Positions 1 through 64,000 of a DNA stretch of 64,000 nucleotides are shown here, piece after piece. Numbering within the stretch: the first letter of the stretch is position 1; the number at the start of each line of letters is the position of its first letter. The DNA lies in assembly GCA_000237975.1 (NCBI GenBank), contig CP003179.1, forward strand, positions 3,068,270 to 3,132,269, read 5' to 3'. The DNA is from Sulfobacillus acidophilus DSM 10332. GTDB lineage: Bacteria > Bacillota > Sulfobacillia > Sulfobacillales > Sulfobacillaceae. Made by a program: the position numbers and the translations under genes. The notes under the pieces are model-generated. The model worked only from the letters and a program-made list of their open reading frames with translations, was not told the DNA's origin and searched no databases.

Positions 1-2
1 GG

Positions 3-512
3 TCCACGGCGCCCGACCGGGCGCCACAGCCCGCAACCGGCCAGGGCACCTGGCAACGGGACCACGAATATGTCCGGCACGGCACGGTGAGCCTCTTGGC
101 CGGGATCGATCTCGCGACCGGCGAAATCCTGGGCTTGGTCCGCCCCCGCCATCGAAGCGCCGAGTTCGTCGAGTTTTTGCAAACGCTTGACCAGAAATAT
201 CCCACGGGGGTCAAGATTCAAATCATCCTGGATAATCACTCCGCCCACACTTCGCGCGAAACCCGTGCCTATTTAGCGACGGTGCCCAATCGCTTTGACT
301 TCGTCTTTACGCCGAAACATGCGTCATGGCTGAACCTGATCGAGGTGTTTTTTGCGAAGTTGTCGAAACAATTACTGAAGGGAATCCGGGTGAACTCCAC
401 GGACGAACTGGCCGACCGGATGTTAGCATATATTGATTGGCTCAATCAGGATCCCGTGCCGTTTCGTTGGCGGTGGACTCCGAAGGACGTCGAGGATGCG
501 CACGTTATTTAG
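3..512 (+). CDS. IS630-family transposase, C-terminal part (cut by window start)
   Basis: DDE transposase of the IS630/Tc1-mariner group, which cuts and joins its own element ends. The frame is open from the first bases, so the N-terminal HTH lies outside the window. A GTG at 87 is in frame but is not the start, because the HEYVRHG segment typical of the family precedes it. Visible are the first catalytic Asp region (AGIDLATGEI), the second Asp in LDNHSAHTS and the third acid in the WLNLIEVFFAKL segment (catalytic E). The C-terminus looks complete. The stop is followed almost at once by an IS256-type element. Family confident; whether the full gene is intact cannot be seen. Confidence 0.82.
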   Translation, partial: STAPDRAPQPATGQGTWQRDHEYVRHGTVSLLAGIDLATGEILGLVRPRHRSAEFVEFLQTLDQKYPTGVKIQIILDNHSAHTSRETRAYLATVPNRFDFVFTPKHASWLNLIEVFFAKLSKQLLKGIRVNSTDELADRMLAYIDWLNQDPVPFRWRWTPKDVEDAHVI

Positions 513-1890
513 GAATGGCTATACTAGCGATCCCGATGGCTCTCTGGTTTACTAGAGAGGTCTGACCCATCATGAAGGAGGAATCGCTAGTGACTTCCAG
601 TATAACGAAAAAGCCCCGCCCGGACCAGACGCTGACCGTGCCATGGGTCGATATCCTGCACGATGCGCAGGATGGGCTGTTGGCCCTGTCGGTGCGCATC
701 GGATTGCAGGTTTTGCCACAGATGATGGCCACCGAAGTCGAGCAGTTAGCAGGACCCCCAGGGCGGCATAATCCGCACCGTCAAGCGGTGCGACATGGAA
801 CCGAAGCCGGCTGTGTGTATCGGGGCGATCGGAAAATCGCCGTCAGCCACCCCCGGGTCCGGGCGACCGATGGGTCGGGCGAAATTCCTTTAGAGACCTA
901 TCATCAATTTCAGGACCCGACCCTCGCCACCCAGACGGTCCTGGAACGGATGCTCTATGGCTTAGCCAGCCGTCAACAGGTCCATGCGGACGCGGCCTGG
1001 GAAGCGGCCGCCGAGCAACCCGGCCCCAGCAAAAGCACGGTCAGCCGACGATTTATTCAGGCCACCCAACAAGCGCTCGACCGCTTTCTGAACCGACGGT
1101 TGGACGACCGGACGTGGGTCGTGGTGATGATTGATGGGCTGCGCGTGGCCGACCACATGGTGGTCGGGGCATTGGGCATTGATGCGGAAGGCCATAAACG
1201 CGTGCTGGGATTGGTGGAAGGGGCCACCGAAAATCATACGGTGGTCATGGCCTTATTGCAGGATCTGATCACCCGCGGCCTGACGGCCGCGCAGGGGTTG
1301 CTCGTGGTGATCGATGGCGCGAAAGCCTTGGCCAAAGCCGTGCGGGAGGTGTGGGGGCATCAAGTCCTGATCCAACGCTGCCAAATCCATAAGCAACGGA
1401 ACGTGCTGGACCACTTGCCCAAATCGGCAGAACACCGCATCCGCCAAAAATTACGTAAAGCCTATCGGGAACCGGATGCGGACACGGCTGCCCAAGCCTT
1501 AGAAGCGATCGCCAAGGAATTGGAACGCGATCATCCTGGCGCTGCCGGGAGCCTCCGAGAAGGATTGGAAGAGACCCTCACCGTCCATCGCTTAGGCCTT
1601 CCAGGGCTCTTACGCCAAACGTTAGCCAACACGAATGCCATGGAATCCCTCAACAGTCAATTCCGAACCCATGCGCAGAATGTGAAACATTGGACCAACG
1701 GGCAACAAGTCCTACGCTGGTTAGCTTCGGCCAGTTTCTTCATTGAGGACACGTTAACCCGCATTCCCGGTTATCGCGAGATACCGTTGTTACAAACGGC
1801 CTTAAAAGCCGCCGTATCTCCCCAAATCAACCAAAAAACCGAGGAAATCGGTTAAATGACGAGAACGGATGCGCTAGCGAAATTCTACGA
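513..1890 (+). mobile_element. IS256-family insertion sequence (ends approximate)
   Basis: Element inferred around the mutator-type transposase. A poor imperfect inverted repeat can be drawn between 524-535 (CTAGCGATCCCG) and the complement of 1866-1877 (CTAGCGCATCCG), 9 of 12 matching. I could not identify a target duplication, so the limits are guesses. On the left it abuts the end of an IS630 transposase. On the right it abuts the tail of a GGDEF domain within about 100 bp, which suggests insertion into, or deletion next to, a diguanylate cyclase gene. Confidence 0.45.
590..1855 (+). CDS. IS256-family (mutator-type) transposase
   Basis: Catalyses transposition of the surrounding element. 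About 421 residues, normal for IS256. The DDE core is readable: MIDGLRV (first Asp), VVIDGAKAL (second Asp) followed by QRCQIHKQRNVLDHLP, the C-x2-H signature of mutator transposases, and the final acid in TNAMESLNSQFR. I chose the GTG at 590 because AAGGAGG lies at 575-581, 8 bp upstream. An in-frame ATG at 572 would put that ribosome site inside the gene. The frame is uninterrupted, so the enzyme could be active. Its TAA is immediately followed by an in-frame ATG that opens the GGDEF remnant. Confidence 0.9.
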   Translation: MTSSITKKPRPDQTLTVPWVDILHDAQDGLLALSVRIGLQVLPQMMATEVEQLAGPPGRHNPHRQAVRHGTEAGCVYRGDRKIAVSHPRVRATDGSGEIPLETYHQFQDPTLATQTVLERMLYGLASRQQVHADAAWEAAAEQPGPSKSTVSRRFIQATQQALDRFLNRRLDDRTWVVVMIDGLRVADHMVVGALGIDAEGHKRVLGLVEGATENHTVVMALLQDLITRGLTAAQGLLVVIDGAKALAKAVREVWGHQVLIQRCQIHKQRNVLDHLPKSAEHRIRQKLRKAYREPDADTAAQALEAIAKELERDHPGAAGSLREGLEETLTVHRLGLPGLLRQTLANTNAMESLNSQFRTHAQNVKHWTNGQQVLRWLASASFFIEDTLTRIPGYREIPLLQTALKAAVSPQINQKTEEIG

Positions 1891-2161
1891 AACCTGGGAC
1901 AACCTCCGGATCCTATCCGCGTGTGAAACCACCCGCATTGGCCCCCTACCCGGGTGGACGTTTTCCGGCGGAATCGTACTGGTGACGGCAAACACGATAG
2001 AAGCGGCCACGGTTTGGGATATCATGCATCAAGCCGATCAGCATTTATATACCGCCAAACAGACCGGAAAACGGACGATTATCGTGCGTCCAGCTAATAT
2101 GGATCTTCCAACCGATCGGATCATCGAAGAATTGTCGACACCAGCCCCTGACAATCGCTAG
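1856..2161 (+). pseudogene. C-terminal remnant of a GGDEF (diguanylate cyclase) domain
   Basis: A 101-codon frame that starts directly after the transposase stop. From about residue 37 it reads like the end of a GGDEF domain: SGGIVLV (the usual S-x-G strand), then an acidic/hydrophobic helix with AD-x2-LY-x-AK-x2-GK (residues 60-72), the typical last helix, and a short strand. The GG(D/E)EF catalytic loop, the I-site and everything before are missing, so it cannot make c-di-GMP. The first 30 residues may be insertion-element end sequence. Probably the stump of a gene destroyed by the IS256-type element. Parental architecture unknown. Confidence 0.6.
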
Positions 2162-2326
2162 GAGCCTTATGTCACCCCAAAAAACCTAACGGTGAGCCCA
2201 TTACCCGAGACTGCTAGCTAAACGACATCGGTTCACCTCTAGTTGGGAGCCATTCCATCATGGGGATCCGAAGAAGGACGTTGCTCCCTGTCCAGGTGGC
2301 GGGAGACGTTCCTCGCTCGTGTTGAT

Positions 2327-2474
2327 TCATGATGCTGGCGCTCGCCATTCCGACGGGTCATCGGGATAGTGATAGCCACACTCGGGACACACGACCCATC
2401 CGTCTCCCGTCACCGAATGGGTATACCGCATCAGATCTGTCCCGCAGTCCGGACACCTGGGCTAAGTCCTCCAT
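2327..2474 (-). pseudogene. Small zinc-ribbon protein, frameshifted
   Basis: Reading leftwards, a frame of about 45 codons encodes CPDCGTDLM...VVCPECGYHYPDDPSEW, a C-x2-C...C-x2-C zinc ribbon ending at a TGA (2327-2329). That frame has a TAG just before the ribbon and no start. An ATG at 2472-2474 with an excellent AAGGAGGTGG 7-8 bp upstream (around 2482-2491) lies one base out of phase. A single-base indel between them would give a normal protein of roughly 48 residues. I read it as a recently broken microprotein gene; a sequencing error or programmed frameshift is also possible. Confidence 0.5.
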
Positions 2475-2722
2475 CGAAGTCCACCTCCTTGATTGAAAGC
2501 GTAACAAAGCCGGTCGCACGCGCCAAATTTTCGATGGAATTTCCCAACATGATGTGTCCGCCCTGATGTTTACCGAAAAAACACCTTTGTTAATGGGGTT
2601 AACTCCCCTTATTCCACGAGAAAAAGGCGTTGTCGGTCTGGGATTGTCCAGTTCGTAACGCGTTCCCCATTCATCGGAGGGAATGCTAATGAGGGAAGCC
2701 ACTCGCGAAAGGTCCTTATTTT

Positions 2723-2959
2723 ATGAAGGAAGAGAACATCAAACACGCGGCCGAGGCACTGGACGACTGGTTTCGGGAACGCTATGCCAAAACGGGAGAG
2801 ACCGACGCCATCATCGACCCCACCGTCTGGGCGACCGTGCTGGGAGTCCATCCGGCGGTCGTCATCGCGGCGGTGGTGTGGCTGACCGCGAAAGGCCGCC
2901 TGCAGCGCATAATACGCCCGGAAGGCCGGCAAGCGTATCGGTGGCCTCCCGCACGCTAA
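2723..2959 (+). CDS. Small hypothetical protein, possibly winged-helix-like
   Basis: 78-residue protein with no family I can name. It is helical, with a pattern (acidic amphipathic helix, HPAVVIAAVVWLTAKGRLQRI, then a basic strand RQAYRW) compatible with a small winged-helix fold. A GAAAGG lies 10-12 bp upstream of the ATG. Its TAA overlaps the stop of a convergent minus-strand microprotein gene at 2956-2959. It sits in the accessory region between insertion-element debris and the Xis-like gene, so mobile-element cargo is likely. Function unknown. Confidence 0.5.
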   Translation: MKEENIKHAAEALDDWFRERYAKTGETDAIIDPTVWATVLGVHPAVVIAAVVWLTAKGRLQRIIRPEGRQAYRWPPAR

Positions 2960-3123
2960 TCGCGGGAAAGCCGCCGCGCCGCATCCCGACACGAGAGACA
3001 CCGTGCCACGCGCATCCGCGGACTGCCCGGAAATCGCTGTCCGCAGCGTTCGCAGGTCATCATCACGGCCAGCGTCATACCCGCCGCTGCGTTAACTCGG
3101 GCAACCATTTCATCCAACGTCAT
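2956..3123 (-). CDS. 55-residue putative zinc-finger microprotein
   Basis: Tiny gene: an amphipathic N-terminal helix (MTLDEMVARVNAAAG) followed by CERCGQRF and, 15 residues on, CLSCRD, giving a C-x2-C...C-x2-C zinc knuckle with an Arg-rich tail. The support is coupling: its ATG (3123) overlaps the TGA of the upstream minus-strand frame as ATGA, and GGGGGATAA lies 7-14 bp upstream. Zn binding is inferred from the cysteines. DNA binding or a small regulatory role is plausible but not shown. Its 3' end overlaps the convergent gene at 2723-2959 by four bases. Confidence 0.5.
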   Translation of the reverse strand: MTLDEMVARVNAAAGMTLAVMMTCERCGQRFPGSPRMRVARCLSCRDAARRLSRD

Positions 3124-3302
3124 GGGTCGTTATCCCCCAATTGGGAAAATGTGTTAGATGTATTATCCCCGATTGGCGACGGTCCGCCAAGACCAGCGCG
3201 TGAATTCTCGGGGGTGGCCGTATAACGGTCGGCAAAATGCGGCATGGTATCCGTATCATGGCAATGGCGGGAAAACTCCCGGATGATGTCCCGCCATGCC
3301 AT
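3120..3302 (-). CDS. Small hypothetical protein coupled to the zinc microprotein
   Basis: 60 codons from the ATG at 3302 (MAWRDIIREFSRHC...). The open frame extends upstream to 3503 but that part has no recognisable sense or ribosome site, so I favour the internal start with a weak GGGCGG upstream. The ATGA overlap with the next gene supports translation. The C-terminal half is polar, with Asn/Gly/Ser runs and no domain I recognise. It lies downstream of the Xis-like gene on the same strand, so the three may form one short operon. Confidence 0.38.
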   Translation of the reverse strand: MAWRDIIREFSRHCHDTDTMPHFADRYTATPENSRAGLGGPSPIGDNTSNTFSQLGDNDP

Positions 3303-3544
3303 TGAGGATGAACCGCCCACACACAGCGGGTAAGCGGAGAGCATGTGGAAAAAAAGAAAATGCACATACCTGGGAAGCCCGAAGGCCCCTGCGATGAGAG
3401 GCCTCCAGCAAGCCCTAGGCCAATTCCTCGAAAGGGGAAGACGGAGTTCCGGGTCGTGGATGCGGGCGGGGGCCTCGACCTTGGTACCGTTGCGGGATCC
3501 CACAATAAATCTGTACGATCAAGATCACCGAGGGATCAATCAAC

Positions 3545-3904
3545 TTAAAACGCGCCCCGCCGACGGATGAACGAAACGTCTGCCATGAACCGACTACGGC
3601 GAGGAGCGGTCACGACCACGATGGACGACAAACCGCTATCGCGCACCAATGAGGGTGTCCCGACCGGGGCCCAGCCGGCCCGGTGCTTTTTAGGCCGGCA
3701 TCGCTTCTGCGAATTTTTTTGCGCCTCCGCCAGGGGAATGCGGATGGATCCGCCTAGCCGGATGACGCGAATCTCGTGGCGTTCGATGGCTCTGTACACG
3801 GTTGGCTTGGATACCCGAAATATTCGACAGTATTCGTGTACCGTCAGTACCGCCGGAACGTAACCTAAAATACTCTCTAACATCGCCTTAAAGTCCTCGG
3901 TCAT
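3545..3904 (-). CDS. Excisionase-type HTH (helix_turn_helix_17) protein
   Basis: 119 residues. Residues about 17-60 form a MerR-like/excisionase DNA-binding unit: VLTVHEYCRIFRVSKPTVYRAI (helix-turn-helix) and a wing with IRVIRLGGSIRIPLAE. Such proteins direct excision of integrated elements or act as small regulators. The C-terminal 55 residues are basic and unusual for the family, which normally ends near residue 70. AAGGGTGA lies about 8 bp upstream of the ATG. It faces the divergent ribbon-helix-helix gene across a repeat-bearing intergenic region close to the tRNA-Lys 3' end, a classic integration site. No integrase is visible, so the element is probably a remnant or extends left. Confidence 0.68.
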   Translation of the reverse strand: MTEDFKAMLESILGYVPAVLTVHEYCRIFRVSKPTVYRAIERHEIRVIRLGGSIRIPLAEAQKNSQKRCRPKKHRAGWAPVGTPSLVRDSGLSSIVVVTAPRRSRFMADVSFIRRRGAF

Positions 3905-3929
3905 TTCGGCTCACCCTTTCTTGCGTATG

Positions 3930-4007
3930 GCAAAATAAGATAGCGCGGATAAGATATCGCGAGGCGTTTACCGATATTCGCAAAATAAATTGCGCACAAA
4001 AGATATC
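3930..4007. repeat. Two imperfect 28-29 bp direct repeats in a divergent promoter region
   Basis: Copy one is 3930-3958 (GCAAAATAAGATAGCGC, then GGATAAGATATC); copy two is 3980-4007 (GCAAAATAAATTGCGC, then ACAAAAGATATC). Their starts are exactly 50 bp apart, close to five helical turns. They lie between the Xis-like gene (leftward) and the ribbon-helix-helix gene (rightward). A further GTACG...CGTAC inverted pair sits at 4012-4016/4031-4035. The arrangement fits operator or Xis-binding sites, or plasmid-type iterons. The function is inferred. Confidence 0.55.
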
Positions 4008-4089
4008 TTGTGTACGTTATTAATATAAACCGTACGATTTGCGGGCGTCAAATGATTAGGGAAAAATTTGTTTGGAAAGGAGACCCAAA

Positions 4090-4320
4090 ATGCCTCGTGT
4101 AAAACTCCCCCATGCGACGAACCCACGGGTTGGCGGAGCACGTTCTGGGGGGCGCACTGGAGAAAAGCGGACAAAACAGGTGCTGATCCGTCTATCAGAA
4201 GATGAGTTTGCGGAAATTTCGGCCGCGGCGTCGTCCGTCGATGACGCATTGGCCAATTGGGCTCGGCGGGTTCTCCTTGCCGCCGCCCGTGAGCTCAATC
4301 GTCAAGCGACCGAACCGTAA
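4090..4320 (+). CDS. Ribbon-helix-helix-like small protein (MobC/antitoxin type)
   Basis: 76 residues from the ATG at 4090, chosen because AAAGGAG at 4076-4082 sits 7 bp upstream; an earlier in-frame start at 4072 lacks a site. After a basic Gly/Arg-rich N-terminus comes KQVLIRLSEDEFAEISAAA, the strand-helix start of a ribbon-helix-helix fold, then a helix ending NWARRVLLAAAREL. This pattern is shared by plasmid mobilisation accessory proteins of the MobC type and by antitoxins. No relaxase or toxin partner is adjacent. Probably a DNA-binding autoregulator acting on the repeats upstream. Family assignment is tentative. Confidence 0.6.
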   Translation: MPRVKLPHATNPRVGGARSGGRTGEKRTKQVLIRLSEDEFAEISAAASSVDDALANWARRVLLAAARELNRQATEP

Positions 4321-4367
4321 CGTTTGGCGCGTAGTGACGCCTCGTGGTCACATGGGGCGTTTTTCTC

Positions 4368-4409
4368 TCGTGGGGATGGTCGTGGGGATGGAGAGCTTAT
4401 GGGGATGGG
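4368..4409. repeat. Tandem 12-bp repeat (TCGTGGGGATGG) x2 plus a degenerate copy
   Basis: 4368-4379 and 4380-4391 are identical 12-mers. A third copy differing at the first bases (TTATGGGGATGG) is at 4398-4409. It lies just beyond the terminator of the tRNA operon and downstream of the ribbon-helix-helix gene. G-rich tandem sites next to a tRNA end could be integrase or accessory-protein arm sites, or simple slippage. No function can be assigned. Confidence 0.55.
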
Positions 4410-4420
4410 ATGCCGCAAAA

Positions 4421-4444
4421 CAAAAAACCCGCAATCGCTTGCGG
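4421..4444 (-). terminator. Rho-independent terminator of the tRNA operon
   Basis: On the minus strand CCGCAAGCGATTGCGG (complement of 4429-4444) folds into a 6-bp GC-rich stem with a 4-nt loop and is followed by GTTTTTTG (4421-4428). It starts about 15 bp after the tRNA-Lys 3' end. Confidence 0.85.
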
Positions 4445-4459
4445 TGTAACGGTTTGAAG

Positions 4460-4535
<76 letters not shown>

Positions 4536-4543
4536 ACATAATA

Positions 4544-4620
4544 TGGTAGCGGCGGGTGGACTCGAACCACCGACATCACGGGTATGAACCGTGTGCTCTA
4601 ACCAGCTGAGCTACGCCGCC
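4544..4620 (-). tRNA. Elongator tRNA-Met (anticodon CAT)
   Basis: 77 nt with encoded CCA. GGCGGCG/CGCCGCT acceptor (G1-U72 wobble), anticodon loop TT-CAT-AC on a CACGG/CCGTG stem, T-loop GGTTCGAGTCC. The sequence is very close to what I recall of the Bacillus elongator tRNA-Met, including the GCCGCTACCA-type 3' end, which argues against an Ile2 (lysidine) tRNA. Middle gene of the operon. Confidence 0.93.
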
Positions 4621-4621
4621 T

Positions 4622-4698
<77 letters not shown>

Positions 4699-4723
4699 AT
4701 GCACTTGCTCGACGAACAGTGAT

Positions 4724-4753
4724 ATTGTACTGAGGAGCATGGTTCGATGTCAA
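4724..4753 (-). promoter_or_regulatory. SigA-type promoter of the tRNA operon
   Basis: On the minus strand TTGACA (complement of 4748-4753), an 18-bp spacer and TACAAT (complement of 4724-4729) lie about 25 bp upstream of tRNA-fMet. Five to six of six consensus bases at each box. Confidence 0.8.
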
Positions 4754-4800
4754 GCCTACGATTTGACTCATAAAAAATGTACTCGAAAAGGAGTGCGGTG

Positions 4801-5193
4801 ATGGCCAGCCGAAATTCCCGGCATCATGCGTTGCAGGAGGATCCCTTGATGCCATTATCCTTACCCGAACGTCGCGCGGTGATTCGTGAATTGGCGGTCA
4901 TGCATCGCCAGGCGACGAAAGGCCAGTGCACCCGACTGATCGACCAACTCCAAACGCTGTGTGGTTACAACCGGTCCTATGCGGCGCGCGCCCTCCGGGC
5001 GGCGGCCATCACGGAGTCGGCGACCCCTCACGCCGTTCGCCTCGGTCGGGGACGTAAACCGGTGTATGACGCGGCTGCTAAGGCCGCGTTGACGACCTGT
5101 TGGACCCTTCTCAACTTCCCCACCGGTAAACGGTTACATCCCTTTTTACCGGAGTCGGTGGAACGGCTCGCAGCCCACGGCAAACTCCCCTGA
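4801..5193 (+). CDS. Transposase N-terminal part, ends at an in-frame TGA
   Basis: Encodes the helix-rich DNA-binding front of an integrase-core transposase: a region about tracking and reading a target (GYNRSYAARALRAA) and the linker VRLGRGRKPVYDAAAKAALTTCWTLLNFPTGKRL. Start at ATG 4801 because AAAGGAG precedes it by 8 bp; an ATG at 4777 would lie upstream of that site. The frame stops at TGA 5191-5193 after HGKLP and continues in the same phase as the next entry, so both are pieces of one gene of about 415 codons. A C-to-T change in a CGA codon would explain it. Confidence 0.7.
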   Translation: MASRNSRHHALQEDPLMPLSLPERRAVIRELAVMHRQATKGQCTRLIDQLQTLCGYNRSYAARALRAAAITESATPHAVRLGRGRKPVYDAAAKAALTTCWTLLNFPTGKRLHPFLPESVERLAAHGKLP

Positions 5194-5202
5194 GAACCGA
5201 CT

Positions 5203-6048
5203 GTGCGCGATCAGCTCGTGCAGATGAGTGTCGCGTCGATCGACCGCTTTCTCGCCGCCGAACGGCGGCGGTTGGAGGTCAAAGGGCGCAGCGTCACCAA
5301 GCCCGGCACCCTCCTCAAACAGCAAATCCCGGTCCGGACGTGGGCGGAATGGGATGATGCGACCCATCCCGGATTTCTCGAAATTGATTTGGTCTCCCAT
5401 GATGGCGGCGCAGCCCGTGGCGAATTTGCCTGGACCCTGGATTTGGTCGATATCTTGACCGGGTGGACGGAAACCGTGGCCTTGCCGAATAAAGCCCGGA
5501 AATGGGTGATCGAGGCCTTGGATACCCAGCTCTCGCGTTTTCCCTTCCCGATACGGGGAATCGACTCGGATAACGGGAGCGAATTCATCAACCACCATCT
5601 CTTGACCTGGTGCGAAAGCCACCCGATCACGTTTACGCGGGCTCGAGCCTACCACAAAAACGACGGCTGTTATGTGGAGCAAAAAAACTGGTCGGTCGTG
5701 CGGCGCTTCGTCGGCTACCTACGCTATGAAGGCGCCGAACAGGTGCAATGGCTGAACGACCTCTATGCCACCCTCCGCCTCTATGCCAATTTCTTTCAGC
5801 CGTTACAAAAGGCCGTGGCCAAAGAGCGTCGGGGAGCCCGCACCTACCGCCGCTATGATCAGGCTCAAACTCCCTACCAACGGGTCCTGGCACTGCCGGA
5901 TTCGTGGGTGTCCCCGGCACAGAAAGCGGTCTTAACGGCGCAGTATCTATCGCTCAATCCCGCCGCGATCCGACGGGATTTGCTGAGGCTCCAAAACCGG
6001 TTGTGGGATTCCATGCCCCGCGAAACCCCGCATGAGGTCCCTCTATGA
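5203..6048 (+). CDS. Transposase, rve integrase-core part
   Basis: Same frame as the preceding piece, starting at a GTG two codons after the TGA. DDE residues are visible: FLEIDLVSHDGG (first D), IRGIDSDNGSEFINHH (second D) and GCYVEQKNWSVVRRFVGY (E). The C-terminal part (LYATLRLYANFFQPLQK) is typical of integrase-catalytic transposases found in many Firmicutes. Without the N-terminal DNA-binding half it should be inactive unless the stop is read through or restarted: the GTG has no convincing ribosome site. Confidence 0.78.
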   Translation: MRDQLVQMSVASIDRFLAAERRRLEVKGRSVTKPGTLLKQQIPVRTWAEWDDATHPGFLEIDLVSHDGGAARGEFAWTLDLVDILTGWTETVALPNKARKWVIEALDTQLSRFPFPIRGIDSDNGSEFINHHLLTWCESHPITFTRARAYHKNDGCYVEQKNWSVVRRFVGYLRYEGAEQVQWLNDLYATLRLYANFFQPLQKAVAKERRGARTYRRYDQAQTPYQRVLALPDSWVSPAQKAVLTAQYLSLNPAAIRRDLLRLQNRLWDSMPRETPHEVPL

Positions 6049-6221
6049 TACGATTTTCAAAGACCTTTTATTTTGAGGCAACGAAACCTCGTTCAAGTAC
6101 TTTTATTTTTGAGGGAAGACGGCCTACGATAAAACGACAGAGCTCTCTTTCATTTTTAAGAATATGCTACACTACAGGTAATACCTAGTGGTCGATTGTC
6201 TCAAAAAAGGGGGATTTTGTC

Positions 6222-6452
6222 ATGGAACGCAAAGCTCGCTTGGCCGGTTACGAAATCTCATGGGATCGTACCGACCGCGGCTATCTGTTGCAGATCCAGT
6301 CCACACCGGAACATGATGAAGCCCGGCAACAAGTTTTCGCGCTGTTCGACCAGCTTCGCACCGCCGCTAGAGCGTCAGGTGTCACAGTACCGGAAATTTT
6401 GGGGCATTGGGCCAAAGAAGAGTGGCGGCGCTTCGGCCCACGGGGAAAATAG
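6222..6452 (+). CDS. Hypothetical 76-residue protein
   Basis: Small basic/acidic mixed protein, no family recognised. A strand-rich N-terminus (YEISWDRTDRGYLLQIQST) is followed by a long helix (EHDEARQQVFALFDQLRTAARASG) and a Trp-containing C-terminal helix ending RRFGPRGK. AAGGGGGATTT lies about 6 bp before the ATG, a strong ribosome site, so it is very likely expressed. Precedes the spo0E-like gene with its own promoter. Confidence 0.6.
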   Translation: MERKARLAGYEISWDRTDRGYLLQIQSTPEHDEARQQVFALFDQLRTAARASGVTVPEILGHWAKEEWRRFGPRGK

Positions 6453-6477
6453 TCGAAGACTCTTTGTCTGGCAAATA

Positions 6478-6518
6478 TTGTCTGTTTCTCCAAGATGCTC
6501 TAGAATAACGGCATCTTG
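6478..6518 (+). promoter_or_regulatory. SigA-type promoter with an inverted repeat across the -10 box
   Basis: TTGTCT (6478-6483), 17-bp spacer, TAGAAT (6501-6506) upstream of the spo0E-like gene. CAAGATGC (6491-6498) and its exact complement GCATCTTG (6511-6518) flank the -10 box, an arrangement expected of a repressor operator. Confidence 0.62.
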
Positions 6519-6540
6519 AAGAGAGAGGACCAACAGTGCC

Positions 6541-6744
6541 ATGACGGGACCGATTAAAAGCTCCGCTGACTACCGTCAGGAAATGGAGACGATTCGCCGC
6601 CTGAAACAAAAATTATGGATATTGGCAACCCAACGGGGCAATCTAGATCCGGACGTCATTCAACTCAGCCAGGAAATCGATCGGCACATTGTCAGCGTTC
6701 AATACTATTGGAGCACCCATCATGATGCCTCTATGACGGGATGA
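6541..6744 (+). CDS. Spo0E-like aspartyl-phosphate phosphatase
   Basis: 67 residues. The family pattern is clear: I-x2-LK-x2-L (residues 17-23), then DPDVIQLSQEIDRHIVSVQ, the S-Q-E-(L/I)-D signature used to dephosphorylate Spo0A~P, and an aromatic tail. Typical length for the family. GAGAGGA lies about 12 bp before the ATG. In Firmicutes such proteins hold back sporulation, so this supports a spore-forming host. It is promoted separately and precedes the first flagellar genes, which would link the sporulation and motility decisions in position if not in regulation. Confidence 0.8.
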   Translation: MTGPIKSSADYRQEMETIRRLKQKLWILATQRGNLDPDVIQLSQEIDRHIVSVQYYWSTHHDASMTG

Positions 6745-6823
6745 ACGTTTCGGAGAAATTCCCTGCTATTTATATCGGTGGACGAATCCCAACCCGTACA
6801 ATGGAGGTTAAGGTGATGCGTCC

Positions 6824-7219
6824 ATGTCGTCAATTGAACCCATCGTAACCTCATCTCCCGGCAGACCCACCGCTCACCGGCGGCCTGCTCCGGCTCACGT
6901 TACCGCATCGCTCGATCAGACGCTTTGGGAACGGCTAGCGCTGGTCGAGTCCCATGTATTGGAGGATCCGGTCGATCGGCATTTGACTCAATATCTGGAT
7001 ACCGTCCGGGACATTTTAAACCAAGCCCTTAAACGTCATCAGGCCGAAACCGCCGTCTATTGGTCGCCTCGGGGACGGTTTCGCCAAATGGTGCGGGTCG
7101 TGCAGGTCAATCATCTTTTAGATGATCTCATCCAAGACATTCGCCTTCATCATCCGGCAACCGCCATCGCAGCCCGGCTTGACGCCATTCGAGGTCTATT
7201 GGTGGACTTATGGGCGTAG
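6824..7219 (+). CDS. YaaR/DUF327 family protein, flagellar-locus associated
   Basis: 131 residues. A Pro/Thr-rich tail of about 28 residues is followed by the DUF327 domain: helices around LTQYLDTVRDILNQALKRHQ, the RGRFRQMVRVVQVN segment and the terminal LDAIRGLLVDLW, a hallmark of the family. Function unproven, but members commonly sit in flagellar operons. The stop overlaps the start of flgN. GGAGG (6804-6808) lies 16 bp from this ATG and much nearer an out-of-frame ATG at 6816, so the start may be slightly misplaced or translation reinitiates. Confidence 0.72.
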   Translation: MSSIEPIVTSSPGRPTAHRRPAPAHVTASLDQTLWERLALVESHVLEDPVDRHLTQYLDTVRDILNQALKRHQAETAVYWSPRGRFRQMVRVVQVNHLLDDLIQDIRLHHPATAIAARLDAIRGLLVDLWA

Positions 7220-7545
7220 AGAGCTATTCCTCCATCCTAAGCGACGTCCAACACCTCTTGGCGTTAACGGAAGCCAAGATTGCGGCGGTTTCCAGCCGAC
7301 GCCCGCAAGAGTTAATGGGCCTACTCCAAGAAGAACTGGATCCGTTGGCACGCTTGAATAGCCGGAGTGTATTGCTCAGCCAACTAACCGAGGCGCAAAA
7401 GGCCGAGCTGCGACACTATTTAATGCGATGGGCCGACCGTGAACGATATTTGGCCGATCTGTTGGAACAGCATCTGGGCTATATCGATTTTATGAAACAG
7501 TTGTTGGGTATTCAGGATCGATTGGGACTGGACATCGGCATTTAG
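7210..7545 (+). CDS. flgN: FlgN-like flagellar export chaperone
   Basis: 111-residue, almost wholly helical protein with the FlgN pattern (long N-terminal helix LSDVQHLLALTEAKIAAVSSRRPQEL..., EELDPLARLNSR, amphipathic C-terminal helix). FlgN keeps the hook-filament junction proteins FlgK and FlgL export-competent in the cytoplasm, and both are encoded just downstream. Start overlaps the preceding gene by 10 bp, suggesting coupling. Sequence conservation is low in this family, so the call rests on fold pattern and position. Confidence 0.75.
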   Translation: MGVESYSSILSDVQHLLALTEAKIAAVSSRRPQELMGLLQEELDPLARLNSRSVLLSQLTEAQKAELRHYLMRWADRERYLADLLEQHLGYIDFMKQLLGIQDRLGLDIGI

Positions 7546-7563
7546 ATTTCAAGGAGGCATCTT

Positions 7564-8979
7564 ATGGCTTTTGATATTTTAAACATTGCATCCCGGGCGA
7601 TTGCAGCGCAGCAACTGGCGTTGGAAGTCACCGGCAACAATATGGCCAATGCCACCACCCCCGGCTATCACGTCGAGTCGGCGGTTTTAGCCGAGGCCAT
7701 GCCCTCACCGGATCCGACGGAACCGAACGCGTTGGTCGGGCAGGGAGTCGACGTCCTCACCGTGTCACGTGCCGCCAACGCCTTTTTAAGCCGAAGCGTC
7801 CGCACTCAACAAAGCATCCTAGGGTATGATCAAGCCAAATCCCAAGGACTTGGTGAGGTGCAAAATATTTTTCAAGAACCCGCTCCCCAGGGATTGGCCG
7901 AAACCATGAATGCCTTTTTCCAAAGTTGGCTAACCCTCTCGGAAAACCCCACAAGCGTCGCGGCCGAAGAAGGGGTTATCCAACAAGGCCAAAATCTCTC
8001 CACGGTTTTCAACCAAATGGCCAATACCCTCACCAGCCAGATCGCCAGCGTCAACCAAAATATTGGTAACCTGGTCACCCAAGTGAACCAATTAGCGACC
8101 CAAATCGCTCAAATCAATCAGCAAATCGTTACCGTCGGCTCTAGTCAGGAACCCCCCAACAATTTAATGGATCAACGGAGCGCACTAGTTGATCAACTGT
8201 CCAAACTGGTTAATATATCCTACGCCCCAGGACCGGACAATACCATGGACATCTACATCGGCACCCATCCGTTAGTGAGCGGCAACCAAGCCAGTACCCT
8301 TGTCACCACCGCCAACGCGCTAGGTTTCAATCAGCCTTCCTGGGCGGATAGCGGGGCGCCGGCGGCGATTACCTCCGGCACCTTAGGCGGAAATATGGCG
8401 TTATTGTATACCTCGTCCGGCTCCTCGGGATCGCCGCCGGGAAACGGATACCTGACGGGATATCTCCAAAGCCTCAATAACTTGGCGTCGGCCATTGTCA
8501 CGCAGGTAAACGCACAATTTAACGCCGGCTTCACCACCTCAGGAACGGCTCCCAGTCAGCCCTTTTTCGTCACGACCGGCACGACGGCTGCGACCATAGC
8601 GGTGACGCCCAATCTCCCCCCCAGCGATATCGCCGCAGCCTCCAGCCCAAATAGCCCCGGCGACGGGTCCAATGCCTCCGCGATCTTTAACCTGTCCCAA
8701 ACTGCCGAACCCATCGGGAGCTTGACCACGACCTATGGGCAATACTACACCACCTTGGTCGGACAAGTAGGGATGGATGGACAAAGTGCCGAGAATGCCG
8801 CAAATCAAGATCAAACGACCTTGACCTCCTTGTCCAATGCCCTGCAATCCGCAACCGGTGTCGATATCAACCAACAATCCGTGCAAATGATTCAGGAGCA
8901 ACAAAGCTACATGGCGGCCGCTAAACTGGTCCAAACCCAGCAATCGATCATCCAAAGCTTATTAGCGGCAGTAAGCTAA
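7564..8979 (+). CDS. flgK: Flagellar hook-associated protein 1
   Basis: 471 residues, normal for FlgK, the first hook-filament junction protein. The N-terminal rod/hook motif (LNIASRAIAAQQLALEVTGNN-MANATTPGY) and C-terminal helical D0 region (QEQQSYMAAAKLVQTQQSIIQSLL) are intact; the middle is Gln/Asn/Thr-rich with a coiled stretch at residues 160-185. Exported through the flagellar type III apparatus with FlgN as chaperone, hence no signal peptide. AAGGAGG lies about 7 bp before the ATG. Followed by flgL. Confidence 0.95.
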   Translation: MAFDILNIASRAIAAQQLALEVTGNNMANATTPGYHVESAVLAEAMPSPDPTEPNALVGQGVDVLTVSRAANAFLSRSVRTQQSILGYDQAKSQGLGEVQNIFQEPAPQGLAETMNAFFQSWLTLSENPTSVAAEEGVIQQGQNLSTVFNQMANTLTSQIASVNQNIGNLVTQVNQLATQIAQINQQIVTVGSSQEPPNNLMDQRSALVDQLSKLVNISYAPGPDNTMDIYIGTHPLVSGNQASTLVTTANALGFNQPSWADSGAPAAITSGTLGGNMALLYTSSGSSGSPPGNGYLTGYLQSLNNLASAIVTQVNAQFNAGFTTSGTAPSQPFFVTTGTTAATIAVTPNLPPSDIAAASSPNSPGDGSNASAIFNLSQTAEPIGSLTTTYGQYYTTLVGQVGMDGQSAENAANQDQTTLTSLSNALQSATGVDINQQSVQMIQEQQSYMAAAKLVQTQQSIIQSLLAAVS

Positions 8980-9099
8980 GGAAGATATGAACGGTTCAAC
9001 GATCGCTATCAGGGGAAAACGCTCACATTCGAAGCCGGGAAAAAAACGGGTCCGGATATTCGAACCGGTTGAGACATGTTCAGAAAGGCAGGTTTCACG

Positions 9100-10011
9100 A
9101 TGCAAATTACGCCCTTGATTTTAGCCAACAATCTATTGCAAAACGTACAGACTCAGGAGAACCGAATTAGCCAACTCCAATCGGAAGCCACCACCGGTCA
9201 AGTCTTTCAAGTCCCTTCGGATAATCCTGTCGCCGCCGAAAACACCCTGTCGTTAAACGATGCGCTATCCTCGGTCAACGCCTACCAAACCTCCGCCAAC
9301 CAAGCCGCCGGATGGTTGAATCAAACCAGTGGAGCGTTGTCGAGTGCGATCTCCCTATTTCAGTCGGTGATTTCGACCGCCACCCAAGCGGCCAACGGCA
9401 CCCTCAATAGTGCGGATTTAAATGCCATCGCGGAAGCGGTGGCGCAAGACCAAAAAACCTACGCTCAAATTTTGAACAGCCAATATAACGGAGAATACCT
9501 GTTTGGCGGATATCAGGGCGCCGGCGCCCCGCTTACGGTCAATCCGTCAACCGGACTCGCCTCCTGGCCGGCCGAATCGACACAGCTCATGCGATTTGCC
9601 CTGGGGAACAGTTCCACCGTCACGGTGAATTTAACCGGGTTTGAGAACGTCGGTCAACCCACGGGCACCAACTATTTTCAACAAAGCTATAATGACCTGA
9701 CCCAGTTGGTGAACGATCTCAAGACCAATCCGTCTAATTTGGCGAATGACTTAGGCGCCTTAAACAACGATCTGGCATATCTCACGTCAGCCCAATCTTT
9801 AGTCGGTGGTCGGCTGAACCGAGTGCAAGACATCCAAACCCAATTGCACTCGGTGGCCTACAATTTACAAGAAGGCGTGGCCCAAACCGGTGGCGCCGAT
9901 ATCGCCTCGGTAACCGTCGAGCTGGCCCAAGCCCAGCAAGCTTATCAAGCCGCACTGCAAAGCGGTTCGCAGATATTGCCGATGTCGCTATTGAGTTTCA
10001 TTAATCCATAA
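9100..10011 (+). CDS. flgL: Flagellar hook-associated protein 3
   Basis: 303 residues. Second junction protein between hook and filament, a flagellin relative. N-terminal MQITPLILANNLLQNVQTQENRISQLQ and VPSDNPVAAENTLSLND match the flagellin-like D0/D1 helix; the C-terminal helix (VTVELAQAQQAYQAALQSGSQIL) is present. ATG 9100 chosen because AAAGGCAGG precedes it; an in-frame ATG at 9076 adds eight unrelated residues. About 120 bp separates it from flgK. Confidence 0.94.
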   Translation: MQITPLILANNLLQNVQTQENRISQLQSEATTGQVFQVPSDNPVAAENTLSLNDALSSVNAYQTSANQAAGWLNQTSGALSSAISLFQSVISTATQAANGTLNSADLNAIAEAVAQDQKTYAQILNSQYNGEYLFGGYQGAGAPLTVNPSTGLASWPAESTQLMRFALGNSSTVTVNLTGFENVGQPTGTNYFQQSYNDLTQLVNDLKTNPSNLANDLGALNNDLAYLTSAQSLVGGRLNRVQDIQTQLHSVAYNLQEGVAQTGGADIASVTVELAQAQQAYQAALQSGSQILPMSLLSFINP

Positions 10012-10024
10012 GGGTAGGATATAC

Positions 10025-10465
10025 ATGACAACGATTGATACCCGATTCCATGGTCCCATCACTATCAGCGATCAGGATATCATTACGCTCGATTGGGAGA
10101 TCCTGGGATTCCCCCGTGAACGTCGTTATATTCTCTTGCCCCATCGGGCCGACAGTCCTTTTCTGTATCTGCAATCGGTCGATCGGCCCGACCTGGCTTT
10201 CATTTGTATTGATCCTCTGGTACGAGTTCGTGATTATCACATCCCGTCCGAGGACATTCCCCGCGATCTCGGACCGACCGAGGAGTGGGCGGTGTTATGC
10301 CTATGTACTATCCAGGATGCCCAGCATGGTACAATCAATTTACGTAGTCCCTTGGTCATTAACCGGGTTTCCCGCCGAGGGGGACAATTCGTCTTGTCCG
10401 TCCCGTATCCGATTCACTATCCTTTATTCTCGGAGGAGCCGAGCCATGCTGGTTCTCGCCCGTAA
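10025..10465 (+). CDS. fliW: Flagellar assembly factor FliW
   Basis: 146 residues with the FliW core: FHGPITISDQDIITLDWEILGFP near the N-terminus, then LYLQSVDRPDLAFICIDP and the conserved TINLRSPLVIN segment. FliW binds CsrA and flagellin alternately, so CsrA is freed to repress hag mRNA when flagellin builds up. Its 3' end overlaps csrA by 20 bp, the usual coupled arrangement in Firmicutes. Confidence 0.93.
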   Translation: MTTIDTRFHGPITISDQDIITLDWEILGFPRERRYILLPHRADSPFLYLQSVDRPDLAFICIDPLVRVRDYHIPSEDIPRDLGPTEEWAVLCLCTIQDAQHGTINLRSPLVINRVSRRGGQFVLSVPYPIHYPLFSEEPSHAGSRP

Positions 10466-10709
10466 AGTTAACGAAGCCGTTTTATTGATGGATGGTACCG
10501 TTCGCATTGTCGTACTCGGGGTACAGGGCGATCAAGTGAAGCTCGGGATTGAAGCCCCGCGCTCCATCGCCATCATGCGCGAAGAAATTTTTGAGGCGCA
10601 GAGTGAAAATCAACGAGCCGCCCAGTCCGTTTTACCGGAGGGGTTGGGTGAGATTAGCGAGATTCCGCCCAGCCCTCAATCTCTTCCCCCGAAACCAAAA
10701 TCTCCGTAA
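10446..10709 (+). CDS. csrA: Carbon storage regulator CsrA
   Basis: 87 residues starting at ATG 10446 (MLVLARKVNEAVLL), preceded by CGGAGGAGC about 6 bp upstream. The full RNA-binding fold is present: strands 1-5 with GTVRIVVLGVQGDQVKLGIEAP and RSIAIMREE. The dimer binds GGA motifs near ribosome sites to block translation. The C-terminal 25 residues are Pro/Ser/Lys-rich and longer than usual (CsrA is commonly 60-75). That tail is encoded where the gene runs 56 bp into the convergent fliN. Confidence 0.93.
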   Translation: MLVLARKVNEAVLLMDGTVRIVVLGVQGDQVKLGIEAPRSIAIMREEIFEAQSENQRAAQSVLPEGLGEISEIPPSPQSLPPKPKSP

Positions 10710-11079
10710 TCCTGACTCCAAACTGATCGCCCACAATCACCACTTCCCCGTGGGCCACCAGCCGCCCGTTCAACATGATATCAACCGGCTCGCCATAGAC
10801 CCGATCCAGTTCGACGACGGATCCGGGGCCTATTTCTAAGGCGTCTTTGACGGTAACCGCCGTGCTACCCAAGACGACTTCGACCGTCATGGGCACATCC
10901 CATAAAAATTCGACCGGCTCGGTGTGGGTCGCCGGGTCACCGGATACCTCCAGTTCTGCAAACTCGACTTTTTTTACGTCCACTTCCGCTGAGGCCTCAG
11001 CCTCCGCTTCAGCTTCCGTACCGCCTCCCACTAATGCTTGAATTTCTTCGGCCGTCAGCCGCGATGCCTTTTTCGGCAT
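10654..11079 (-). CDS. fliN: Flagellar switch protein FliN (FliY-like N-terminus)
   Basis: 141 residues. C-terminal SpoA domain (about residues 60-135): WDVPMTVEVVLGSTAVTVKDAL, LDRVYGEPVDIMLNGRLVAHGEVV and FGVRITEI. It forms the lower C-ring with FliM and FliG. The N-terminus carries LTAEEIQALVGGG (residues 8-20), resembling the LSQDEIDALL CheY-P docking peptide, then an acidic Ala/Glu linker. The CheC-like phosphatase domain of Bacillus FliY is absent. AGGAGGC precedes the ATG. The 3' end overlaps convergent csrA by 56 bp. Confidence 0.9.
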   Translation of the reverse strand: MPKKASRLTAEEIQALVGGGTEAEAEAEASAEVDVKKVEFAELEVSGDPATHTEPVEFLWDVPMTVEVVLGSTAVTVKDALEIGPGSVVELDRVYGEPVDIMLNGRLVAHGEVVIVGDQFGVRITEILVSGEEIEGWAESR

Positions 11080-11107
11080 GATAGATGCCTCCTATTCTCA
11101 GATGTCC

Positions 11108-12070
11108 CTAGGGAGTCGAGGAATGGGCCCCCTCCGCCCGCCCGATGACCCGAACGGCCAGTCGGTTGCCTACGCGCCCAGGTAGGACTTGAAACTTGTT
11201 CCGGTTGGACATGCGCATAATGAGCGGCTGGTCAAACCGGTTTTTTAACACGATGGCGTCGCCCACTTTGAGGTGGCTAAATTCCCCTAGCGTGATTTCC
11301 GTCCGGCCTAAAATGACGGCCGCTTCAACCGGCAATCGCTCGACATGCCGCCGCATTTCTTCCGGCTTTGCCTCCACCAGCGTTTGCAATCCGTCTCGCG
11401 CTTGAATATAGCGTACCGCCGCGTCCGCTAACGGGTGGATATGGACATACGGCCAGGCCAACGTCATCCAACCTTTTTGGCCATCCAAAATGACCGTCTG
11501 TCGTTGAACGAGAATGAGGTCGCCTTCCCCGGCAATTTGTGTAAACGCCGGGCTATGCTCGAGTACCGTGACTTTCGGTTCCAGGGTAATCACCGGCTCA
11601 AAACTTTCCCGATAAAACACCAACATCCGTTCCAAAATCCGCCGGAAAATAATCTGCTCAATCTCGGTCAATTGCCGGGATTGATAGGTCGTCTGGCCAG
11701 GTCCGCCCAAGGCTCGATCGATCATGCCGAGGGCAATGGTCGGTGCACACTCGATAATGGCGTGGCCCGGGGCCGGCGGTTCGGAAAACACCGCTAAAAC
11801 GGTCGGCGGTTTAAGACCCTCCAACAATAATTCATAGTCGATTTGTTCTAAGGGACCCGCTTGAATTTGCACCGGGGTGCGTAAATAAGTGGACAAAAAG
11901 GACGCCACCGCCCGCCAAAATCCGGCGAGGATACTGGTCAGGGCATCTATTTCGCCGCGGTTGAGTTGGCGTGATCGCTTAAAGTCATAGGGCCGAATAC
12001 CCGGCGTGGATTCTCGTACGACACCCATGCGGAGGATTCCCCCCTTTCGCTTGATGACAATATTCGCCAA
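11108..12070 (-). CDS. fliM: Flagellar motor switch protein FliM
   Basis: 320 residues from a TTG at 12070 with AAAGGAG about 11 bp upstream; a TGA three codons before blocks extension. YDFKR (residues 28-32) begins the CheC-like middle domain, with QTTYQSRQLTEIEQIIFRRIL typical, and the C-terminal SpoA domain includes GRTEITLGEFSHLKVGDAIVL. The usual N-terminal CheY-P docking peptide (LSQDEIDALL) is missing: only 27 unrelated basic residues precede YDFKR. Sits between fliL and fliN on the minus strand. Confidence 0.92.
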   Translation of the reverse strand: MANIVIKRKGGILRMGVVRESTPGIRPYDFKRSRQLNRGEIDALTSILAGFWRAVASFLSTYLRTPVQIQAGPLEQIDYELLLEGLKPPTVLAVFSEPPAPGHAIIECAPTIALGMIDRALGGPGQTTYQSRQLTEIEQIIFRRILERMLVFYRESFEPVITLEPKVTVLEHSPAFTQIAGEGDLILVQRQTVILDGQKGWMTLAWPYVHIHPLADAAVRYIQARDGLQTLVEAKPEEMRRHVERLPVEAAVILGRTEITLGEFSHLKVGDAIVLKNRFDQPLIMRMSNRNKFQVLPGRVGNRLAVRVIGRAEGAHSSTP

Positions 12071-12103
12071 AAGACGTCAAACTCCTTTTGTCTCGTCCCT
12101 CGG

Positions 12104-12589
12104 CTATTGCGTTAAAAAGCTGGGAAAGTAAATATTTCCTATCGTTCCGGGTCCAAAAATAGATTGCAGCACGGTGGACACCTCCGCCTTAAAAACGGTC
12201 ATGCCCCCGGAACTGGTGAGCTGTTGATAGGTGGTCGAACGTGCGAGGGCAATCAAGGCGTTCCGAATCCGCGCATCCAACTCGGGAGAGCCGGTACCGC
12301 CGTTGCCGCTGCCGCCGCTACTGGACGCAGTGCCGCCGGCCCCCGTCAAGGCTTGGGGCATCACTTGAAATTCCACGTCAAAATTCACGTAATGCACATT
12401 TCCGGATAAGTTGCTTTCAATCCCGGTTTCCGTGACCGATACCGCTTGTGACGGATTGTACGGCAACGCCTCGACCACCGGGGCCGGTTGATGACTTAAC
12501 AACGACGGGTCTAAAAAGATAATGCCGGCCGCTCCGCCGGCCACCCCTAAGACAAACACGATCAGGTATACCAAAACCTTTTTCACCAA
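12104..12589 (-). CDS. fliL: Flagellar basal body-associated protein FliL
   Basis: 161 residues. One N-terminal membrane helix (VLVYLIVFVLGVAGGAAGIIF), then an extracytoplasmic domain with NVHYVNFDVEFQVMP and the C-terminal GNIYFPSFLTQ pattern of FliL (usually ending in a similar aromatic strand). An inserted Gly/Ser/Thr-rich loop (about residues 82-102) is unusual. FliL rings the stator units and supports torque. First gene of the fliL-fliM-fliN trio, divergent from the transglycosylase gene. Confidence 0.85.
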   Translation of the reverse strand: MVKKVLVYLIVFVLGVAGGAAGIIFLDPSLLSHQPAPVVEALPYNPSQAVSVTETGIESNLSGNVHYVNFDVEFQVMPQALTGAGGTASSSGGSGNGGTGSPELDARIRNALIALARSTTYQQLTSSGGMTVFKAEVSTVLQSIFGPGTIGNIYFPSFLTQ

Positions 12590-12680
12590 GGTCGCCCTTT
12601 CTGTGGCCTTATAAAAAACGCTTAATTTTCGCCATCCGCCCGTCTAGCGACTACACTTACAGATTAGGAGGGTATGACGC

Positions 12681-13217
12681 GTGAATGATGCATTGCTATG
12701 GGCTTTAAACACCCTGTTGCAAGACCTTTTGACTCCATTGATGGCCAACTCCGCCGAAACAACCGGTACCCCGTTTTCGGACTGGTTGACCAATGCCACG
12801 CCCCCATCGTCGGCAACCTCCAGCTCCCCGTCCACCGTTTCCGCGGCCATTAACGCCGCTGCCGCTGCGACGGGTTTGGCCCCCGAACTCCTGCGGGCCG
12901 TGGCCCAAACCGAGTCGGATTTCAATCCCGAGGCCGTTAGTTCCGCCGGCGCCGTCGGCGTTATGCAACTCATGCCGGGCACCGCCGCCGGTTTGGGCGT
13001 TAACCCCTATAACGTGAGCCAAAACGTCCTGGGCGGCGCGGAATATTTGAAGCAACTGTTGGCGGATTTTCATCAAAATCTGCCGTTAGCCCTGGCCGCG
13101 TACAACGCCGGACCGGGAGCAGTCACCCAATATCACGGGATTCCGCCGTATGCCCAAACCCAGGCCTATGTGCAAAAAGTCTTGTCGGTGTATCAAAATA
13201 GCTCCACCGATGCCTAA
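12681..13217 (+). CDS. Lytic transglycosylase (SLT domain), probable flagellar rod peptidoglycan hydrolase
   Basis: 178 residues from GTG 12681 with AGGAGGG upstream. A 50-residue Ser/Thr/Pro-rich front precedes a complete goose-type SLT fold: AVAQTESDFNPEAVSS (catalytic Glu about residue 78), GAVGVMQLMPGTA and LALAAYNAGPGAV. It cleaves the MurNAc-GlcNAc bond. There is no signal peptide or lipobox. Placed antiparallel between fliL and flgG, it probably leaves through the flagellar export gate to open the wall for the rod, as FlgJ does in proteobacteria. Its 3' end overlaps flgG by 4 bp. Confidence 0.85.
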   Translation: MNDALLWALNTLLQDLLTPLMANSAETTGTPFSDWLTNATPPSSATSSSPSTVSAAINAAAAATGLAPELLRAVAQTESDFNPEAVSSAGAVGVMQLMPGTAAGLGVNPYNVSQNVLGGAEYLKQLLADFHQNLPLALAAYNAGPGAVTQYHGIPPYAQTQAYVQKVLSVYQNSSTDA

Positions 13218-13984
13218 ACCTGCAAGTTGGTCGTCGCTTGGTTCACGGTTTGGTCTACGGCGATCACCTTGGCGTTCATCGCGTAGACGGTCTCGGCCTG
13301 TACCAGATTGACCAGGTTTTGCGCTAAATCCGTTCCGCTTTGATTAACCGCTGACGGCACCAAGGTCCCGAGCCCATTTTGCCCCGGGGCCCCCACCACC
13401 GGTGTCCCGGTATTGACGGAAAGGCCATAGAGATTGTTTCCGAGAGCCACCAACCCGGTCGGATTCGGAATATCGGCTAATTGAATGCGTCCCACGACTT
13501 GGGGTCCCTGGGCACCGGCGACGGTAACCACCCCGTCGCCCGAGATACTAAAGGGTTCCCCCTGGGGGATCACAACCGGGGGGTACAATTTCGCTCCGCT
13601 TGGCAGAACCAGTTCACCGCCGGCGTCCAGGGTAAAATTCCCGGCTCGGGTGTAGGCAATGCCGGAGGGCGTACTCACCATAAAAAACCCGGCCCCTTGA
13701 ACCGCCACATTGCTGGCGATTTGCGTCGGTTGCACGCCCTGTCCAAAAGAAGGCGTATCCGAAGCCAATAACGCCCCCTCATTTAAACTGAGGGGAGCCG
13801 CCAGCACTTGATTCGCCAGCGATACGCCGGGCGGCCTTTCGGCGACCGGCGCGGTGCCGGCAATCGTGGTCACCCGGCTCGCATACCCGGGGGTATCGGC
13901 GTTGGCAATGTTGGCCGCTACCGCACCTAACACCTGGCTTTCAGTCGTCAATCCGGTGGTACTAATGCCTAACACATTGAACAT
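13214..13984 (-). CDS. Flagellar rod/hook-basal body protein, FlgG-like
   Basis: 256 residues. N-terminal rod motif (GISTTGLTTESQVLGAVAANIANADTPGY divided here: AANIANADTPGY), a middle YTRAGNFTLDAGGELV with the VQGAGFFMV strand shared by FlgE/F/G, and the C-terminal helix AETVYAMNAKVIAVDQTVNQATTNL. Distal-rod type. In Bacillus the equivalents at a separate site are FlhO/FlhP. Transcribed after the FlgF-like gene 30 bp upstream and reading toward the convergent transglycosylase. Confidence 0.85.
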   Translation of the reverse strand: MFNVLGISTTGLTTESQVLGAVAANIANADTPGYASRVTTIAGTAPVAERPPGVSLANQVLAAPLSLNEGALLASDTPSFGQGVQPTQIASNVAVQGAGFFMVSTPSGIAYTRAGNFTLDAGGELVLPSGAKLYPPVVIPQGEPFSISGDGVVTVAGAQGPQVVGRIQLADIPNPTGLVALGNNLYGLSVNTGTPVVGAPGQNGLGTLVPSAVNQSGTDLAQNLVNLVQAETVYAMNAKVIAVDQTVNQATTNLQV

Positions 13985-14014
13985 GCGAACTCTCCTTTCA
14001 ACCGACGTCCTCGA

Positions 14015-14734
14015 CTAACCCACCACACCCAGCGTCGCGGCGGCCTTCAATCGATTACTCTCCTCATTGACCATTTGTGCCAGGGATTGATACCGGGTCT
14101 GGGCTTCAATGAGTTGCGCGGCAGCGGTCCCCAAGTCGACGTTGGAGGTGTTTAACGCCCCTTGTTCCACGCTGCCTGTAAAGGGACTCGGCGTCCCGCG
14201 ATAGAGGTTATTGCCCAGACTGGTCATACCGGTTGGCTGAAGTCCCGTAAGCGCCAATGTTGCCACGACCTGGTTGTTCTGGGAAATCACGCCCGTCGGA
14301 CTGACGGTAAAGGGGCCGGGGGCCAAGGTAATCGGTTGCCCGTTGTCGGCCAATACCCAATCGCCGGCCGCCGTCACCAAATGCCCCTGAGCATCTAGGG
14401 AGAAGTGCCCGTCACGGGTATAGGAAATGCCCGCCGGGGTTTTGACCTGAAAAAACCCCGGGCCTAAAATGGCCAAATCGGTCGGTTGATTGGTCTGATT
14501 CACGCCGCTGGCCGCCGGATTCAGCCCCGACGTCAATGCGACGCCGTCGCTACTGCTGCCGACCACTCCCGGAGATACTCCCTGCCGTGTCACCGTCCCT
14601 TGCGGAAATGCGATGAACGTGCCGGTTTGGGCCAGATATCCGGGGGAATTGGCATTGGCCAAATTACCGGCCACGAGCGCCAATTGCTGATTTTGGGCAA
14701 TCATCCCCGCAGCCGCCGTATAGAGCGCATCCAT
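14015..14734 (-). CDS. Flagellar rod/hook-basal body protein, FlgF/FlhO-like
   Basis: 239 residues with MDALYTAAAGMIAQNQQLALVAGNLANANSPGY at the N-terminus (only LANANSPGY strictly diagnostic), GPGFFQVKTPAGISYTRDG and the C-terminal AAQLIEAQTRYQSLAQMVNEESN helix. Paralogue of the next gene. The pair makes rod segments (FlgF/FlgG roles cannot be separated with certainty). GGAGGCGAC precedes the ATG. Follows flhG closely, so belongs to the export-gene operon. Confidence 0.84.
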   Translation of the reverse strand: MDALYTAAAGMIAQNQQLALVAGNLANANSPGYLAQTGTFIAFPQGTVTRQGVSPGVVGSSSDGVALTSGLNPAASGVNQTNQPTDLAILGPGFFQVKTPAGISYTRDGHFSLDAQGHLVTAAGDWVLADNGQPITLAPGPFTVSPTGVISQNNQVVATLALTGLQPTGMTSLGNNLYRGTPSPFTGSVEQGALNTSNVDLGTAAAQLIEAQTRYQSLAQMVNEESNRLKAAATLGVVG

Positions 14735-14747
14735 AACGTGTCGCCTC

Positions 14748-15662
14748 CTAACCTTGATGATTAATCGCGCCGGGAATCGTCCAGTTATCCATTAAGCGTT
14801 TCATAAAGGCACCCCACCCGCCCCGTCGTGGCGGCGGCACCCGATGGAGTAGCCGATCCGCAATATCGCCTACCGCCATGGTCGCCTCACTTTTGGGATA
14901 GGCGAGATAAAACGGCTCTTGCCGCATGACGGCACGGGCGACATTCGCATCATCGGCAATGCTGCCCAAAAACTCGACGGACTGCCCGAGGGCTTTCTGC
15001 GCCAAATCGGTGAGGCGCTGACCTAATTTGGCCCCCTGGTCAAGGCTTTTGACCCGGTTCATGACCAGTTTCAAGGCCACGCGGCCTTCTTGTTCCCATA
15101 CCGCTTTAATCAGCCCGTAAGCATCCGCCAAGGCTGTCGGTTCCGGATTGGTGACTACCAGCGTTTCATCCGCGGCCAAGACAAACGCCAAGACCCCCTC
15201 GGAGAGTCCTGCTCCAGTATCAATCATTAACCAGTCACATTCGCCCTCTAACTCATGAAATCCTTCTATAATGTGCGAAATTTCGACGGTGTCGAGCCGT
15301 GCCAATTCCGCGATGCCCGACCCTCCGGGGATAATGCGGATCCCTTTTGGTCCCGGCTGTACGGTATCTCGTAGCGGGATATGGCGCTCAACCACATCCC
15401 ATAAGGTATAGACCGGCTCGTAACCTAATAAAATATTGATATTGGCCAACCCGAGATCGGCATCCAATACCACCACCCGCTGGCCACGGTCGGCCAACGC
15501 CAAACTGAGATTTAAGGTGAGGCTGGTTTTGCCGACTCCCCCTTTCCCGGATGCCACCGCCAGCACCCGGGCCCCTTCTATCCGCTCTTGCAGGACTTCA
15601 CGGGTGGTTTCTTCCACGCGCGAACGAACCCATTGCCGTAATTGATCCCCTTGATTAGCCAT
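14748..15662 (-). CDS. flhG: Flagellar number regulator FlhG (YlxH, MinD-like ATPase)
   Basis: 304 residues from ATG 15662, which has GGGAGGT 7 bp upstream; a start at 15704 would lengthen the overlap with flhF. Deviant Walker A LAVASGKGGVGKTSLTLNL, then VVVLDADLGLANINILLG and DTGAGLSEGVL are MinD signatures. A basic N-terminal helix (QLRQWVRSRVEETTREVL) precedes, matching the DQAxxLR-type FlhF-activating segment. Works with FlhF to set flagellar number and site, and delivers FliM-FliN to the basal body in Bacillus-type systems. Confidence 0.92.
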   Translation of the reverse strand: MANQGDQLRQWVRSRVEETTREVLQERIEGARVLAVASGKGGVGKTSLTLNLSLALADRGQRVVVLDADLGLANINILLGYEPVYTLWDVVERHIPLRDTVQPGPKGIRIIPGGSGIAELARLDTVEISHIIEGFHELEGECDWLMIDTGAGLSEGVLAFVLAADETLVVTNPEPTALADAYGLIKAVWEQEGRVALKLVMNRVKSLDQGAKLGQRLTDLAQKALGQSVEFLGSIADDANVARAVMRQEPFYLAYPKSEATMAVGDIADRLLHRVPPPRRGGWGAFMKRLMDNWTIPGAINHQG

Positions 15663-16764
15663 GTACGGTACCTCCCTGTAGCCACTCGGCCAATCGGTCC
15701 GCAAACGCTACTTGAATATCGTCGGGCACATGTTGCCCATCGGTAAAATACGACAGAGGCCATCCCAAGCTCAGCGCGGCGGCGAGCACGGCTCCCGGAT
15801 AGCGGACCTCATCCAATTTGGTAAAGCACAACTTGGCCGGCAAACCTTCGGCAAAGCGGGCGGCCACGTCCGTCAATAGATCGGGGTGCATGGTAGCCGG
15901 CAATACCAGTTGAATATCGGTCGGCTTGGCCAAATCGACTAACGACCGCAGCTCCGCCAAATACATCGCCTGCTGGGGACTATGGCCTGCCGTGTCGATT
16001 AACACCACATCGGCGGGGTACCGCATCATCAGGTCCGGAATGTCCTGCGGCCGAAGCGCCACCTGAAAAGGAACCCCAATAATTTCGGCAAAGGTTTTCA
16101 ACTGTTCGGCTGCCGCTACACGAAACGTATCATTGGAAATCAGCAGCACGGATTTCTGGCGCTCCAAATGAAAGTAGGCCGCTAATTTTGCAATGGTTGT
16201 GGTTTTGCCGGATCCGGTGGGCCCTAAGAACAACACTCGGGCCGCATCGGTTAAATGGATTGGCGCGGGTGGCCCCAGGCGGTCGTTTATCAACGGTCCG
16301 AGAGCGCCCAAAGGATCCCCGTTCTCCCCTGCCGTTCGCAAAAGATCTTGCGCCAGTTCGCGAGCCCAATAGGGAGTTACGCCCCGTGCCAAAAACCACT
16401 CCTCCCACTCCTGTTGAGCGGGGTTATCCATCACCGGGGCCAGCCGGTCAAGCCGCTGACCTAATTTTTGTACGAGCGTGATCACATCGTCCAATTTGTG
16501 ATCCACGCCCGTGTCGCGCCCGCCGGCCCCCGCGGCCGATTCTACGGGAACCCGGGTCGATGCGGCTTCTTCCGCCCCGTTAGCGGTAGCGGGTTTACGG
16601 GGATAATCGGCTGCCACCAACACTTGAAAACCGCTTTCCCAAAATTTCCACCACCGATCACGGGCCTTGCCTGACGAGAGAATAATGGCGTCATCGCCTA
16701 ATTCCCACTTGGCCAGGGCCAGCGCCTCTTCGGCACTTCGTCCGGAAAACCGTTTGACAATCAT
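15655..16764 (-). CDS. flhF: Flagellar biosynthesis GTPase FlhF
   Basis: 369 residues. SRP-type GTPase with an N-terminal basic domain (IVKRFSGRSAEEALALAKWELGDDAIIL), G1 LGPTGSGKTTTIAKL, G2 NDTFRVAAAEQL, G3 IDTAGHS and G4 TKLDE. Marks where the flagellum is built. Ends inside the start of flhG (8-bp overlap) and begins in the stop region of flhA (4-bp overlap), so the flhB-A-F-G set is tightly coupled. Confidence 0.95.
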   Translation of the reverse strand: MIVKRFSGRSAEEALALAKWELGDDAIILSSGKARDRWWKFWESGFQVLVAADYPRKPATANGAEEAASTRVPVESAAGAGGRDTGVDHKLDDVITLVQKLGQRLDRLAPVMDNPAQQEWEEWFLARGVTPYWARELAQDLLRTAGENGDPLGALGPLINDRLGPPAPIHLTDAARVLFLGPTGSGKTTTIAKLAAYFHLERQKSVLLISNDTFRVAAAEQLKTFAEIIGVPFQVALRPQDIPDLMMRYPADVVLIDTAGHSPQQAMYLAELRSLVDLAKPTDIQLVLPATMHPDLLTDVAARFAEGLPAKLCFTKLDEVRYPGAVLAAALSLGWPLSYFTDGQHVPDDIQVAFADRLAEWLQGGTVHG

Positions 16765-18803
16765 AATTGCACGACCCCCACCGTCTTGATGGCGATATCA
16801 TTGGCCAGCTCCGCATAGGACAAGACCGACAGGTCTTGCCACATGCGCTCCGTGAGACGCTTGAAGTACATGCGAATCACGGGTGACGCAATGATAGCCG
16901 GCGGAACCCCCGGCGGTAACTTCTGCAGGGAATCCCGCACACTTTGAAAAATCCTTTGTGCCTTAACCGGGTCCAAATTGAGGTAATTCCCTTGTTCGGT
17001 TTGTTCAATGGAATGGCGAATCTCGGCTTCCACTTCCGGAGACAGTACAATGGCATGGAGCACGCCTTGCCGCATGAGCCCCGCCGCAATATGTCGGCCG
17101 ATGGCCTGACGTGCGGATTCGGTCAAGACATCCGGATCTCTCGTGGAACGTGCCCGATCGGCCAATGCTTCCAGGATCGTCGGCAAATCGCGGATGGATA
17201 CCCGTTCCCGCAGCAAATTGGCCAGCACCTTTTGCACCTCCCCTAAACTCAATAAATCCGGAATGAGCTCTTGCACCACCACCGGATGGGTTTGCCGCAC
17301 GTGATCAATCAAGACCTTGACATCTTGCCGACCGATAATTTCGTGCGCATGGCGACGAATCGTTTCCGCAAGGTGAGTCACCATGACCGACCCGGGATCG
17401 ATGACCGTCGCTCCCGCCAATTCGGCCCGGTCGCGAGAATCTTCGCGAATCCACCAGGCCGGTAATCCGAATACGGGGTCCTGGGTGGCCACCGCCGTTT
17501 CAATCCCGAGATCGCCGCCCCCCATCGCTAAAAAGCGATCGGGACGGACTTCGCCGGTAGCGACGGGGGCGCCCCGTACCCGAATCCGGTATTGATTCAA
17601 CCCCAGCTCCAAGTTATCCCGCACCCGAACCGGGGGAATTACCAAACCCAGCTCCGCGGTAATCTGTCGGCGCAAAGCCGCAATCCGTTCCCGTAAATCG
17701 TGGCCCGCCTGCCCACCGACCAAGGGGACCAAGCCTACCCCGACCTCCAATTCGACGGTGTCGGTACCGATAAGATTTAAAGCGGCTTCCGGTCGATCGC
17801 CGGCGGCGGCGCCGGCCTGTTTCTTTTGGGCCTCGGCTTGGGCCTTTTCGAGTTTTTGCCGCGCTTCTAACCGCCAGGCCAGATAGAAGGCCGCCCCGCC
17901 CAAAAGAAGCGGCATCAACGGAGGAATGCCGAGCAACGCCAACAGCCCGAGGACAATGGCCACGATATATAACACCCGCGGCAACGCGGTTAACTGACTG
18001 AGCACATCCCGATTGAGCGTACCGCCTGACGACCCCGAACGGGTCACTAAAATACCGGTAGCGGTGGACAACAACAGGGCGGGAATCTGTGTGGTGAGTC
18101 CTTCACCAACCGTTAAAATGGTGTAGGTATTAATCGCCGGGCCAAACCCCATGTGGCGCTCGACCAAGCCGATCACCAAGCCCCCCACAATATTGATAAT
18201 GACGATGATAATGCCGGCCATGGCGTCTCCCCGCACAAACTTGGACGCCCCGTCCATCGCGCCATAAAAGTCGGCTTCCCGCTCAATATCCTGTCGGCGT
18301 TTACGCGCCTCTTCCTCCCGAATCAGCCCCGCGTTGAGTTCCGCATCGACCGCCATTTGCTTACCCGGCATGGCATCCAGCGTGAAACGGGCCGCCACTT
18401 CGGACACCCGCTCGGCGCCCCGGGTAATGACCATGAACTGGATGACAATGAGGATAATGAAAATAATGATGCCCACGATGACATTGTCGCCGACCACCAA
18501 CCGGCCAAACATCTGAATCACCGAGCCGGGGTTGCCTTCCAGCAAAATCAGCCGGGTGGCGGTCACCTCCAAAGCCAAACGGAACAAGGTGGTTAACAGC
18601 AGGAGGGACGGAAAAACGGATAAGTCCAGCACTTCCTGAATAAACATCGTGCTGACCAAGACCGTAATCGACAGCGCCATATTGACCAGTAAAAAGAAGT
18701 CCAAAATCCACGGCGGCACGGGAATCACCAGCATTAAAATCGCGACGACCGCCGCCAAAGGGACAAAGCCTTCTCGAAAGATTGTACGCAAACTGACTGT
18801 CAT
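16761..18803 (-). CDS. flhA: Flagellar export gate protein FlhA
   Basis: 680 residues, normal length. About eight membrane helices in the first 320 residues, the conserved FHIPEP loop (here AGVRSEVAAR-like stretch RGAERVSEVAARFTLDAMPGKQMAVDAELNAGL, only its start quoted as diagnostic: FTLDAMPGKQMAVDAEL), and a cytoplasmic C-terminal domain that docks chaperone-substrate complexes (DLPTILEALADRA, QVLHAIVL-like strand). Ion-driven core of the type III gate. GGAGGTA upstream of the ATG; overlaps flhB by 4 bp. Confidence 0.96.
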   Translation of the reverse strand: MTVSLRTIFREGFVPLAAVVAILMLVIPVPPWILDFFLLVNMALSITVLVSTMFIQEVLDLSVFPSLLLLTTLFRLALEVTATRLILLEGNPGSVIQMFGRLVVGDNVIVGIIIFIILIVIQFMVITRGAERVSEVAARFTLDAMPGKQMAVDAELNAGLIREEEARKRRQDIEREADFYGAMDGASKFVRGDAMAGIIIVIINIVGGLVIGLVERHMGFGPAINTYTILTVGEGLTTQIPALLLSTATGILVTRSGSSGGTLNRDVLSQLTALPRVLYIVAIVLGLLALLGIPPLMPLLLGGAAFYLAWRLEARQKLEKAQAEAQKKQAGAAAGDRPEAALNLIGTDTVELEVGVGLVPLVGGQAGHDLRERIAALRRQITAELGLVIPPVRVRDNLELGLNQYRIRVRGAPVATGEVRPDRFLAMGGGDLGIETAVATQDPVFGLPAWWIREDSRDRAELAGATVIDPGSVMVTHLAETIRRHAHEIIGRQDVKVLIDHVRQTHPVVVQELIPDLLSLGEVQKVLANLLRERVSIRDLPTILEALADRARSTRDPDVLTESARQAIGRHIAAGLMRQGVLHAIVLSPEVEAEIRHSIEQTEQGNYLNLDPVKAQRIFQSVRDSLQKLPPGVPPAIIASPVIRMYFKRLTERMWQDLSVLSYAELANDIAIKTVGVVQL

Positions 18804-19894
18804 CGCCGGATACCTCCCCGGCGAGCGATGACATACGCCAAAATGTCCGCCACCGCTTGATAATGTTCCGGCAAAATGGCTTCCCCCAACGGGACGCTAA
18901 AAAGGCTGCGCGCCAGCGGTGGATTTTCCACCACCGGTACGAAATGGTGATAAGCCACTTCCCGAATGGCCAGCGCCACTTCATCCGTCCCCTTCGCAAT
19001 CACTTGCGGTGCCTGCATGGTCTTGTCGTCCCACTTGAGCGCCACCGCATAGTGCGTCGGGTTGGTGATCACCACTTGCGCATTTTTGACCTCGCGAAGC
19101 CCCGTCCGAATCAACCGACGATGCATCGCCCGCCGTTGTCCTTTCAAACGGGGGTCCCCTTCGGATTCCTTCAACTCGTCGCGTACTTCCTCGACCGACA
19201 TCTTTAAACTCTGTTGGAACTGCCAATATTGGTAAGCCAAATCCACCAACCCCACCGCGAAAAAGGCTATCGCCGCCCGCATCAGGACTTGCCGCAATAA
19301 AAGCGCCGATTCGCTCAGGGCTTGCCCTAACGGCATCACCACGAGTCCGGCATATTGGGAGACTTGATTCGCAATTTCAACGCCCACCACGGCCCCGATA
19401 ATACCCATCTTTAAAAGACCCTTGACCAAAAGCCAAAGACCTTGCTGGGAAAACATCCGGGTCAGACCGGTCACCGGGTTCAGCCGGGAGAAATCAGGCA
19501 ATACGCGTTGCCACGCGAAGTGAAAGCCGTTTTGCACCAATCCGGTTAAAAGCCCGATACCGGCCATCGGTAAAACCATCGGCATCAACACGACGACGAC
19601 GGTTTTCAATCCGGTCAACACCGCATCAACCCAAGCCAGCGCAAAATCGGGACCGGGTGTCAATCCAAGGATTTGCGCTTCCGCCTCCGCCAACCGGGTA
19701 CCGCTCCAGGGGAGATACCATTTCAACAAGGCGACCGCGAGCAAAATTGCCAGCCCGGCTTGAAAGTCCGGGCTAAACCAGCCCTTGCCCTCTTCCCGGG
19801 CCCGTTGTCGACGCCGGGGGGTAGGGGCTTGCGTACGTTCGGCCATTAGCCAGAGCCGTTGCCGTGGAACTAAAACCCCGTTGACACCGACCAT
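18800..19894 (-). CDS. flhB: Flagellar export switch protein FlhB
   Basis: Four membrane helices and a cytoplasmic autoprotease domain with NPTHYAVALKW, cleaved between N and P to switch export from hook to filament proteins. GKGWFSPDF at the front follows the family's PTPRRRQRAREEGKG motif. Two starts are possible. ATG 19894 has GGGAGG 10 bp upstream and gives 364 residues. ATG 19846 (MAERTQAPTPRR) matches the usual family start but has no ribosome site. I list the former. Follows fliR by 2 bp. Confidence 0.93.
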   Translation of the reverse strand: MVGVNGVLVPRQRLWLMAERTQAPTPRRRQRAREEGKGWFSPDFQAGLAILLAVALLKWYLPWSGTRLAEAEAQILGLTPGPDFALAWVDAVLTGLKTVVVVLMPMVLPMAGIGLLTGLVQNGFHFAWQRVLPDFSRLNPVTGLTRMFSQQGLWLLVKGLLKMGIIGAVVGVEIANQVSQYAGLVVMPLGQALSESALLLRQVLMRAAIAFFAVGLVDLAYQYWQFQQSLKMSVEEVRDELKESEGDPRLKGQRRAMHRRLIRTGLREVKNAQVVITNPTHYAVALKWDDKTMQAPQVIAKGTDEVALAIREVAYHHFVPVVENPPLARSLFSVPLGEAILPEHYQAVADILAYVIARRGGIRR

Positions 19895-19896
19895 CG

Positions 19897-20688
19897 TTAC
19901 CGCCCCTCCCAAATAGCCAGCAAGCGGCTCACATCGGTCCAAGCGGATTGCCAAACGGTGGGCATCACCGAAAACAATAAAGGCAGCACCAATACGAACA
20001 CTAGGAGACTTAAGCCAAAGTTGACCGGCAAAGCAAAAAAGAAGGCGTTGATTTGGGGAAACGCACGGGAAATAACCCCCACCGACAAATTGACCACCAA
20101 TCCCGTCAATACGAAGGGAGCGGCGATTAAGAGCGCCATCGCCAAAACCGTTTGAAAAAGCCCGACGACGAATTGAAACGCCGAGGTCGGCAACACCAGG
20201 ACGGTCAACGGCAAGGCTTCCAGGCTGGCGTGGAGCGCGATCACCATCAATTCCGGCCCACCCCCTGCCACAAACACAAAAAGGGCCAAAAGGGTCTGCC
20301 ATTCGGATAAAAACGATCCCTCGCTCAGAAGCCCGGGATTAGCTTGAACCGCAAGGCCGACGCCCAATTGATAGGTCACCACCTGACCAGCCATACTGAA
20401 GACGCTGAGGAACACCGCCAAAATTAATCCCATGAACGTCCCGACAATAAACTGAATAATGATTGCAAGCCCCAACAGCAAGTTCTGTTGAAAAGCGGGA
20501 CTGGCCGAATGACCCGGGGCCAGCACCGCGGCCAACAAGAGTACCAGCGCCGCCCGGATGGGCACGGGAATATAACTCGATCCAAAAAACGGTGCCGTGA
20601 CCACGATTCCCGCGATTCGGGCCGCTACCAACAAATAGACCACCGTGGCCCCACTTAATTGCAACGCGAGAGCCACCGAAGCCACCAT
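19897..20688 (-). CDS. fliR: Flagellar export protein FliR
   Basis: 263 residues from ATG 20688. A GTG at 20733 would add 15 polar residues without a ribosome site. Six hydrophobic helices with the family pattern RIAGIVVTAPFFGSSYIPVPIRAAL near the N-terminus and INAFFFALPVNFGLSLLVF late. Forms the FliP5Q4R1 export channel. Last of the fliO-P-Q-R row before flhB. Confidence 0.92.
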   Translation of the reverse strand: MVASVALALQLSGATVVYLLVAARIAGIVVTAPFFGSSYIPVPIRAALVLLLAAVLAPGHSASPAFQQNLLLGLAIIIQFIVGTFMGLILAVFLSVFSMAGQVVTYQLGVGLAVQANPGLLSEGSFLSEWQTLLALFVFVAGGGPELMVIALHASLEALPLTVLVLPTSAFQFVVGLFQTVLAMALLIAAPFVLTGLVVNLSVGVISRAFPQINAFFFALPVNFGLSLLVFVLVLPLLFSVMPTVWQSAWTDVSRLLAIWEGR

Positions 20689-20775
20689 CCCTTGAGAGAT
20701 CCCTTTTGATTGTATCGACTGGATTCGTCCCACACCAAATATTTGGCCGGGTTTGGCCGTCGTGGGCTTTTACGT

Positions 20776-21048
20776 TTACGGTAAATGGGCGACTTGCCAG
20801 AACGAGGCTAACGTATTGTGCATAAAGTCCACCAAAATCCGAAGAAACCAGGGCCCGCCCAAATAGAGCATGAGCCCCAGCACCAAAATTTTCGGCAGAA
20901 ACGATAGGGTCATTTCTTGGATTTGGGTCGTGGCCTGAAAAATGCCGACCAAAAGCCCCACCAACAAGGACGCCAACAGAAGCGGCAACAAGACAATTCC
21001 CGCCGTGACCATGGCCGATTGGCTGAGGTTCAACGCCTGATCCAGCAT
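20776..21048 (-). CDS. fliQ: Flagellar export protein FliQ
   Basis: 90 residues, the expected size. Start at ATG 21048 since GAGGAGG lies 9 bp upstream; an earlier in-frame start would put the site inside the gene. Two membrane helices flank the conserved GIFQATTQIQEMTLSFLPKIL loop. Channel component with FliP and FliR. About 17 bp after fliP. Confidence 0.95.
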   Translation of the reverse strand: MLDQALNLSQSAMVTAGIVLLPLLLASLLVGLLVGIFQATTQIQEMTLSFLPKILVLGLMLYLGGPWFLRILVDFMHNTLASFWQVAHLP

Positions 21049-21065
21049 GTATAGCGGCCTCCTCG

Positions 21066-21818
21066 TCAGTGAAACGACATAACCAGCGATTGAACCACTA
21101 AACTCCACCCGTTGGCCAACACAAACAGCAGTAGCTTTAGAGGCAGAGAAATCAGGGTAGGCGGAACCATCATCATGCCCATCGACATTAAGACGGTCGA
21201 GACGACCAGATCAATCATGACGAACGGAATAAAGATATAAACCCCAATCTCAAATGCGGTTTTCAATTCCGAAATGATGAAAGCCGGGATTAACGCGGCG
21301 GTCGGCACCCCCGCCAAAGTCCTGGGAGCATGGACGTGATCCAGCTGCAAAAAAAGAGCCAGATCACTCGGGCGCGTTTCATGATACATAAACTGCCGGA
21401 GAGGTCCCAACGCCCGCCGCCCCGCTTCCACCAAGGTCAAGTGCCCCGTCAGGTAGGGATGGAGCGCTTGATGGTTAATGGCCGTTAACGTCGGTTGCAT
21501 GATGAAAAAGGTCAGAAATAAGGCGAGGCCCACCAAGACCTGATTGGGCGGCGTTTGTTGCAACCCGAGCGCACTCCGGGTAAAAGACAAAACCGTAATG
21601 ACCCGGGTAAAGGCGGTCATCGTCAGCAAAAGCCCCGGGATAAACGCCATTAAGGTCAGTAACGCCAAAATACTCAGCGTTTGACTCGGACTGGCGGTTT
21701 GCCCCGGATTAATGCTGATGGTCGGCAATCCGGATTGCGCGTAAGCCACACCCCCTGCCCACCAGGGGATCCCGACGAGCGCGACCCCCAAAAGCCCCCA
21801 GAGTCCGCGTCGGCTCAT
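21066..21818 (-). CDS. fliP: Flagellar export channel protein FliP
   Basis: 250 residues. A cleavable signal-like N-terminus (LLGVALVGIPWWAGGVAYAQS), then the FliP core: FTRVITVLSFTRSALGLQQTPPNQVL, FISELKTAFEIGVYIFIPF-type segment (here PAFIISELKTAFEIG) and SMGMMMVPP. Five copies line the export channel. Overlaps fliO by 4 bp. Confidence 0.96.
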   Translation of the reverse strand: MSRRGLWGLLGVALVGIPWWAGGVAYAQSGLPTISINPGQTASPSQTLSILALLTLMAFIPGLLLTMTAFTRVITVLSFTRSALGLQQTPPNQVLVGLALFLTFFIMQPTLTAINHQALHPYLTGHLTLVEAGRRALGPLRQFMYHETRPSDLALFLQLDHVHAPRTLAGVPTAALIPAFIISELKTAFEIGVYIFIPFVMIDLVVSTVLMSMGMMMVPPTLISLPLKLLLFVLANGWSLVVQSLVMSFH

Positions 21819-22171
21819 GGTCGCTCCCGTCGCAATCGTTTAACCAGTTCTTCCGTAAACTGGGAGAAGGATACCCCGCCGTCGGCCGCCTCAAGCGTCA
21901 TGGGGGCGCGTTCGGCCATCGCTTGGGGGTCGATGTCCATCAAAAGGGAAACCGACTCGTCGGTCACCCCTAACGCAACCGTCCGATCGACGATTTGAAC
22001 GAGGGCGACCCCTCGTTTGGGCCCAAGCGGCAGATAATCAATTTGGGTTAAATACCGTGACGGACTAGTCCGGCCAAATCCGATTTTTTTGAGCATGCGA
22101 GCGGCGCCATAGGCCAGCCCGACCACCAGCACCATCGCCCAAAGAAACCGGAAAAATATGCCTATTCCCAT
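21815..22171 (-). CDS. fliO: Flagellar biosynthesis protein FliO (FliZ)
   Basis: 118 residues: one membrane helix (FLWAMVLVVGLAYGAARML) and a small cytoplasmic beta domain beginning IDYLPLGPKRGVALVQI with VDRTVALGVTDESVSLL. FliO helps FliP assemble. First gene of the fliOPQR-flhBAFG transcript, preceded by GGAGGCC. The transcript must start in the 120-bp gap shared with the divergent dehydrogenase gene, where I see no clear promoter. Confidence 0.85.
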   Translation of the reverse strand: MGIGIFFRFLWAMVLVVGLAYGAARMLKKIGFGRTSPSRYLTQIDYLPLGPKRGVALVQIVDRTVALGVTDESVSLLMDIDPQAMAERAPMTLEAADGGVSFSQFTEELVKRLRRERP

Positions 22172-22294
22172 TCAGCCGGCCTCCATTCATTCGCTATTAT
22201 AAAAAGCCGGCGCCCTGAATACGAAACTACAAGAGAAATTTTCCGGGCGAAATCTCGCCGACATACCAGTCGGTTCCAACCAGGAGGGGTTCCC

Positions 22295-23248
22295 ATTATC
22301 GTCATTAGCGAATGGATCGATCCCGGTGCCGAAGCCAGTCTGCCCGATTACCCGTTTCCCGTAAGGTACGATCCCGATCTCTGGCGGCAACCGGAGGCGT
22401 TAGCCGACGCACTGAGCCAGGCCACCGCCTGGATCGTGCGCAATCGGACCCCGGTGACCGCCCCCTGGCTTTTGAAGGCCCCACGGTTACAAGTCATCGG
22501 GCGTCTCGGGGTCGGGCTGGATAACATCGATTTGGACGCATGCCGGGAGCGGGGTCTACCCGTCGTTTATGCCAAAAGCGCCAATGCCGCCGCGGTTGTC
22601 GAATATGTTCTGACCGCTTTACTGTGGAGTGTGCGGCCGTGGATCGATTGGGTTCCCCGGACCAAGGCCGGCGAATGGAATCGACGGCTGGGAGGTCACG
22701 AACTTTTCGGACGAACCTTGGGCATTCTGGGGCTCGGGGATATCGGTAGCCGGGTTGCACGGACCGCGCATCAATTGGGCATGCGAGTCATCGCCTATGA
22801 TCCCCACGTCTCCCCCTTTCACGCCTTGGCTAGTGACGGCACGGTGATGTTGGCGGATTCGTTGGAAGCCGTGCTTGAGACGGCCGATGCCGTCACGCTC
22901 CACCTGCCCCAAAGCCCGCATACGCGGCATCTGATGAACGCGTCCCGCCTAGAACGCATGAAACCGCAAGCGACACTCATCAACACCGCCCGGGGGGCCT
23001 TAATCGATGAACAGGCCTTATATGCCGTCCTCTCACAGGGTCATTTACGTCACGTGTTTTTGGATGTGCGCGAAGAGGAGCCGCCCCCGGAACCCGATCC
23101 GTTGGCGGCCATCTCCCGCGTCTATCTCACCCCGCATATTGCCGGGCTCACCGAAGAAGCGCTTTCCCGCACTACGCGTCTCGTCCTGCAGGACGTTCGG
23201 CTGGTCCTTGAAGGTAAGCGCGCCCGCAACGTAGTCCGTCACCCCTAA
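22295..23248 (+). CDS. D-2-hydroxyacid dehydrogenase (SerA/phosphoglycerate dehydrogenase-like)
   Basis: NAD-dependent reduction of 2-oxoacids. The frame encodes IIVISEWIDPGAEASL onward, giving 317 residues, the family norm. No ATG/GTG/TTG exists near its beginning: ATT at 22295 lies 6 bp behind AGGAGGGG and is the likely start. The first GTG (22436) would remove the N-terminal strand. Visible are GRLGVGLDNIDL, the NAD site LGILGLGDIGSRVA, catalytic Arg in NTARGALIDEQAL, the Glu and the final His in TPHIAGLT. Substrate unknown; D-3-phosphoglycerate or hydroxypyruvate are candidates. Overlaps convergent amidohydrolase by 4 bp. Confidence 0.85.
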   Translation: MIVISEWIDPGAEASLPDYPFPVRYDPDLWRQPEALADALSQATAWIVRNRTPVTAPWLLKAPRLQVIGRLGVGLDNIDLDACRERGLPVVYAKSANAAAVVEYVLTALLWSVRPWIDWVPRTKAGEWNRRLGGHELFGRTLGILGLGDIGSRVARTAHQLGMRVIAYDPHVSPFHALASDGTVMLADSLEAVLETADAVTLHLPQSPHTRHLMNASRLERMKPQATLINTARGALIDEQALYAVLSQGHLRHVFLDVREEEPPPEPDPLAAISRVYLTPHIAGLTEEALSRTTRLVLQDVRLVLEGKRARNVVRHP

Positions 23249-24402
23249 CGGGCGTGGAGTGCCAACGCCGCCAATCCGGCGGCCCCCACTTTCAAGGCGC
23301 TTTCGTCGACCATAAGCCCGGCCGAATGAAGCCCGGTAGTCAACAACGGGCCCTGAATGCCGACGGAGAGCACGGCCGCCGGAACTCGTGCCGCCACATA
23401 TGCAAAATCCTCAACGCCGAGCGTCGGACCGACCGAAACCACCCGATCCGGGTCTAACTCCTGCGATAAGATATCATGAATTTGCCGGACCCAGGCCTCG
23501 TCGGCCACCAGTGGCGGATACCCCGGGTCCATCATCACATCCACCGTAGCCCGGTGGCTACGAGCCACGCCCTCGACAACCTCTTGGAAGCGTGCCACGG
23601 CCCGCTCACGCGTAGCCGGCGTCATCGATCGGATAGTGCCGGTCATCTCCACCCGATCGGCAATGACATTTTCCCGATAGCCGCCTTGAATAGTTCCAAT
23701 ACTAATGACTAAAGGATCAAACGGGTTTTGCTCCCGGCTAACCAATGCTTGGACGGCTTGAATCACTGCGCTGGCCACATAAATCGCGTCTACCCCCACC
23801 TGGGGAGACGAACCGTGACCGCCGCGTCCGGATATCACCACCCGAAAGTCGTCACACGCCCCCATGGCCGGCCCCCCCCGGAGGCCGATTTTACCGCTCG
23901 GCAATTCGGACGAAATGTGGACCATCGCTGCCTGAGTTACCGTCGGATGGTCTAATATCCCGGCTTCAATCATCGGGAGAGCACCCCCAGGCCCCTCTTC
24001 TCCCGGCTGAAACATCAGCACCACCGGCCGTTTAAGATCCGTTTCGTGGATTTTAAGATAGCGAGCGGCTCCCAGTAACATGGCCGTATGAGTGTCGTGC
24101 CCACAAGCATGCATCCGACCCGAAATGGCTGATTTAAACGGCAAGTCATTGCGCTCTTCAATCGGCAGCGCATCCATATCGGCCCGCAACAAAAGAGCCG
24201 GCCCCTCTTGGGGTCCAAGCCAGCCCTTGATGCCATTGTCAATCACGCGTTCATGGCGAATTCCCAGTTCGTCTAACTTGGTCTCCACCAAAGCGGCCGT
24301 ACGCGGGGTATCGAGCCCCAATTCAGGATATTGATGAATGGCCCGCCGAATCTCTAGCATCCAGGGCTCAATGACTTGCCAATCGCGATCGTGCTCAATC
24401 AT
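23245..24402 (-). CDS. M20 family metallopeptidase/amidohydrolase
   Basis: 385 residues from ATG 24402 (GATGAGGGGA just upstream). Zinc peptidase of the carboxypeptidase G2/aminoacylase group, cleaving N-acyl amino acids or short peptides. Motifs: HQYPELGLDT, LRADMDALPI, MHACGHDTHTAML (metal ligands), FQPGEEGPGGA (catalytic Glu) and the late TGLHSAG. A dimerisation domain with SGRGGHGSSPQ is in the middle. It lies downstream of a peptide permease pair, which suggests a peptide-scavenging role, although a weak terminator separates them. Confidence 0.88.
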   Translation of the reverse strand: MIEHDRDWQVIEPWMLEIRRAIHQYPELGLDTPRTAALVETKLDELGIRHERVIDNGIKGWLGPQEGPALLLRADMDALPIEERNDLPFKSAISGRMHACGHDTHTAMLLGAARYLKIHETDLKRPVVLMFQPGEEGPGGALPMIEAGILDHPTVTQAAMVHISSELPSGKIGLRGGPAMGACDDFRVVISGRGGHGSSPQVGVDAIYVASAVIQAVQALVSREQNPFDPLVISIGTIQGGYRENVIADRVEMTGTIRSMTPATRERAVARFQEVVEGVARSHRATVDVMMDPGYPPLVADEAWVRQIHDILSQELDPDRVVSVGPTLGVEDFAYVAARVPAAVLSVGIQGPLLTTGLHSAGLMVDESALKVGAAGLAALALHAR

Positions 24403-24430
24403 ATTCCCCTCATCCTTTCCGATCGGATCA

Positions 24431-24455
24431 GAAAACGGAGGCGTCACCGCCTCCG
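24431..24455 (-). terminator. Weak Rho-independent terminator after the permease pair
   Basis: Minus strand: GGAGGCG, loop GTGA, CGCCTCC (complement of 24437-24454) followed by GTTTTC. Seven GC-rich pairs but only four U. It would reduce read-through from the permeases into the amidohydrolase. Confidence 0.6.
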
Positions 24456-24472
24456 CTTAAGCGCATGCGAGA

Positions 24473-25426
24473 TTACGTATATTTGATCCGGGGATCGACC
24501 AATCCATACAGAAGATCCGCCAGCAAATTCCCTACAATGGTGAGCACCCCGGTAATCACGACAATTCCCATAATAACCGGATAGTCGCGCTGAAGTGCCG
24601 CATCCCAGAACAAGAGCCCCATCCCGGGGTAGTTGAATACCACCTCGACATATAGAGCTCCGGCAAACAAGTTGGGGATGGAAAACCCCAACAGCGTGAT
24701 AAGCGGTAATACGGAATTTCTTAGGCCATGCTTAAGGACAACCACCGTCTCCTTAATGCCTTTCGCACGGGCCGTCCGAATGTAATCTTGCACTAAGGTC
24801 TCTTCCATCGCGGTCCGCATGTACCGGCCCCAACCGGCTACGGTGACCAAAATAATGGTCACAATGGGAAGCGTGCTATGAGCGAGCCACGATCCAAACC
24901 CGGGATTGGGATTTAAAGGGTTGGACAGGCCACCCGAGGGAAACCAGTTCAAGTCGATGGAGAACACCAAAATCAAAATAATCGCCAACCAAAAAGTCGG
25001 CATGGAATAGAAGAAATAGCTGATGGCGGTTGCGACGTAATCGAATACCGTATTCCGGTAATACGCCTGCAAACTCCCCAGCAAAATCGACATCAAATGG
25101 GCCACCACCACCCCGATTCCCACAATCGCCAACGTGCGCGGCAAGTTAATGGCAATCAGGCTGACCACCGATTGATTGTAAAAATAGGATTGGCCGAGGT
25201 TTCCGTGCAACAGCTGCCCTAACCAAATCACATATTGGACAATAATCGGTTTGTTCAGGCCATAAATCCGATTCACCTCGGCAATTTTTGCCGGGGTGGC
25301 GCGTGCCCCCAAGATCGCCTGCGCCGGTCCTCCGGGTACGATGTGCACCAAAAAGAAGCCGATGATGGTAATCCCAATTAAAGCCGGAATGGCCTGAATG
25401 ATGCGATACAGTACGTATTTGGCCAT
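24473..25426 (-). CDS. Dipeptide/oligopeptide ABC transporter permease (DppB/OppB type)
   Basis: 317 residues. N-terminal YVLYRIIQAIPALIGITIIGF is the conserved first helix, then VPGGPAQAILG and the long loop before five more helices. The EAA loop reads DYIRTARAKGIKETVVVLKHGLRNSVLP, which contacts the ATPase. Partner of the DppC-type gene just upstream (11 bp gap); no ATPase gene is adjacent. AGGAGG precedes the ATG. Substrate not determinable beyond peptides or nickel, the family range. Confidence 0.92.
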   Translation of the reverse strand: MAKYVLYRIIQAIPALIGITIIGFFLVHIVPGGPAQAILGARATPAKIAEVNRIYGLNKPIIVQYVIWLGQLLHGNLGQSYFYNQSVVSLIAINLPRTLAIVGIGVVVAHLMSILLGSLQAYYRNTVFDYVATAISYFFYSMPTFWLAIILILVFSIDLNWFPSGGLSNPLNPNPGFGSWLAHSTLPIVTIILVTVAGWGRYMRTAMEETLVQDYIRTARAKGIKETVVVLKHGLRNSVLPLITLLGFSIPNLFAGALYVEVVFNYPGMGLLFWDAALQRDYPVIMGIVVITGVLTIVGNLLADLLYGLVDPRIKYT

Positions 25427-25437
25427 CTGGTCCTCCT

Positions 25438-26331
25438 CTAGCTCCGTAACCGGGGATCAAAGGCCTGACGCAGCGCATCCCCGATAAAGTTGACCGACAG
25501 CTCCACCAACAATATCGCCAACCCCGGGGGATAGATGAGCCACCAGGCGTTTTGGAACATGTAGTTCATACTGCTGGAGAGCATTTCGCCCCAGTTCGGC
25601 GTCGGCGGCGGAAGCCCCAGACCCAAAAAACTTAACCCGGCGACCGTTAAAATGGCGTTGGCCACCTGAAGCGTCGTCGCTACCACCACAACGCCCATAA
25701 CATTGGGCAGCAGGTGACGCAACATAATCCGAAGGTTACCGGTACCCAATGCCCGAGCGGCTTCGACATATTCCCGCTGCTTCAGCGACAAGACTTCGCC
25801 ACGCACTAACCGCGCGACCCCAAACCAGGAGACCACGGCAATGACGAAGACCAGCAAGGTAGCATTCGGGCGAAACACCGAATCCAAAAACAACAACAAA
25901 AACAACCCGGGAATGGCATACAGGATATCCACGATACGCATCATCACCACGTCGACCCAGCCACCAACATATCCGGAGATCAGTCCGTAGACCACCCCAA
26001 TAACCATGGTGACCAACGCCGCGGCAAATCCGACTTCCAACGACAATTGCCCGCCGACCATCATGCGGATTAAGACGTCTCGCCCCAAACTATCCGTCCC
26101 TAATGGATATTGGCCACCCGGAGGCGCCAACGTATCCGTGAGGTTCGGGGTATACGGATTGGCGTGATACAACAGCGGCCCGACAAACGAAAACAGCACG
26201 AGCAGCAACAAGACGATCACGCCAAACCACGCCAGCGGATTTTTCCAAAAGGTGCGCCATTCGCGCGAAGCCCCTTCCCGTTCCGCGGCGTCCGGAGGCG
26301 GCGGATTCAATTGCAGTTCCGCAGTCGCCAT
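25438..26331 (-). CDS. Dipeptide/oligopeptide ABC transporter permease (DppC/OppC type)
   Basis: 297 residues. OppC N-terminal domain (FWKNPLAWFGVIVLLLLVLF), PLGTDSLGRDVLIRMMVGG signature, EAA loop REYVEAARALGTGNLRIMLRHLLPNV and FLGLGLPPPTPNWGEML. It precedes DppB, the reverse of the common B-C order. AAGGAGG upstream of the ATG. The matching binding protein may be the lipoprotein gene at 28237, on the other strand beyond an amino-acid permease. Confidence 0.92.
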   Translation of the reverse strand: MATAELQLNPPPPDAAEREGASREWRTFWKNPLAWFGVIVLLLLVLFSFVGPLLYHANPYTPNLTDTLAPPGGQYPLGTDSLGRDVLIRMMVGGQLSLEVGFAAALVTMVIGVVYGLISGYVGGWVDVVMMRIVDILYAIPGLFLLLFLDSVFRPNATLLVFVIAVVSWFGVARLVRGEVLSLKQREYVEAARALGTGNLRIMLRHLLPNVMGVVVVATTLQVANAILTVAGLSFLGLGLPPPTPNWGEMLSSSMNYMFQNAWWLIYPPGLAILLVELSVNFIGDALRQAFDPRLRS

Positions 26332-26524
26332 GAACGTCCTCCTTCACGTGGGTATCACTCAAACCGCCTTCGCGATCGTGTTCGCAAAATTCGCGGTCAA
26401 ACCCGATTACTATTCGCGATGAATAAAGAGAAATCCTTTTTCTTTATCACCAAATTTCACGGTTTTTCGCTGGAAATTCGCCGTCGCCGCCAGAAGTTGG
26501 GAGGAATAAAATTTACATAAACTC

Positions 26525-26553
26525 TTGACAATTAATCGTTTCGGGACCACAAT
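26525..26553 (+). promoter_or_regulatory. SigA-type promoter for the amino-acid permease
   Basis: TTGACA (26525-26530), 17 bp, CACAAT (26548-26553), 51 bp before the start codon. Perfect -35, four of six at -10. Confidence 0.7.
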
Positions 26554-26604
26554 GCCTGTTGGTGTAACACAGTAAAGAACTATTTCATCAAAGGAGGCGC
26601 AGTG

Positions 26605-28206
26605 ATGCGCGAACCGGAGGCTCCACGCCGAGCGTTGAGCCTGTTTGACCTGGTCATGTTAGGGGTCGGCGGGCTCGTGGGATCGGGCTGGCTATTTAGC
26701 GCCCAAGCCGCTGCCACGATTGCGGGGCCGGCTTCGATGATTTCCTGGATTTTAGGCGGTCTCGGCGTTTCTTTGATTGGGATCACCTTTGCCGAATTGT
26801 CGACCCTGATTCCGGAAACCGGGGGCATTATCCGCTATCCGGAAATTTCTCATGGTAGCTTGGTGAGCTTTCTGATGGGGTGGGCCGTGATTATCTCTTA
26901 TGCCGGCATGCCCGCCATTGAAGCCGAGGCCGCCTTACAATACGCCCAAAATTACTGGCCGGGCCTTTATAATGCGGCAGCCGGCACGTTAACGTCACGA
27001 GGCCTACTCATCGCCACCGTTTTGCTGGTGGGATTTTTCTTCCTCAATTGGATTGGGGTTAAGGTCTTTGCCCGGATTAATTCGCAAATCACCTGGATTA
27101 AATTGGTGGTGCCCTTAGGAACCGCCCTGGTTCTCTTGGCGCATGGTTTTCATGCCCAAAACTGGACGGCGGACGGAGGCTTTTGGCCTCACGGGTGGGC
27201 CGGCGTCTTTTCGGCCATCTCCACCGGAGGTATTGTCTTTACCTTTACGGGATACCGGACCATCTTTGACTTGGCCGGAGAAGCCCGCTCCCCTTCCCGC
27301 GATTTAAGCCGGGCCCTCATATTTGCCTTAATTTTTGTCGGCGTGGTCTATCTTATGCTGCAATTGGCGTTTATTAGTGCCGTGCCGCCCCGTCTGTTAC
27401 GCGGCGGATGGTCGACCCTGCACTTTAACGCACCGTTCGCCAACTTGGCGGTGGCCCTCAACTTAAGTTGGCTGAGCATGATCTTATATGCGGACGCCGC
27501 CGTGTCCCCGCTCGGAACCGGGCTGGTTTATGCGGCCGCTTTTCCCCGCACCGTTTACGCTTTATCCAAAAACGGGTCGGTGCCGGCGTTCTTTCAGCGG
27601 CTCAACCGTTTTCACGTGCCGGGACCGGCCACGATTATCAGTTTCCTCATCGGCTGGACCTTTTTACTCCCCTTTCCCAGTTGGCAAAAGATGGTCGGCA
27701 TCTTATCCAGCGCCACGATTATCACCTACATGATGGGCCCGATTGCCGCGGCCGCGTTGCGTCGGAGCGCCCCCGATTGGCCCCGACCGTTTCGCCTGCC
27801 CGGACTGAGTTGGATCGGTCCCGTAGGGTTTATTGTCGGCAGCTTGATTTTTTACTGGGGCGGCTGGTCCACTAATCGGTGGATGGCACTCTTTCTAGCG
27901 ATTGGTGCCGTAATCTACGCGAGTTATAGCTACCGCTTGGCCGGTCGTCCACGTACCGATGTCACCCGCCACGGCCTATGGTTGGTGGTCTATTTCGTGG
28001 GCATGTTGTGTCTTTCGGCACTAGGATCGTCGAATTTTGGCGGACGCAATTGGATTCCCGCCCCATTTGATCAAATTGTTGTATCTTTATTCTCCCTGAT
28101 TATTTACTATTGGGGTATAGCATCGGCCAAGCCGGTCGCCTATCAGGTCGATCAAAACGCGTCGGATTCAGACCTGGCGACACCGGCCCCGATCGCCCAA
28201 CGTTGA
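26605..28206 (+). CDS. APC-family amino-acid permease
   Basis: 533 residues, about 12-14 membrane helices. N-terminal SLFDLVMLGVGGLVGSGWLF is the APC helix-1 signature with its unwound GxG segment; AELSTLIPETGGIIRYPE follows helix 2-3, and the FTFTGYRTIFDLAGEARSPSR loop and AALRRSAPDWPRPFRLPG segment are typical of the aspartate/other amino-acid subgroup. Proton-coupled uptake or exchange of an amino acid; substrate unknown. AAAGGAGG lies 8 bp before ATG 26605; GTG 26602 is adjacent and also possible. The peptide-binding lipoprotein follows 30 bp on. Confidence 0.88.
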   Translation: MREPEAPRRALSLFDLVMLGVGGLVGSGWLFSAQAAATIAGPASMISWILGGLGVSLIGITFAELSTLIPETGGIIRYPEISHGSLVSFLMGWAVIISYAGMPAIEAEAALQYAQNYWPGLYNAAAGTLTSRGLLIATVLLVGFFFLNWIGVKVFARINSQITWIKLVVPLGTALVLLAHGFHAQNWTADGGFWPHGWAGVFSAISTGGIVFTFTGYRTIFDLAGEARSPSRDLSRALIFALIFVGVVYLMLQLAFISAVPPRLLRGGWSTLHFNAPFANLAVALNLSWLSMILYADAAVSPLGTGLVYAAAFPRTVYALSKNGSVPAFFQRLNRFHVPGPATIISFLIGWTFLLPFPSWQKMVGILSSATIITYMMGPIAAAALRRSAPDWPRPFRLPGLSWIGPVGFIVGSLIFYWGGWSTNRWMALFLAIGAVIYASYSYRLAGRPRTDVTRHGLWLVVYFVGMLCLSALGSSNFGGRNWIPAPFDQIVVSLFSLIIYYWGIASAKPVAYQVDQNASDSDLATPAPIAQR

Positions 28207-28236
28207 CAAATCGTTCATTCACAGGGAGGTTTTGTC

Positions 28237-29964
28237 GTGCGTCCGATTTATCCTATGCTAGCGGCCGCCCTCTTGCCCTTGGGGCTGGCCGCCTGCGGCT
28301 CGTCGTCGTCCGCCAATCCGTCGGCGGGTTCCACCGGTGTCCCCAGCACGGTGGTCGTCGCGTTAGCCAACCAAACGTCCCCCAACTGGTTTTTTCCCGA
28401 GACGTCTTTAGTCGCCGCGACGGTGGTCAACGTTCAAATGGCCTCGTTAATGTATAAACCGCTCATTATGATGAACGCTCAAGATGAGCCGAACTATGAG
28501 CGGTCGCTGGCCGACTCGATAAGCTGGAATGCCGACGGCACGGTCTATACGATTCACTTGAACCCGAAATGGCATTGGTCCAACGGTCAGCCCGTCACTG
28601 CCAATGATGTGGTGTTTACCTGGAACGTGATGAAAGCCGCCAGCGCTCCCAATGCACCTTGGGCCTATTCCGGCCAAGGTTTTGGAGGCGTACCCTCGCT
28701 TTGGCAAAGCGTCACCGCCGACGGCCCCCATACCGTCGTGGTCACGTTGACGACCCCGCGAAATCCCCAATGGTTTATTCGCAACGGTTTAGGGCAAATT
28801 TTCCCGGTTCCCGCCCAGGTCTGGAACAAGTATCCCCAAAACATGACGGCCGAATTACAGTTTATCAATTCGGTGGGCAACTCGCCGAACAACGCCGTTT
28901 ACAAAGTGGTGGACGGGCCCTATCAATTCCTCGGCTATCAAGCCAATAACTACTGGGCGTTTGTCCCCAACCCGCATTATGACGGCCATCGGTCCGCCAT
29001 CAAAAAGCTCGTTTTCCAGTACGAAACATCCTCGGCCAGCATGTTTTCGTCTTTGAAGACAGGAACCGTCAATGTCGGATACTTACCGCCCTCGCTCATC
29101 AAGTCGGAAAATCAATTGACGCAGGACGAGATCAAGCCGGTTTATACGCTCGGCTTTAATTACATTGTGCCGAATTTTAGTCCCCAAGCACCCGGCGGCA
29201 TCGCCCAGGCGTTCCGCGAGTTGGATGTCCGCCAAGCCTTACAAATGGGCATCGATCAAAATGCGATTATCCATGACTTCTATCATGGGTATGCGGTCAT
29301 GGACGATACCACGCTCGCTCCTAAACCCGCAACACCCTTTTTTGACCCGGCCTTGGCCAAAAACCCCTATCCCTTCAATCCGGCAGCCGGTAAAGCGTTG
29401 TTGTTGGCGCATGGATGGCGGGAGGTCAACGGGGTGATGACCAAAAACGGGATCGCCTTAAAATTTGACTTTATCTACGCCTCCGGTAGCGAAACGGCCA
29501 CCAATATTGCCGAGCTCTTGAAAAACGATTGGGCACAAGAAGGTATTCAGGTCAACTTGGTTTCGCAACCGTTTGACACGGTTGTGAGCTACAGTCCCGC
29601 TAATGCGTCCAAGTGGGCGTTAATCTCCTGGGATCAAGGCTCAACCGGCGGATGGACTTACGGCACGGACCCCTATCCCACCGGCGGCGGGCTTTTCGGT
29701 ACCGGAGGGGCGGAAAATTCCGGCAGCTACAGTGATCCGACGATGGACAGGCTCATTCAAAAAACCTATGCGCCGGGCACGACGCAACAAACCTTACAGG
29801 CGCTTTATGCCTATGAAGAATACGCTGCCCATCAACTGCCTGGGCTCTTTATTCCATGGAATGCCACGATTCTGGTTCACTCCAAGTCGCTTACCCACGT
29901 CGTTCAAAGCTTTAACCCCGTCGGCGGCATCTTTTCTCCCAACTACTGGACGTGGCAACCCTAA
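28237..29964 (+). CDS. Peptide ABC transporter substrate-binding lipoprotein (SBP_bac_5)
   Basis: 575 residues, start GTG 28237 with GGGAGG 8 bp upstream. Lipoprotein signal MLAAALLPLGLAACGSSS with lipobox LAAC, then a Ser/Gly tether and a family-5 binding domain: NWNADGTVYTIHL-type segment (SWNADGTVYTIHLNP), WSNGQPVTANDVVFTW and DVRQALQMGIDQNAI. It captures peptides outside the membrane for an OppBC-type permease, probably the pair encoded divergently at 24.5-26.3 kb. Ends at a strong bidirectional terminator. Confidence 0.9.
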   Translation: MRPIYPMLAAALLPLGLAACGSSSSANPSAGSTGVPSTVVVALANQTSPNWFFPETSLVAATVVNVQMASLMYKPLIMMNAQDEPNYERSLADSISWNADGTVYTIHLNPKWHWSNGQPVTANDVVFTWNVMKAASAPNAPWAYSGQGFGGVPSLWQSVTADGPHTVVVTLTTPRNPQWFIRNGLGQIFPVPAQVWNKYPQNMTAELQFINSVGNSPNNAVYKVVDGPYQFLGYQANNYWAFVPNPHYDGHRSAIKKLVFQYETSSASMFSSLKTGTVNVGYLPPSLIKSENQLTQDEIKPVYTLGFNYIVPNFSPQAPGGIAQAFRELDVRQALQMGIDQNAIIHDFYHGYAVMDDTTLAPKPATPFFDPALAKNPYPFNPAAGKALLLAHGWREVNGVMTKNGIALKFDFIYASGSETATNIAELLKNDWAQEGIQVNLVSQPFDTVVSYSPANASKWALISWDQGSTGGWTYGTDPYPTGGGLFGTGGAENSGSYSDPTMDRLIQKTYAPGTTQQTLQALYAYEEYAAHQLPGLFIPWNATILVHSKSLTHVVQSFNPVGGIFSPNYWTWQP

Positions 29965-29966
29965 GT

Positions 29967-30000
29967 AAAAAAGCCCCCGCCAGCTGGCGGGGGCCTTTTT
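29967..30000. terminator. Bidirectional Rho-independent terminator
   Basis: Perfect 22-base palindrome 29973-29994 (GCCCCCGCCAG and its complement) with A6 on the left (29967-29972) and T5 on the right (29996-30000). Serves the binding-protein gene and the convergent citramalate synthase, whose stop codon overlaps the T run. Confidence 0.9.
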
Positions 30001-31564
30001 ACGCTTCCATCGGCGTAATGCCGGAATTCCACAGGCTGTAATCGACTGCATCGAGTAACGCCTGCCAGGACGCCTCCAGAATGTTGCCGGACACGCCCAC
30101 CGTACTAATCGGTTGTCCGCGAAATTCCGATCGCACCAATACCCGGACGGTCGATGCCGTCGCCGCACGCCCATCGAGTACCCGCACTTTGTAGTCCGTC
30201 AATTTGAGATCCTCAACCTCGGGATAGATTCCCGTCAAGGCTTTTCGTAGGGCATTGTCCAATGCATGGACCGGTCCGTCACCGGCCCCGACTTCCAAAA
30301 ACGATCGGGTGCCGACTCGGAGCCGCACGGTGGCTTCCGTCACCGGTTGTGCCTGATCCCGCGTCACCGACACGTGAAACCGTTCCACTTGATAATATTC
30401 GGGCACTTGCCCTAAAGCCCGTTGGACCAAAAGAGCCATCGAGGATTCGGCATCTTCAAATTGATAGCCTTGCGCTTCCAACCGCTTGACTTCCTCTACT
30501 ACCTGCGCCAGTTCGGCCGAACCCGGCCGCAATTCTTCATAGTGGTAGAGCAGGTTCGATTTCCCGGCTAATTCGGACACTAACACCCGGCGCTTTTGGC
30601 CCACCGATTCCGGCGGCACATGTTCATACGCCTCCGGATGTTTTCTGACCGCCCCGACATGCACCCCCGCCTTATGCGTAAAAGCGTTCTCCCCCACATA
30701 AGGGGCCCCCGCGTCAGGCGCCAAATTGGCAATCTCGGCCACCGTCCGGGATAGTCGCGTCAATTCTTGCACCATGGCAGGTTTCTGGCCGGCTTCGAGG
30801 CCCATCTTAAAGACCAGGTTAGGCCAAATGGTGCACAAATTCGCATTGCCGCAACGTTCGCCATACCCGTTAATCGTGCCTTGCACCATGGTTGCCCCGG
30901 CATCCACCGCCGCCAACGAATTCGCAACCGCCAGCCCGGCGTCGTCATGCGCGTGAATGCCCAACGGAGCCGAAATCCGCCGACCCACCAGAGCCGTCAG
31001 TTCGCGGATCCAGTCCGGCAAGCTACCGCCATTTGTATCACAAAGCACCACCCATTGGGCGCCGGCTTCCGCCGCCGCCTCACAAACCGCCACGGCATAT
31101 TCGCGATCGAGGCGGGCCCCGTCAAAGAAGTGTTCCGCATCAAACACCACTTCGATATCATGGTCGCGTAAATAACGAACCGAGTCGGCCACCATTTTCA
31201 AGTTGTCGTCCAAATCAATCCCCAGAATATCTCGTACTTGAAAAGGAGAGGCCTTACCAAAAATCGTCGCGACCGGAACCCCTGCCTCAACAATCCCGTT
31301 TAAGCTGGGATCCTCGGTCGCCGAAAACTCTTTGCGCCGCGTGCTGCCAAACGCTGCAATCCGGCTCTGCCAGGGAAGGCTTCGAGCCGCCTGAAAAAAC
31401 GCGGTGTCTTTGGGGTTGGAAGCGGGCCACCCGCCTTCGATATAATCCAGCCCAAACTCATCCAACAAGTGGGCAATTTGGATTTTATCCTCTAATGAAA
31501 GGCTGATACCAGCCCGCTGTGTCCCATCCCGCAACGTGGTGTCATATAAATAAATCCGCGGCAC
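29999..31564 (-). CDS. cimA: (R)-citramalate synthase
   Basis: 521 residues from GTG 31564 with AAGGAGG 7 bp upstream. Condenses pyruvate with acetyl-CoA to citramalate, giving 2-oxobutyrate for isoleucine without threonine. HMGL-type barrel: YDTTLRDGTQRAG (metal and catalytic residues), VVLCDTNGGSLP, GIHAHDDAGLAVANS and GTINGYGERCGNANL. The C-terminal regulatory LeuA dimer domain (from about residue 385) includes the DYKVRVLDG and VGVSGNILEASWQAL stretches of CimA/type-2 isopropylmalate synthase-like proteins. Its length and DFGLDYIEGGWPASNPKD-type motif (EGGWPASNPKD) favour citramalate over isopropylmalate synthase. Confidence 0.9.
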   Translation of the reverse strand: MPRIYLYDTTLRDGTQRAGISLSLEDKIQIAHLLDEFGLDYIEGGWPASNPKDTAFFQAARSLPWQSRIAAFGSTRRKEFSATEDPSLNGIVEAGVPVATIFGKASPFQVRDILGIDLDDNLKMVADSVRYLRDHDIEVVFDAEHFFDGARLDREYAVAVCEAAAEAGAQWVVLCDTNGGSLPDWIRELTALVGRRISAPLGIHAHDDAGLAVANSLAAVDAGATMVQGTINGYGERCGNANLCTIWPNLVFKMGLEAGQKPAMVQELTRLSRTVAEIANLAPDAGAPYVGENAFTHKAGVHVGAVRKHPEAYEHVPPESVGQKRRVLVSELAGKSNLLYHYEELRPGSAELAQVVEEVKRLEAQGYQFEDAESSMALLVQRALGQVPEYYQVERFHVSVTRDQAQPVTEATVRLRVGTRSFLEVGAGDGPVHALDNALRKALTGIYPEVEDLKLTDYKVRVLDGRAATASTVRVLVRSEFRGQPISTVGVSGNILEASWQALLDAVDYSLWNSGITPMEA

Positions 31565-31610
31565 AAATGAGCCTCCTTCCCTAACATATCACCCAAACGG
31601 TATTTCAATC

Positions 31611-31639
31611 AGTGTAGTCTTCCGATGAACGCTTGACAA
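31611..31639 (-). promoter_or_regulatory. SigA-type promoter for cimA
   Basis: Minus strand TTGTCA (complement of 31634-31639), 17-bp spacer, TACACT (complement of 31611-31616), about 47 bp before the GTG start. No leader terminator or T-box seen. Confidence 0.68.
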
Positions 31640-31712
31640 CCGGAAATTTGGACAAATTCCCACATGTCATTCGTATCGAACCGGTTTTTCCGCCTGCCAT
31701 GTCCTATCGGGC

Positions 31713-31742
31713 ATAAAAAACCGGGGGCACTGACGCCCCCGG
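31713..31742 (-). terminator. Rho-independent terminator at the end of the flagellar operon
   Basis: Minus strand CCGGGGGC, loop GTCAGT, GCCCCCGG (complement of 31721-31742), followed by TTTTTTATG. Twelve bases after the flgE stop. Confidence 0.9.
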
Positions 31743-31754
31743 GATCTGAGCGGC

Positions 31755-33029
31755 CTATTGAATCATGTTCACCAAGGTGGTACGCAGTTGTTGGGCTACG
31801 GAAATCACTTTAGCGTTGGCCTGATACCCCTGTTGGGCCATAATCATGTTGACGAATTCGTTGGCCAAACTGACGTTGGATCCTTCCAGCTCACCGGCCG
31901 CTAGGCTGCCAAGTGCCCCGCTTGAAGCCTGACCCACTTGGGCTACTCCCGAGTTCGGCGATTGTTGCCATAAATTCTGCCCGATGTTCAACAACCCTCC
32001 GGGATTGCTGAAATTCGCCAAAGCCACTTGCCCGAGCACTTCGGTCTGCCCGTTCGAAAAGCTCCCGGTAATGGTCCCATTCGAGCCTATGGTAAAGTTC
32101 TCTAGATTCCCCGCGGGATTTCCGTTAGCGGTCACTGCCACACTGGTGGGCATCGCGTAACCGGTGATGTTTTGAAAAGCGCTGGCGCCCAGTGACACTT
32201 GGACCGCCGCAGCCCCGTCGGTTGGGGTAATCGTAAAGGAACTGGCCGTCGAGGTATAAGTCGGGGCTCCGCCGGTGGCCGGAAACGTCAAGGTTCCGAG
32301 CGTACCCGTGGTGGCCGTACTAGACCCTGGCGGCGTATAGCTGTAGCCGACTGTCCAGGTAACGCCACCACCACTCGTCGCGGTCGGATTAGCAAACGTT
32401 AGATCGACCGGAATAGTGTTCCCATAAGCATCATAAAGCGTCACAGGAATTGATTTGGTGGTTGTCGTCCCCGCATCTTGACTATTCAGATTGCCCGTCA
32501 CACTTGTAATTTGCGTGGTGGCCGTAGCCGGCATCGTCTCGTTCGGCGGGATGGTCAACGGGACTAAATTGGAAGCCGTTTGTCCCTTTTGGGCCACCGT
32601 GGAAGCACTCCACCCCAACACGCGATCCCCGCTGGGATTGACTAAATTTCCGTTCGCATCCAAACTAAAGTTTCCCGCCCGGGTAAATGCCTGTCCCCCC
32701 TGGGATGTTTGCACGATGAAATACCCGTTACCTTGAATGGCTAAATTCGTGTTAATACCGGTCGATTGAAGGGTTCCCTCGTTGGTATTGATTTCAATGC
32801 CGCCGATGTTGACCGCTCCCCCAGCTGCGACCTGAACAGGATTAATGCCGCCCAGCGTCGCGGTTGGGGCCGAGGCTCCCGAAAGGGTTTGTTGTAGCGC
32901 TTGAGCGAACGTCATGGAACTGGCTTTATAGCCCACCGTACTGACGTTCGCAATGTTTTCCGAAACGGTTCCCAATAGGGCTTGATCCGCGTTAAGCCCG
33001 GAAATGGCTGCGTACATACTTCCTGACAT
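31755..33029 (-). CDS. flgE: Flagellar hook protein FlgE
   Basis: 424 residues. N-terminal MYAAISGLNADQALLGTVSENIANVSTVGYKA fold motif (ENIANVSTVGYK diagnostic), GNGYFIVQTSQGGQAFTRAGNF, a Thr/Ser/Gly-rich variable middle (SVTGNLNSQDAG onward) and the C-terminal EFVNMIMAQQGYQANAKVI helix. Polymerises into the universal joint. Length and hook-type insert set it apart from the shorter rod paralogues at 13-15 kb. Last gene of the long minus-strand operon. Confidence 0.92.
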   Translation of the reverse strand: MSGSMYAAISGLNADQALLGTVSENIANVSTVGYKASSMTFAQALQQTLSGASAPTATLGGINPVQVAAGGAVNIGGIEINTNEGTLQSTGINTNLAIQGNGYFIVQTSQGGQAFTRAGNFSLDANGNLVNPSGDRVLGWSASTVAQKGQTASNLVPLTIPPNETMPATATTQITSVTGNLNSQDAGTTTTKSIPVTLYDAYGNTIPVDLTFANPTATSGGGVTWTVGYSYTPPGSSTATTGTLGTLTFPATGGAPTYTSTASSFTITPTDGAAAVQVSLGASAFQNITGYAMPTSVAVTANGNPAGNLENFTIGSNGTITGSFSNGQTEVLGQVALANFSNPGGLLNIGQNLWQQSPNSGVAQVGQASSGALGSLAAGELEGSNVSLANEFVNMIMAQQGYQANAKVISVAQQLRTTLVNMIQ

Positions 33030-33040
33030 GCGTATCCTCC

Positions 33041-33472
33041 TTAGTCTACGGATTGAATGAGACTCCAGTGAACCGCCGGGGGCTCTCCGTCTGTCGTTCG
33101 GGAGAGCGGAGCTTCCTCAATTGAGGTCCGGCCCACCATAACCAGCGTGTCGACTTGAGTAATCACTTGCATCGGTTGATGATCAAGGGTCGTAATCACA
33201 GTGCCGTTTTGGGGTGCCACGACAAATATCCCTTCCGGCATGACAATCGCGGCCTTGGCCGACCCTGCCTGCTGGGCTTGGTGCATGGCCTCCGTCAGGG
33301 ACTGCAAGGCCTTCGGGGCCAGCTGGATCTGGCGGCTTCTCAGGCGTTCTTCCGCATGTCGACTAAACCGCACCCCTTCTAACACATGCCGAAAGGAGGC
33401 ACCGACCGCTGACGATGGCCGCTCCGGGGCCGTATTCGGCAACCCGTTTATACTGGTCGTCGGGTCAATCAC
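33041..33472 (-). CDS. Flagellar operon protein of the TIGR02530 type
   Basis: 143 residues. Signature FSRHAEERLRSRQIQLAP near residue 36, a helix with EAMHQAQQAGSAKAAIVM and FVVAPQNGTVITTLD, as in the small conserved protein found between flgD and flgE in Firmicutes. Biochemical role unknown; hook assembly is suggested by position. The start overlaps the flgD stop by 4 bp. A C-terminal tail of about 40 residues is longer than usual. Confidence 0.82.
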   Translation of the reverse strand: MIDPTTSINGLPNTAPERPSSAVGASFRHVLEGVRFSRHAEERLRSRQIQLAPKALQSLTEAMHQAQQAGSAKAAIVMPEGIFVVAPQNGTVITTLDHQPMQVITQVDTLVMVGRTSIEEAPLSRTTDGEPPAVHWSLIQSVD

Positions 33473-33894
33473 GAACTCACCCCTGTAATGTCGCTAACCG
33501 AAACCGTTCCCACCCCTTGAACATCTAACGACAGCCCCTGACTGCCGCTATTGACCGCCGTAACCTGCCCGCTTTGTCCACTTTGGGTTGTGACGGTTTT
33601 CCCGATCAACTGGCTTGCTTGCACCAGACTATTCCCTCCGCCCGTCAAGGCCGAAAGGATTTGGTTCAGCGTCGAGGTTTGCTGAGTTACCGCCGAGAGC
33701 TGGGAAAATTGGGCCAGCTCGGCTACAAACTGGGTATTATCCATCGGCTGTAACGGATTTTGATATTGTAGCTCTGCCGCCAAGAGGGTAAGAAAGGCCG
33801 ACTCTCCCAGCTGCGAAGCCGGATCGGTATTGGCCCCACCGGTCGAACCGCCGGTTGTTGTCGACAGGGCTCCGGACAAGGGATTGACACTCAT
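33469..33894 (-). CDS. flgD: Flagellar hook capping protein FlgD
   Basis: 141 residues, short but typical for Firmicutes. FLTLLAAELQYQNPLQPMDNTQFVAELAQFS is the FlgD hallmark (LQYQNPLQPMDN), followed by a helical stretch and an SH3-like strand region (IGKTVTTQSGQSGQVTAV). It caps the growing hook and recruits FlgE. The larger C-terminal domains of enteric FlgD are absent. GGAGGAC lies before the ATG. Confidence 0.92.
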   Translation of the reverse strand: MSVNPLSGALSTTTGGSTGGANTDPASQLGESAFLTLLAAELQYQNPLQPMDNTQFVAELAQFSQLSAVTQQTSTLNQILSALTGGGNSLVQASQLIGKTVTTQSGQSGQVTAVNSGSQGLSLDVQGVGTVSVSDITGVSS

Positions 33895-33951
33895 AAAACG
33901 TCCTCCTCTCGCGTGTGATAAATGGGTCAGATTATCTTGTCTTAGGGTCGG

Positions 33952-35202
33952 CTACGCCCGAAAGTCCACCCCGCCGTCTTCGCCCGTGAACTCGGGTGCG
34001 GCCCGAGCCGCCCAAGGCACCCGGCCTCCCCCGGATGATCCGCCTTGACGGTACCCGCCGAACGAGCCGGAAGAAAATCCCCCCGCCGAACCGTCTTGGG
34101 TGCTGCCCGACCAAAGGGAGAGCTCAAAATGAGACACCCCCTCCGGCAAATGCACCGCATGCACCGGCATGGTCATCAGGACAGGAGCCGCCCAGCCGAA
34201 ATCTTGGTGCGGAACTGTCACATCGGCCTTGAAGTCAGGCCCTTTTTGTGAAATCACCATCGTCCACGCCCGCGTCTTAAACGGCGGAGTCACCTTCCAG
34301 CGAGTTTCGACCTGGGTGTGTACCTTTTTCAGCGAAACGGCCTGAATCCGCCAATGCCGGGGGGAAGCCGTCGAGTGGACCGGTGTCGGCTTGGGCGCGC
34401 CCACAGGCGCAATCGCTCCGAACCCGGACTCCCGGGATTGTCCTCTGCCATGGGGGCTAACGCTCGGAGGATTGGTCGGAACGGCGGTGACAGCCGTGGG
34501 ACCAGACGTTGCCGTCGTCGATTTGGCCGGTTTGAGCGGTAACCGGCGGGTCGTCAATCGGCGAGCCGTCGGCCAAACCGGTTCGGTAGCGGGCGCCGCT
34601 TGATGCCGCGTGGATTCGAGTACGGGTGCCGTGGGCTTGGCCGGTTTCGAATCGGCACGTTTTGGCATAGGCGGCGTAGTCGATGGCATGACCAGCTCCT
34701 TCGGCTTGTGCGGTGTCGACCGTTGGGTCGTCTCCACGGGTTTAGGGGATGCCGACGGCACGGACACCGCCTTCCCGGTAGACTGAACGCGTGTCGGAAA
34801 AGCCGCCGTCAAAGCGCCTCGAATATCGGTCATCGGACGGCTGGCAGGGATTTCCCGCCCCTTCGGTAAAGGCGACTTTTTCTCCACAGATTGCGCTCGC
34901 ACCGGAGGTTTGGGTCGGTCCCCCGCCGAGTGGGGTGCCTGGTTCGTCGGTAACGAGAGGGGGATTACGGGTACGGCTACCGTCGTGTCGTTCTTCGGGG
35001 TCACCGGACGGATACTTTTCCGATACCGTTTCGGTATTCGACCTGGCGAAGCGGCCGATATTTTAGGAGCGTCTTTTTTGGTAATCCGGTCGGATTTCTT
35101 CTGCGCCGCATCCAATGTGGCCCGAAAACCGGCGGCCTTTCCCGTCTGTGCCGAAGACCCCTTCAATGCTCCCAGCGACACCAATTCGGTGAGATTCTGC
35201 AT
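33952..35202 (-). CDS. fliK: Probable flagellar hook-length control protein FliK
   Basis: 416 residues from ATG 35202, 8 bp after AAAGGAGG. Residues 20-275 are low-complexity Pro/Thr/Lys/Ser, as in the FliK molecular-ruler region. From about 285 a more ordered domain (HWRIQAVSLKKVHTQVETRWKV, quoted in part) precedes a Gly/Ser-rich tail ending GEDGGVDFRA, similar to the DGGV-ending of FliK proteins. The conserved FliK C-terminal substrate-switch motif is not clearly recognisable, so the call leans on position (fliJ-pilZ-fliK-flgD-flgE). Confidence 0.65.
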   Translation of the reverse strand: MQNLTELVSLGALKGSSAQTGKAAGFRATLDAAQKKSDRITKKDAPKISAASPGRIPKRYRKSIRPVTPKNDTTVAVPVIPLSLPTNQAPHSAGDRPKPPVRAQSVEKKSPLPKGREIPASRPMTDIRGALTAAFPTRVQSTGKAVSVPSASPKPVETTQRSTPHKPKELVMPSTTPPMPKRADSKPAKPTAPVLESTRHQAAPATEPVWPTARRLTTRRLPLKPAKSTTATSGPTAVTAVPTNPPSVSPHGRGQSRESGFGAIAPVGAPKPTPVHSTASPRHWRIQAVSLKKVHTQVETRWKVTPPFKTRAWTMVISQKGPDFKADVTVPHQDFGWAAPVLMTMPVHAVHLPEGVSHFELSLWSGSTQDGSAGGFSSGSFGGYRQGGSSGGGRVPWAARAAPEFTGEDGGVDFRA

Positions 35203-35231
35203 AGTTATCACCTCCTTTCAATGCCGATTCG

Positions 35232-35840
35232 TCAAGAACGCCCGATCTGCAAACGGGATTGTTGCCGACGGACGTATTGTTCTAACAGCTTTCGGTCTCC
35301 CGGCGCGATTTTGGTGAATTGCACGGCCGTTTCCCAGCTCTGGCGGCCCCGCAACTCCCGCGCTTTGGGCGCGACCCGAACCACCTTTCCGGTCACTTCC
35401 AGGATACGTTGCTCGACGCGTACCCGAAGACGCAACTCAAGTCCCATCCACAATTTGACGGCCGCCGGGAACCGCAGCCCGGTGGACGAAATATCCATCG
35501 TGGTGGTTACCAGCATTTCCGAATCTGGCCGCAAAAGGCCGTACTCGAGAGGCAATCCGACCCTTACCCGTGTCGCCTGCCGAAATTCCACCACCCGCGG
35601 TGGTCCTTCCAGGCGCACAACAATAATGGGTATCGGGTCCAGGACTTCAGACACCCGACCGATTTGTTGGTATAACACGTCGTCTTCCGCCCAGCGCACG
35701 GCAATTTTGTCCCCAATTAAAGGGGTCAGTTCCATTTCTTCGTCGCGCAGGGCATCAATATAGACTTCTTGTTTCATGGTACGAATGACCCGGCTGCGGA
35801 CCACGCGGCGTTGTAGTACCAACTGAACCGGTTGATTCAT
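35232..35840 (-). CDS. YcgR/PilZ-type c-di-GMP-binding protein
   Basis: 202 residues from ATG 35840, which overlaps the fliJ stop as ATGA. N-terminal YcgR-like domain (VYIDALRDEEMELTPLIGDKIAVRW in part) then PilZ: FRQATRVRV carries the R-x3-R c-di-GMP arginines and TTMDISSTGLRF the D-x-S-x2-G motif. Such proteins slow the motor or block export when c-di-GMP is high. A PilZ gene inside the structural operon ties this flagellum to second-messenger control; a broken GGDEF gene is also in the window. Confidence 0.85.
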   Translation of the reverse strand: MNQPVQLVLQRRVVRSRVIRTMKQEVYIDALRDEEMELTPLIGDKIAVRWAEDDVLYQQIGRVSEVLDPIPIIVVRLEGPPRVVEFRQATRVRVGLPLEYGLLRPDSEMLVTTTMDISSTGLRFPAAVKLWMGLELRLRVRVEQRILEVTGKVVRVAPKARELRGRQSWETAVQFTKIAPGDRKLLEQYVRRQQSRLQIGRS

Positions 35841-36271
35841 TTCCAATGCCACGCCCCTAGAGCCTCCTCCATGCCCTGGCGAAGCGCCGCTTGCTGGCTT
35901 ACCTCTCGGAGTTGGCGGCGGGCGAACCGGTGCCGCTCTGCTGCTTCGCGTCGGGTCAAAATCTCTTCCAATACGTGGATCTGTTGATGGATTTCCAGGA
36001 TTTTCTCCTGACATCGCTTAATTCGCGATTCGACAAAAAAATCCTCTTCTTCCAACCTTTTTCGATGGGTTTCGCTGGCCGCGCCAAATTGCTGCCACAA
36101 CATCAGGAGGGCAATCGAACTTTCCTCGACGGCCATTGGCGGCTCATGCCACAACGCCTGATAGCGGGTTACCTCATCGTGAATCGCCTTTTGCTCACGT
36201 CTTAAGCTCGCCAATTCGGCTTCTTTAACTTCTAATGCGCGCTCTAAAAGGGATTTCCATGTCGCGATCAT
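35837..36271 (-). CDS. fliJ: Flagellar export protein FliJ
   Basis: 144 residues, start ATG 36271 overlapping the fliI stop (ATGA). Long antiparallel coiled coil rich in Glu/Arg/Gln (LERALEVKEAELASLRREQKAIHDEV and the C-terminal RREAAERHRFARRQLREVSQQAAL, each quoted only in part as heptad evidence). FliJ sits in the FliI hexamer like the gamma subunit of F-ATPase and links it to FlhA. Poorly conserved family, assigned by coiled coil and place. Confidence 0.82.
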   Translation of the reverse strand: MIATWKSLLERALEVKEAELASLRREQKAIHDEVTRYQALWHEPPMAVEESSIALLMLWQQFGAASETHRKRLEEEDFFVESRIKRCQEKILEIHQQIHVLEEILTRREAAERHRFARRQLREVSQQAALRQGMEEALGAWHWK

Positions 36272-37590
36272 ACGTCTCGCAGTCGCTCCTCCGCCGCTAT
36301 AATGGCCTCCAACCCGGCCAAGGCCTCGTCCGGCGGCGTATTGTCCTCCAAGCCTTGCCGGGCCCACCGGTCCAGGAGCGGCTTAATCGCCAAGGCCCCG
36401 TCCAGAACCGGATCCGCCCCGGCCTGGTAGGCCCCTAAGGCCACCACATCGGAAAACTTTTCGAGCGTCGCCAAAATGCGTCGTACCCGCCCGGCTAACG
36501 ACCAATGTGCCGCATCCACTACGTCCGGCATCAAACGGCTCATACTGCGAAGGATATCAATGGCGGGGAAAAAGTGGGCCTCGGCCAGCGAGCGGGACAA
36601 ATAGAGATTGCCGTCCAAAATACCGCGTACCGCATCCCCAATCGGATCCGTCGGATCGTCGCCGTCGAGCAACACCGTAAAAATCCCGGTGATACTGCCG
36701 GTTTGAAAGCGCCCAGCCCGTTCCAATATCCGGGGTAACAGATGAAAGACCGAGGGAGTAAATCCTCGCACGGCAGGCAACTCTCCCCCCATCAGTCCGA
36801 CCTCGCTTTGCGCCAGCGCCACCCGGGTCAAGGAGTCGAGTACCAAAATGACGTCTTGGCCCTCTTGCCGAAACTTTTCAGCAATTTGAAACGTCGTGTC
36901 TAAGGCCCTCAGCCGCATAATGGCCGGACTGTCCGAGGTGGCGGCGACGATAACGGTTCGTTGCCGGGCCGTCGGGGGCAATTGATGATAGAATTCGGCA
37001 ATTTCCCGCCCGCGTTCCCCAATCAATCCCACGACGGCGACATCAGCCGTTACCCCCCGTAAAATCTGTTGTAAGAGAGTGGTTTTCCCGACACCGGCGC
37101 CGGCAAAAATCCCCAGCCGTTGGCCCCGTCCCAGCGTCAATAAGGCATCGATCACCCGTACGCCGGTCCACAAAGGCGTTGTAATGGGTGCCCGCGTTAG
37201 GGGGGATATTGCGTCTCGGGTCACTTCAATCCGTTCCGAAAACCATAAGGGCCGATTATCTAATGGCTGCCCTGTGCCATCGATGAGGCGTCCTAATAGG
37301 GAACGGCCCACCGGCACCTTTAATTGGTGACGGGTCGCGGTGACCATCATGCCGGGTCTTACGCCCTTGAGTTCGCCGAACGGGGTTAACAAAAGACGAC
37401 CTTCCGGTAAAAAGCCCACCACTTCCATGGCTAGGGGAGGAACCCGGGAATCCTCAAGCCGACACACCTCCCCGATGGCCGCATCAGGCCCTCGACTAAT
37501 CACCGTCAAGCCGCGAACCGCTTCAATACGGCCAAACGGCCGAAACCGGGTAGCAGCAGGGAGTCGGTCAATCCGGTCCGTCAGCGTCAC
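36268..37590 (-). CDS. fliI: Flagellum-specific ATP synthase FliI
   Basis: 440 residues. Walker A FAGAGVGKTTLLQQ, VVGLIGERGREIAEF, Walker B VILVLDSLTRVALAQSE and a GDDPTDPIGDAVRGILDG loop, all typical of the T3SS/FliI ATPases. It unfolds and unloads substrates at the export gate. Overlaps fliH by 4 bp. GTG/ATG choice: ATG at 37590 follows AGGAGGTATTAGGG. Confidence 0.96.
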   Translation of the reverse strand: MTLTDRIDRLPAATRFRPFGRIEAVRGLTVISRGPDAAIGEVCRLEDSRVPPLAMEVVGFLPEGRLLLTPFGELKGVRPGMMVTATRHQLKVPVGRSLLGRLIDGTGQPLDNRPLWFSERIEVTRDAISPLTRAPITTPLWTGVRVIDALLTLGRGQRLGIFAGAGVGKTTLLQQILRGVTADVAVVGLIGERGREIAEFYHQLPPTARQRTVIVAATSDSPAIMRLRALDTTFQIAEKFRQEGQDVILVLDSLTRVALAQSEVGLMGGELPAVRGFTPSVFHLLPRILERAGRFQTGSITGIFTVLLDGDDPTDPIGDAVRGILDGNLYLSRSLAEAHFFPAIDILRSMSRLMPDVVDAAHWSLAGRVRRILATLEKFSDVVALGAYQAGADPVLDGALAIKPLLDRWARQGLEDNTPPDEALAGLEAIIAAEERLRDV

Positions 37591-38270
37591 CCTAATACCT
37601 CCTGTAAAAGTGTCTGCAACGACACGACCGGCCCCCCTAAAAAGCCCCCCGTTTCCCCTTCGATACGCATGGTCCCGGTCGCTAAGGCATCGTCAATTTT
37701 CACCACCATCGGGGTCACCCCCTGGTCTAACACCTCTTGCAGCGCCGCTAAGCGGGGTTCCCAGGTCGGATCGACAAAAAGTGTCAAAGATTTTTGATCC
37801 ATCGTATCCGCGAGTTCTTGAATATACTCGTGAATCACGTCCAAACGTTCCAATTTCAAACGGGAATAAAGCTTTAGACTGAGAGCCGCCGCGACGGCCA
37901 AAGTTTGCTCGTCCCCCAAGCGATCGAGGACAGCTTTTAGCTGTTGAAGCTTTTGGCGCGGCGCCTCCAGTTCTTGCCGAATAGCTTGCCAAGCGGCTTG
38001 AACCTCCTGCCGTGCTTCTTGGTAGCCGGCGTCCCACCCAGCCTGATACCCCTCTTGGCGCGCTTTGTCTCGGATGGTCCGAGCCTCGGTTTCCGCATTT
38101 TCTAGAATCGCCATCGCTTCCGCCTTCGCCCGTGCAAGCAAATCCGTCAATTCTGCGGAAACCTCAGGCACCACCGGAGACGCCGGGTCCAGGGGCCGCC
38201 ATTGCACGGCGAGCCGCTGACGACCAAGCTTTTGCTGTTCGGCTTTGATGACTTTAGAGAACGAAATCAT
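37587..38270 (-). CDS. fliH: Flagellar assembly protein FliH
   Basis: 227 residues from ATG 38270 with GAGGAGAT upstream; a start at 38294 would lie before that site. Central acidic/Ala coiled coil with GYQAGWDAGYQEARQEV, the GxxxG-repeat stretch of FliH, and a C-terminal V-ATPase E-like domain. It holds FliI back and tethers it to FliN. Starts 17 bp inside fliG. Confidence 0.9.
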   Translation of the reverse strand: MISFSKVIKAEQQKLGRQRLAVQWRPLDPASPVVPEVSAELTDLLARAKAEAMAILENAETEARTIRDKARQEGYQAGWDAGYQEARQEVQAAWQAIRQELEAPRQKLQQLKAVLDRLGDEQTLAVAAALSLKLYSRLKLERLDVIHEYIQELADTMDQKSLTLFVDPTWEPRLAALQEVLDQGVTPMVVKIDDALATGTMRIEGETGGFLGGPVVSLQTLLQEVLG

Positions 38271-39255
38271 CTTGATCTCCTCTGGATATGACAATTTCTC
38301 CCTGGTCTTCTAACTGGCGAATGATATTGACGATATCCCGTTGCGCGTTTTCCACGTCTCGAATCCGAACCGGTCCCAGCACGGCAATGTCGTCACGCAA
38401 CAGTTCAGCCGCTTTGCTGGACAAATTCTTGAAAATCTTGTTGGATACGTCGGACGGAGCGCCTTTTAACGCAACCGCCAGCGTCTTGTTATCAACCCGC
38501 CGCAAGATTTTCTGCACGGCCCGATCATCGAGTTGAACGATATTTTCAAAGACAAACATTCGGTTCCGAATACTTTCCGCCAGTTCCGGATCGTATTCCT
38601 CTAAACGCGCCATGATCTGCCGCTCGGCCGATCGCTCGCTATTGTTCAAGATGGGTACGATAATGTTGAGTCCGCCGCCGCCGCCCGCTTCGTCGGCGGC
38701 CAAATCGGCCAACTTTTGCTCAATCAGGCTTTCGATATCCTTAATCACTTCAGGGGCCGCCCGGCCCATCACCGCAATTCGCCGAGCGACATCGGCCTGC
38801 ACCTCGGCCGGTAACGCCGAGAGCACTTGCGCCGATACGGCCGGGTCGGTATGGGATAAAATCACGGCAATCGTCTGCGGGTGTTCCCCTTGCACTAATT
38901 GCAGGATTTGGCTGGCATCCACTTTGCGAAGAATTTCAAACGGCCGTTTTTGTAAAAAGTTTCGTAGGCGGTACATGATTTCGCCTGCCCGTTGGCCGTC
39001 AAAGGCACGCTCCAACATTTGCCGAGCAAGGTCGGCACCACCCTCGGCAATCTGTCGCTCGGCTTGCGACAGATGAAAAAATTCCTGCAAGATCTCTTCT
39101 TGCAGCTTGGGATCCACCCGCTTGAGTTTGGCGATCTCGACGGTAATCGCCTCCACCTCCGTGCGCCCGAGATAGCGGAGGATGTTGGCGGCTTCCTCCG
39201 CCCCCACGGTCAGCAAAAGGATGGCGGCTTTGCGCGCCCCCGTCATCTTTTCCAT
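38254..39255 (-). CDS. fliG: Flagellar motor switch protein FliG
   Basis: 333 residues, standard length. Armadillo-like middle with EHPQTIAVILSHTDPAVSAQVL (EHPQTIA marker), and C-terminal torque domain with FVFENIVQLDDRAVQKILRRVD and charged residues facing MotA. GARKAAILLLTVG opens the N-terminal FliF-binding domain. An Ala/Gly loop DEAGGGGGLNI is slightly enlarged. Confidence 0.96.
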   Translation of the reverse strand: MEKMTGARKAAILLLTVGAEEAANILRYLGRTEVEAITVEIAKLKRVDPKLQEEILQEFFHLSQAERQIAEGGADLARQMLERAFDGQRAGEIMYRLRNFLQKRPFEILRKVDASQILQLVQGEHPQTIAVILSHTDPAVSAQVLSALPAEVQADVARRIAVMGRAAPEVIKDIESLIEQKLADLAADEAGGGGGLNIIVPILNNSERSAERQIMARLEEYDPELAESIRNRMFVFENIVQLDDRAVQKILRRVDNKTLAVALKGAPSDVSNKIFKNLSSKAAELLRDDIAVLGPVRIRDVENAQRDIVNIIRQLEDQGEIVISRGDQDDFVL

Positions 39256-39256
39256 C

Positions 39257-40831
39257 TTAGCTACTTTCCTCGTCCATCCAAGCCTTTAATAGCCGAGCCG
39301 CCGTTTCCGGTTCGTTTTTGGCCAACTCCAATAACCGTTGACGGGCTTGTTCGGCGGTATCGGGTTCCCGTTGAACCCGCATCTCGTTCAACAGTTCGGC
39401 GACCGACATCGGTTCCGGGCCCGGGGCGACCTCCCCCACCGCCTGAGGCAGCACCGCCGGCATCGGTTCGGGAACGGGCCGGTTCTTCAGCGACCGCCGA
39501 ATCGTGAATAACACCCCCAAGAAAACCAGAAGTGCCATCAAACCGAGTACGCCCTGCCGAATTTCCTGCGCCCGTTGAGCCTTTTGCATGGCCACCAGGG
39601 CCTGGGAGACCGCACTCCGATTAAAGGGGAGGCCCACCACGGTCAACTGGTCGCCTCGCTGATAGTCAATACCGGCCGCACTGGCCACCAAGCTTTTAAG
39701 GGATTGGGCTTCTTGCGCGGTTAACTTCTTATCCACCACCACCGCCACCGTCAGCCGTTGAATGGCACCACCCGGAACCGTTTCATTAGTCTTCGTGGTG
39801 TCGACCAAATAATTGCTGATCACCGTTTTACTGTTCGTGCTGGTCGGCCCCCCGCTCGATTGCGTGGTATACACGGGGACATTACCGGTGGTTCCCGCCG
39901 CAGTAGTCGGTGCCGCCGACTGGGTGCTGGTAGAGCTTTGCACCTGTTGAGACGACAACACCCCTTTCCCATACTGCGTCGATTGAATTTGGGACTGATT
40001 AAAATTCAAGGTAGCACTCACTTGTACCACCGCGTTACCCGGTCCCAGCACTTGGGTCAGCATGCCTTCCACGTTATTCCGGATATTGCTGGCGACTTGG
40101 TTTTCGTCGGCAAGTTCGGCGCTACTGAGGCCAGAAATGGTCGCCGCCGGTCCTTGGTTCAAGACCCCGGCCGACAGCACATCCCCGTTTTGGTCGACCA
40201 CGGTCACTTGATTCACGGCCAACCCATTCACCGAATGGGCCACCAAATTCATAATGCCGCGCACCTGCCCGGCGGATAGGGAAGCGCCAGGATTTAAGTC
40301 GACAAACACCGAGGCCGTGGCCGGAGTCGTGGTTTCCCCAAAGAGGCTCGGGGCGGGTTCGTTAATCAGCACGCGGCTGGAATGAACCCCGTTGATGCTA
40401 TTTATCGTCGATTCCAAGGTGGCTTCGAGATCGGCGAGCTGGGTTAACTGGATTTCCTGGTCCGTCTCCCCGAGCGTAAAGGTCATCGGCTGCGGCAAGC
40501 CCACCGTGCCGCTGGATGGGATATTCTGATCGGCCAAATCCACCCGCACCTGGTTGACGTCTTTTTTGGGTACCAATATCGTGGCCCCACCGTTGGTCAA
40601 CTCGTATGGAATCTTCATTTGGCTTAATTGATTGGTAATTTGTCCCGCCGTACGCGGGTCCAGATTGGTATATAAAGGCTGCCAATCCGGACTGGTCACC
40701 AACGTCCAGCCGGTGACCAACACCGCCAATCCCAGCACCACAAACCCGCCTACCCGGAGTTTTTGGGCCGGAGCTTGGTTCTTCCACCAATTTAAGAGCC
40801 GATCCCAATAGGCTTTGGCCCGTTCGTTCAT
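39257..40831 (-). CDS. fliF: Flagellar MS-ring protein FliF
   Basis: 524 residues. Two membrane helices (VGGFVVLGLAVLVTGWTLV near 27-45 and VLGLMALLVFLGVLFTI near 435-451), ring-building motifs between (YTNLDPRTAGQITNQL, RVLINEPAPSLFGE), and a cytoplasmic C-terminus with ARLLKAWMDEE that binds FliG. AAGGAGAT 8 bp before the ATG. Foundation of the basal body. Confidence 0.96.
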   Translation of the reverse strand: MNERAKAYWDRLLNWWKNQAPAQKLRVGGFVVLGLAVLVTGWTLVTSPDWQPLYTNLDPRTAGQITNQLSQMKIPYELTNGGATILVPKKDVNQVRVDLADQNIPSSGTVGLPQPMTFTLGETDQEIQLTQLADLEATLESTINSINGVHSSRVLINEPAPSLFGETTTPATASVFVDLNPGASLSAGQVRGIMNLVAHSVNGLAVNQVTVVDQNGDVLSAGVLNQGPAATISGLSSAELADENQVASNIRNNVEGMLTQVLGPGNAVVQVSATLNFNQSQIQSTQYGKGVLSSQQVQSSTSTQSAAPTTAAGTTGNVPVYTTQSSGGPTSTNSKTVISNYLVDTTKTNETVPGGAIQRLTVAVVVDKKLTAQEAQSLKSLVASAAGIDYQRGDQLTVVGLPFNRSAVSQALVAMQKAQRAQEIRQGVLGLMALLVFLGVLFTIRRSLKNRPVPEPMPAVLPQAVGEVAPGPEPMSVAELLNEMRVQREPDTAEQARQRLLELAKNEPETAARLLKAWMDEESS

Positions 40832-40844
40832 GGATTAAATCTCC

Positions 40845-41138
40845 TTAACTCAGCGGCATGTTCATGATGTTTTGATAGGCCGAAATGGCTTGATTTTGTA
40901 CCGCCGTCGCAACATCCAGCTGGGACTGGGCGGTCACCATCGCCACCATCGCTTGGGTTACACTGATTTGACCGGTCATCGCGGCTTGAATGGCTTGGTT
41001 GGCTTGAGTTTGGCTCTGACTCAAACTATTCACCGCATGACCCAAAAGGGACCCAAAATTCATGGGCACGGTCGACGCGGCGGTCGATCCGCCATTTAAG
41101 GTCACCGGCGTTAAATACTGTAAAGCTAATGGATTCAT
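40845..41138 (-). CDS. fliE: Flagellar hook-basal body protein FliE
   Basis: 97 residues. C-terminal QISVTQAMVAMVTAQSQLDVATAVQNQAISAYQNIMNM pattern (only TAVQNQAISAYQNIMNM is strictly family-like), and SFGSLL-type NFGSLLGHAVNSLSQSQTQA in front. Joins the MS ring to the rod. Confidence 0.92.
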   Translation of the reverse strand: MNPLALQYLTPVTLNGGSTAASTVPMNFGSLLGHAVNSLSQSQTQANQAIQAAMTGQISVTQAMVAMVTAQSQLDVATAVQNQAISAYQNIMNMPLS

Positions 41139-41142
41139 GCGA

Positions 41143-41559
41143 TTAGGCCCCCAACGTCAATGCTTTCGTATCCATCGTCTTCGCGGCGTTAAAAGCCGTC
41201 ACATTGGCTTGATAGGCTTGTGACGCCTCAATCATGTCGACCATTTCGACCGGTAAATGCACGTTCGGATATAAGACGTTTCCCGCGGCATCGGCTTGGG
41301 GACTGGTCGGATCGTAGACCACCTGAAAGGGACTCGGATCTTGATAAATGCCCGCCACCATGACCCCTTGTCCTATCCCTTGATCAGGGCCGGTGGCCGG
41401 CGCCGGCAGGCTTTGGAGCACCACGAATTCCCGCCGATATGGTCCTCCCCTGGGCGTCACGGTGGTATCGGCATTGGCCAAATTGTTCGCCACGACATCC
41501 AGGCGCAAGGACTCCGCGGTAAGTCCACTGGCCGCAATATTAATCCCGTCAAACATCAT
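41143..41559 (-). CDS. flgC: Flagellar rod protein FlgC
   Basis: 138 residues. INIAASGLTAESLRLDVVANNLAN-ADTT motif at the front (VVANNLANA), PFQVVYDPTSPQADAAGNV and LPVEMVDMIEASQAYQANVTA at the end, all standard for FlgC. Overlaps flgB by 4 bp. Confidence 0.95.
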   Translation of the reverse strand: MMFDGINIAASGLTAESLRLDVVANNLANADTTVTPRGGPYRREFVVLQSLPAPATGPDQGIGQGVMVAGIYQDPSPFQVVYDPTSPQADAAGNVLYPNVHLPVEMVDMIEASQAYQANVTAFNAAKTMDTKALTLGA

Positions 41560-41921
41560 TGCGGTTTCTCCTCCGTAACCGTTTTAATTGCCGTCACTTT
41601 GGCGTTAAACGCCTGCACGGCCGTTTCGTATAACAGCTGGGCTTTGGCTAAACTCGCCATTTGTGCCGTCAAATCGACGCTGTTGCCGTTATTAAAAATC
41701 GCCCCCGGTAACGTCGTCACCGTGCCCGTGACCTGGGCGACCGCCTGCGGACCTTGATTTAAAGCGGCCTGCAGTTGGCTTTGAAAGGATAGCGACTGAG
41801 CTTTGTATCCCGGCGTGTCGTAATTCGCCAAGTTGTTGGCGATATAGAGTTCCTGCTGCCGACTGAGATTTAACGTGGTGACGATGACGGTATCCGTGAG
41901 ATTATTGAATAAGTCCATCAT
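41556..41921 (-). CDS. flgB: Flagellar rod protein FlgB
   Basis: 121 residues. YIANNLANYDTPGYKAQSLSF at residues 27-47 (LANYDTPGYKA is the FlgB form of the rod motif) and a C-terminal LLYETAVQAFNAKVTAIKT helix. AGGAGG sits just before two consecutive ATGs; the second is better spaced. Confidence 0.94.
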   Translation of the reverse strand: MMDLFNNLTDTVIVTTLNLSRQQELYIANNLANYDTPGYKAQSLSFQSQLQAALNQGPQAVAQVTGTVTTLPGAIFNNGNSVDLTAQMASLAKAQLLYETAVQAFNAKVTAIKTVTEEKPQ

Positions 41922-41938
41922 AGCCTCCTGACCGTGTT

Positions 41939-42694
41939 CTAAGGTCCATTGCCAATCGCCACTTGGCCTACCAGCGTATTCAACACCACAATGTTCACGC
42001 GACGGTTCTGAGCCCGCCCGGCCGGCGTGGCATTGGTCGCCACCGGATGATATCGACCAAATCCGGCCAACGACAAGCGCGCCGGCTGGATTCCGGGTAC
42101 ACGGCTTAACACATACACCACATTGGCTGCTCGCATCGCCGACAATTGCCAGTTGCTCGGAAACTCAGCTGTCCGAATCGGCGTGGAATCGGTATATCCG
42201 GCCACTTCAATATCATTCGGTACACTTTTTAATACGCCGCCGAGCCGTTGAATCAAACCGACCGCAGCCGGTGACAGAGTCGCCGAGCCGGGCGCAAACA
42301 AATACGACGCACTCAAGCTCACCTCGACTCCGCGAGGATTACTGGTCACCGCGACCTGATTGGCCAACCCCGCCTGGTTAATGGCGGACTGCAAACGGGA
42401 TTCCAGCTGACTCAGCGTTTCCAGCTCCTGTTGTTGCTGCTTCGCCGATAACGCATAGGTTCCGCTCATACCGGTAATAATCGAGGGCCCTGGGGATTGA
42501 CCGACGATACTGTTCGAATTGAATTGTTGCGCCAGAGCCTGCGCCACGAGCGTAAATTTAATTTGCTCCGTACGGTTCATGGCATAGAGCACAATAAAAA
42601 AGGCCAACAACAACGTGATGAGGTCGGCGTAGGTAATCAGCCATCGCATCATGCCGCCGTTTTCGTTATGTTGTGCCTCGTCTTCCTCCATCAC
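41939..42694 (-). CDS. motB: Flagellar motor stator protein MotB
   Basis: 251 residues. Single membrane helix with the ion-binding Asp in MRWLITYADLITLLLAFF, then a plug/linker and an OmpA-type peptidoglycan-binding domain (GYTDSTPIRTAEFPSNWQLSAMRAANV and FGRYHPVATNATPAGRAQNRRV in part). The proton or sodium preference cannot be stated from sequence alone. GTG start overlaps the motA stop as GTGA. Confidence 0.93.
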   Translation of the reverse strand: MMEEDEAQHNENGGMMRWLITYADLITLLLAFFIVLYAMNRTEQIKFTLVAQALAQQFNSNSIVGQSPGPSIITGMSGTYALSAKQQQQELETLSQLESRLQSAINQAGLANQVAVTSNPRGVEVSLSASYLFAPGSATLSPAAVGLIQRLGGVLKSVPNDIEVAGYTDSTPIRTAEFPSNWQLSAMRAANVVYVLSRVPGIQPARLSLAGFGRYHPVATNATPAGRAQNRRVNIVVLNTLVGQVAIGNGP

Positions 42695-43509
42695 GAGACC
42701 GGCACCCCCTCCGATGCCGGCTGGGGCGCTTCCGCCACTGGCGCAACCGTGCCACCGGAAGGGCGAATAAAGCTCATCAGCTTATCGCGTAAAAGCGACG
42801 GGGCCATGCCTTGTTGGATGGCCAAAATCCCTTCCAACGTGATTTGGCGCACCAAGGCGGAATGCTTCGCCTTATTCTTTAAATTACCCGCCAATGGCAA
42901 CCAGACGAGATTGGCACTCGACACCCCGTATAAGGTCGCGATAAAAGCCAGCCCGATCGAGGCGGCCAGCGAGTTCGGATTGCCATTTAATTCGCCTAAT
43001 ACGTGGACCAACCCCATAATGGTCCCCACGATGCCCATGGTCGGGGCATAGCCGCCGGCCGCCTCAAAAATACTGGCCCCCATCTTTTCCTGGTTCGATT
43101 TGGCATAAATATCGGTTTCTAACATCTGGCGTACAAATGTAGGATCCGCATTATCCACCAATAATTGCAAACCCTTTTCCAAAAAGGGATCCCCCGCCAA
43201 AGGAATTTCTTGTTCCAGCTCCAACAGCGATCGCCGACGAGCCACATCCGAATACCGTACCAGTTTGTCAATCAGTTGGACCGGATCAAATTGATCGCGG
43301 GTAAATCCGACACGAAACAACATGGGAACTTTTTTTAAGTCGTCTAAGGAGAACGAAACCGCCGTCGCCCCAATGGTGCCCCCAAAGACAATCATGGCGG
43401 CCGTTCCTTCCAACAGCGCCCCTGCGCGCCCGCCTTCTAAGACAAATCCCCCGACTAAGGCGATAACGCCAAAAATAATTCCGCCAACTGCACTAAAGTC
43501 GAGTCGCAT
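42691..43509 (-). CDS. motA: Flagellar motor stator protein MotA
   Basis: 272 residues. Four membrane helices, MIVFGGTIGATAVSF in helix 2, a cytoplasmic loop with charged residues (EQEIPLAGDPFLEKGLQLLVDN) and the MGIVGTIMGLVHVLGEL plus GVSSANLVWLPLAGNLKNKAK pair. Second gene of the operon, after the unknown leader gene. GGAGGAGGG before the ATG. Confidence 0.94.
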   Translation of the reverse strand: MRLDFSAVGGIIFGVIALVGGFVLEGGRAGALLEGTAAMIVFGGTIGATAVSFSLDDLKKVPMLFRVGFTRDQFDPVQLIDKLVRYSDVARRRSLLELEQEIPLAGDPFLEKGLQLLVDNADPTFVRQMLETDIYAKSNQEKMGASIFEAAGGYAPTMGIVGTIMGLVHVLGELNGNPNSLAASIGLAFIATLYGVSSANLVWLPLAGNLKNKAKHSALVRQITLEGILAIQQGMAPSLLRDKLMSFIRPSGGTVAPVAEAPQPASEGVPVS

Positions 43510-43530
43510 AGGGGCCCTCCTCCGCTACAT

Positions 43531-44097
43531 CTAAATGCCGCGCACCGCATGCGGTATGGCCCGGTAGCGATTGGCTAGGCCACCGGTAAATCGGTCATAT
43601 TCCTCAGGCGTGGCAAATCCCCGGCGAATAATCTCGCGGCGCAGGCGAACCGGATCGAGTTCAATACCATTTAAATTATCCACCCCGATATAATTGCCGG
43701 GTGACAACTGAATTTGCGGAACCCAGGTGTTTTCCCGCGGTAAAAACTCCGCCCGGATATCGAACATCCGCCGGTTGCCGACCACTTCCCACACGCCGGT
43801 CCACGCGTGAGGGCCCAACACCACATGATACATGCTTTCCCGATTCCGTTCACGGTTGGGTTTCATAATATGTTTGCAAAAAATGGGCCCACCCACCGTT
43901 GCGTCCACTTGATAGAGTACATGCGACAAAATGTACTCAAGCAACTCTTCGCGGGTTGGTTTCATCATGCCGTTCGGAAAGTACCGGTCAGAATCGCTGC
44001 GCCGCCCACGCCGCCGAGCTCGCGGCGGAGCGAAAATCGGGGACGACATCTCGATTACTTGCCCATCTTGAAAAAACGCTAGCGACTTAGTCGACAT
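43531..44097 (-). CDS. Unknown protein heading the flagellar operon
   Basis: 188 residues from ATG 44097 with GGAGGGC 6-7 bp upstream; an earlier in-frame start (44181) adds a basic stretch lying in what looks like leader DNA. I recognise no family. An Arg-rich linker (APPRARRRGRRSD) follows a short strand-rich front, then a globular region: EELLEYILSHVLYQVD, MYHVVLGPHAWTGVWEV, RMFDIRAEFLPRENTW and PVRLRREIIRRGFATPEEYDRF. No membrane helix or signal peptide. It is 21 bp upstream of motA, so almost surely cotranscribed with the flagellar genes; RNA- or DNA-binding is possible given the Arg cluster. Confidence 0.62.
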   Translation of the reverse strand: MSTKSLAFFQDGQVIEMSSPIFAPPRARRRGRRSDSDRYFPNGMMKPTREELLEYILSHVLYQVDATVGGPIFCKHIMKPNRERNRESMYHVVLGPHAWTGVWEVVGNRRMFDIRAEFLPRENTWVPQIQLSPGNYIGVDNLNGIELDPVRLRREIIRRGFATPEEYDRFTGGLANRYRAIPHAVRGI

Positions 44098-44242
44098 GAT
44101 ATGCCCTCCATGTCGGATTGTGGTGATTCTCTTCTCACCCCTTTCGACAGGCAATCGGCTTTTCCTTCTTTTCCCTCTCAAAATTCTTCCAAAGCATGAA
44201 AAAAATCCCCCTTTATTGTCACAGACTATCGACAGTGTGTTC

Positions 44243-44294
44243 TTGATTTTCTGTCAGCGGTTTGTTAAAAATAAATCGTAAACAAGCGCTTGTT
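44243..44294 (+). promoter_or_regulatory. paa promoter with 14-bp palindromic operator at the start site
   Basis: TTGATT (44243-44248), 17-bp spacer, TAAAAA (44266-44271) make a plausible SigA promoter. Directly downstream, where transcription would begin, lies the perfect palindrome AACAAGCGCTTGTT (44281-44294). Its form suits a TetR-family repressor such as those that control phenylacetate genes through phenylacetyl-CoA. The regulator gene is not in the window. Operator function is inferred. Confidence 0.55.
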
Positions 44295-44327
44295 AGTCTT
44301 ATAGTATTTTGAAGGAGGATGCCGTCG

Positions 44328-45278
44328 ATGGATGATCCCGTACGGACTGCCGAATTTATGGCCCGAATCGAGGCCGGAGAAAAAATCGAAGCCACGGATT
44401 GGATGCCGGAAGAATACCGTCGCCTCTTAATTAAGCAAATTCATATGCACGGCATTAGTGAGATCATGGGCGCCTATCCCGAAAAAGAATGGGTCACCAA
44501 GGCCCCTACCATCCGTCGCAAATTGGCCTTAAATGCCAAAGTGCAAGACGAAATCGGCCATGGACAAATGTTGCTACGGCTGGCCGAAGACCTCAGCCGT
44601 CCCTATGGCCGGGGCCGCGAAGATTTGATGGATGACGTGATTGATGGCCGCGTCAAATTTCATAATGTCTTTCATCTGGAGGCTCCCACTTGGGCGGATG
44701 CCGGCGTGATTGGCTTTTTGGTGGACGGCGGGGCCATTATCACCCAAGCCATGCTGCTCGACAGCTCCTATGCGCCGTATGCCCGTATGCTGAAACGCAT
44801 TGTGGCAGAAGAAAGTTTTCATATGCAACATGGGGAATCCGTGGTCTTGGCGCTGGCGGAAGGCACCGATGAACAACGGGCTATGCTGCAATCCGCGATC
44901 AACCGCTGGTGGCCGGCCATGATGTTTTTCTTCGGTCCCCGAGAAATGGGGCCGGCCTCTCGTCGCATGCTCGAGTATCGGATTCGCACCATGACCAATG
45001 AAGAGCTGCGCCAAAAATTTATTAACCGCTATGTCCCGCGCATTCGCGCATTAGGCATGACCATTCCCGATCCCCGGCTGTCGCAGGATCCCGTAACGGG
45101 TCAGTGGCAATATACCGATCCGGATTGGGAATGGTTCAACGACGTCGTGCATCACAACACCGGGCCCATGTCGAAAGCTCGCTTGGCCCTCCGCCAACAA
45201 GCCCATCAGGGCCAGCGTTGGGTGCGAGAGGCGGTACTCGTTGCCGGTGCGCGCTCAAGCCCCGGTCAAACCGCTTAG
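44328..45278 (+). CDS. paaA: 1,2-phenylacetyl-CoA epoxidase subunit PaaA
   Basis: 316 residues from ATG 44328; AGGAGG lies 9 bp upstream, while the in-frame ATG at 44319 would overlap it. Catalytic di-iron subunit that epoxidises the ring of phenylacetyl-CoA. Ferritin-like helices show the metal ligands in KVQDEIGHGQML and IVAEESFHMQHGESV (E-x2-H pairs), with MFFFGPREMGPASRRML typical of PaaA. Followed by paaB 40 bp on. Confidence 0.95.
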   Translation: MDDPVRTAEFMARIEAGEKIEATDWMPEEYRRLLIKQIHMHGISEIMGAYPEKEWVTKAPTIRRKLALNAKVQDEIGHGQMLLRLAEDLSRPYGRGREDLMDDVIDGRVKFHNVFHLEAPTWADAGVIGFLVDGGAIITQAMLLDSSYAPYARMLKRIVAEESFHMQHGESVVLALAEGTDEQRAMLQSAINRWWPAMMFFFGPREMGPASRRMLEYRIRTMTNEELRQKFINRYVPRIRALGMTIPDPRLSQDPVTGQWQYTDPDWEWFNDVVHHNTGPMSKARLALRQQAHQGQRWVREAVLVAGARSSPGQTA

Positions 45279-45318
45279 CTCCGCGTTTTGATCATCAACC
45301 TGATGAGGAGGGATTTTA

Positions 45319-45675
45319 ATGTCGACCATTCCCGATACCCCCGTATTTGAAGTCTTCGTGCAAGCCGATGCATTGAGTTTTGCCAGCCATGTCGGTAGCG
45401 TTCGCGCCGCCAACCCCGAATTGGCGCTCCAAATGGCCCGCGAAGCCTATCTCCGCCGCGACTCGGCTTATGATGTCTGGGTGATTCCCGAATCCGCTAT
45501 TACGCATGCCCGAACCGTAGGCGATACCTTGCCGGTAGATCCGGAAACCAAGCGCTATCGCTTGCCCTCCGGTTATGATAACGCACCGCATTGGAAACGC
45601 TTTAAAGCCCGCGCCCAAACCATTGATGAAGTGGCCGCCGAAATGCGATCACCGACCCGGAAGGAGAGGTCCTGA
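45319..45675 (+). CDS. paaB: 1,2-phenylacetyl-CoA epoxidase subunit PaaB
   Basis: 118 residues. PVFEVFVQADALSFASHVGSVRAANPELAL and AREAYLRRDSAYDVWVIPESAI (in part) are family hallmarks. Bridging subunit of the PaaABC core; longer than the usual 95-100 by a C-terminal helix. TGAGGAGGG before the ATG. Its TGA overlaps the paaC start (TGATGG). Confidence 0.94.
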   Translation: MSTIPDTPVFEVFVQADALSFASHVGSVRAANPELALQMAREAYLRRDSAYDVWVIPESAITHARTVGDTLPVDPETKRYRLPSGYDNAPHWKRFKARAQTIDEVAAEMRSPTRKERS

Positions 45676-46412
45676 TGGAAACCCCACACGTTTTGTGGTA
45701 CGACGTGGTTCTGGCCATGGCCGATGACGCCTGGATTATCGGCCATCGGGGATCGGAATGGCTGGCGCTCGCCCCCGATCTGGAAGAAGATCTCGCGCTC
45801 AGTTCGATTAGTCAAGACGAAATGGGCCATGCCCAACGGCTCTATGCCCTCTTAGAGGAATTCGGCGCCCCAAGCCCGGAAAGCCAAGTGTATGAACGGC
45901 CTGCCGAAGACTGGCGGCATGCCCGATTAGTTGCCCGTCCCTTAGGTGACTGGGCCGATTGGGTCGTCCGCCGATATCTTTTTGAAACATTTGACGCCGT
46001 CCGGCGAAACCAGTTACGACATATCCCCTGGCCCGCCCTGCAGGAGGCGCTGAATACTATCGAACGGGAAGAACGCTTTCATCGGCGCCATTTCGAAACC
46101 TGGATGGATCTCCTGGCGCACGGCGGGCCCGAAAGCCGACAACGCCTCGGGGCAGCGGTCGCGTCGTATTGGCCGGAACTGCCCGACCTTCTGTCGTGGG
46201 GCGTTGAAACGGGACCTCTGGGCCTTGAGCCAAATGCCGTCCAAGAAAGCTGGACGGCTACGGTCAAAGCCCAATGGCTCGCCTGGGATATTCCCTGGCC
46301 GGGTGATCCCGTTCCTGTCCCTGGTCGTCGAAACGGGCTCGATCCGGAATTCAAAGCCCTCTTAGAAGAGATGCGATCCGTTCGTCAAATCGCTCCCTTA
46401 TCGTCCTGGTAA
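45675..46412 (+). CDS. paaC: 1,2-phenylacetyl-CoA epoxidase subunit PaaC
   Basis: 245 residues, ferritin-like structural partner of PaaA with degenerate iron sites: DLALSSISQDEMGHAQRLYALL-type helix (SQDEMGHAQRLY) and EREERFHRRHFETWM. GAGAGGTCC lies upstream. Neither paaD (Fe-S assembly) nor paaE (reductase) follows; the operon ends at a terminator about 55 bp on. The reductase must be encoded elsewhere. Confidence 0.93.
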   Translation: METPHVLWYDVVLAMADDAWIIGHRGSEWLALAPDLEEDLALSSISQDEMGHAQRLYALLEEFGAPSPESQVYERPAEDWRHARLVARPLGDWADWVVRRYLFETFDAVRRNQLRHIPWPALQEALNTIEREERFHRRHFETWMDLLAHGGPESRQRLGAAVASYWPELPDLLSWGVETGPLGLEPNAVQESWTATVKAQWLAWDIPWPGDPVPVPGRRNGLDPEFKALLEEMRSVRQIAPLSSW

Positions 46413-46467
46413 ACCGTCGGGGATTTTTGTCTCCTTATTGGGAATCGGAATGAAGGATTCGATTCAC

Positions 46468-46500
46468 GGGTGTCGCTTGGGGCGACACCCTCGTTTTTTC
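46468..46500 (+). terminator. Rho-independent terminator after paaABC
   Basis: GGGTGTCGC (46468-46476), short loop, GCGACACCC (46482-46490), then TCGTTTTTTC. Nine-pair stem and six T. Confidence 0.9.
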
Positions 46501-46587
46501 GACAAAATTCTCGATCCTAAAAAAGGAATTTGATGCCCGAACGGGAATTGAGACGGCATAGTCAAAATTTTTGTGAGGAGGATTTTT

Positions 46588-47667
46588 TTGACACACGAGA
46601 TAACCCCGACCGTTTTGTTGTCGTCATTGGCCGAAGCCTTGCCCGAGATTCAGCAATCCTATCCGGTCGATGCCGAAATCTTGGTCGCTGATCATGAGCA
46701 TTTCATTCGGGTCCTCCCCGGGAAAACCGTCGACATTACCAAACGCGACGGGGACCCCATGGACCCGAAAACCGTGACCGCCGAAGCCCTTCGAACCGGT
46801 CGCTCAATTGTCGACGTCCGCGACGCCTCCGTATTTGGTGTGGCTTACCGGGCAACCGCCATCCCGCTACGCGTCAATCAAACCGTCATTGGCTGCCTCA
46901 CGGTCATTACTTCGCTCGAACAGGAGTCCCAGTTACGAGAAACCGAAGAGGCGCTCTGGCAACATGCGGACCATCTATCCTCCTCCGCCGAGGAAACCCA
47001 TGCGGCGATTCAACACTTAAAAGAAACCTTTCAAGAATTGGCTCGTCAAAGTGTCCAGATTCGCGATCATATGCAAGAAGCCGGCACCTCGGCAGAAACC
47101 GGTCACACCACCGTCCGCCAACTGGACGACAATAGCCATCAGCTGACCGATACCATGTCCACCGTCGTCAAAGCCCGTACCGCATTGGAGGAAGAAACCC
47201 GCGTCATTGCGCAGTCGACTTCGCTAATCGAAGACATTGCCCGCCAAACCAATCTATTGGCTTTAAACGCGGCCATCGAAGCCGCCCGTGCCGGAGAAGC
47301 CGGTCGTGGATTTTCGGTGGTGGCCGAAGAAGTGAAAAAACTATCGGAGGGGTCTCAACAAGCAACCCGACATATCGGCGATACGATTAGCGGGATTCAG
47401 ACGCGGCTGGCCGAACTCAGCCACGCCATCGCCTCGACCGAAGATTTGCAGTCGCAAGAGGCGGCTCTGGCCCGCCAAGTGACGGGAGCGTTCGGTACGA
47501 TTCGAGACACCTTGCTGGATGCGGTGTCGGCCCTGCAAGCCATTCATGAACGGATCGAAGCGGCAACCAGCGCCATTGAACAATTGACGGCGGCGGCCGA
47601 ACTGACCGCAACCCAAGCCAGTGCGGTTACCAATTTAGCTCGTCGATTGAAAGAGGTCCGGGCCTAA
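46588..47667 (+). CDS. Soluble methyl-accepting chemotaxis protein
   Basis: 359 residues, start TTG 46588 with TGAGGAGGA 8 bp upstream; an in-frame GTG at 46573 would place that site inside the gene. No membrane helix. N-terminal sensory domain of about 120 residues ([39 protein letters not shown]) of the type seen in soluble Firmicutes receptors such as YfmS, then a helical signalling domain with the conserved hairpin [20 protein letters not shown] and [16 protein letters not shown]. Signals through CheW-CheA, which are not in the window. Ligand unknown. Confidence 0.9.
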
Positions 47668-47969
47668 TGCCCCTGATTCGGAGGCGTCGTCGCACGGCGG
47701 CGCCTATTGGTCCGTAGGTCAGGCGACAAACCACGCATTCCGCGGTCATACACTTAGATCCGTTATCTCCTTGAAGCCCATCTCAGGCTATGACAAGAGA
47801 TCGGGGATTTTTCAGGAATTGGATCACTAATCGGGATTCTATTCATGATATAAAGGCCCCCAACACAGAAATTGGAAGATCCCCGCCCAGAATGGCCTGC
47901 CTATGCGATGAACGTTCGTGGGGAGCCGTCGCGCTTCGAACGGGACGGGATAGACCCGTATTCCTGCGG
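47668..47969. other. Gene-poor stretch
   Basis: About 300 bp between the receptor and fxsA (convergent). It holds a possible 11-pair stem (AGGCGTCGTCG with CGGCGGCGCCT, around 47682-47706, one or two G-T pairs) without a T run. A frame at 47790-48032 lacks a ribosome site and family likeness. I see nothing else. Confidence 0.5.
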
Positions 47970-48356
47970 TTAACTCCGCCACCACCACCGTTCCACCACA
48001 CGGTGACTGAGCCAACGTACCAACCATTTTGATCCCGCCTCGCGAACCTTGGGAATGGTGAATAAAATGCCGGTGACGGCCGTCAAGGGACCCGGCGTCA
48101 CCAAAAACGCCATGGCAGCCACCAGGATCGCCCCTTCTCCCAACCGATGCACCGGGAACCCTTCAAAAGCCCACTCCCGCTTCACCTGATCCCACCATCG
48201 ATGCCAACTGCGCCGGGCTAAATAGGCGCCGATGACCGACGATAACAATGTCACCAATAACGTAAATCCCCAGCCTATCCAATGGGCCAGCAAAAATATC
48301 AGGCTGAGCTCCACAATGGGTACGATGAAAAACAGGATCATTAGCCGCCGAAACAC
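47970..48356 (-). CDS. FxsA-family membrane protein
   Basis: 128 residues from GTG 48356 (GAAGGGG 5 bp upstream; earlier in-frame starts run into the MFS gene). Hydrophobic helices FFIVPIVELSLIFLLAHWIGW and TLLVTLLSSVIGAYLARR, then GEGAILVAAMAFLVTPGPLTAVTGILF: the family's LVTPGPLTD-like turn is clear. Cytoplasmic-membrane protein of uncertain role (named for phage T7 exclusion suppression). Starts about 20 bp after the MFS gene. Confidence 0.85.
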   Translation of the reverse strand: MFRRLMILFFIVPIVELSLIFLLAHWIGWGFTLLVTLLSSVIGAYLARRSWHRWWDQVKREWAFEGFPVHRLGEGAILVAAMAFLVTPGPLTAVTGILFTIPKVREAGSKWLVRWLSHRVVERWWWRS

Positions 48357-48375
48357 AGATACCCCTTCATTTCCG

Positions 48376-49566
48376 TCAAGTCGCAATGGGTGGCACCGGA
48401 GTCGGTCGCCCCGGTAATCCGTTCAAGAGCCACCAGCCAATGATTGCGGTAAAAAAGATGCCCAATACCAAGGGACCATACACCCAGTGGGCAAATAACA
48501 GCCCCCCCGGCAAAGGTGCCAACGCCCCCGCCAATTCGGTCGCCAAATTAAAGAGGCCATATGCCGTGCCAATTTCCCCGGGTTTGGCCACCCGGCCCAA
48601 CGCAACCCCCTGTAATCCGCGGGACCCTTCCCCAATGCCCCGTAAAAGACTCGACAAAAGACCCCAACCAAGACTTTCCGGCATCCATAATAATAATAGC
48701 CAACCGGCGGCCAAAAGGCCCAATCCCGCCCCCAACGCTTTGGGAATTCCCACGCGGTCCCCCACCCGCGCCCACAAGGGACCGGTGAGCGTCACCGCCG
48801 CCATCGCGACCGAGCCTAAAAGCCCGATGGTCTCCATCGAGAGGTGACCCACACTTTTCCAATAGGGCACCACGTACGGCCAAACGAACCCTTGAATCAC
48901 CGAGAGCGCCGCGGCAAACAACATCCATTGGAAAAATCGCGGCCGGGCGGCCGGCTTCCAGGCCGCCGGGCGTTTAGGCCGGGGACGGGCCGGATGCGAA
49001 CGGATTTGCCAGACCGCCACCGTCGAGGCCGTATAAATTAACCCGCTCAGGGTAAACACGAGCCCGTAGGAAAACCGAGACGCCAAGTATCCGCCGATCG
49101 CCGGACCTAAAACCATGCCGGCCCCGAACACGCTCATCACGACGTTATAACTGAAGGCCAGCTGACCCGGTGCGGCTTCTTCCACAATCACCGCTTGTAA
49201 CGCCGGGGTCGAAAATGCCGACCCGAAATAGAGCAACACGCCCGGTATTAGCCATTGCCAATGCGGAGCCCAAGCAAATAACCAGGGAACCGGTACCGCG
49301 ACGACCCAGCCCCACACTAAGATACTTCGGCGATCCACCCGGTCCGCCAACCATCCGCCCGGAAAAACCACCAAGGCGGTGGCCACCCCGGCAACCGTGG
49401 TCAAAAACCCGACCACGACCGGACCGCCTCCCAGCTTTTCAACATACAAAGGAAAAAACATCCCATAAAGTCCTAAGCCTAGTCCCCAGAGCCCTTGGGC
49501 CAAAGTCAGCCACCACACATCCCGGCTGATCGGCCAGCTTTTTATCCCCCTCAGCGCAAGAACCAC
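48376..49566 (-). CDS. MFS transporter
   Basis: 396 residues from GTG 49566 with GGGAGGA immediately upstream; the longer frame to 49668 lies inside the chromate transporter gene. Twelve predicted membrane helices, the motif-A loop GGWLADRVDRRSIL between helices 2 and 3, and a central Arg/Pro-rich loop (HPARPRPKRPAAWKP). DHA1-like drug or metabolite exporter; substrate unknown. Overlaps the upstream chromate transporter end by 16 bp. Confidence 0.85.
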   Translation of the reverse strand: MVLALRGIKSWPISRDVWWLTLAQGLWGLGLGLYGMFFPLYVEKLGGGPVVVGFLTTVAGVATALVVFPGGWLADRVDRRSILVWGWVVAVPVPWLFAWAPHWQWLIPGVLLYFGSAFSTPALQAVIVEEAAPGQLAFSYNVVMSVFGAGMVLGPAIGGYLASRFSYGLVFTLSGLIYTASTVAVWQIRSHPARPRPKRPAAWKPAARPRFFQWMLFAAALSVIQGFVWPYVVPYWKSVGHLSMETIGLLGSVAMAAVTLTGPLWARVGDRVGIPKALGAGLGLLAAGWLLLLWMPESLGWGLLSSLLRGIGEGSRGLQGVALGRVAKPGEIGTAYGLFNLATELAGALAPLPGGLLFAHWVYGPLVLGIFFTAIIGWWLLNGLPGRPTPVPPIAT

Positions 49567-50084
49567 GCTCCTCCCGCCATGGATGCCAAAATCACCCACA
49601 CTGCCGGCCATTTTAACCAGTACAGGGCCACAAAGCCTCCAATAAAAAACAATGCCGGAACCAGCCACCGATCTTTCGGAAACGTACTCGGGATAAGCTC
49701 CAACACTAACAGCACCAATAACACGATAACGATGGGCTTGACTCCGCGAATTAATCCCGCCACATAGGGATTCGACCGATATATCAACAATATCCGGTAT
49801 AACCCGAGCATGAGCACCAAAGAGGGCAACACCACACCCAATAAGGCCGCGGCGGCGCCTAAGAGCCCATTGACCTGGTAACCGATAGTCGCCGCTAATT
49901 TCGTCGCGATCGGCCCCGGCAAAGCGTTTCCGATAGCGAGGATTTCGGCAAACTGGTCGTTGGTCATCCAGTGATACCCGTCAACCGTCACCACCTGAAT
50001 GAGCGAAATCGATCCGGGTCCGCCACCATAGCCCAAAATCCCGACTTTAAAAAACCCCCAAAAAAGCCCCCAAAGTTTGGTCAC
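49551..50084 (-). CDS. Chromate transporter family protein (single CHR domain)
   Basis: 177 residues from GTG 50084 with GGGAGGG 8 bp upstream. One CHR domain: LFWGFFKVGILGYGGGPGSISLI (GYGGGPG diagnostic) and GNALPGPIATKLAATIGYQVNG, then four further helices. Short CHR proteins normally act as a pair, but here only one is present and an MFS gene follows. Anion export (chromate or sulfate) is the family role; not proven here. Confidence 0.85.
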   Translation of the reverse strand: MTKLWGLFWGFFKVGILGYGGGPGSISLIQVVTVDGYHWMTNDQFAEILAIGNALPGPIATKLAATIGYQVNGLLGAAAALLGVVLPSLVLMLGLYRILLIYRSNPYVAGLIRGVKPIVIVLLVLLVLELIPSTFPKDRWLVPALFFIGGFVALYWLKWPAVWVILASMAGGAWFLR

Positions 50085-50193
50085 GCCCCATTCCCTCCCC
50101 AAGTTGTCTCTGGGAAGTTCTTGATGGGAGGCTTGGAATCCTTCCTCTACGGCTAGGCATACGCGGCCCGTCCCCAATTTAGACGTGACCCTC

Positions 50194-50222
50194 AAGAGAA
50201 AAAGCCCGCCAAGCGGGCTTTC
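50194..50222 (-). terminator. Rho-independent terminator
   Basis: Minus strand AAGCCCGC, loop TTG, GCGGGCTT (complement of 50202-50220) followed by TTTCTCTT. Ends the hypothetical gene at 50232-50573. Confidence 0.85.
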
Positions 50223-50231
50223 TTCGGCCTC

Positions 50232-50573
50232 CTACGACGATTCCTCCGTGCGTTGGTTCGCACTCGGGGATGGTCCTCCCCGCTGTAGCGCCTCGCCAAA
50301 GGCGGATTGCAAAATTTTTAGGGGTAACCGGGTCATCCCTTCTAATGCCCAAACGGCCTCGTCGATACTTTCGGCCCAGGGATTGTGCCCTCGTCCAATC
50401 GTGCGCCGGATTGCCCGAAACGGCACCGACACGACGGTATCGAGATACCACAGCTCTTGCCGGATTGCGTCATTCAACGAACCTGGCGCGGAAACCGGCG
50501 GCTTCGGATGTGGTTTAACCGGTGGGGCGACCGATTCGTTTCGGTGCCCCTCCTCGTGCTCTTCGCGTGCCAT
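50232..50573 (-). CDS. Hypothetical protein, Pro-rich N-terminus
   Basis: 113 residues, no family recognised. A charged and Pro/Lys-rich front (residues 1-30) is followed by a helical region ELWYLDTVVSVPFRAIRRTIGRG and AVWALEGMTRLPLKILQSAFGEAL that could lie along a membrane. Ends TEESS. Strong terminator directly after. The promoter must lie in the 157-bp gap shared with divergent panD. Amphipathic repeats (VPFRAIRR / LPLKILQS) suggest a small membrane-associated or spore-type protein, which is a guess. Confidence 0.5.
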   Translation of the reverse strand: MAREEHEEGHRNESVAPPVKPHPKPPVSAPGSLNDAIRQELWYLDTVVSVPFRAIRRTIGRGHNPWAESIDEAVWALEGMTRLPLKILQSAFGEALQRGGPSPSANQRTEESS

Positions 50574-50611
50574 TGCCTGCCACCCTTCTCTCCCATCCTG
50601 ATGATCGCTAG

Positions 50612-50640
50612 TTGTGTACCAATCCGAGGCACTTTATACC
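50612..50640 (+). promoter_or_regulatory. SigA-type promoter for panD
   Basis: TTGTGT (50612-50617), 17-bp spacer, TATACC (50635-50640), about 90 bp before the panD start. Four of six matches at each box. Confidence 0.58.
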
Positions 50641-50730
50641 AGATCTTCGGCATACCTTGTAAAGACTGGTCGACCCAGCCGCATACGACCCGGATAGAAG
50701 CACGGAACCTAGGTAGGGAGGCAAAAGAGC

Positions 50731-51126
50731 GTGTTACGACAGCTGTTGAAATCGAAAATCCATCGAGCCACCGTCACCGAGGCGAACCTGAACTATGTGG
50801 GCAGCTTAACCCTGGGCTATTCCCTTTGTGAAGCCGCCGACATTTGGCCCCATGAGTTTGTCCATATTACCAATATCAATACCGGCATCCATTGGGTAAC
50901 ATACGTCATCCGAGACGAGGAAAACGAAGGCTCCGTTTGCCTAAACGGCACGGCAGCCCGCCATTTTCATCCCGGCGATCCGGTAATCATTATGGCATAC
51001 GGGCTTTTTTCGGACGACGAGGCCCATTCGGGTCACCGCCCTTATTTCGTGTACGTCGATCCCGACAATCGCATCACCAACGTCCGGCATGGGGAAGAAC
51101 CGTTCTCGTTTCCTCCCTCTCCCTGA
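50731..51126 (+). CDS. panD: Aspartate 1-decarboxylase
   Basis: 131 residues from GTG 50731 (GGGAGG 10 bp upstream). Makes beta-alanine for pantothenate and CoA. SKIHRATVTEANLNYVGSLTL contains the Gly24-Ser25 self-cleavage site that creates the pyruvoyl group; SVCLNGTAARHFHPGDPVIIMAY is also typical. Self-processing only; no PanZ-like gene seen. Not next to panB or panC. Confidence 0.93.
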   Translation: MLRQLLKSKIHRATVTEANLNYVGSLTLGYSLCEAADIWPHEFVHITNINTGIHWVTYVIRDEENEGSVCLNGTAARHFHPGDPVIIMAYGLFSDDEAHSGHRPYFVYVDPDNRITNVRHGEEPFSFPPSP

Positions 51127-51201
51127 GTGATGAACGATCATTTCGTTCATGCTAGCCTTGGGACGACAAGCAATTCACCACGTCCTAAGGGGGATGTTGA
51201 C

Positions 51202-51510
51202 ATGCCGGTGGTAGAGGTTAAAGTGTTACCGATCGGAACCGATGAAGCCAGTATTTCTAGCTACATCCGGGATTGTTATGCCATTGCCGATTCGGCGATT
51301 GGCGTCAATGTGACGTTGACTCCCACCTCCACCATTTTAGAAGGCAGTCTGGCCAATATTTTCCCCGTCGTAGAGGCCATGCACCGAAGCCCGTTTTACC
51401 ATGGGGCGGACCGCGTCGTTACCACCATGACGATCGACGATCGTCAGGATAAGCCGTTAGACATGGTATCTTTGGTGACGTCCGTCATCTCGGATGACGC
51501 CTTATTGTAA
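51202..51510 (+). CDS. Thiamine-binding (MTH1187/DUF77, UPF0045) family protein
   Basis: 102 residues from ATG 51202 with AAGGGGGATG upstream; a frame start at 51127 has no site and lies at the panD stop. Beta-alpha-beta fold with VVEVKVLPIGTDEASISSYI, a LTPTSTILEGSLANIFPVVEAMH-like stretch (TPTSTILEG diagnostic) and VTTMTIDDRQDKPLDM. Members bind thiamine or act in its handling. Ends before two hairpins. Confidence 0.82.
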   Translation: MPVVEVKVLPIGTDEASISSYIRDCYAIADSAIGVNVTLTPTSTILEGSLANIFPVVEAMHRSPFYHGADRVVTTMTIDDRQDKPLDMVSLVTSVISDDALL

Positions 51511-51519
51511 TCCGTAGTG

Positions 51520-51640
51520 GGGGCGTGTGACGGCCGCACGCCCCTTTAAAAGTATCCACCGGGCGATAAAAGCCGGACCTATGAGGTCTTCTCCGGCTTC
51601 AGGCCGAAAAAAATCACCAGCTGATGACTGGTGATTTTTT
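51520..51640 (+). terminator. Two hairpins, second a bidirectional terminator
   Basis: Weak stem GGGGCGTG (51520-51527) / CACGCCCC (51537-51544) followed by TTT. Then a strong one: AAAAAATCACCAG (51608-51620), 7-nt loop, CTGGTGATTTTTT (51628-51640). The second works on both strands and separates the thiamine-binding gene from convergent fruA. Confidence 0.82.
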
Positions 51641-51689
51641 CGGTATCCTAGTAATGGTGAGATATTAGCCGCGCGGTATGCCTATCCCC

Positions 51690-53093
51690 TTAGGCAACCG
51701 CGCTTTCTTCTAGACTCACGCTCTTTTTCAACAGCATGACCAACCCCGCGGTCACGACCGCCCCGATGGCAATGGCTAAGGCGTAAAGCGGCCAATGCCC
51801 AATCAGCGGGAACACGAAAATCCCCCCATGCGGTGCCGGTGACGTGACCCGGAACAACATCGTCAGCATTCCGGTGATGGCCGATCCGACCATGATTGAA
51901 GGAATGACCCGAAACGGATCATTAGCGGCAAAGGGAATCGCCCCTTCGGTAATAAAGCAGAGTCCGAGTACAGCGGCCGCTTTGCCGGCATCGCGCTCTT
52001 CCGGAAGAAATTTGCCGGGGTTAATTAGTGTGGCCAAGGCCAATCCCAACGGCGGTACCATACCGGCACCCATCACCGCCGCCATAATAATCTCGCCTTC
52101 AACCGAATGCGACGCCAATAAGCCCACAGCAAAGAAATACGCCACCTTGTTGACCGGCCCCCCCATATCGAACGCCATCATCGCGCCCAGCAAAAGGCCC
52201 AGCCCGGCCGATCCGGTGGTACCCATATGGGCCAACCCGTTGGTCATCCACTCCATCAACGCCGCGATGGGCCGCCCCAGAACAAAGATCATTAAGAGCC
52301 CGACAATCCCCACCGACAGCACCGGTAAGATTAATATAGGTTTAATACCGGCCAGCGTTTTCGGCAAGCGAATTGCTTGATTCAGGAATTTGGTAATATA
52401 ACCCGCCAAAAACCCGGCTAAAATCCCTCCTAAATACCCCGCACTGGCATGCGGATTGCCGTACATCGCGCCTTGGGTGCCAATCCAGCCGCCCACCAAA
52501 CCGGGGGCAAATCCTGGTCGGTCCGCAATCGACTGCGCAATATAGGCGGCCAAAATGGGGACAAACAGTTGAAAGGCCGAGCCGCCGCCGATGTTCATAA
52601 AAGCGACCGATAACGGCGACTTGGTTTGAATGTCGACGGCAAACGACAGCGCAATAAATATCCCGCCGGCCACCACCAACGGCAGCATATGCGACACACC
52701 GTTCATCAAATGACGATAGACCGCCGGTGTCTGGGCTTTTTGCCGGGCCTTCAGTTCACTGACCCGCTCCAGATATTCGGATGCGGGTGCCGGCTGGGCC
52801 AACGCCGACTGGATTAATCCCGCCGCATCTTGGATGGCGCTGGACACGGAGGCTTGCAAAACCGGTTTGCCGCGAAAAGGCGTCAAATCGACCGCGGTGT
52901 CGGCTGCAATAATCACGGCGTCGGCGGCCTCAATATCCGCCGGCGTCAAGGCGTGCTCGACCCCGGAGGCCCCATGAGTCTCCACCCGGATTTCGTAGCC
53001 AAGTTCACGAGCCGCTTTTAATAGGGCTTCTTCGGCCATATAGGTGTGGGCAATACCGGTAGGACATGCCGTCACCGCCACAAGTTTTTTCAT
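51690..53093 (-). CDS. fruA: Fructose PTS transporter, EIIBC
   Basis: 467 residues from ATG 53093 (GGAGGATG upstream, overlaps fruK stop as ATGA); the open frame extends further but that part lies in fruK. IIB domain with phosphorylated Cys10 (ACPTGIAHTYMAEEAL), a linker, then IIC with about ten membrane helices including GGIFIALSFAV, GFLAGYITKFLNQ and the GAIPFAANDPFRVIPS substrate motif. Imports fructose and makes fructose-1-phosphate. EIIA is separate, across the shared promoter. Confidence 0.94.
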   Translation of the reverse strand: MKKLVAVTACPTGIAHTYMAEEALLKAARELGYEIRVETHGASGVEHALTPADIEAADAVIIAADTAVDLTPFRGKPVLQASVSSAIQDAAGLIQSALAQPAPASEYLERVSELKARQKAQTPAVYRHLMNGVSHMLPLVVAGGIFIALSFAVDIQTKSPLSVAFMNIGGGSAFQLFVPILAAYIAQSIADRPGFAPGLVGGWIGTQGAMYGNPHASAGYLGGILAGFLAGYITKFLNQAIRLPKTLAGIKPILILPVLSVGIVGLLMIFVLGRPIAALMEWMTNGLAHMGTTGSAGLGLLLGAMMAFDMGGPVNKVAYFFAVGLLASHSVEGEIIMAAVMGAGMVPPLGLALATLINPGKFLPEERDAGKAAAVLGLCFITEGAIPFAANDPFRVIPSIMVGSAITGMLTMLFRVTSPAPHGGIFVFPLIGHWPLYALAIAIGAVVTAGLVMLLKKSVSLEESAVA

Positions 53094-54067
53094 CCGGCAT
53101 CCTCCTCTCGATGGACCGTAATAGACGATAACAAGGATTGAATTTGATTTAACGGAGGCACGCGCGTTCCGGCCTGCATTACGGCCGCAGTCCCTAGAGC
53201 GGCCGCCCAGCGCATGGTGTCTGTCCAAGACCACCGCCAATAGTGGCCGGACAAAAGCCCCGCCACGACGGCATCCCCTGCTCCGACCGACGACTGCACC
53301 GGTACCGTCGGCACCCGAACCTGGTACGTGGCGTCTCGGCTGACCACCAACAAGCCGTCCGGCCCCCGTGATACCACCACAGAAAGGACTCCCGCGTCCT
53401 CGACCATGGCCCGGGCTGCCCGTTGAATCGCGGCCTCGGAATCTAAAAGCCGGTCTGACCAGTTTTGGAGCTCCATCAGATTCGGCTTGACAATATCCGG
53501 TCGTGCCTGAATCCCGGCCGCTAAGGCGGCCTGACTGGTGTCTAGCACGGTGTGAATCCCCCGCCGGCGAGCTTCTTGAATCATCTCGGCATACCAATCG
53601 GATGGTGCTCCCGGCGGTAATTGCCCACAAAGGGCGACCCAGCCCCCGGTATCCACCCGGTCGAAGCAACGTTCGGCCAGCCGCGCCAGCTCTTCCGCCG
53701 ACGATGCCAACGCCTCCGCGTTAAATTCGGTCAGCCGCCCCTCGGCATCCGTGATTTTCACGTTAATACGGGTTTCCCCGTCACACGGCAGGAAGTCGCA
53801 CGAAATCCCCTGGGCTTTCAGTTGGGCTTGAATCCAAGCCCCGCGGGAACCGCCCGCCAATCCGCTGGCCAGCACGGGCACGCCTAAGCCATGCAGCACC
53901 TTGGCCACATTAATGCCCTTGCCGCCTGGATCTTGCCGGGAGTCTTTGACCCGATGGAGCGTCCCGGGCGTCATGGTGTCCACCCGGAAAGACAGGTCGA
54001 CGGCAGGCGTAAGCGTCACGGTGACCACCGGGAAAGTTTTACGCGAAATGTCCTCTGTTGGCATCAT
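53090..54067 (-). CDS. fruK: 1-phosphofructokinase
   Basis: 325 residues. PfkB-family kinase converting fructose-1-phosphate to fructose-1,6-bisphosphate. VVTVTLTPAVDLSF opening, DPGGKGINVAKVLHGLG substrate loop, ATP site and catalytic Asp in VQSSVGAGDAVVAGLLSG. Overlaps fruR by 4 bp and fruA by 4 bp, so translation of all three is coupled. Confidence 0.93.
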   Translation of the reverse strand: MMPTEDISRKTFPVVTVTLTPAVDLSFRVDTMTPGTLHRVKDSRQDPGGKGINVAKVLHGLGVPVLASGLAGGSRGAWIQAQLKAQGISCDFLPCDGETRINVKITDAEGRLTEFNAEALASSAEELARLAERCFDRVDTGGWVALCGQLPPGAPSDWYAEMIQEARRRGIHTVLDTSQAALAAGIQARPDIVKPNLMELQNWSDRLLDSEAAIQRAARAMVEDAGVLSVVVSRGPDGLLVVSRDATYQVRVPTVPVQSSVGAGDAVVAGLLSGHYWRWSWTDTMRWAAALGTAAVMQAGTRVPPLNQIQSLLSSITVHREEDAG

Positions 54068-54837
54068 ATGTCCTTCTCCTGCGGGGTTTTGACCAGGGTG
54101 TCGGTTTGCCTGAGCACCTCATTCCACTGAGGCGGCACGGGCTGATCACAAATAAGCACGTCGATCGCCTGCCAATCGGCCACCTGCACCAAACTGACTT
54201 CACCCAACTTGGAATAATCCGCCACCACGATCACCTGACGAGCGGCCTGAATCATGGCTTGTTTGGTTTCCGCCTCCCAAAGATTCGGCGTCGTAATGCC
54301 GTGTACGAGGTCAACCCCGTTGGCTCCTAAAAACAACCGGTCGGCATGCAACATCCGAAGGGCACGTTCGGCCAAGGGGCCCACCAGGGATCCCGTTATC
54401 GGACGCAGTTCACCGCCCGGCATAATGACCTGAATCTCCTTTTTCAGTCGCAATTCGGCCGCAATGGCCAAGCTATTGGTAATCACCGTCAGCGGAAAAA
54501 CGTTCAATGCCTGGGCTATCGCCAGGGTTGTGGTACCGGCATCAAGCAATATGGTGTCGCCCGGTTGGATGTACTCCAAAGCCAGACGGGCGATCGTCGC
54601 CTTGGCCTCGGGGTACTGCACCGTCTTCTCCTCCAAAGTGGGCTCAAACGAGGCTAATGCCGGCGCCAAGGCGCCGCCATGAGTCCTTTTTAAGAGACCT
54701 TGGTCCTCGAGTTGTTGCAAATCGCGCCGAATGGTGGAGGGCGACACGTCAAACGCACGCGCTAAATCAGCCACGGCGATACTAAGGTTTTGTGAGACCA
54801 TCGCCAAAATTTTGGACCGACGCTCATCCGAAAACAT
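54064..54837 (-). CDS. fruR: DeoR-family transcriptional regulator of the fructose genes
   Basis: 257 residues. N-terminal DeoR HTH: ERRSKILAMVSQNLSIAVADLARAFDVSPSTIRRDLQQLE (VSPSTIRRDL diagnostic), then the sugar-phosphate sensing domain with IQPGDTILLDAGTTTLAIAQAL and FLGANGVDLVHGITTPN. Likely a repressor relieved by fructose-1-phosphate. GCAGGTGA precedes the ATG. It is the first gene of fruR-fruK-fruA and divergent from EIIA. Confidence 0.92.
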   Translation of the reverse strand: MFSDERRSKILAMVSQNLSIAVADLARAFDVSPSTIRRDLQQLEDQGLLKRTHGGALAPALASFEPTLEEKTVQYPEAKATIARLALEYIQPGDTILLDAGTTTLAIAQALNVFPLTVITNSLAIAAELRLKKEIQVIMPGGELRPITGSLVGPLAERALRMLHADRLFLGANGVDLVHGITTPNLWEAETKQAMIQAARQVIVVADYSKLGEVSLVQVADWQAIDVLICDQPVPPQWNEVLRQTDTLVKTPQEKDI

Positions 54838-54873
54838 GCGAGATCACCTGCTTATTATCTATCGCCTGTGGTT

Positions 54874-54920
54874 GTTTGTGCGTGTTTGTGCTTGATTACG
54901 CTCATTATATTCGTTAGAAT
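54874..54920 (+). promoter_or_regulatory. fru divergent regulatory region: two operator-like repeats and a promoter
   Basis: GTTTGTGC occurs twice 10 bp apart (54874-54881, 54884-54891), one helical turn, as DeoR-family operators often do. Directly next to them is a rightward SigA promoter TTGATT (54892-54897), 17 bp, TAGAAT (54915-54920). A repressor on the repeats would cover the -35 edge. The leftward promoter is not clear. Confidence 0.62.
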
Positions 54921-54979
54921 AAATCCGTGTCAATCGCCTTATTTGCGCGTCAATCCATAAGATTTCGGGGAGGATCACG

Positions 54980-55420
54980 ATGGCACCGTTTATTGTGCAA
55001 TGGGAGATACCCGCGACATCGCGGGACCAGGTAATTACCCAACTGGTGTCGACTGCCGCCGCCCACGGCCGGGTTCATGCGATTGAGCCGGTCGTGCAGG
55101 AAGTGATTGCGCGAGAGCAAGCAGGCAGCACCGGATTCGGGCAAGGGTTTGCTATTCCGCACGGCAAATCGGACGCGGTTCAAGAACCGACGGTTCTCTT
55201 TGCCCGATTGGCATCCCCGGTTGATTGGCAAGCCTTAGACGGGCAACCGGTCCAATTCGTCTTTTTGATATTAGTCCCCAATACCGGCAGCCAAGAGCAT
55301 TTGCATATGTTGGCGATTTTGGCGCGAAAGCTCATGCACCCGGAATTTGTCCAAGACATTCGCCAAGCGACATCGCCCGAGGCGCTTGAAGCCATCCTGC
55401 ACCGCGAACTCATCCAATAA
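54980..55420 (+). CDS. PTS fructose-type EIIA component
   Basis: 146 residues. Phosphate carrier from HPr to the FruA IIB domain. Active His61 in GFAIPHGKSDAV, a conserved EIIA-2 motif, and VFLILVPNTGSQEHLHMLAILARKL in the core. GGGGAGGATC 6-8 bp before the ATG. First gene of EIIA-ptsH-ptsI on the opposite strand from fruA. Confidence 0.9.
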   Translation: MAPFIVQWEIPATSRDQVITQLVSTAAAHGRVHAIEPVVQEVIAREQAGSTGFGQGFAIPHGKSDAVQEPTVLFARLASPVDWQALDGQPVQFVFLILVPNTGSQEHLHMLAILARKLMHPEFVQDIRQATSPEALEAILHRELIQ

Positions 55421-55457
55421 CGTCCACTTTTTGGTACACTGAAACGGGGGATTGGAA

Positions 55458-55724
55458 ATGGTACGTCAACCGGCCGTCGTTCAATTCAGCCAAGGGCTCC
55501 ATGCCCGGCCGGCATCTGAATTGGTGAAGCTGGCAAGCCGATATACTTGCCGGATTACCATCATTAAAGATGATCGAGCCGTAGACGCCAAAAGCATTTT
55601 GGGCGTCATGTCCCTGGGGGCGGAACCGGGATCGACGGTGACAATTGAAGCCGACGGACCGGACGCCTCCGACGCCGTCGACGCACTGGTCCAATTTTTA
55701 CAAAAAGAAGGCGCCTCGTCATGA
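55458..55724 (+). CDS. ptsH: Phosphocarrier protein HPr
   Basis: 88 residues from ATG 55458 (GGGGG 7 bp upstream; the TTG six bases earlier is less likely). His15 in QGLHARPASEL accepts phosphate from Enzyme I; Ser46 in DAKSILGVMSLG matches the regulatory serine of Firmicutes HPr, phosphorylated by HPr kinase. The kinase is not in the window. Overlaps ptsI by 4 bp. Confidence 0.94.
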   Translation: MVRQPAVVQFSQGLHARPASELVKLASRYTCRITIIKDDRAVDAKSILGVMSLGAEPGSTVTIEADGPDASDAVDALVQFLQKEGASS

Positions 55725-57445
55725 GCATAACATGGTCCGGAATACCGGCGTCTCCCGGGGTTGCCATCGGCCCGGCCCGCATCTGGGTGAAAAAACCGAC
55801 CGTCGGCCCGCGTCGCCAAGGGAGTCGGCCAGCCGAAGAAAAGGCCCGTTTTGAGGCCGCTTTACAAGAAAGCCGCGACGACTTGACCCGCTTATATACT
55901 AAAGCGCTGGAGGCCGCAGGGGGAGAGACCGCCGCAATTTTTGAGGCCCATCAAGCCATGTTGGACGATCCGAGTTTTCATGCACTGGTTTCGACGCGCA
56001 TCGAAGAGCACGGGCTTAGCGCCGAAGTTGCCGTAGAAGAAGCCGTCGAAGAACTCGCATCCCTTTTCACCCGGTTGGACGACCCGTATCTCCGTCAGCG
56101 GGCGGCTGATGTCCGTGATATGGGGCAACGCGTCATCCGCCACCTGGTCGGAGACCCTCTTCCGACGTTCCCCCCGGGCATGCCTCCCGCTGTTATCGTC
56201 GCCGACGATTTGTTACCGTCGGATACGGTAGAATTCGATAAAAAGTCCGTGCTGGGCTTCGTAACCGTCCAGGGGGGAAAGACCTCTCATAGCGCCATTA
56301 TTGCTCAAACGTTAGGCATTCCGGCAGTGGTCGGATTACCGCCCGAGATTTTGACGGAGGTTCACGACCACGACACCTTGATAATCGATGGGGAGACCGG
56401 ACGCGTCATCGCCCGCCCCTCACCGTCGGAGGAGGCCCCGTATCAACAAAAAGTACGGGACCGGCAACAGTGGGAAGCCGGGTTGCAACCCCTCATCCAT
56501 CGCCCCACCGTCACACAAGACGGCCATCGCGTCGAATTAGTCGCCAACATTGCTACCCTAAACGACGTCAAACCGGCCCTGGAGCATGGCGCCGAAGGCA
56601 TCGGGCTTTTCCGCACCGAGTTCTTGTTCATGAATCGCGATACGCTCCCGAGCGAAGACGAACAATATCAGGTATACCGTACCGTCGTCGAGCAAATGGC
56701 AGGCCGTCCCACGATTATTCGCACCCTCGATATCGGCGGCGATAAAGAGGTCCCGGCTCTTCATCTCGCCCCCGAAGCGAATCCGTTTTTAGGCTATCGG
56801 GCCATACGGCTCTGTCTGGACCGCCCGGAGCTTTTCTTGACGCAATTACGCGCCCTATATCGCGCGGCCCAACACGGGCCGATCGGGATCATGTTCCCGA
56901 TGGTCACGACCCGTCGAGAAATCACGGAAGCTCGCCGCCTCCTAACGGCCGCAAAAAACGATTTGAAGAAAAAAGGCGTCGCCGTACCCCGTCCACCACA
57001 AGTCGGCATCATGATTGAAACCCCGGCGGCCGCCTTGATGGCGGATCGGTTAGCCGCCGACGTGGATTTCTTCTCCATCGGCACCAATGATCTCACCCAA
57101 TATACGATGGCCTGCGATCGCCTCAATCCCACCGTTGCCGCTCTCTATCAACCCTACCACCCGGCTGTTTTACGGTTGATTCGTCACGTTATCGAGGGGG
57201 CTCATGCCCACCAAAAATGGGTCGGCCTTTGTGGGGAGATGGCGAGCGATCCGATCGCCATTCCCCTGTTACTCGGTCTCGGTCTTGATGAATTTTCGGT
57301 CAATCCCGGGAAAATATTACCCGCCCGAGCCCGAATTGCCGGTTTAAACCGGCAGACCTTACGTCCGTTAGCCGAGGCGGCTTTAGACTTGAATGAAGCC
57401 GAAGACGTCCGACAGTTGGTCGAACGCGCCCTCGGCTCCTCCTAA
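55721..57445 (+). CDS. ptsI: PTS Enzyme I (phosphoenolpyruvate-protein phosphotransferase)
   Basis: 574 residues, full length. N-terminal HPr-binding domain, phospho-His190 in GGKTSHSAIIAQTLGIPAVVG (first part diagnostic), and the PEP-binding barrel with GLFRTEFLFMNR, RTLDIGGDKEVP, FFSIGTNDLTQYTMACDR and WVGLCGEMASDP. Its presence beside fruA and ptsH makes the fructose PTS self-sufficient. Convergent with dcd, 4-bp overlap. Confidence 0.96.
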   Translation: MSITWSGIPASPGVAIGPARIWVKKPTVGPRRQGSRPAEEKARFEAALQESRDDLTRLYTKALEAAGGETAAIFEAHQAMLDDPSFHALVSTRIEEHGLSAEVAVEEAVEELASLFTRLDDPYLRQRAADVRDMGQRVIRHLVGDPLPTFPPGMPPAVIVADDLLPSDTVEFDKKSVLGFVTVQGGKTSHSAIIAQTLGIPAVVGLPPEILTEVHDHDTLIIDGETGRVIARPSPSEEAPYQQKVRDRQQWEAGLQPLIHRPTVTQDGHRVELVANIATLNDVKPALEHGAEGIGLFRTEFLFMNRDTLPSEDEQYQVYRTVVEQMAGRPTIIRTLDIGGDKEVPALHLAPEANPFLGYRAIRLCLDRPELFLTQLRALYRAAQHGPIGIMFPMVTTRREITEARRLLTAAKNDLKKKGVAVPRPPQVGIMIETPAAALMADRLAADVDFFSIGTNDLTQYTMACDRLNPTVAALYQPYHPAVLRLIRHVIEGAHAHQKWVGLCGEMASDPIAIPLLLGLGLDEFSVNPGKILPARARIAGLNRQTLRPLAEAALDLNEAEDVRQLVERALGSS

Positions 57446-58074
57446 TCCATCGGACGGGACTCCTCCAGCCGATATTCACGGGCCAATGCCCGAATCACCC
57501 GCCAATCCCGATCGAGAGAGAGCTTGGAGAATTCGGGCCCTACCGGGCCCGTATATTTTCCTCCTTGCTGCGCATACGCCACGCCGGCACCGGTAACCGT
57601 GTGGAACACCAATTGGGCAATGCGCGTCCCGGGGTAGAGATACACCGGCGTGTCGCCTAAATTGGCCAATTCCAACGTAAGACTCCCGCGATAGCCTGGC
57701 GAGACCATGACGGCGGTGGCAACAATGAGCCCCAAGCGCCCCCAAGACGACCGACCGATCACATAAGCCATCAAATCGTTCGGTACCTGCAAAAATTCCA
57801 GGGTCGCCCCTAATACCAGCTGATTCGGGTGCAAAATCATTTTGCCGCCAATCGGCACCCGCACCCGTTCTTGATAGTCATTCGCGTCGTCATCCATCAC
57901 CAACGGATCAATGGGACCGCGAGCCGACCGTTTCATAAGGATAAATTCTTGCCCCAACCGCACATCGATCGATCCGCCGCGCACCTGTTCCGGTGACAAG
58001 AGCGGCGTCACCAGCAATCGTTCCGCCACTGGCCGCGACATCCGTTCCCATAATTCCGCTTCCCCGACAACCAT
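57442..58074 (-). CDS. dcd: dCTP deaminase
   Basis: 210 residues from ATG 58074 (GAGAGGATT upstream; an ATG at 58095 lies within the preceding gene). Removes the amino group of dCTP to give dUTP for dTMP synthesis. GGSIDVRLGQEFIL, VIGRSSWGRLGLIVATAV (substrate-binding GRSS-W-R) and PGYRGSLTLELAN are family signatures. It may be the bifunctional dUTP-forming/hydrolysing type, which cannot be settled here. Follows the unknown gene by 2 bp. Confidence 0.9.
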   Translation of the reverse strand: MVVGEAELWERMSRPVAERLLVTPLLSPEQVRGGSIDVRLGQEFILMKRSARGPIDPLVMDDDANDYQERVRVPIGGKMILHPNQLVLGATLEFLQVPNDLMAYVIGRSSWGRLGLIVATAVMVSPGYRGSLTLELANLGDTPVYLYPGTRIAQLVFHTVTGAGVAYAQQGGKYTGPVGPEFSKLSLDRDWRVIRALAREYRLEESRPMD

Positions 58075-58076
58075 TG

Positions 58077-58817
58077 TTAGCGAATCCTCTCCCATGCGTG
58101 AATTAACCAGCGGCCCTCCAAAGCCTTATACGCGAGACCGGCCAAGACCCGTCGTTCACTGTCGGGCACCTGGTGTAACGCCAATAACACCGGCACCTCG
58201 CCCTCCACCCCGGCTCCGCCCGGCTGATGGGGCACCAACCCGTAGAGTAACTGGTCCAGATATTCCTGATAGGCGGGCACCTGCGGCCAGCGTAACGTGA
58301 CACCGCCATGAGACGTCGTCGGGTACCACTGGCTAACATCGGATAAATGCCACGCCTCCTCAAAGTCCCGGTAGGCTTTCAGATAATCGGACGCCGAAAA
58401 TCCGACCATGGTCACGGGCACGCGACCGGACCAGGCTGCCAATAACGTGGCCGGGCCCAACCACTCGGCGACCTTTTGACACCGGTCGGGCTGTTGACGT
58501 GCCCAGACCACCGCCGACGCGGCCATGGCCAGCGGATCCCACCCGAGATATTCGGGATATCCGAGCAACACCCCCTCGGGGGATTCTAAAATGTCCCAGC
58601 GGTGAGCCGGCACGGCCCACCAAGGACGGTGGTCGAGTCGACTGAGCCAGTTCATCATGCCTTCCGCCACCGGATGCGGTTTGACCAGAAGCCGGGACAA
58701 CCACCACTCGGCCTGTTCTCCGTCCGACTCCCGCAATACCGCTTGGGGGGCTTGAGGCGCGCGGGCCGCCAAATCGCGCCGCCATTCGATATATGCCTCA
58801 TCTTGCCACAGACCCAC
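58077..58817 (-). CDS. Unknown Trp-rich protein cotranscribed with dcd
   Basis: 246 residues from GTG 58817 (GGAAGGG upstream). Not recognised. Unusually rich in Trp (about 15) and Tyr, helical, no membrane helix or signal peptide: EAYIEWRRDLAARAPQAP, MNWLSRLDHRPWWAVPAHRW, GWDPLAMAASAVVWARQQ, YPTTSHGGVTLRWPQ, and LAGLAYKALEGRWLIHAW. Two bp separate it from dcd, so the two are coupled. Could be a nucleotide-related or DNA-processing partner, but nothing shows it. Confidence 0.55.
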   Translation of the reverse strand: MGLWQDEAYIEWRRDLAARAPQAPQAVLRESDGEQAEWWLSRLLVKPHPVAEGMMNWLSRLDHRPWWAVPAHRWDILESPEGVLLGYPEYLGWDPLAMAASAVVWARQQPDRCQKVAEWLGPATLLAAWSGRVPVTMVGFSASDYLKAYRDFEEAWHLSDVSQWYPTTSHGGVTLRWPQVPAYQEYLDQLLYGLVPHQPGGAGVEGEVPVLLALHQVPDSERRVLAGLAYKALEGRWLIHAWERIR

Positions 58818-58914
58818 GAAATCGCCATTCCCTTCCCTAAATCGGCATCCATCGCCCTTTTGCGATAGGTGTCTTCTATGCTACCATTAACGCGTCTGCC
58901 TTTACGAATTTTCA

Positions 58915-58936
58915 CCCGCTCGAGCGGGGGTTTTTT
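58915..58936 (+). terminator. Terminator-like hairpin in the leader of the UPF0637 gene
   Basis: CCCGCTCGAGCGGG (58915-58928), a perfect palindrome, then GG and TTTTTT (58931-58936), ending one base before the GGAAAGGA ribosome site. On plus it would stop transcripts entering the gene, so it may attenuate its expression. No upstream plus gene needs it. Confidence 0.68.
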
Positions 58937-58953
58937 GGAAAGGAAATCTAACC

Positions 58954-59601
58954 ATGTATCAGTTTCCGGGTTTCACCAAAGAGGATTTCAAAGTGTTTTT
59001 AATTCCTGAATTTCATGAACGCATGTCCCGGCTTCGAACCCAAATTCGACCGAAGCTGGCCATGCTGGGGGAAGATTTAGCGCCCCAACTGGCGACGTTG
59101 ACCGGGCATCCGATGTTTCCCCACACGGCCTCGCACGCCCGCCGACGGGTCAACCCTCCCGACGATACGTGGGTGGCCTTTTCCCGCTCGGAGCGGGGAT
59201 ATAAACGCTACGCCCATTTTGAAGTCGGCGTGGCCTTAGACTATGTCTTCATTCGCTTTGTCATCAAGCCGGAAGGCGAGGAAGATAAACGCGTCCTCAT
59301 CCGCTATTTGGAGGAGAACGGTCCCGTTGCCCTCGCGTTGTCGGATCCCCGGCCGCTTTATTGGTACCGGGATGACCATGGAAAAGACCCGTTACCCTTA
59401 GCTCGGATAGGGTCCGATGAATGGCCCGAGATCATCCGGCACGCCCAAGTCAAAAGCCATGGGTTTACCGTCGGAGTGGTGATTCCCTCAGACGATCCGG
59501 TCGTCCGCAGTGCCGAGCTGATTGGGCAAGCCTATAATACTGTAGCCCATCTGGTACCATTATATCGATCCAGCCTATCCGTCATCCAACCGCAATCCTA
59601 A
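58954..59601 (+). CDS. UPF0637 (DUF1054/YktB) family protein
   Basis: 215 residues, full length. Opening FPGFTKEDFKVFLIPEFHERMSRLRTQIRPKL (FTKEDF...F diagnostic), FPHTASHARRRVNPPDDTWVAFS and HFEVGVALDYVFIRFVIKPE match the family, found across Bacillales and relatives. Function unknown. Leader hairpin immediately upstream; GGAAAGGA 10 bp before the ATG. Confidence 0.9.
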   Translation: MYQFPGFTKEDFKVFLIPEFHERMSRLRTQIRPKLAMLGEDLAPQLATLTGHPMFPHTASHARRRVNPPDDTWVAFSRSERGYKRYAHFEVGVALDYVFIRFVIKPEGEEDKRVLIRYLEENGPVALALSDPRPLYWYRDDHGKDPLPLARIGSDEWPEIIRHAQVKSHGFTVGVVIPSDDPVVRSAELIGQAYNTVAHLVPLYRSSLSVIQPQS

Positions 59602-59757
59602 TCGCCCGCCCTCGTCCATCCCGGACGGGGGCTCGGGTTGCCGACCCCAAAATCCCCCAGGCGTAATTCCCCCCTCGCATGATTTCTATTCGTCGATAAT
59701 TCCATTAGAATGAAGCCAGCATCCTTATCTCCCAGCTCACTAAAGGGGGCTACACAG

Positions 59758-61494
59758 ATGATTGCTTGGAAAATTGGGGGGGAACAGGGTGAAGGCATCG
59801 ACTCCACCGGCGACCTATTGGCCGCCGTGGCCAACCGGATGGGATATTTCATCTACGGTTATAAGTCCTTCTCCTCCCGCATTAAAGGGGGCCACACCAC
59901 CTACAAGGTGCGTATTGCGCGAGAGCCTGTCGAAGCCCCCGTCGCCCACACGGATATTTTAATTGCCCTCAATCAAGAAACGATTGACCGTCATAAAGCC
60001 GAAGTCGTAAACGGGGTGATTGTCGCGGATGAAGGATTTCACCCGACCTTATCCGACCAGCCTCAGACGCGCCTGCTCGTCGTACCGTTAACGGAACTGG
60101 CCCGTCAAGCGGGTTCCGTGCTCATGCGCAATATTGTATCGGTAGGCGTCTCGGCCGCCTTGATGGGTCTCCCCACCGAACCGTTTTTACAGGAAATCGA
60201 CGACAAGTTCAATCGAAAAGGCGCCCCGGTGGTAGAAGCCAACCAACGGGCCTTTTGGGCCGGCTATGAGAAAGCGCGGCAGGCCCTACCCGATCCGCTC
60301 GTCACCCTCGATCCGCCGGAACCCGGACGACGCATCATGTTAACCGGTAACGAGGCGATTGCCCTCGGGGCTTTGGCCGGTGGATGCCGATTAATGTTTG
60401 GCTACCCGATTACTCCCGCAACCGACATTATGGAAGCGCTCAGCCAATGGCTGCCGGTCGTGGGTGGCGCGGTAGTCCAGATGGAAGACGAGCTGGGATC
60501 CATCACCGCCGCCATTGGGGCGGGCTATGCGGGGGCGCGGGCCATGACGGCAACCTCCGGTCCGGGCTTCTCGTTAATGCAAGAAGGGATTGGTCTCGCG
60601 ACGATGGCGGAAATTCCGGTGGTCATTGTGGATACCCAACGCGGTGGCCCGTCGACCGGAATGCCCACCAAGCCCGAGCAATCCGACTTAATGGCCATGA
60701 TCCATGGCGGACATGGTGATAGCCCACGCATCGTCTTAACCCCCGGATCAGTCGCCGAAGCATTTGAAGATGCCCATGAAGCCTTTAACTTAGCCGATCG
60801 GTTTCAAACCCCGGTCATTATCGCCAGTGACTTATCCTTGGCCCTTTGGCCAACCAGCGTTGACGAAGAACGGGTAGACGGCACCGCCGTCCGCATCGAC
60901 CGGGGACCGTTAGCCAAGCCCGACATCCTGTCGGAAGGCTTTTTACGCTATCAATTGACCGAATCGGGCGTTTCCCCTCGCGCATTACCCGGTATGCTAC
61001 ACGGTCAATTTTTAGCCACGGGGGTCGAACACGGTCCCAGCGGCAAGGTGTCGGAAGACCCGGGAAACCGGTACCGCATGATGGAAAAACGCCTGAAAAA
61101 GTTGGCCCGACTCGTGAAAGAAAAGCCCGGCGTCGCCTGGGAAGGATCCGACACGCCGGACCTGGTGCTCGTCGGTATCGGTTCCACGGTTGGCGCTATT
61201 CGTGAAGCCGAACGCCAACTCCAAGCGGAAGGGCATCACGTAGCCATACTCTGGTTACGCTATGTCTCGCCTTTCCCGATCGCAGACTTTCAAGCCCGCC
61301 TAGCCCGGGTACCGGAGGTATTAGTGGTCGAACAAAACGCCACCGGCCAATTAAGCCTTATTATGCGGGAAGCCGGGGTATGGGAAGCGAACCGGTTTCA
61401 TAGCGTGCTGAAATTCGACGGAGTGCCCTTTTTCCCCGAGGAGATTATTGAGGCGGCCCGGCCTTGGCTGGCCCGTGTGGAGGTGACCCGTTAA
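59758..61494 (+). CDS. 2-oxoacid:ferredoxin oxidoreductase, fused gamma-alpha subunit (KorA type)
   Basis: 578 residues from ATG 59758 (AAAGGGGGC upstream). Oxidises a 2-oxoacid, most likely 2-oxoglutarate, to its CoA ester with ferredoxin reduction. Residues 1-185 are the gamma part (GGEQGEGIDSTGDLLAAV, KGGHTTYKVRI), then the pyrimidine-binding alpha part with GNEAIALGALAGGCRLMFGYPITPATDIME, MEDELGSITAAIGAGYAGARAMTATSGPG (in part) and PSTGMPTKPEQSDL. A 7Fe ferredoxin gene lies 1.8 kb downstream on the other strand. Confidence 0.93.
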   Translation: MIAWKIGGEQGEGIDSTGDLLAAVANRMGYFIYGYKSFSSRIKGGHTTYKVRIAREPVEAPVAHTDILIALNQETIDRHKAEVVNGVIVADEGFHPTLSDQPQTRLLVVPLTELARQAGSVLMRNIVSVGVSAALMGLPTEPFLQEIDDKFNRKGAPVVEANQRAFWAGYEKARQALPDPLVTLDPPEPGRRIMLTGNEAIALGALAGGCRLMFGYPITPATDIMEALSQWLPVVGGAVVQMEDELGSITAAIGAGYAGARAMTATSGPGFSLMQEGIGLATMAEIPVVIVDTQRGGPSTGMPTKPEQSDLMAMIHGGHGDSPRIVLTPGSVAEAFEDAHEAFNLADRFQTPVIIASDLSLALWPTSVDEERVDGTAVRIDRGPLAKPDILSEGFLRYQLTESGVSPRALPGMLHGQFLATGVEHGPSGKVSEDPGNRYRMMEKRLKKLARLVKEKPGVAWEGSDTPDLVLVGIGSTVGAIREAERQLQAEGHHVAILWLRYVSPFPIADFQARLARVPEVLVVEQNATGQLSLIMREAGVWEANRFHSVLKFDGVPFFPEEIIEAARPWLARVEVTR

Positions 61495-61496
61495 CC

Positions 61497-62360
61497 ATGG
61501 CCACGTTAGCCGATTTTAAGACCAGTGAAAAAGCCTGGTGGTGTCCCGGCTGTGGCGATTTCGGCGTGCTGGCGGCCATGCAAAAAGCGCTGGTTGCGGT
61601 AGGCGCCGAACCCCATCAAACCGCCATTATCGCCGGTATCGGCTGCTCCGGCAAGCTGGGTAATTATATTAATTCGTACAACATCCATGTGACCCACGGC
61701 CGGACCCTTCCCGCGGCGCTGGGCGTCAAATTGGCCAATCGGGATTTGTTGGTGCTGGCCGCAGGAGGCGACGGAGACGCGTACGCCATCGGCATGGGGC
61801 ACTTTTTGCATGCATTGCGCCGAAACGTCAACATGACCTATATCGTGATGGATAACCACGTGTATGGACTCACCAAAGGGCAAGTGTCGCCGACCTCCGA
61901 AAGCGGTTTTCCTACGAAAACCACGCCGGAGGGAAGTCTCGATCATCCCGTTCATCCGTTAATGTTGGCCGTTTCCGCGGGAGCCACGTTTGTCGCACAA
62001 GGGTTTTCCAGTTGGCAACCCCAGTTGGCGCGGTTGATTCAACTGGGTATCGAGCACCCGGGGTTTGCCTTTATCAACGTCATTTCCCCGTGCGTGACCT
62101 ACAACAAAGTGAACACGTACGACTGGTATAAGGCCCACTTGGTAAACCTGGACGAGGATCCGGACTATCATGCGACCGATCGAACGCGTGCCTTAGCCCG
62201 GCTGGAGGAAACCGACGAATTAGTCACCGGACTCATTTATCGGGAATCCTCCGTCCCGTATGAAGATCGATTGCCCCGTTTTTCCTCCGAACCGCTCATC
62301 AGCCAAAACTGGGAGATGGACACCAAAACCTGGGATCACATTCTCTCGCAGCTTCGGTAA
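61497..62360 (+). CDS. 2-oxoacid:ferredoxin oxidoreductase, beta subunit (KorB type)
   Basis: 287 residues from ATG 61497 (GGAGGTGACC upstream; 2 bp after the alpha stop). Thiamine-diphosphate and [4Fe-4S] subunit: CPGCG at residues 16-20, GIGCSGKLGNY, GGDGDAYAIGMGHFLHALRRNVNM (TPP Mg site GDGDAYAIG) and VISPCVTYN supply the cluster cysteines and cofactor site. Works with the gamma-alpha subunit. Confidence 0.94.
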   Translation: MATLADFKTSEKAWWCPGCGDFGVLAAMQKALVAVGAEPHQTAIIAGIGCSGKLGNYINSYNIHVTHGRTLPAALGVKLANRDLLVLAAGGDGDAYAIGMGHFLHALRRNVNMTYIVMDNHVYGLTKGQVSPTSESGFPTKTTPEGSLDHPVHPLMLAVSAGATFVAQGFSSWQPQLARLIQLGIEHPGFAFINVISPCVTYNKVNTYDWYKAHLVNLDEDPDYHATDRTRALARLEETDELVTGLIYRESSVPYEDRLPRFSSEPLISQNWEMDTKTWDHILSQLR

Positions 62361-62361
62361 T

Positions 62362-62396
62362 CCGAAAGGAGGAGGGTTTCCCCTCCTCCTCTTCGG
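62362..62396 (+). terminator. Strong stem-loop after korB, no U tract
   Basis: CCGAAAGGAGGAGGG, loop TTTC, CCCTCCTCCTCTTCGG: about 14 pairs with one bulge. It lies between convergent genes. Without a T run it may be a transcription block, a 3' stabiliser or a weak terminator for either strand. Confidence 0.5.
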
Positions 62397-62738
62397 TTAA
62401 GGCTTAATATACGCCATGCCTTCTTGTTGTCGACGAACCAACTCTCCAACCGCGGAGGGGACCACTTCTAACCCCGGAATGAGCGCGTCGGCCGACACTC
62501 CGCGTGCTTTCATGGTGTTGTGACAGACCGCCACCCGCACCCCTTGATCAACCAATTGACGGAGCTCGGTCACCAAGGTCGACTCCTGAGCCAATGCCAT
62601 CGGCAAGGCATCGCCTTGCACAACAATTTCTACTTCGGCTTCGGGCATTTCCTTGAGCAAATTTCGGACTGTCCGCACCGCTGTCTGGTGTTTTTCCGAC
62701 GACGCCTCATTCACATGAAAGAGTACGCGATAGGCCAT
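62397..62738 (-). CDS. DsrE/DsrF-like family protein
   Basis: 113 residues from ATG 62738 (GGGGAGGG 6 bp upstream). RVLFHVNEASSEKHQTAVRTVRNLLKEMP and VAVCHNTMKARGVSADALIPGLEVVPSAVGELV (in part) fit the DsrE-like fold. The CH-x3-K-x2-G stretch holds the single Cys found in persulfide-carrying members. Role in sulfur handling is possible in a sulfur-oxidising host; not shown. Confidence 0.82.
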   Translation of the reverse strand: MAYRVLFHVNEASSEKHQTAVRTVRNLLKEMPEAEVEIVVQGDALPMALAQESTLVTELRQLVDQGVRVAVCHNTMKARGVSADALIPGLEVVPSAVGELVRRQQEGMAYIKP

Positions 62739-62753
62739 CGGCATCCCTCCCCG

Positions 62754-63260
62754 TTAAACGCGTTCATCGTACCCGTGCCATTCGGACCAAAGAGTTCCCA
62801 GTCGGTTGGCCAAGGCTTCCAAAAACGCGCGTTCAGGGGGCCCAAACCGGTCAGGCCAGGGGCTGTCGACATCAATGCCGGCGACCACCACCTGGGATGG
62901 ATCACGGATGGGCACCACGATCTCCGAACGCGACGCCGCATCACATGCAATATGGCCCGGAAATTCATGAACATCCGGTACAATCAGCGATGTGCCCGAA
63001 GCGAGTGCCGTCCCCACCACCCCTTGTCCCGAAGGGATACGCGTGCAAGCCGGTTTTCCCCAAAAAGGCCCCAGAACCCAATCTCCGGTTCCTGCTTCGG
63101 CGAGGTAAAAACCCGCCCAGTTAATCCGCGGGAGATATTGTCCCAAGAGGGCGGCCAAATTGGCTAAATTCGCAATGCGATTGGTTTCGCCGGTGAGAAG
63201 CCCCTGAGCTAACGTGAAAACCTCGTCAAGCGAGGCCTCCGAAGGCAGCTCGACATCCAT
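62754..63260 (-). CDS. Free methionine-(R)-sulfoxide reductase homologue (GAF domain), variant
   Basis: 168 residues. GAF fold with NWAGFYLAEAG, LGPFWGKPACTRIPSGQG, PDVHEFPGHIACDAASRSEIVVP. Family enzymes use three cysteines (E. coli 84, 94, 118). Here Cys72 and Cys106 match the first and third, but the position of the second is Val82 (GVVGTA instead of GVCGTA). The catalytic Cys appears kept, so activity with an altered relay, or a ligand-sensing role, is possible. Six bp after the ferredoxin gene on the same strand. Confidence 0.85.
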   Translation of the reverse strand: MDVELPSEASLDEVFTLAQGLLTGETNRIANLANLAALLGQYLPRINWAGFYLAEAGTGDWVLGPFWGKPACTRIPSGQGVVGTALASGTSLIVPDVHEFPGHIACDAASRSEIVVPIRDPSQVVVAGIDVDSPWPDRFGPPERAFLEALANRLGTLWSEWHGYDERV

Positions 63261-63266
63261 GGATCC

Positions 63267-63509
63267 TTACTTACGGAAAAATGCCGCGTTACGCTCGATG
63301 GCGGCACGGTATTCTTCCGGCACCTCATCCGCTTCATAAATCGCACTCACCGGGCACTCCGGCTGGCATGCCCCACAATCGATGCAGACGTCGGGATCAA
63401 TGTAATATTGTTCCGCGTCATCGGTGGAATGAATGCAATCAACGGGGCAGACCTCCACACACGATGCGTCTTTAACCCCAATGCAGAGGTCAGTAATTAC
63501 GAAAGCCAT
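63267..63509 (-). CDS. fdx: 7Fe ferredoxin ([3Fe-4S][4Fe-4S])
   Basis: 80 residues. Cys pattern C9-x7-C17-x3-C21 (LCIGVKDASCVEVCPVDC) and C42-x2-C45-x2-C48-x3-C52 (CIDCGACQPECP) as in Bacillus/Azotobacter 7Fe ferredoxins: 9, 17 and 52 bind [3Fe-4S], 21, 42, 45 and 48 bind [4Fe-4S]. Low-potential carrier, a natural acceptor for the 2-oxoacid oxidoreductase 0.9 kb away. AGGAGGAGA before the ATG. Confidence 0.94.
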   Translation of the reverse strand: MAFVITDLCIGVKDASCVEVCPVDCIHSTDDAEQYYIDPDVCIDCGACQPECPVSAIYEADEVPEEYRAAIERNAAFFRK

Positions 63510-63736
63510 GTGTCTCCTCCTCTAGTTGCTGTGAGCCTAGTCAACTCATTTTACTATCCTGACCACAAAAACAAAAGACAACTGCCATGGCCATAAATAT
63601 ACCTGGTTTTGACTAATTTTTCGACATGGAGCCCTCCAACAAGAGGGAATTGGTCAAGCCGGGTATTTAAGCCACCGCATCGACCGCGCTTCACTCCCCG
63701 TCGGCCGGCTGGCGGCAAACCCGACGGCTCTTCTGG

Positions 63737-64000
63737 TTAATGAGATGTCAGGGCGGCATCGTAATCATTGAGCTCCGACAAACGCCGGGTACTCGCCTGA
63801 AGAACACTCACGACCGCTTGTTCCCGCTCCGCCGTCATCTCGGCCGTCATGGCTAAACACGCGATGACAAGCTCAACCTGTCCGTCATGATTAAAAATGG
63901 GTGATGCCACTGCGGAAATACCCGGGGTCAGCGAACCGTGCGATACCGAATATCCGTCCTGGCGAGTTTTTCGGAGAACGGCCACAAACTCTTCGGGATC
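63737..64000 (-). CDS. IclR-family transcriptional regulator, C-terminal part (runs off window)
   Basis: Open to the window edge; about 87 codons are seen. Ligand-binding end of an IclR protein: QDGYSVSHGSLTPGISAVASPIFNHDGQVELVIACLAMTAEM (G-Y-x-x-S...G-I-x-A-V-A-x-P-I-F is the signature). HTH is outside. Reads toward the ferredoxin, with a 227-bp gap holding no obvious terminator. Targets unknown. Confidence 0.85.
   Translation of the reverse strand, partial: DPEEFVAVLRKTRQDGYSVSHGSLTPGISAVASPIFNHDGQVELVIACLAMTAEMTAEREQAVVSVLQASTRRLSELNDYDAALTSH

Follow-up and report, generated by a model that had tools for sequence, protein, structure and literature searches.

The switch protein of the flagellar motor receives phosphorylated CheY (CheY-P) through a peptide of the LSQxEIDALL type at the N-terminus of FliM, and FliY of Bacillus has a second copy of this peptide. 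A preliminary description of the window, i.e., the 64-kb stretch of Sulfobacillus acidophilus DSM 10332 DNA analysed here, had reported that the FliM encoded in it lacks the peptide and that the adjoining FliN begins with a look-alike, and had proposed that signal input to this switch has moved wholly to that FliN. The locus therefore raises the question of where CheY-P docks in this organism.

FliM of S. acidophilus and its missing peptide

The fliM reading frame runs on the minus strand from TTG 12070 to 11108 and is closed by an in-frame TGA just upstream. Its product matched the Pfam families FliM (128.7 bits) and FliMN_C (61.6 bits), each above the cut-off, giving a protein with the middle domain and a C-terminal SpoA domain; against NCBIfam TIGR01397 it scored 188.8 bits, below the cut-off of 219.6. 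The GGxG motif that contacts FliG is kept as GGPG. Because the FliM proteins of close relatives all begin MGLVR...RPYDFQRP (MGLVR...RPYDFQRPHQLSR) at an ATG aligned with 12028, and because a Shine-Dalgarno sequence (AAAGGGGGG) lies in front of it, ATG 12028 is probably the true start. The gene would then occupy 11108..12028 on the minus strand (306 aa; Pfam FliM 3.3e-37), and the in-frame TTG extension (12029..12070, minus), which is absent in relatives, is probably untranslated. The preliminary description had placed the start at TTG 12070 with 27 residues before YDFKR; the upstream TGA is indeed present, but from ATG 12028 only 13 residues stand ahead of YDFKR.

The peptide was scored with a matrix derived from 38 FliM peptides, all from members of the same class outside the Sulfobacillales; 43,622 windows taken from protein cores served as a control set (maximum 14.0 bits). 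The best upstream segment of FliM scored −14.8 bits. No LSQxEIDALL-type N-terminal docking peptide was found on FliM, and a six-frame scan of the whole 64 kb supplied none for it, the sole stretch of at least 10 bits being LTAEEIQALV of the adjoining FliN (13.7 bits). The absence of the peptide from FliM is thus borne out. A missed start carrying the peptide can be rejected given the in-frame stop, the later start in relatives and the failure of the six-frame scan to reveal a peptide for FliM. An internal FliM stretch, LNRGEIDALT, was also rejected as a shifted dock, as its 6.4 bits were equalled by 8 of the 43,622 control windows and it is homologous to the core KEQIRTL region, so that its resemblance is that of chance.

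The N-terminal motif of the adjoining FliN

The adjoining gene, here called fliN1 (10654..11079, minus), encodes a protein of 141 aa with a single FliMN_C/SpoA domain (Pfam FliMN_C 1.5e-23; TIGR02480 fliN, 99 bits, above cut-off), and its short length, one SpoA domain and position beside FliM identify it as a FliN. Its N-terminus is MPKKASRLTAEEIQALVGG, and the look-alike described at residues 8–19 is real: LTAEEIQALV (11029..11058, minus) is related to the docking peptide but lacks the Gln and Asp of the latter. Only one of the 43,622 control windows scored as high as its 13.7 bits, and the likeness exceeds chance. The motif is conserved in 30 Sulfobacillales genomes, with Gln at position 3 in none of the 30 and Asp at position 7 in two. 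Scores were higher in G002, G009 and G010 (17.1 to 18.0 bits), and the chemotactic genus g8 has a weaker form, LTKEELQALT, with 5.1 bits. Among the Sulfobacillales without CheA and CheW, 11 of 14 retain the motif.

A second FliN encoded in the che operon

Three FliMN_C proteins are encoded in the S. acidophilus genome (3,557,831 bases, 2 contigs), namely FliM, FliN1 and a further protein, FliN2. The gene for FliN2 lies at C1:3178556-3178765, beyond the right-hand end of the window at a distance of about 46 kb, and hence invisible to the preliminary description. It is the last gene of a che operon with the order cheW-cheA-cheY-HD-cheC-like-cheB-cheR-fliN2, directly after cheR. The likely start is a GTG at L037:9000, preceded by GGAGGAG, which yields MEDTNRPLSQSEIDALLAALSP... 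followed by a linker and the SpoA domain. The N-terminus of FliN2 (MEDTNRPLSQSEIDALLAAL) contains the canonical peptide LSQSEIDALL (PLSQSEIDALLAAL) with a score of 26.2 bits, compared with 13.7 bits for the FliN1 motif; none of the 43,622 control windows exceeded 14.0 bits. A degenerate DNA pattern of the canonical peptide occurred once in the 3.56 Mb genome, in FliN2, with no occurrence of the reversed control.

FliMN_C (8.2e-17) is the only Pfam domain of FliN2, and no CheC-like phosphatase domain was found between peptide and SpoA domain, the linker being disordered in the AlphaFold2 model. This model, with a modest mean pLDDT of 65.6, shows a helix at residues 17–27 (the peptide), a poorly ordered stretch at 28–81 and a SpoA-like domain, and its top Foldseek match was a FliN (1o6a). 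FliN2 consequently shares with FliY the N-terminal docking peptide (26.2 bits) and not the CheC-like domain. In a phylogenetic tree, FliM stood apart from FliN, FliY and FliN2 with a support of 98, placing the SpoA domain of FliN2, which is diverged, with the FliN/FliY type and not with FliM. A profile search of the PDB with FliN2 weakly matched the N-termini of FliM in 8umd and 4iga. A search of genome contigs for related loci returned mostly generic FliN and FliY and one Sulfobacillus only.

Other products of the che operon were also inspected. Its CheY is most similar to that of Thermotoga maritima, which was crystallised in complex with the FliM peptide (4IGA). CheA (L037:12915-15668) contains a pair of CheW domains, carries a receiver at its C-terminus and scored only 21.8 bits against PF02895. 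A 185-aa protein (L037:10906-11463) without a Pfam match contains an ExxN stretch (LAEVGNVVGTAFLN) of the kind typical of CheC/CheX phosphatases, and is likely a CheY-P phosphatase.

Distribution among the Sulfobacillales

Comparison of the N-termini of relatives showed that the peptide is missing from FliM throughout the Sulfobacillales, genus g4 excepted, in which LSQSEIDALL is found in the chemotactic G012 and a degraded LSGPEADALL in the che-less G003. It should be noted that genus g4 (G012, L054; G003, L053) and G041 (L052) have a divergent flagellar set. Most chemotactic Sulfobacillales encode a FliN2 with LSQxEIDALL or LSQEEIDKLL. The gene adjoins cheR in eight genomes (S. acidophilus, G004, G006, G013, G015, G018, G021 and G022), and in genus g8 it is not part of the che operon and lies at a distance of about 30 kb from fliM. 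Gln3 and Asp7 of the FliN2 peptide are invariant (25 of 25), compared with 35 and 33, respectively, of the 38 FliM peptides of the class, and the Sulfobacillales FliN2 proteins form one clade with a support of 97.

PF02895 (H-kinase_dim) misses the CheA of the S. acidophilus lineage, whose dimerisation domain is very divergent; as this family was unreliable as a CheA marker here, CheW (PF01584) was taken as the marker of chemotaxis. By this marker an intact FliN2 peptide was present in 19 of 22 chemotactic genomes versus 3 of 14 che-less ones (Fisher p = 0.0002), in counts assembled by hand and uncorrected for relatedness, with G021 scored as chemotactic on account of cheR and cheB, which adjoin its FliN2 at the end of a contig. 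The exceptions are the chemotactic G028 and G041, in which no docking peptide was found, the likewise chemotactic G012, whose peptide is on FliM, G008, which is cut by a contig end, and G002, G011 and G010, which have the peptide without CheW. In the che-less G005, G014 and G009, FliN2 is present and the peptide lost, and in the che-less G030 (genome 86% complete) the peptide is ruined (LSPDETNTLL). Genus g12 has no FliN2, and there was no CheC-type FliY among the Sulfobacillales members read.

Some gene arrangements deserve mention in their own right. In G005 and G009 (L283, L078, L080) the peptide-less FliN2 is encoded next to FlhB in the flagellar operon. In G011 and G002 (L061, L063), which are without CheA and CheW, a FliN2 with LTQEQVDELL lies beside an HD protein and a CheY-like receiver, possibly a CheA-independent input to the switch. 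G001 and G047 encode proteins with CheA/CheW domains and no FliM or FliN was found in them; these are chemosensory genes without a flagellar switch.

Occurrence in the wider class

With a threshold of 17 bits for the FliM peptide, 45 of the 77 chemotactic genomes of the class with a FliM locus fell below it (G050 only just), and in 38 of these 45 the peptide was found on FliN, FliY or FliN2. Counted wherever it occurred, FliM included, the peptide was present in 70 of 77 chemotactic genomes versus 10 of 32 che-less ones (p = 7e-10). In families f7, f18, f19, f42 and f43 it is carried by FliY or FliN. In family f31, G111 (f39) and G044 (f6) it is found on a third, short FliN encoded at or near che genes. 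FliM is without it in all three, as is the resident FliN/FliY in f31 and G111. Since the FliN2 proteins of f31, G111 and G044 fall outside the Sulfobacillales FliN2 clade, a short, peptide-bearing FliN of the che locus probably arose several times, in the Sulfobacillales and in three other lineages of the class, in a tree made by a quick method from few columns and indecisive on independent origins.

FlhG as candidate partner of FliN1

The window also contains a MinD-like flhG (14748..15665, minus; 168.6 bits to Geobacillus FlhG, 4rz2), adjoined by flhF (15655..16764, minus). The latter was assigned from its reading frame and gene order, in keeping with the usual make-up of fli operons, and probably encodes the partner GTPase of FlhG. 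The N-terminus of this FlhG, MANQGDQLRQW, is similar to the DQAxxLR motif, which has been described for Bacillus FlhG as activating FlhF. FliY of Bacillus subtilis and Geobacillus resembles the present proteins in having a FliN-type domain with an N-terminal EIDAL peptide, and its first 36 residues bind FlhG (PMC12327844, PMC12826062), being both necessary and sufficient for this binding (PMC12327844). In polar flagellates FlhG binds the N-terminus of FliM (PMC12826062). Two of the three FliY-binding residues are kept in the window FlhG, the other being changed from F to A, as read by hand from the alignment.

Twenty Sulfobacillales genomes were tested for FlhG. The FliN1 motif is present in each of the 15 that encode a strong FlhG, while among the five with only MinD-like or weak FlhG matches the motif is found in none or one (G037, partial); this co-occurrence reflects two or three independent losses, in tables partly coded by hand and uncorrected for relatedness. 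Given the co-occurrence, the known binding by FliY and the two kept residues, FlhG is the leading candidate for binding the FliN1 N-terminus, with about an even chance that it does so.

A proposed division of labour between two FliN paralogs

The analysis shows that the docking peptide has been lost from FliM and is present on FliN2, and it establishes the gene context of the latter, its conservation and its co-occurrence with che genes. We infer from this that CheY-P binds FliN2 and that FliN2 has a place in the C-ring. We favour, with reasonable though by no means full confidence, a division of labour in which FliN2 docks CheY-P and the N-terminus of FliN1 docks FlhG. The high-affinity peptide would have left FliM for a dedicated second FliN made from the che operon, in which a flexible linker of about 55 residues joins a docking helix to a SpoA domain. 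The SpoA domain would occupy part of the FliN positions of the lower C-ring, and the tether would bring CheY-P to the ring. FliN1 would retain the relative LTAEEIQALV to serve a different partner. This is most likely FlhG, the protein that captures FliM/FliN for C-ring assembly. Two roles joined in the N-terminus of Bacillus FliY, the CheY motif and FlhG binding, would then be divided between a pair of FliN paralogs.

In Bacillus, FliM and FliY are both believed to dock CheY-P, and FliN1 could similarly provide a weak site that complements the strong site of FliN2. Statistically, the motif of FliN1 is akin to the peptide (13.7 bits, rising to 18.0 in some genomes) and occupies the same place in the protein. 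However, it is kept in che-less genomes, falls to 5.1 bits in the chemotactic genus g8 and lacks Gln3 and Asp7, and such double docking is considered rather unlikely. The chances are slimmer still that FliN2 is a soluble CheY-P sink or adaptor that contacts FliN or FliM transiently without being a C-ring subunit. Its gene among the che genes and its diverged SpoA domain would suit such a role, but in C-rings of known structure the FliM-FliN and FliN-FliN dimers are made by SpoA domains, and, since FliM is without a dock, a mere sink would leave the motor with no known high-affinity input.

The proposal that signal input rests wholly on the FliN of the window finds no support. The look-alike is conserved and FliM has no peptide, yet the same genome encodes a canonical peptide on FliN2 and the FliN1 motif is independent of chemotaxis; FliN1 as the sole dock is accordingly rejected as very improbable. 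That a FliN-type protein has taken over docking does appear to hold, with FliN2 as the protein concerned. It is hardly credible that the motility system is a degenerate relic in which the placement of the motif has no function, even though the type strain NAL-T (DSM 10332) is listed as non-motile with no flagella observed (PMC3558970), as its flagellar and che operons are long and intact, the peptide residues are invariant across many genera, and all Sulfobacillus genomes compared have flagellar and chemotaxis operons, with nine MCPs in S. acidophilus (PMC4378227).

The proposed division of labour between FliN2 and FliN1 differs from known systems in several respects. FliY of Bacillus has a CheC-like middle domain, which is absent from FliN1 and FliN2, and in the Sulfobacillales two short FliN paralogs bear peptide-type N-termini, the canonical one in the che operon, and FliM bears none. 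As in FliM of Escherichia coli and T. maritima (1F4V, 4IGA), the LSQxEIDALL helix of FliN2 is followed by a flexible tether, but the carrier is a FliN paralog. A study of the Campylobacter jejuni C-ring noted that EIDAL motifs, either full or degenerate, turn up sporadically in FliN and FliY, and that FliN/FliY has been duplicated repeatedly (PMC6946799); the Sulfobacillales differ in the lineage-wide loss from FliM, the che-operon FliN with the peptide and its co-occurrence with che genes. No description of a che-operon FliN with the dock alongside a FliM without it was found in open papers, subscription papers lying outside the search.

According to a recent paper, the FliM and FliY proteins of every motile bacterium contain the EIDALL motif (PMC9126983). 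In contrast, the acid-loving Sulfobacillales have full flagellar gene sets and a FliM almost entirely without the motif, and its new site is visible. They represent a natural experiment, which bears on whether CheY-P needs a tether on FliM itself or simply has to be brought close to the ring, and on how short helices that are related to each other can have CheY and FlhG as partners. The signal input of the motor appears to be a movable module. A broader reading, offered tentatively and with the balance somewhat against it, is that the docking peptide is a mobile switch module which a separate, che-encoded FliN carries in the Sulfobacillales as in three further lineages of the class, and of which the resident FliN of the Sulfobacillales keeps a diverged copy for FlhG. 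Input and assembly control would then be split over two interchangeable ring subunits, and the dose of FliN2 could set sensitivity. Should the che operon supply FliN2, subunit exchange could tune the sensitivity of the switch.
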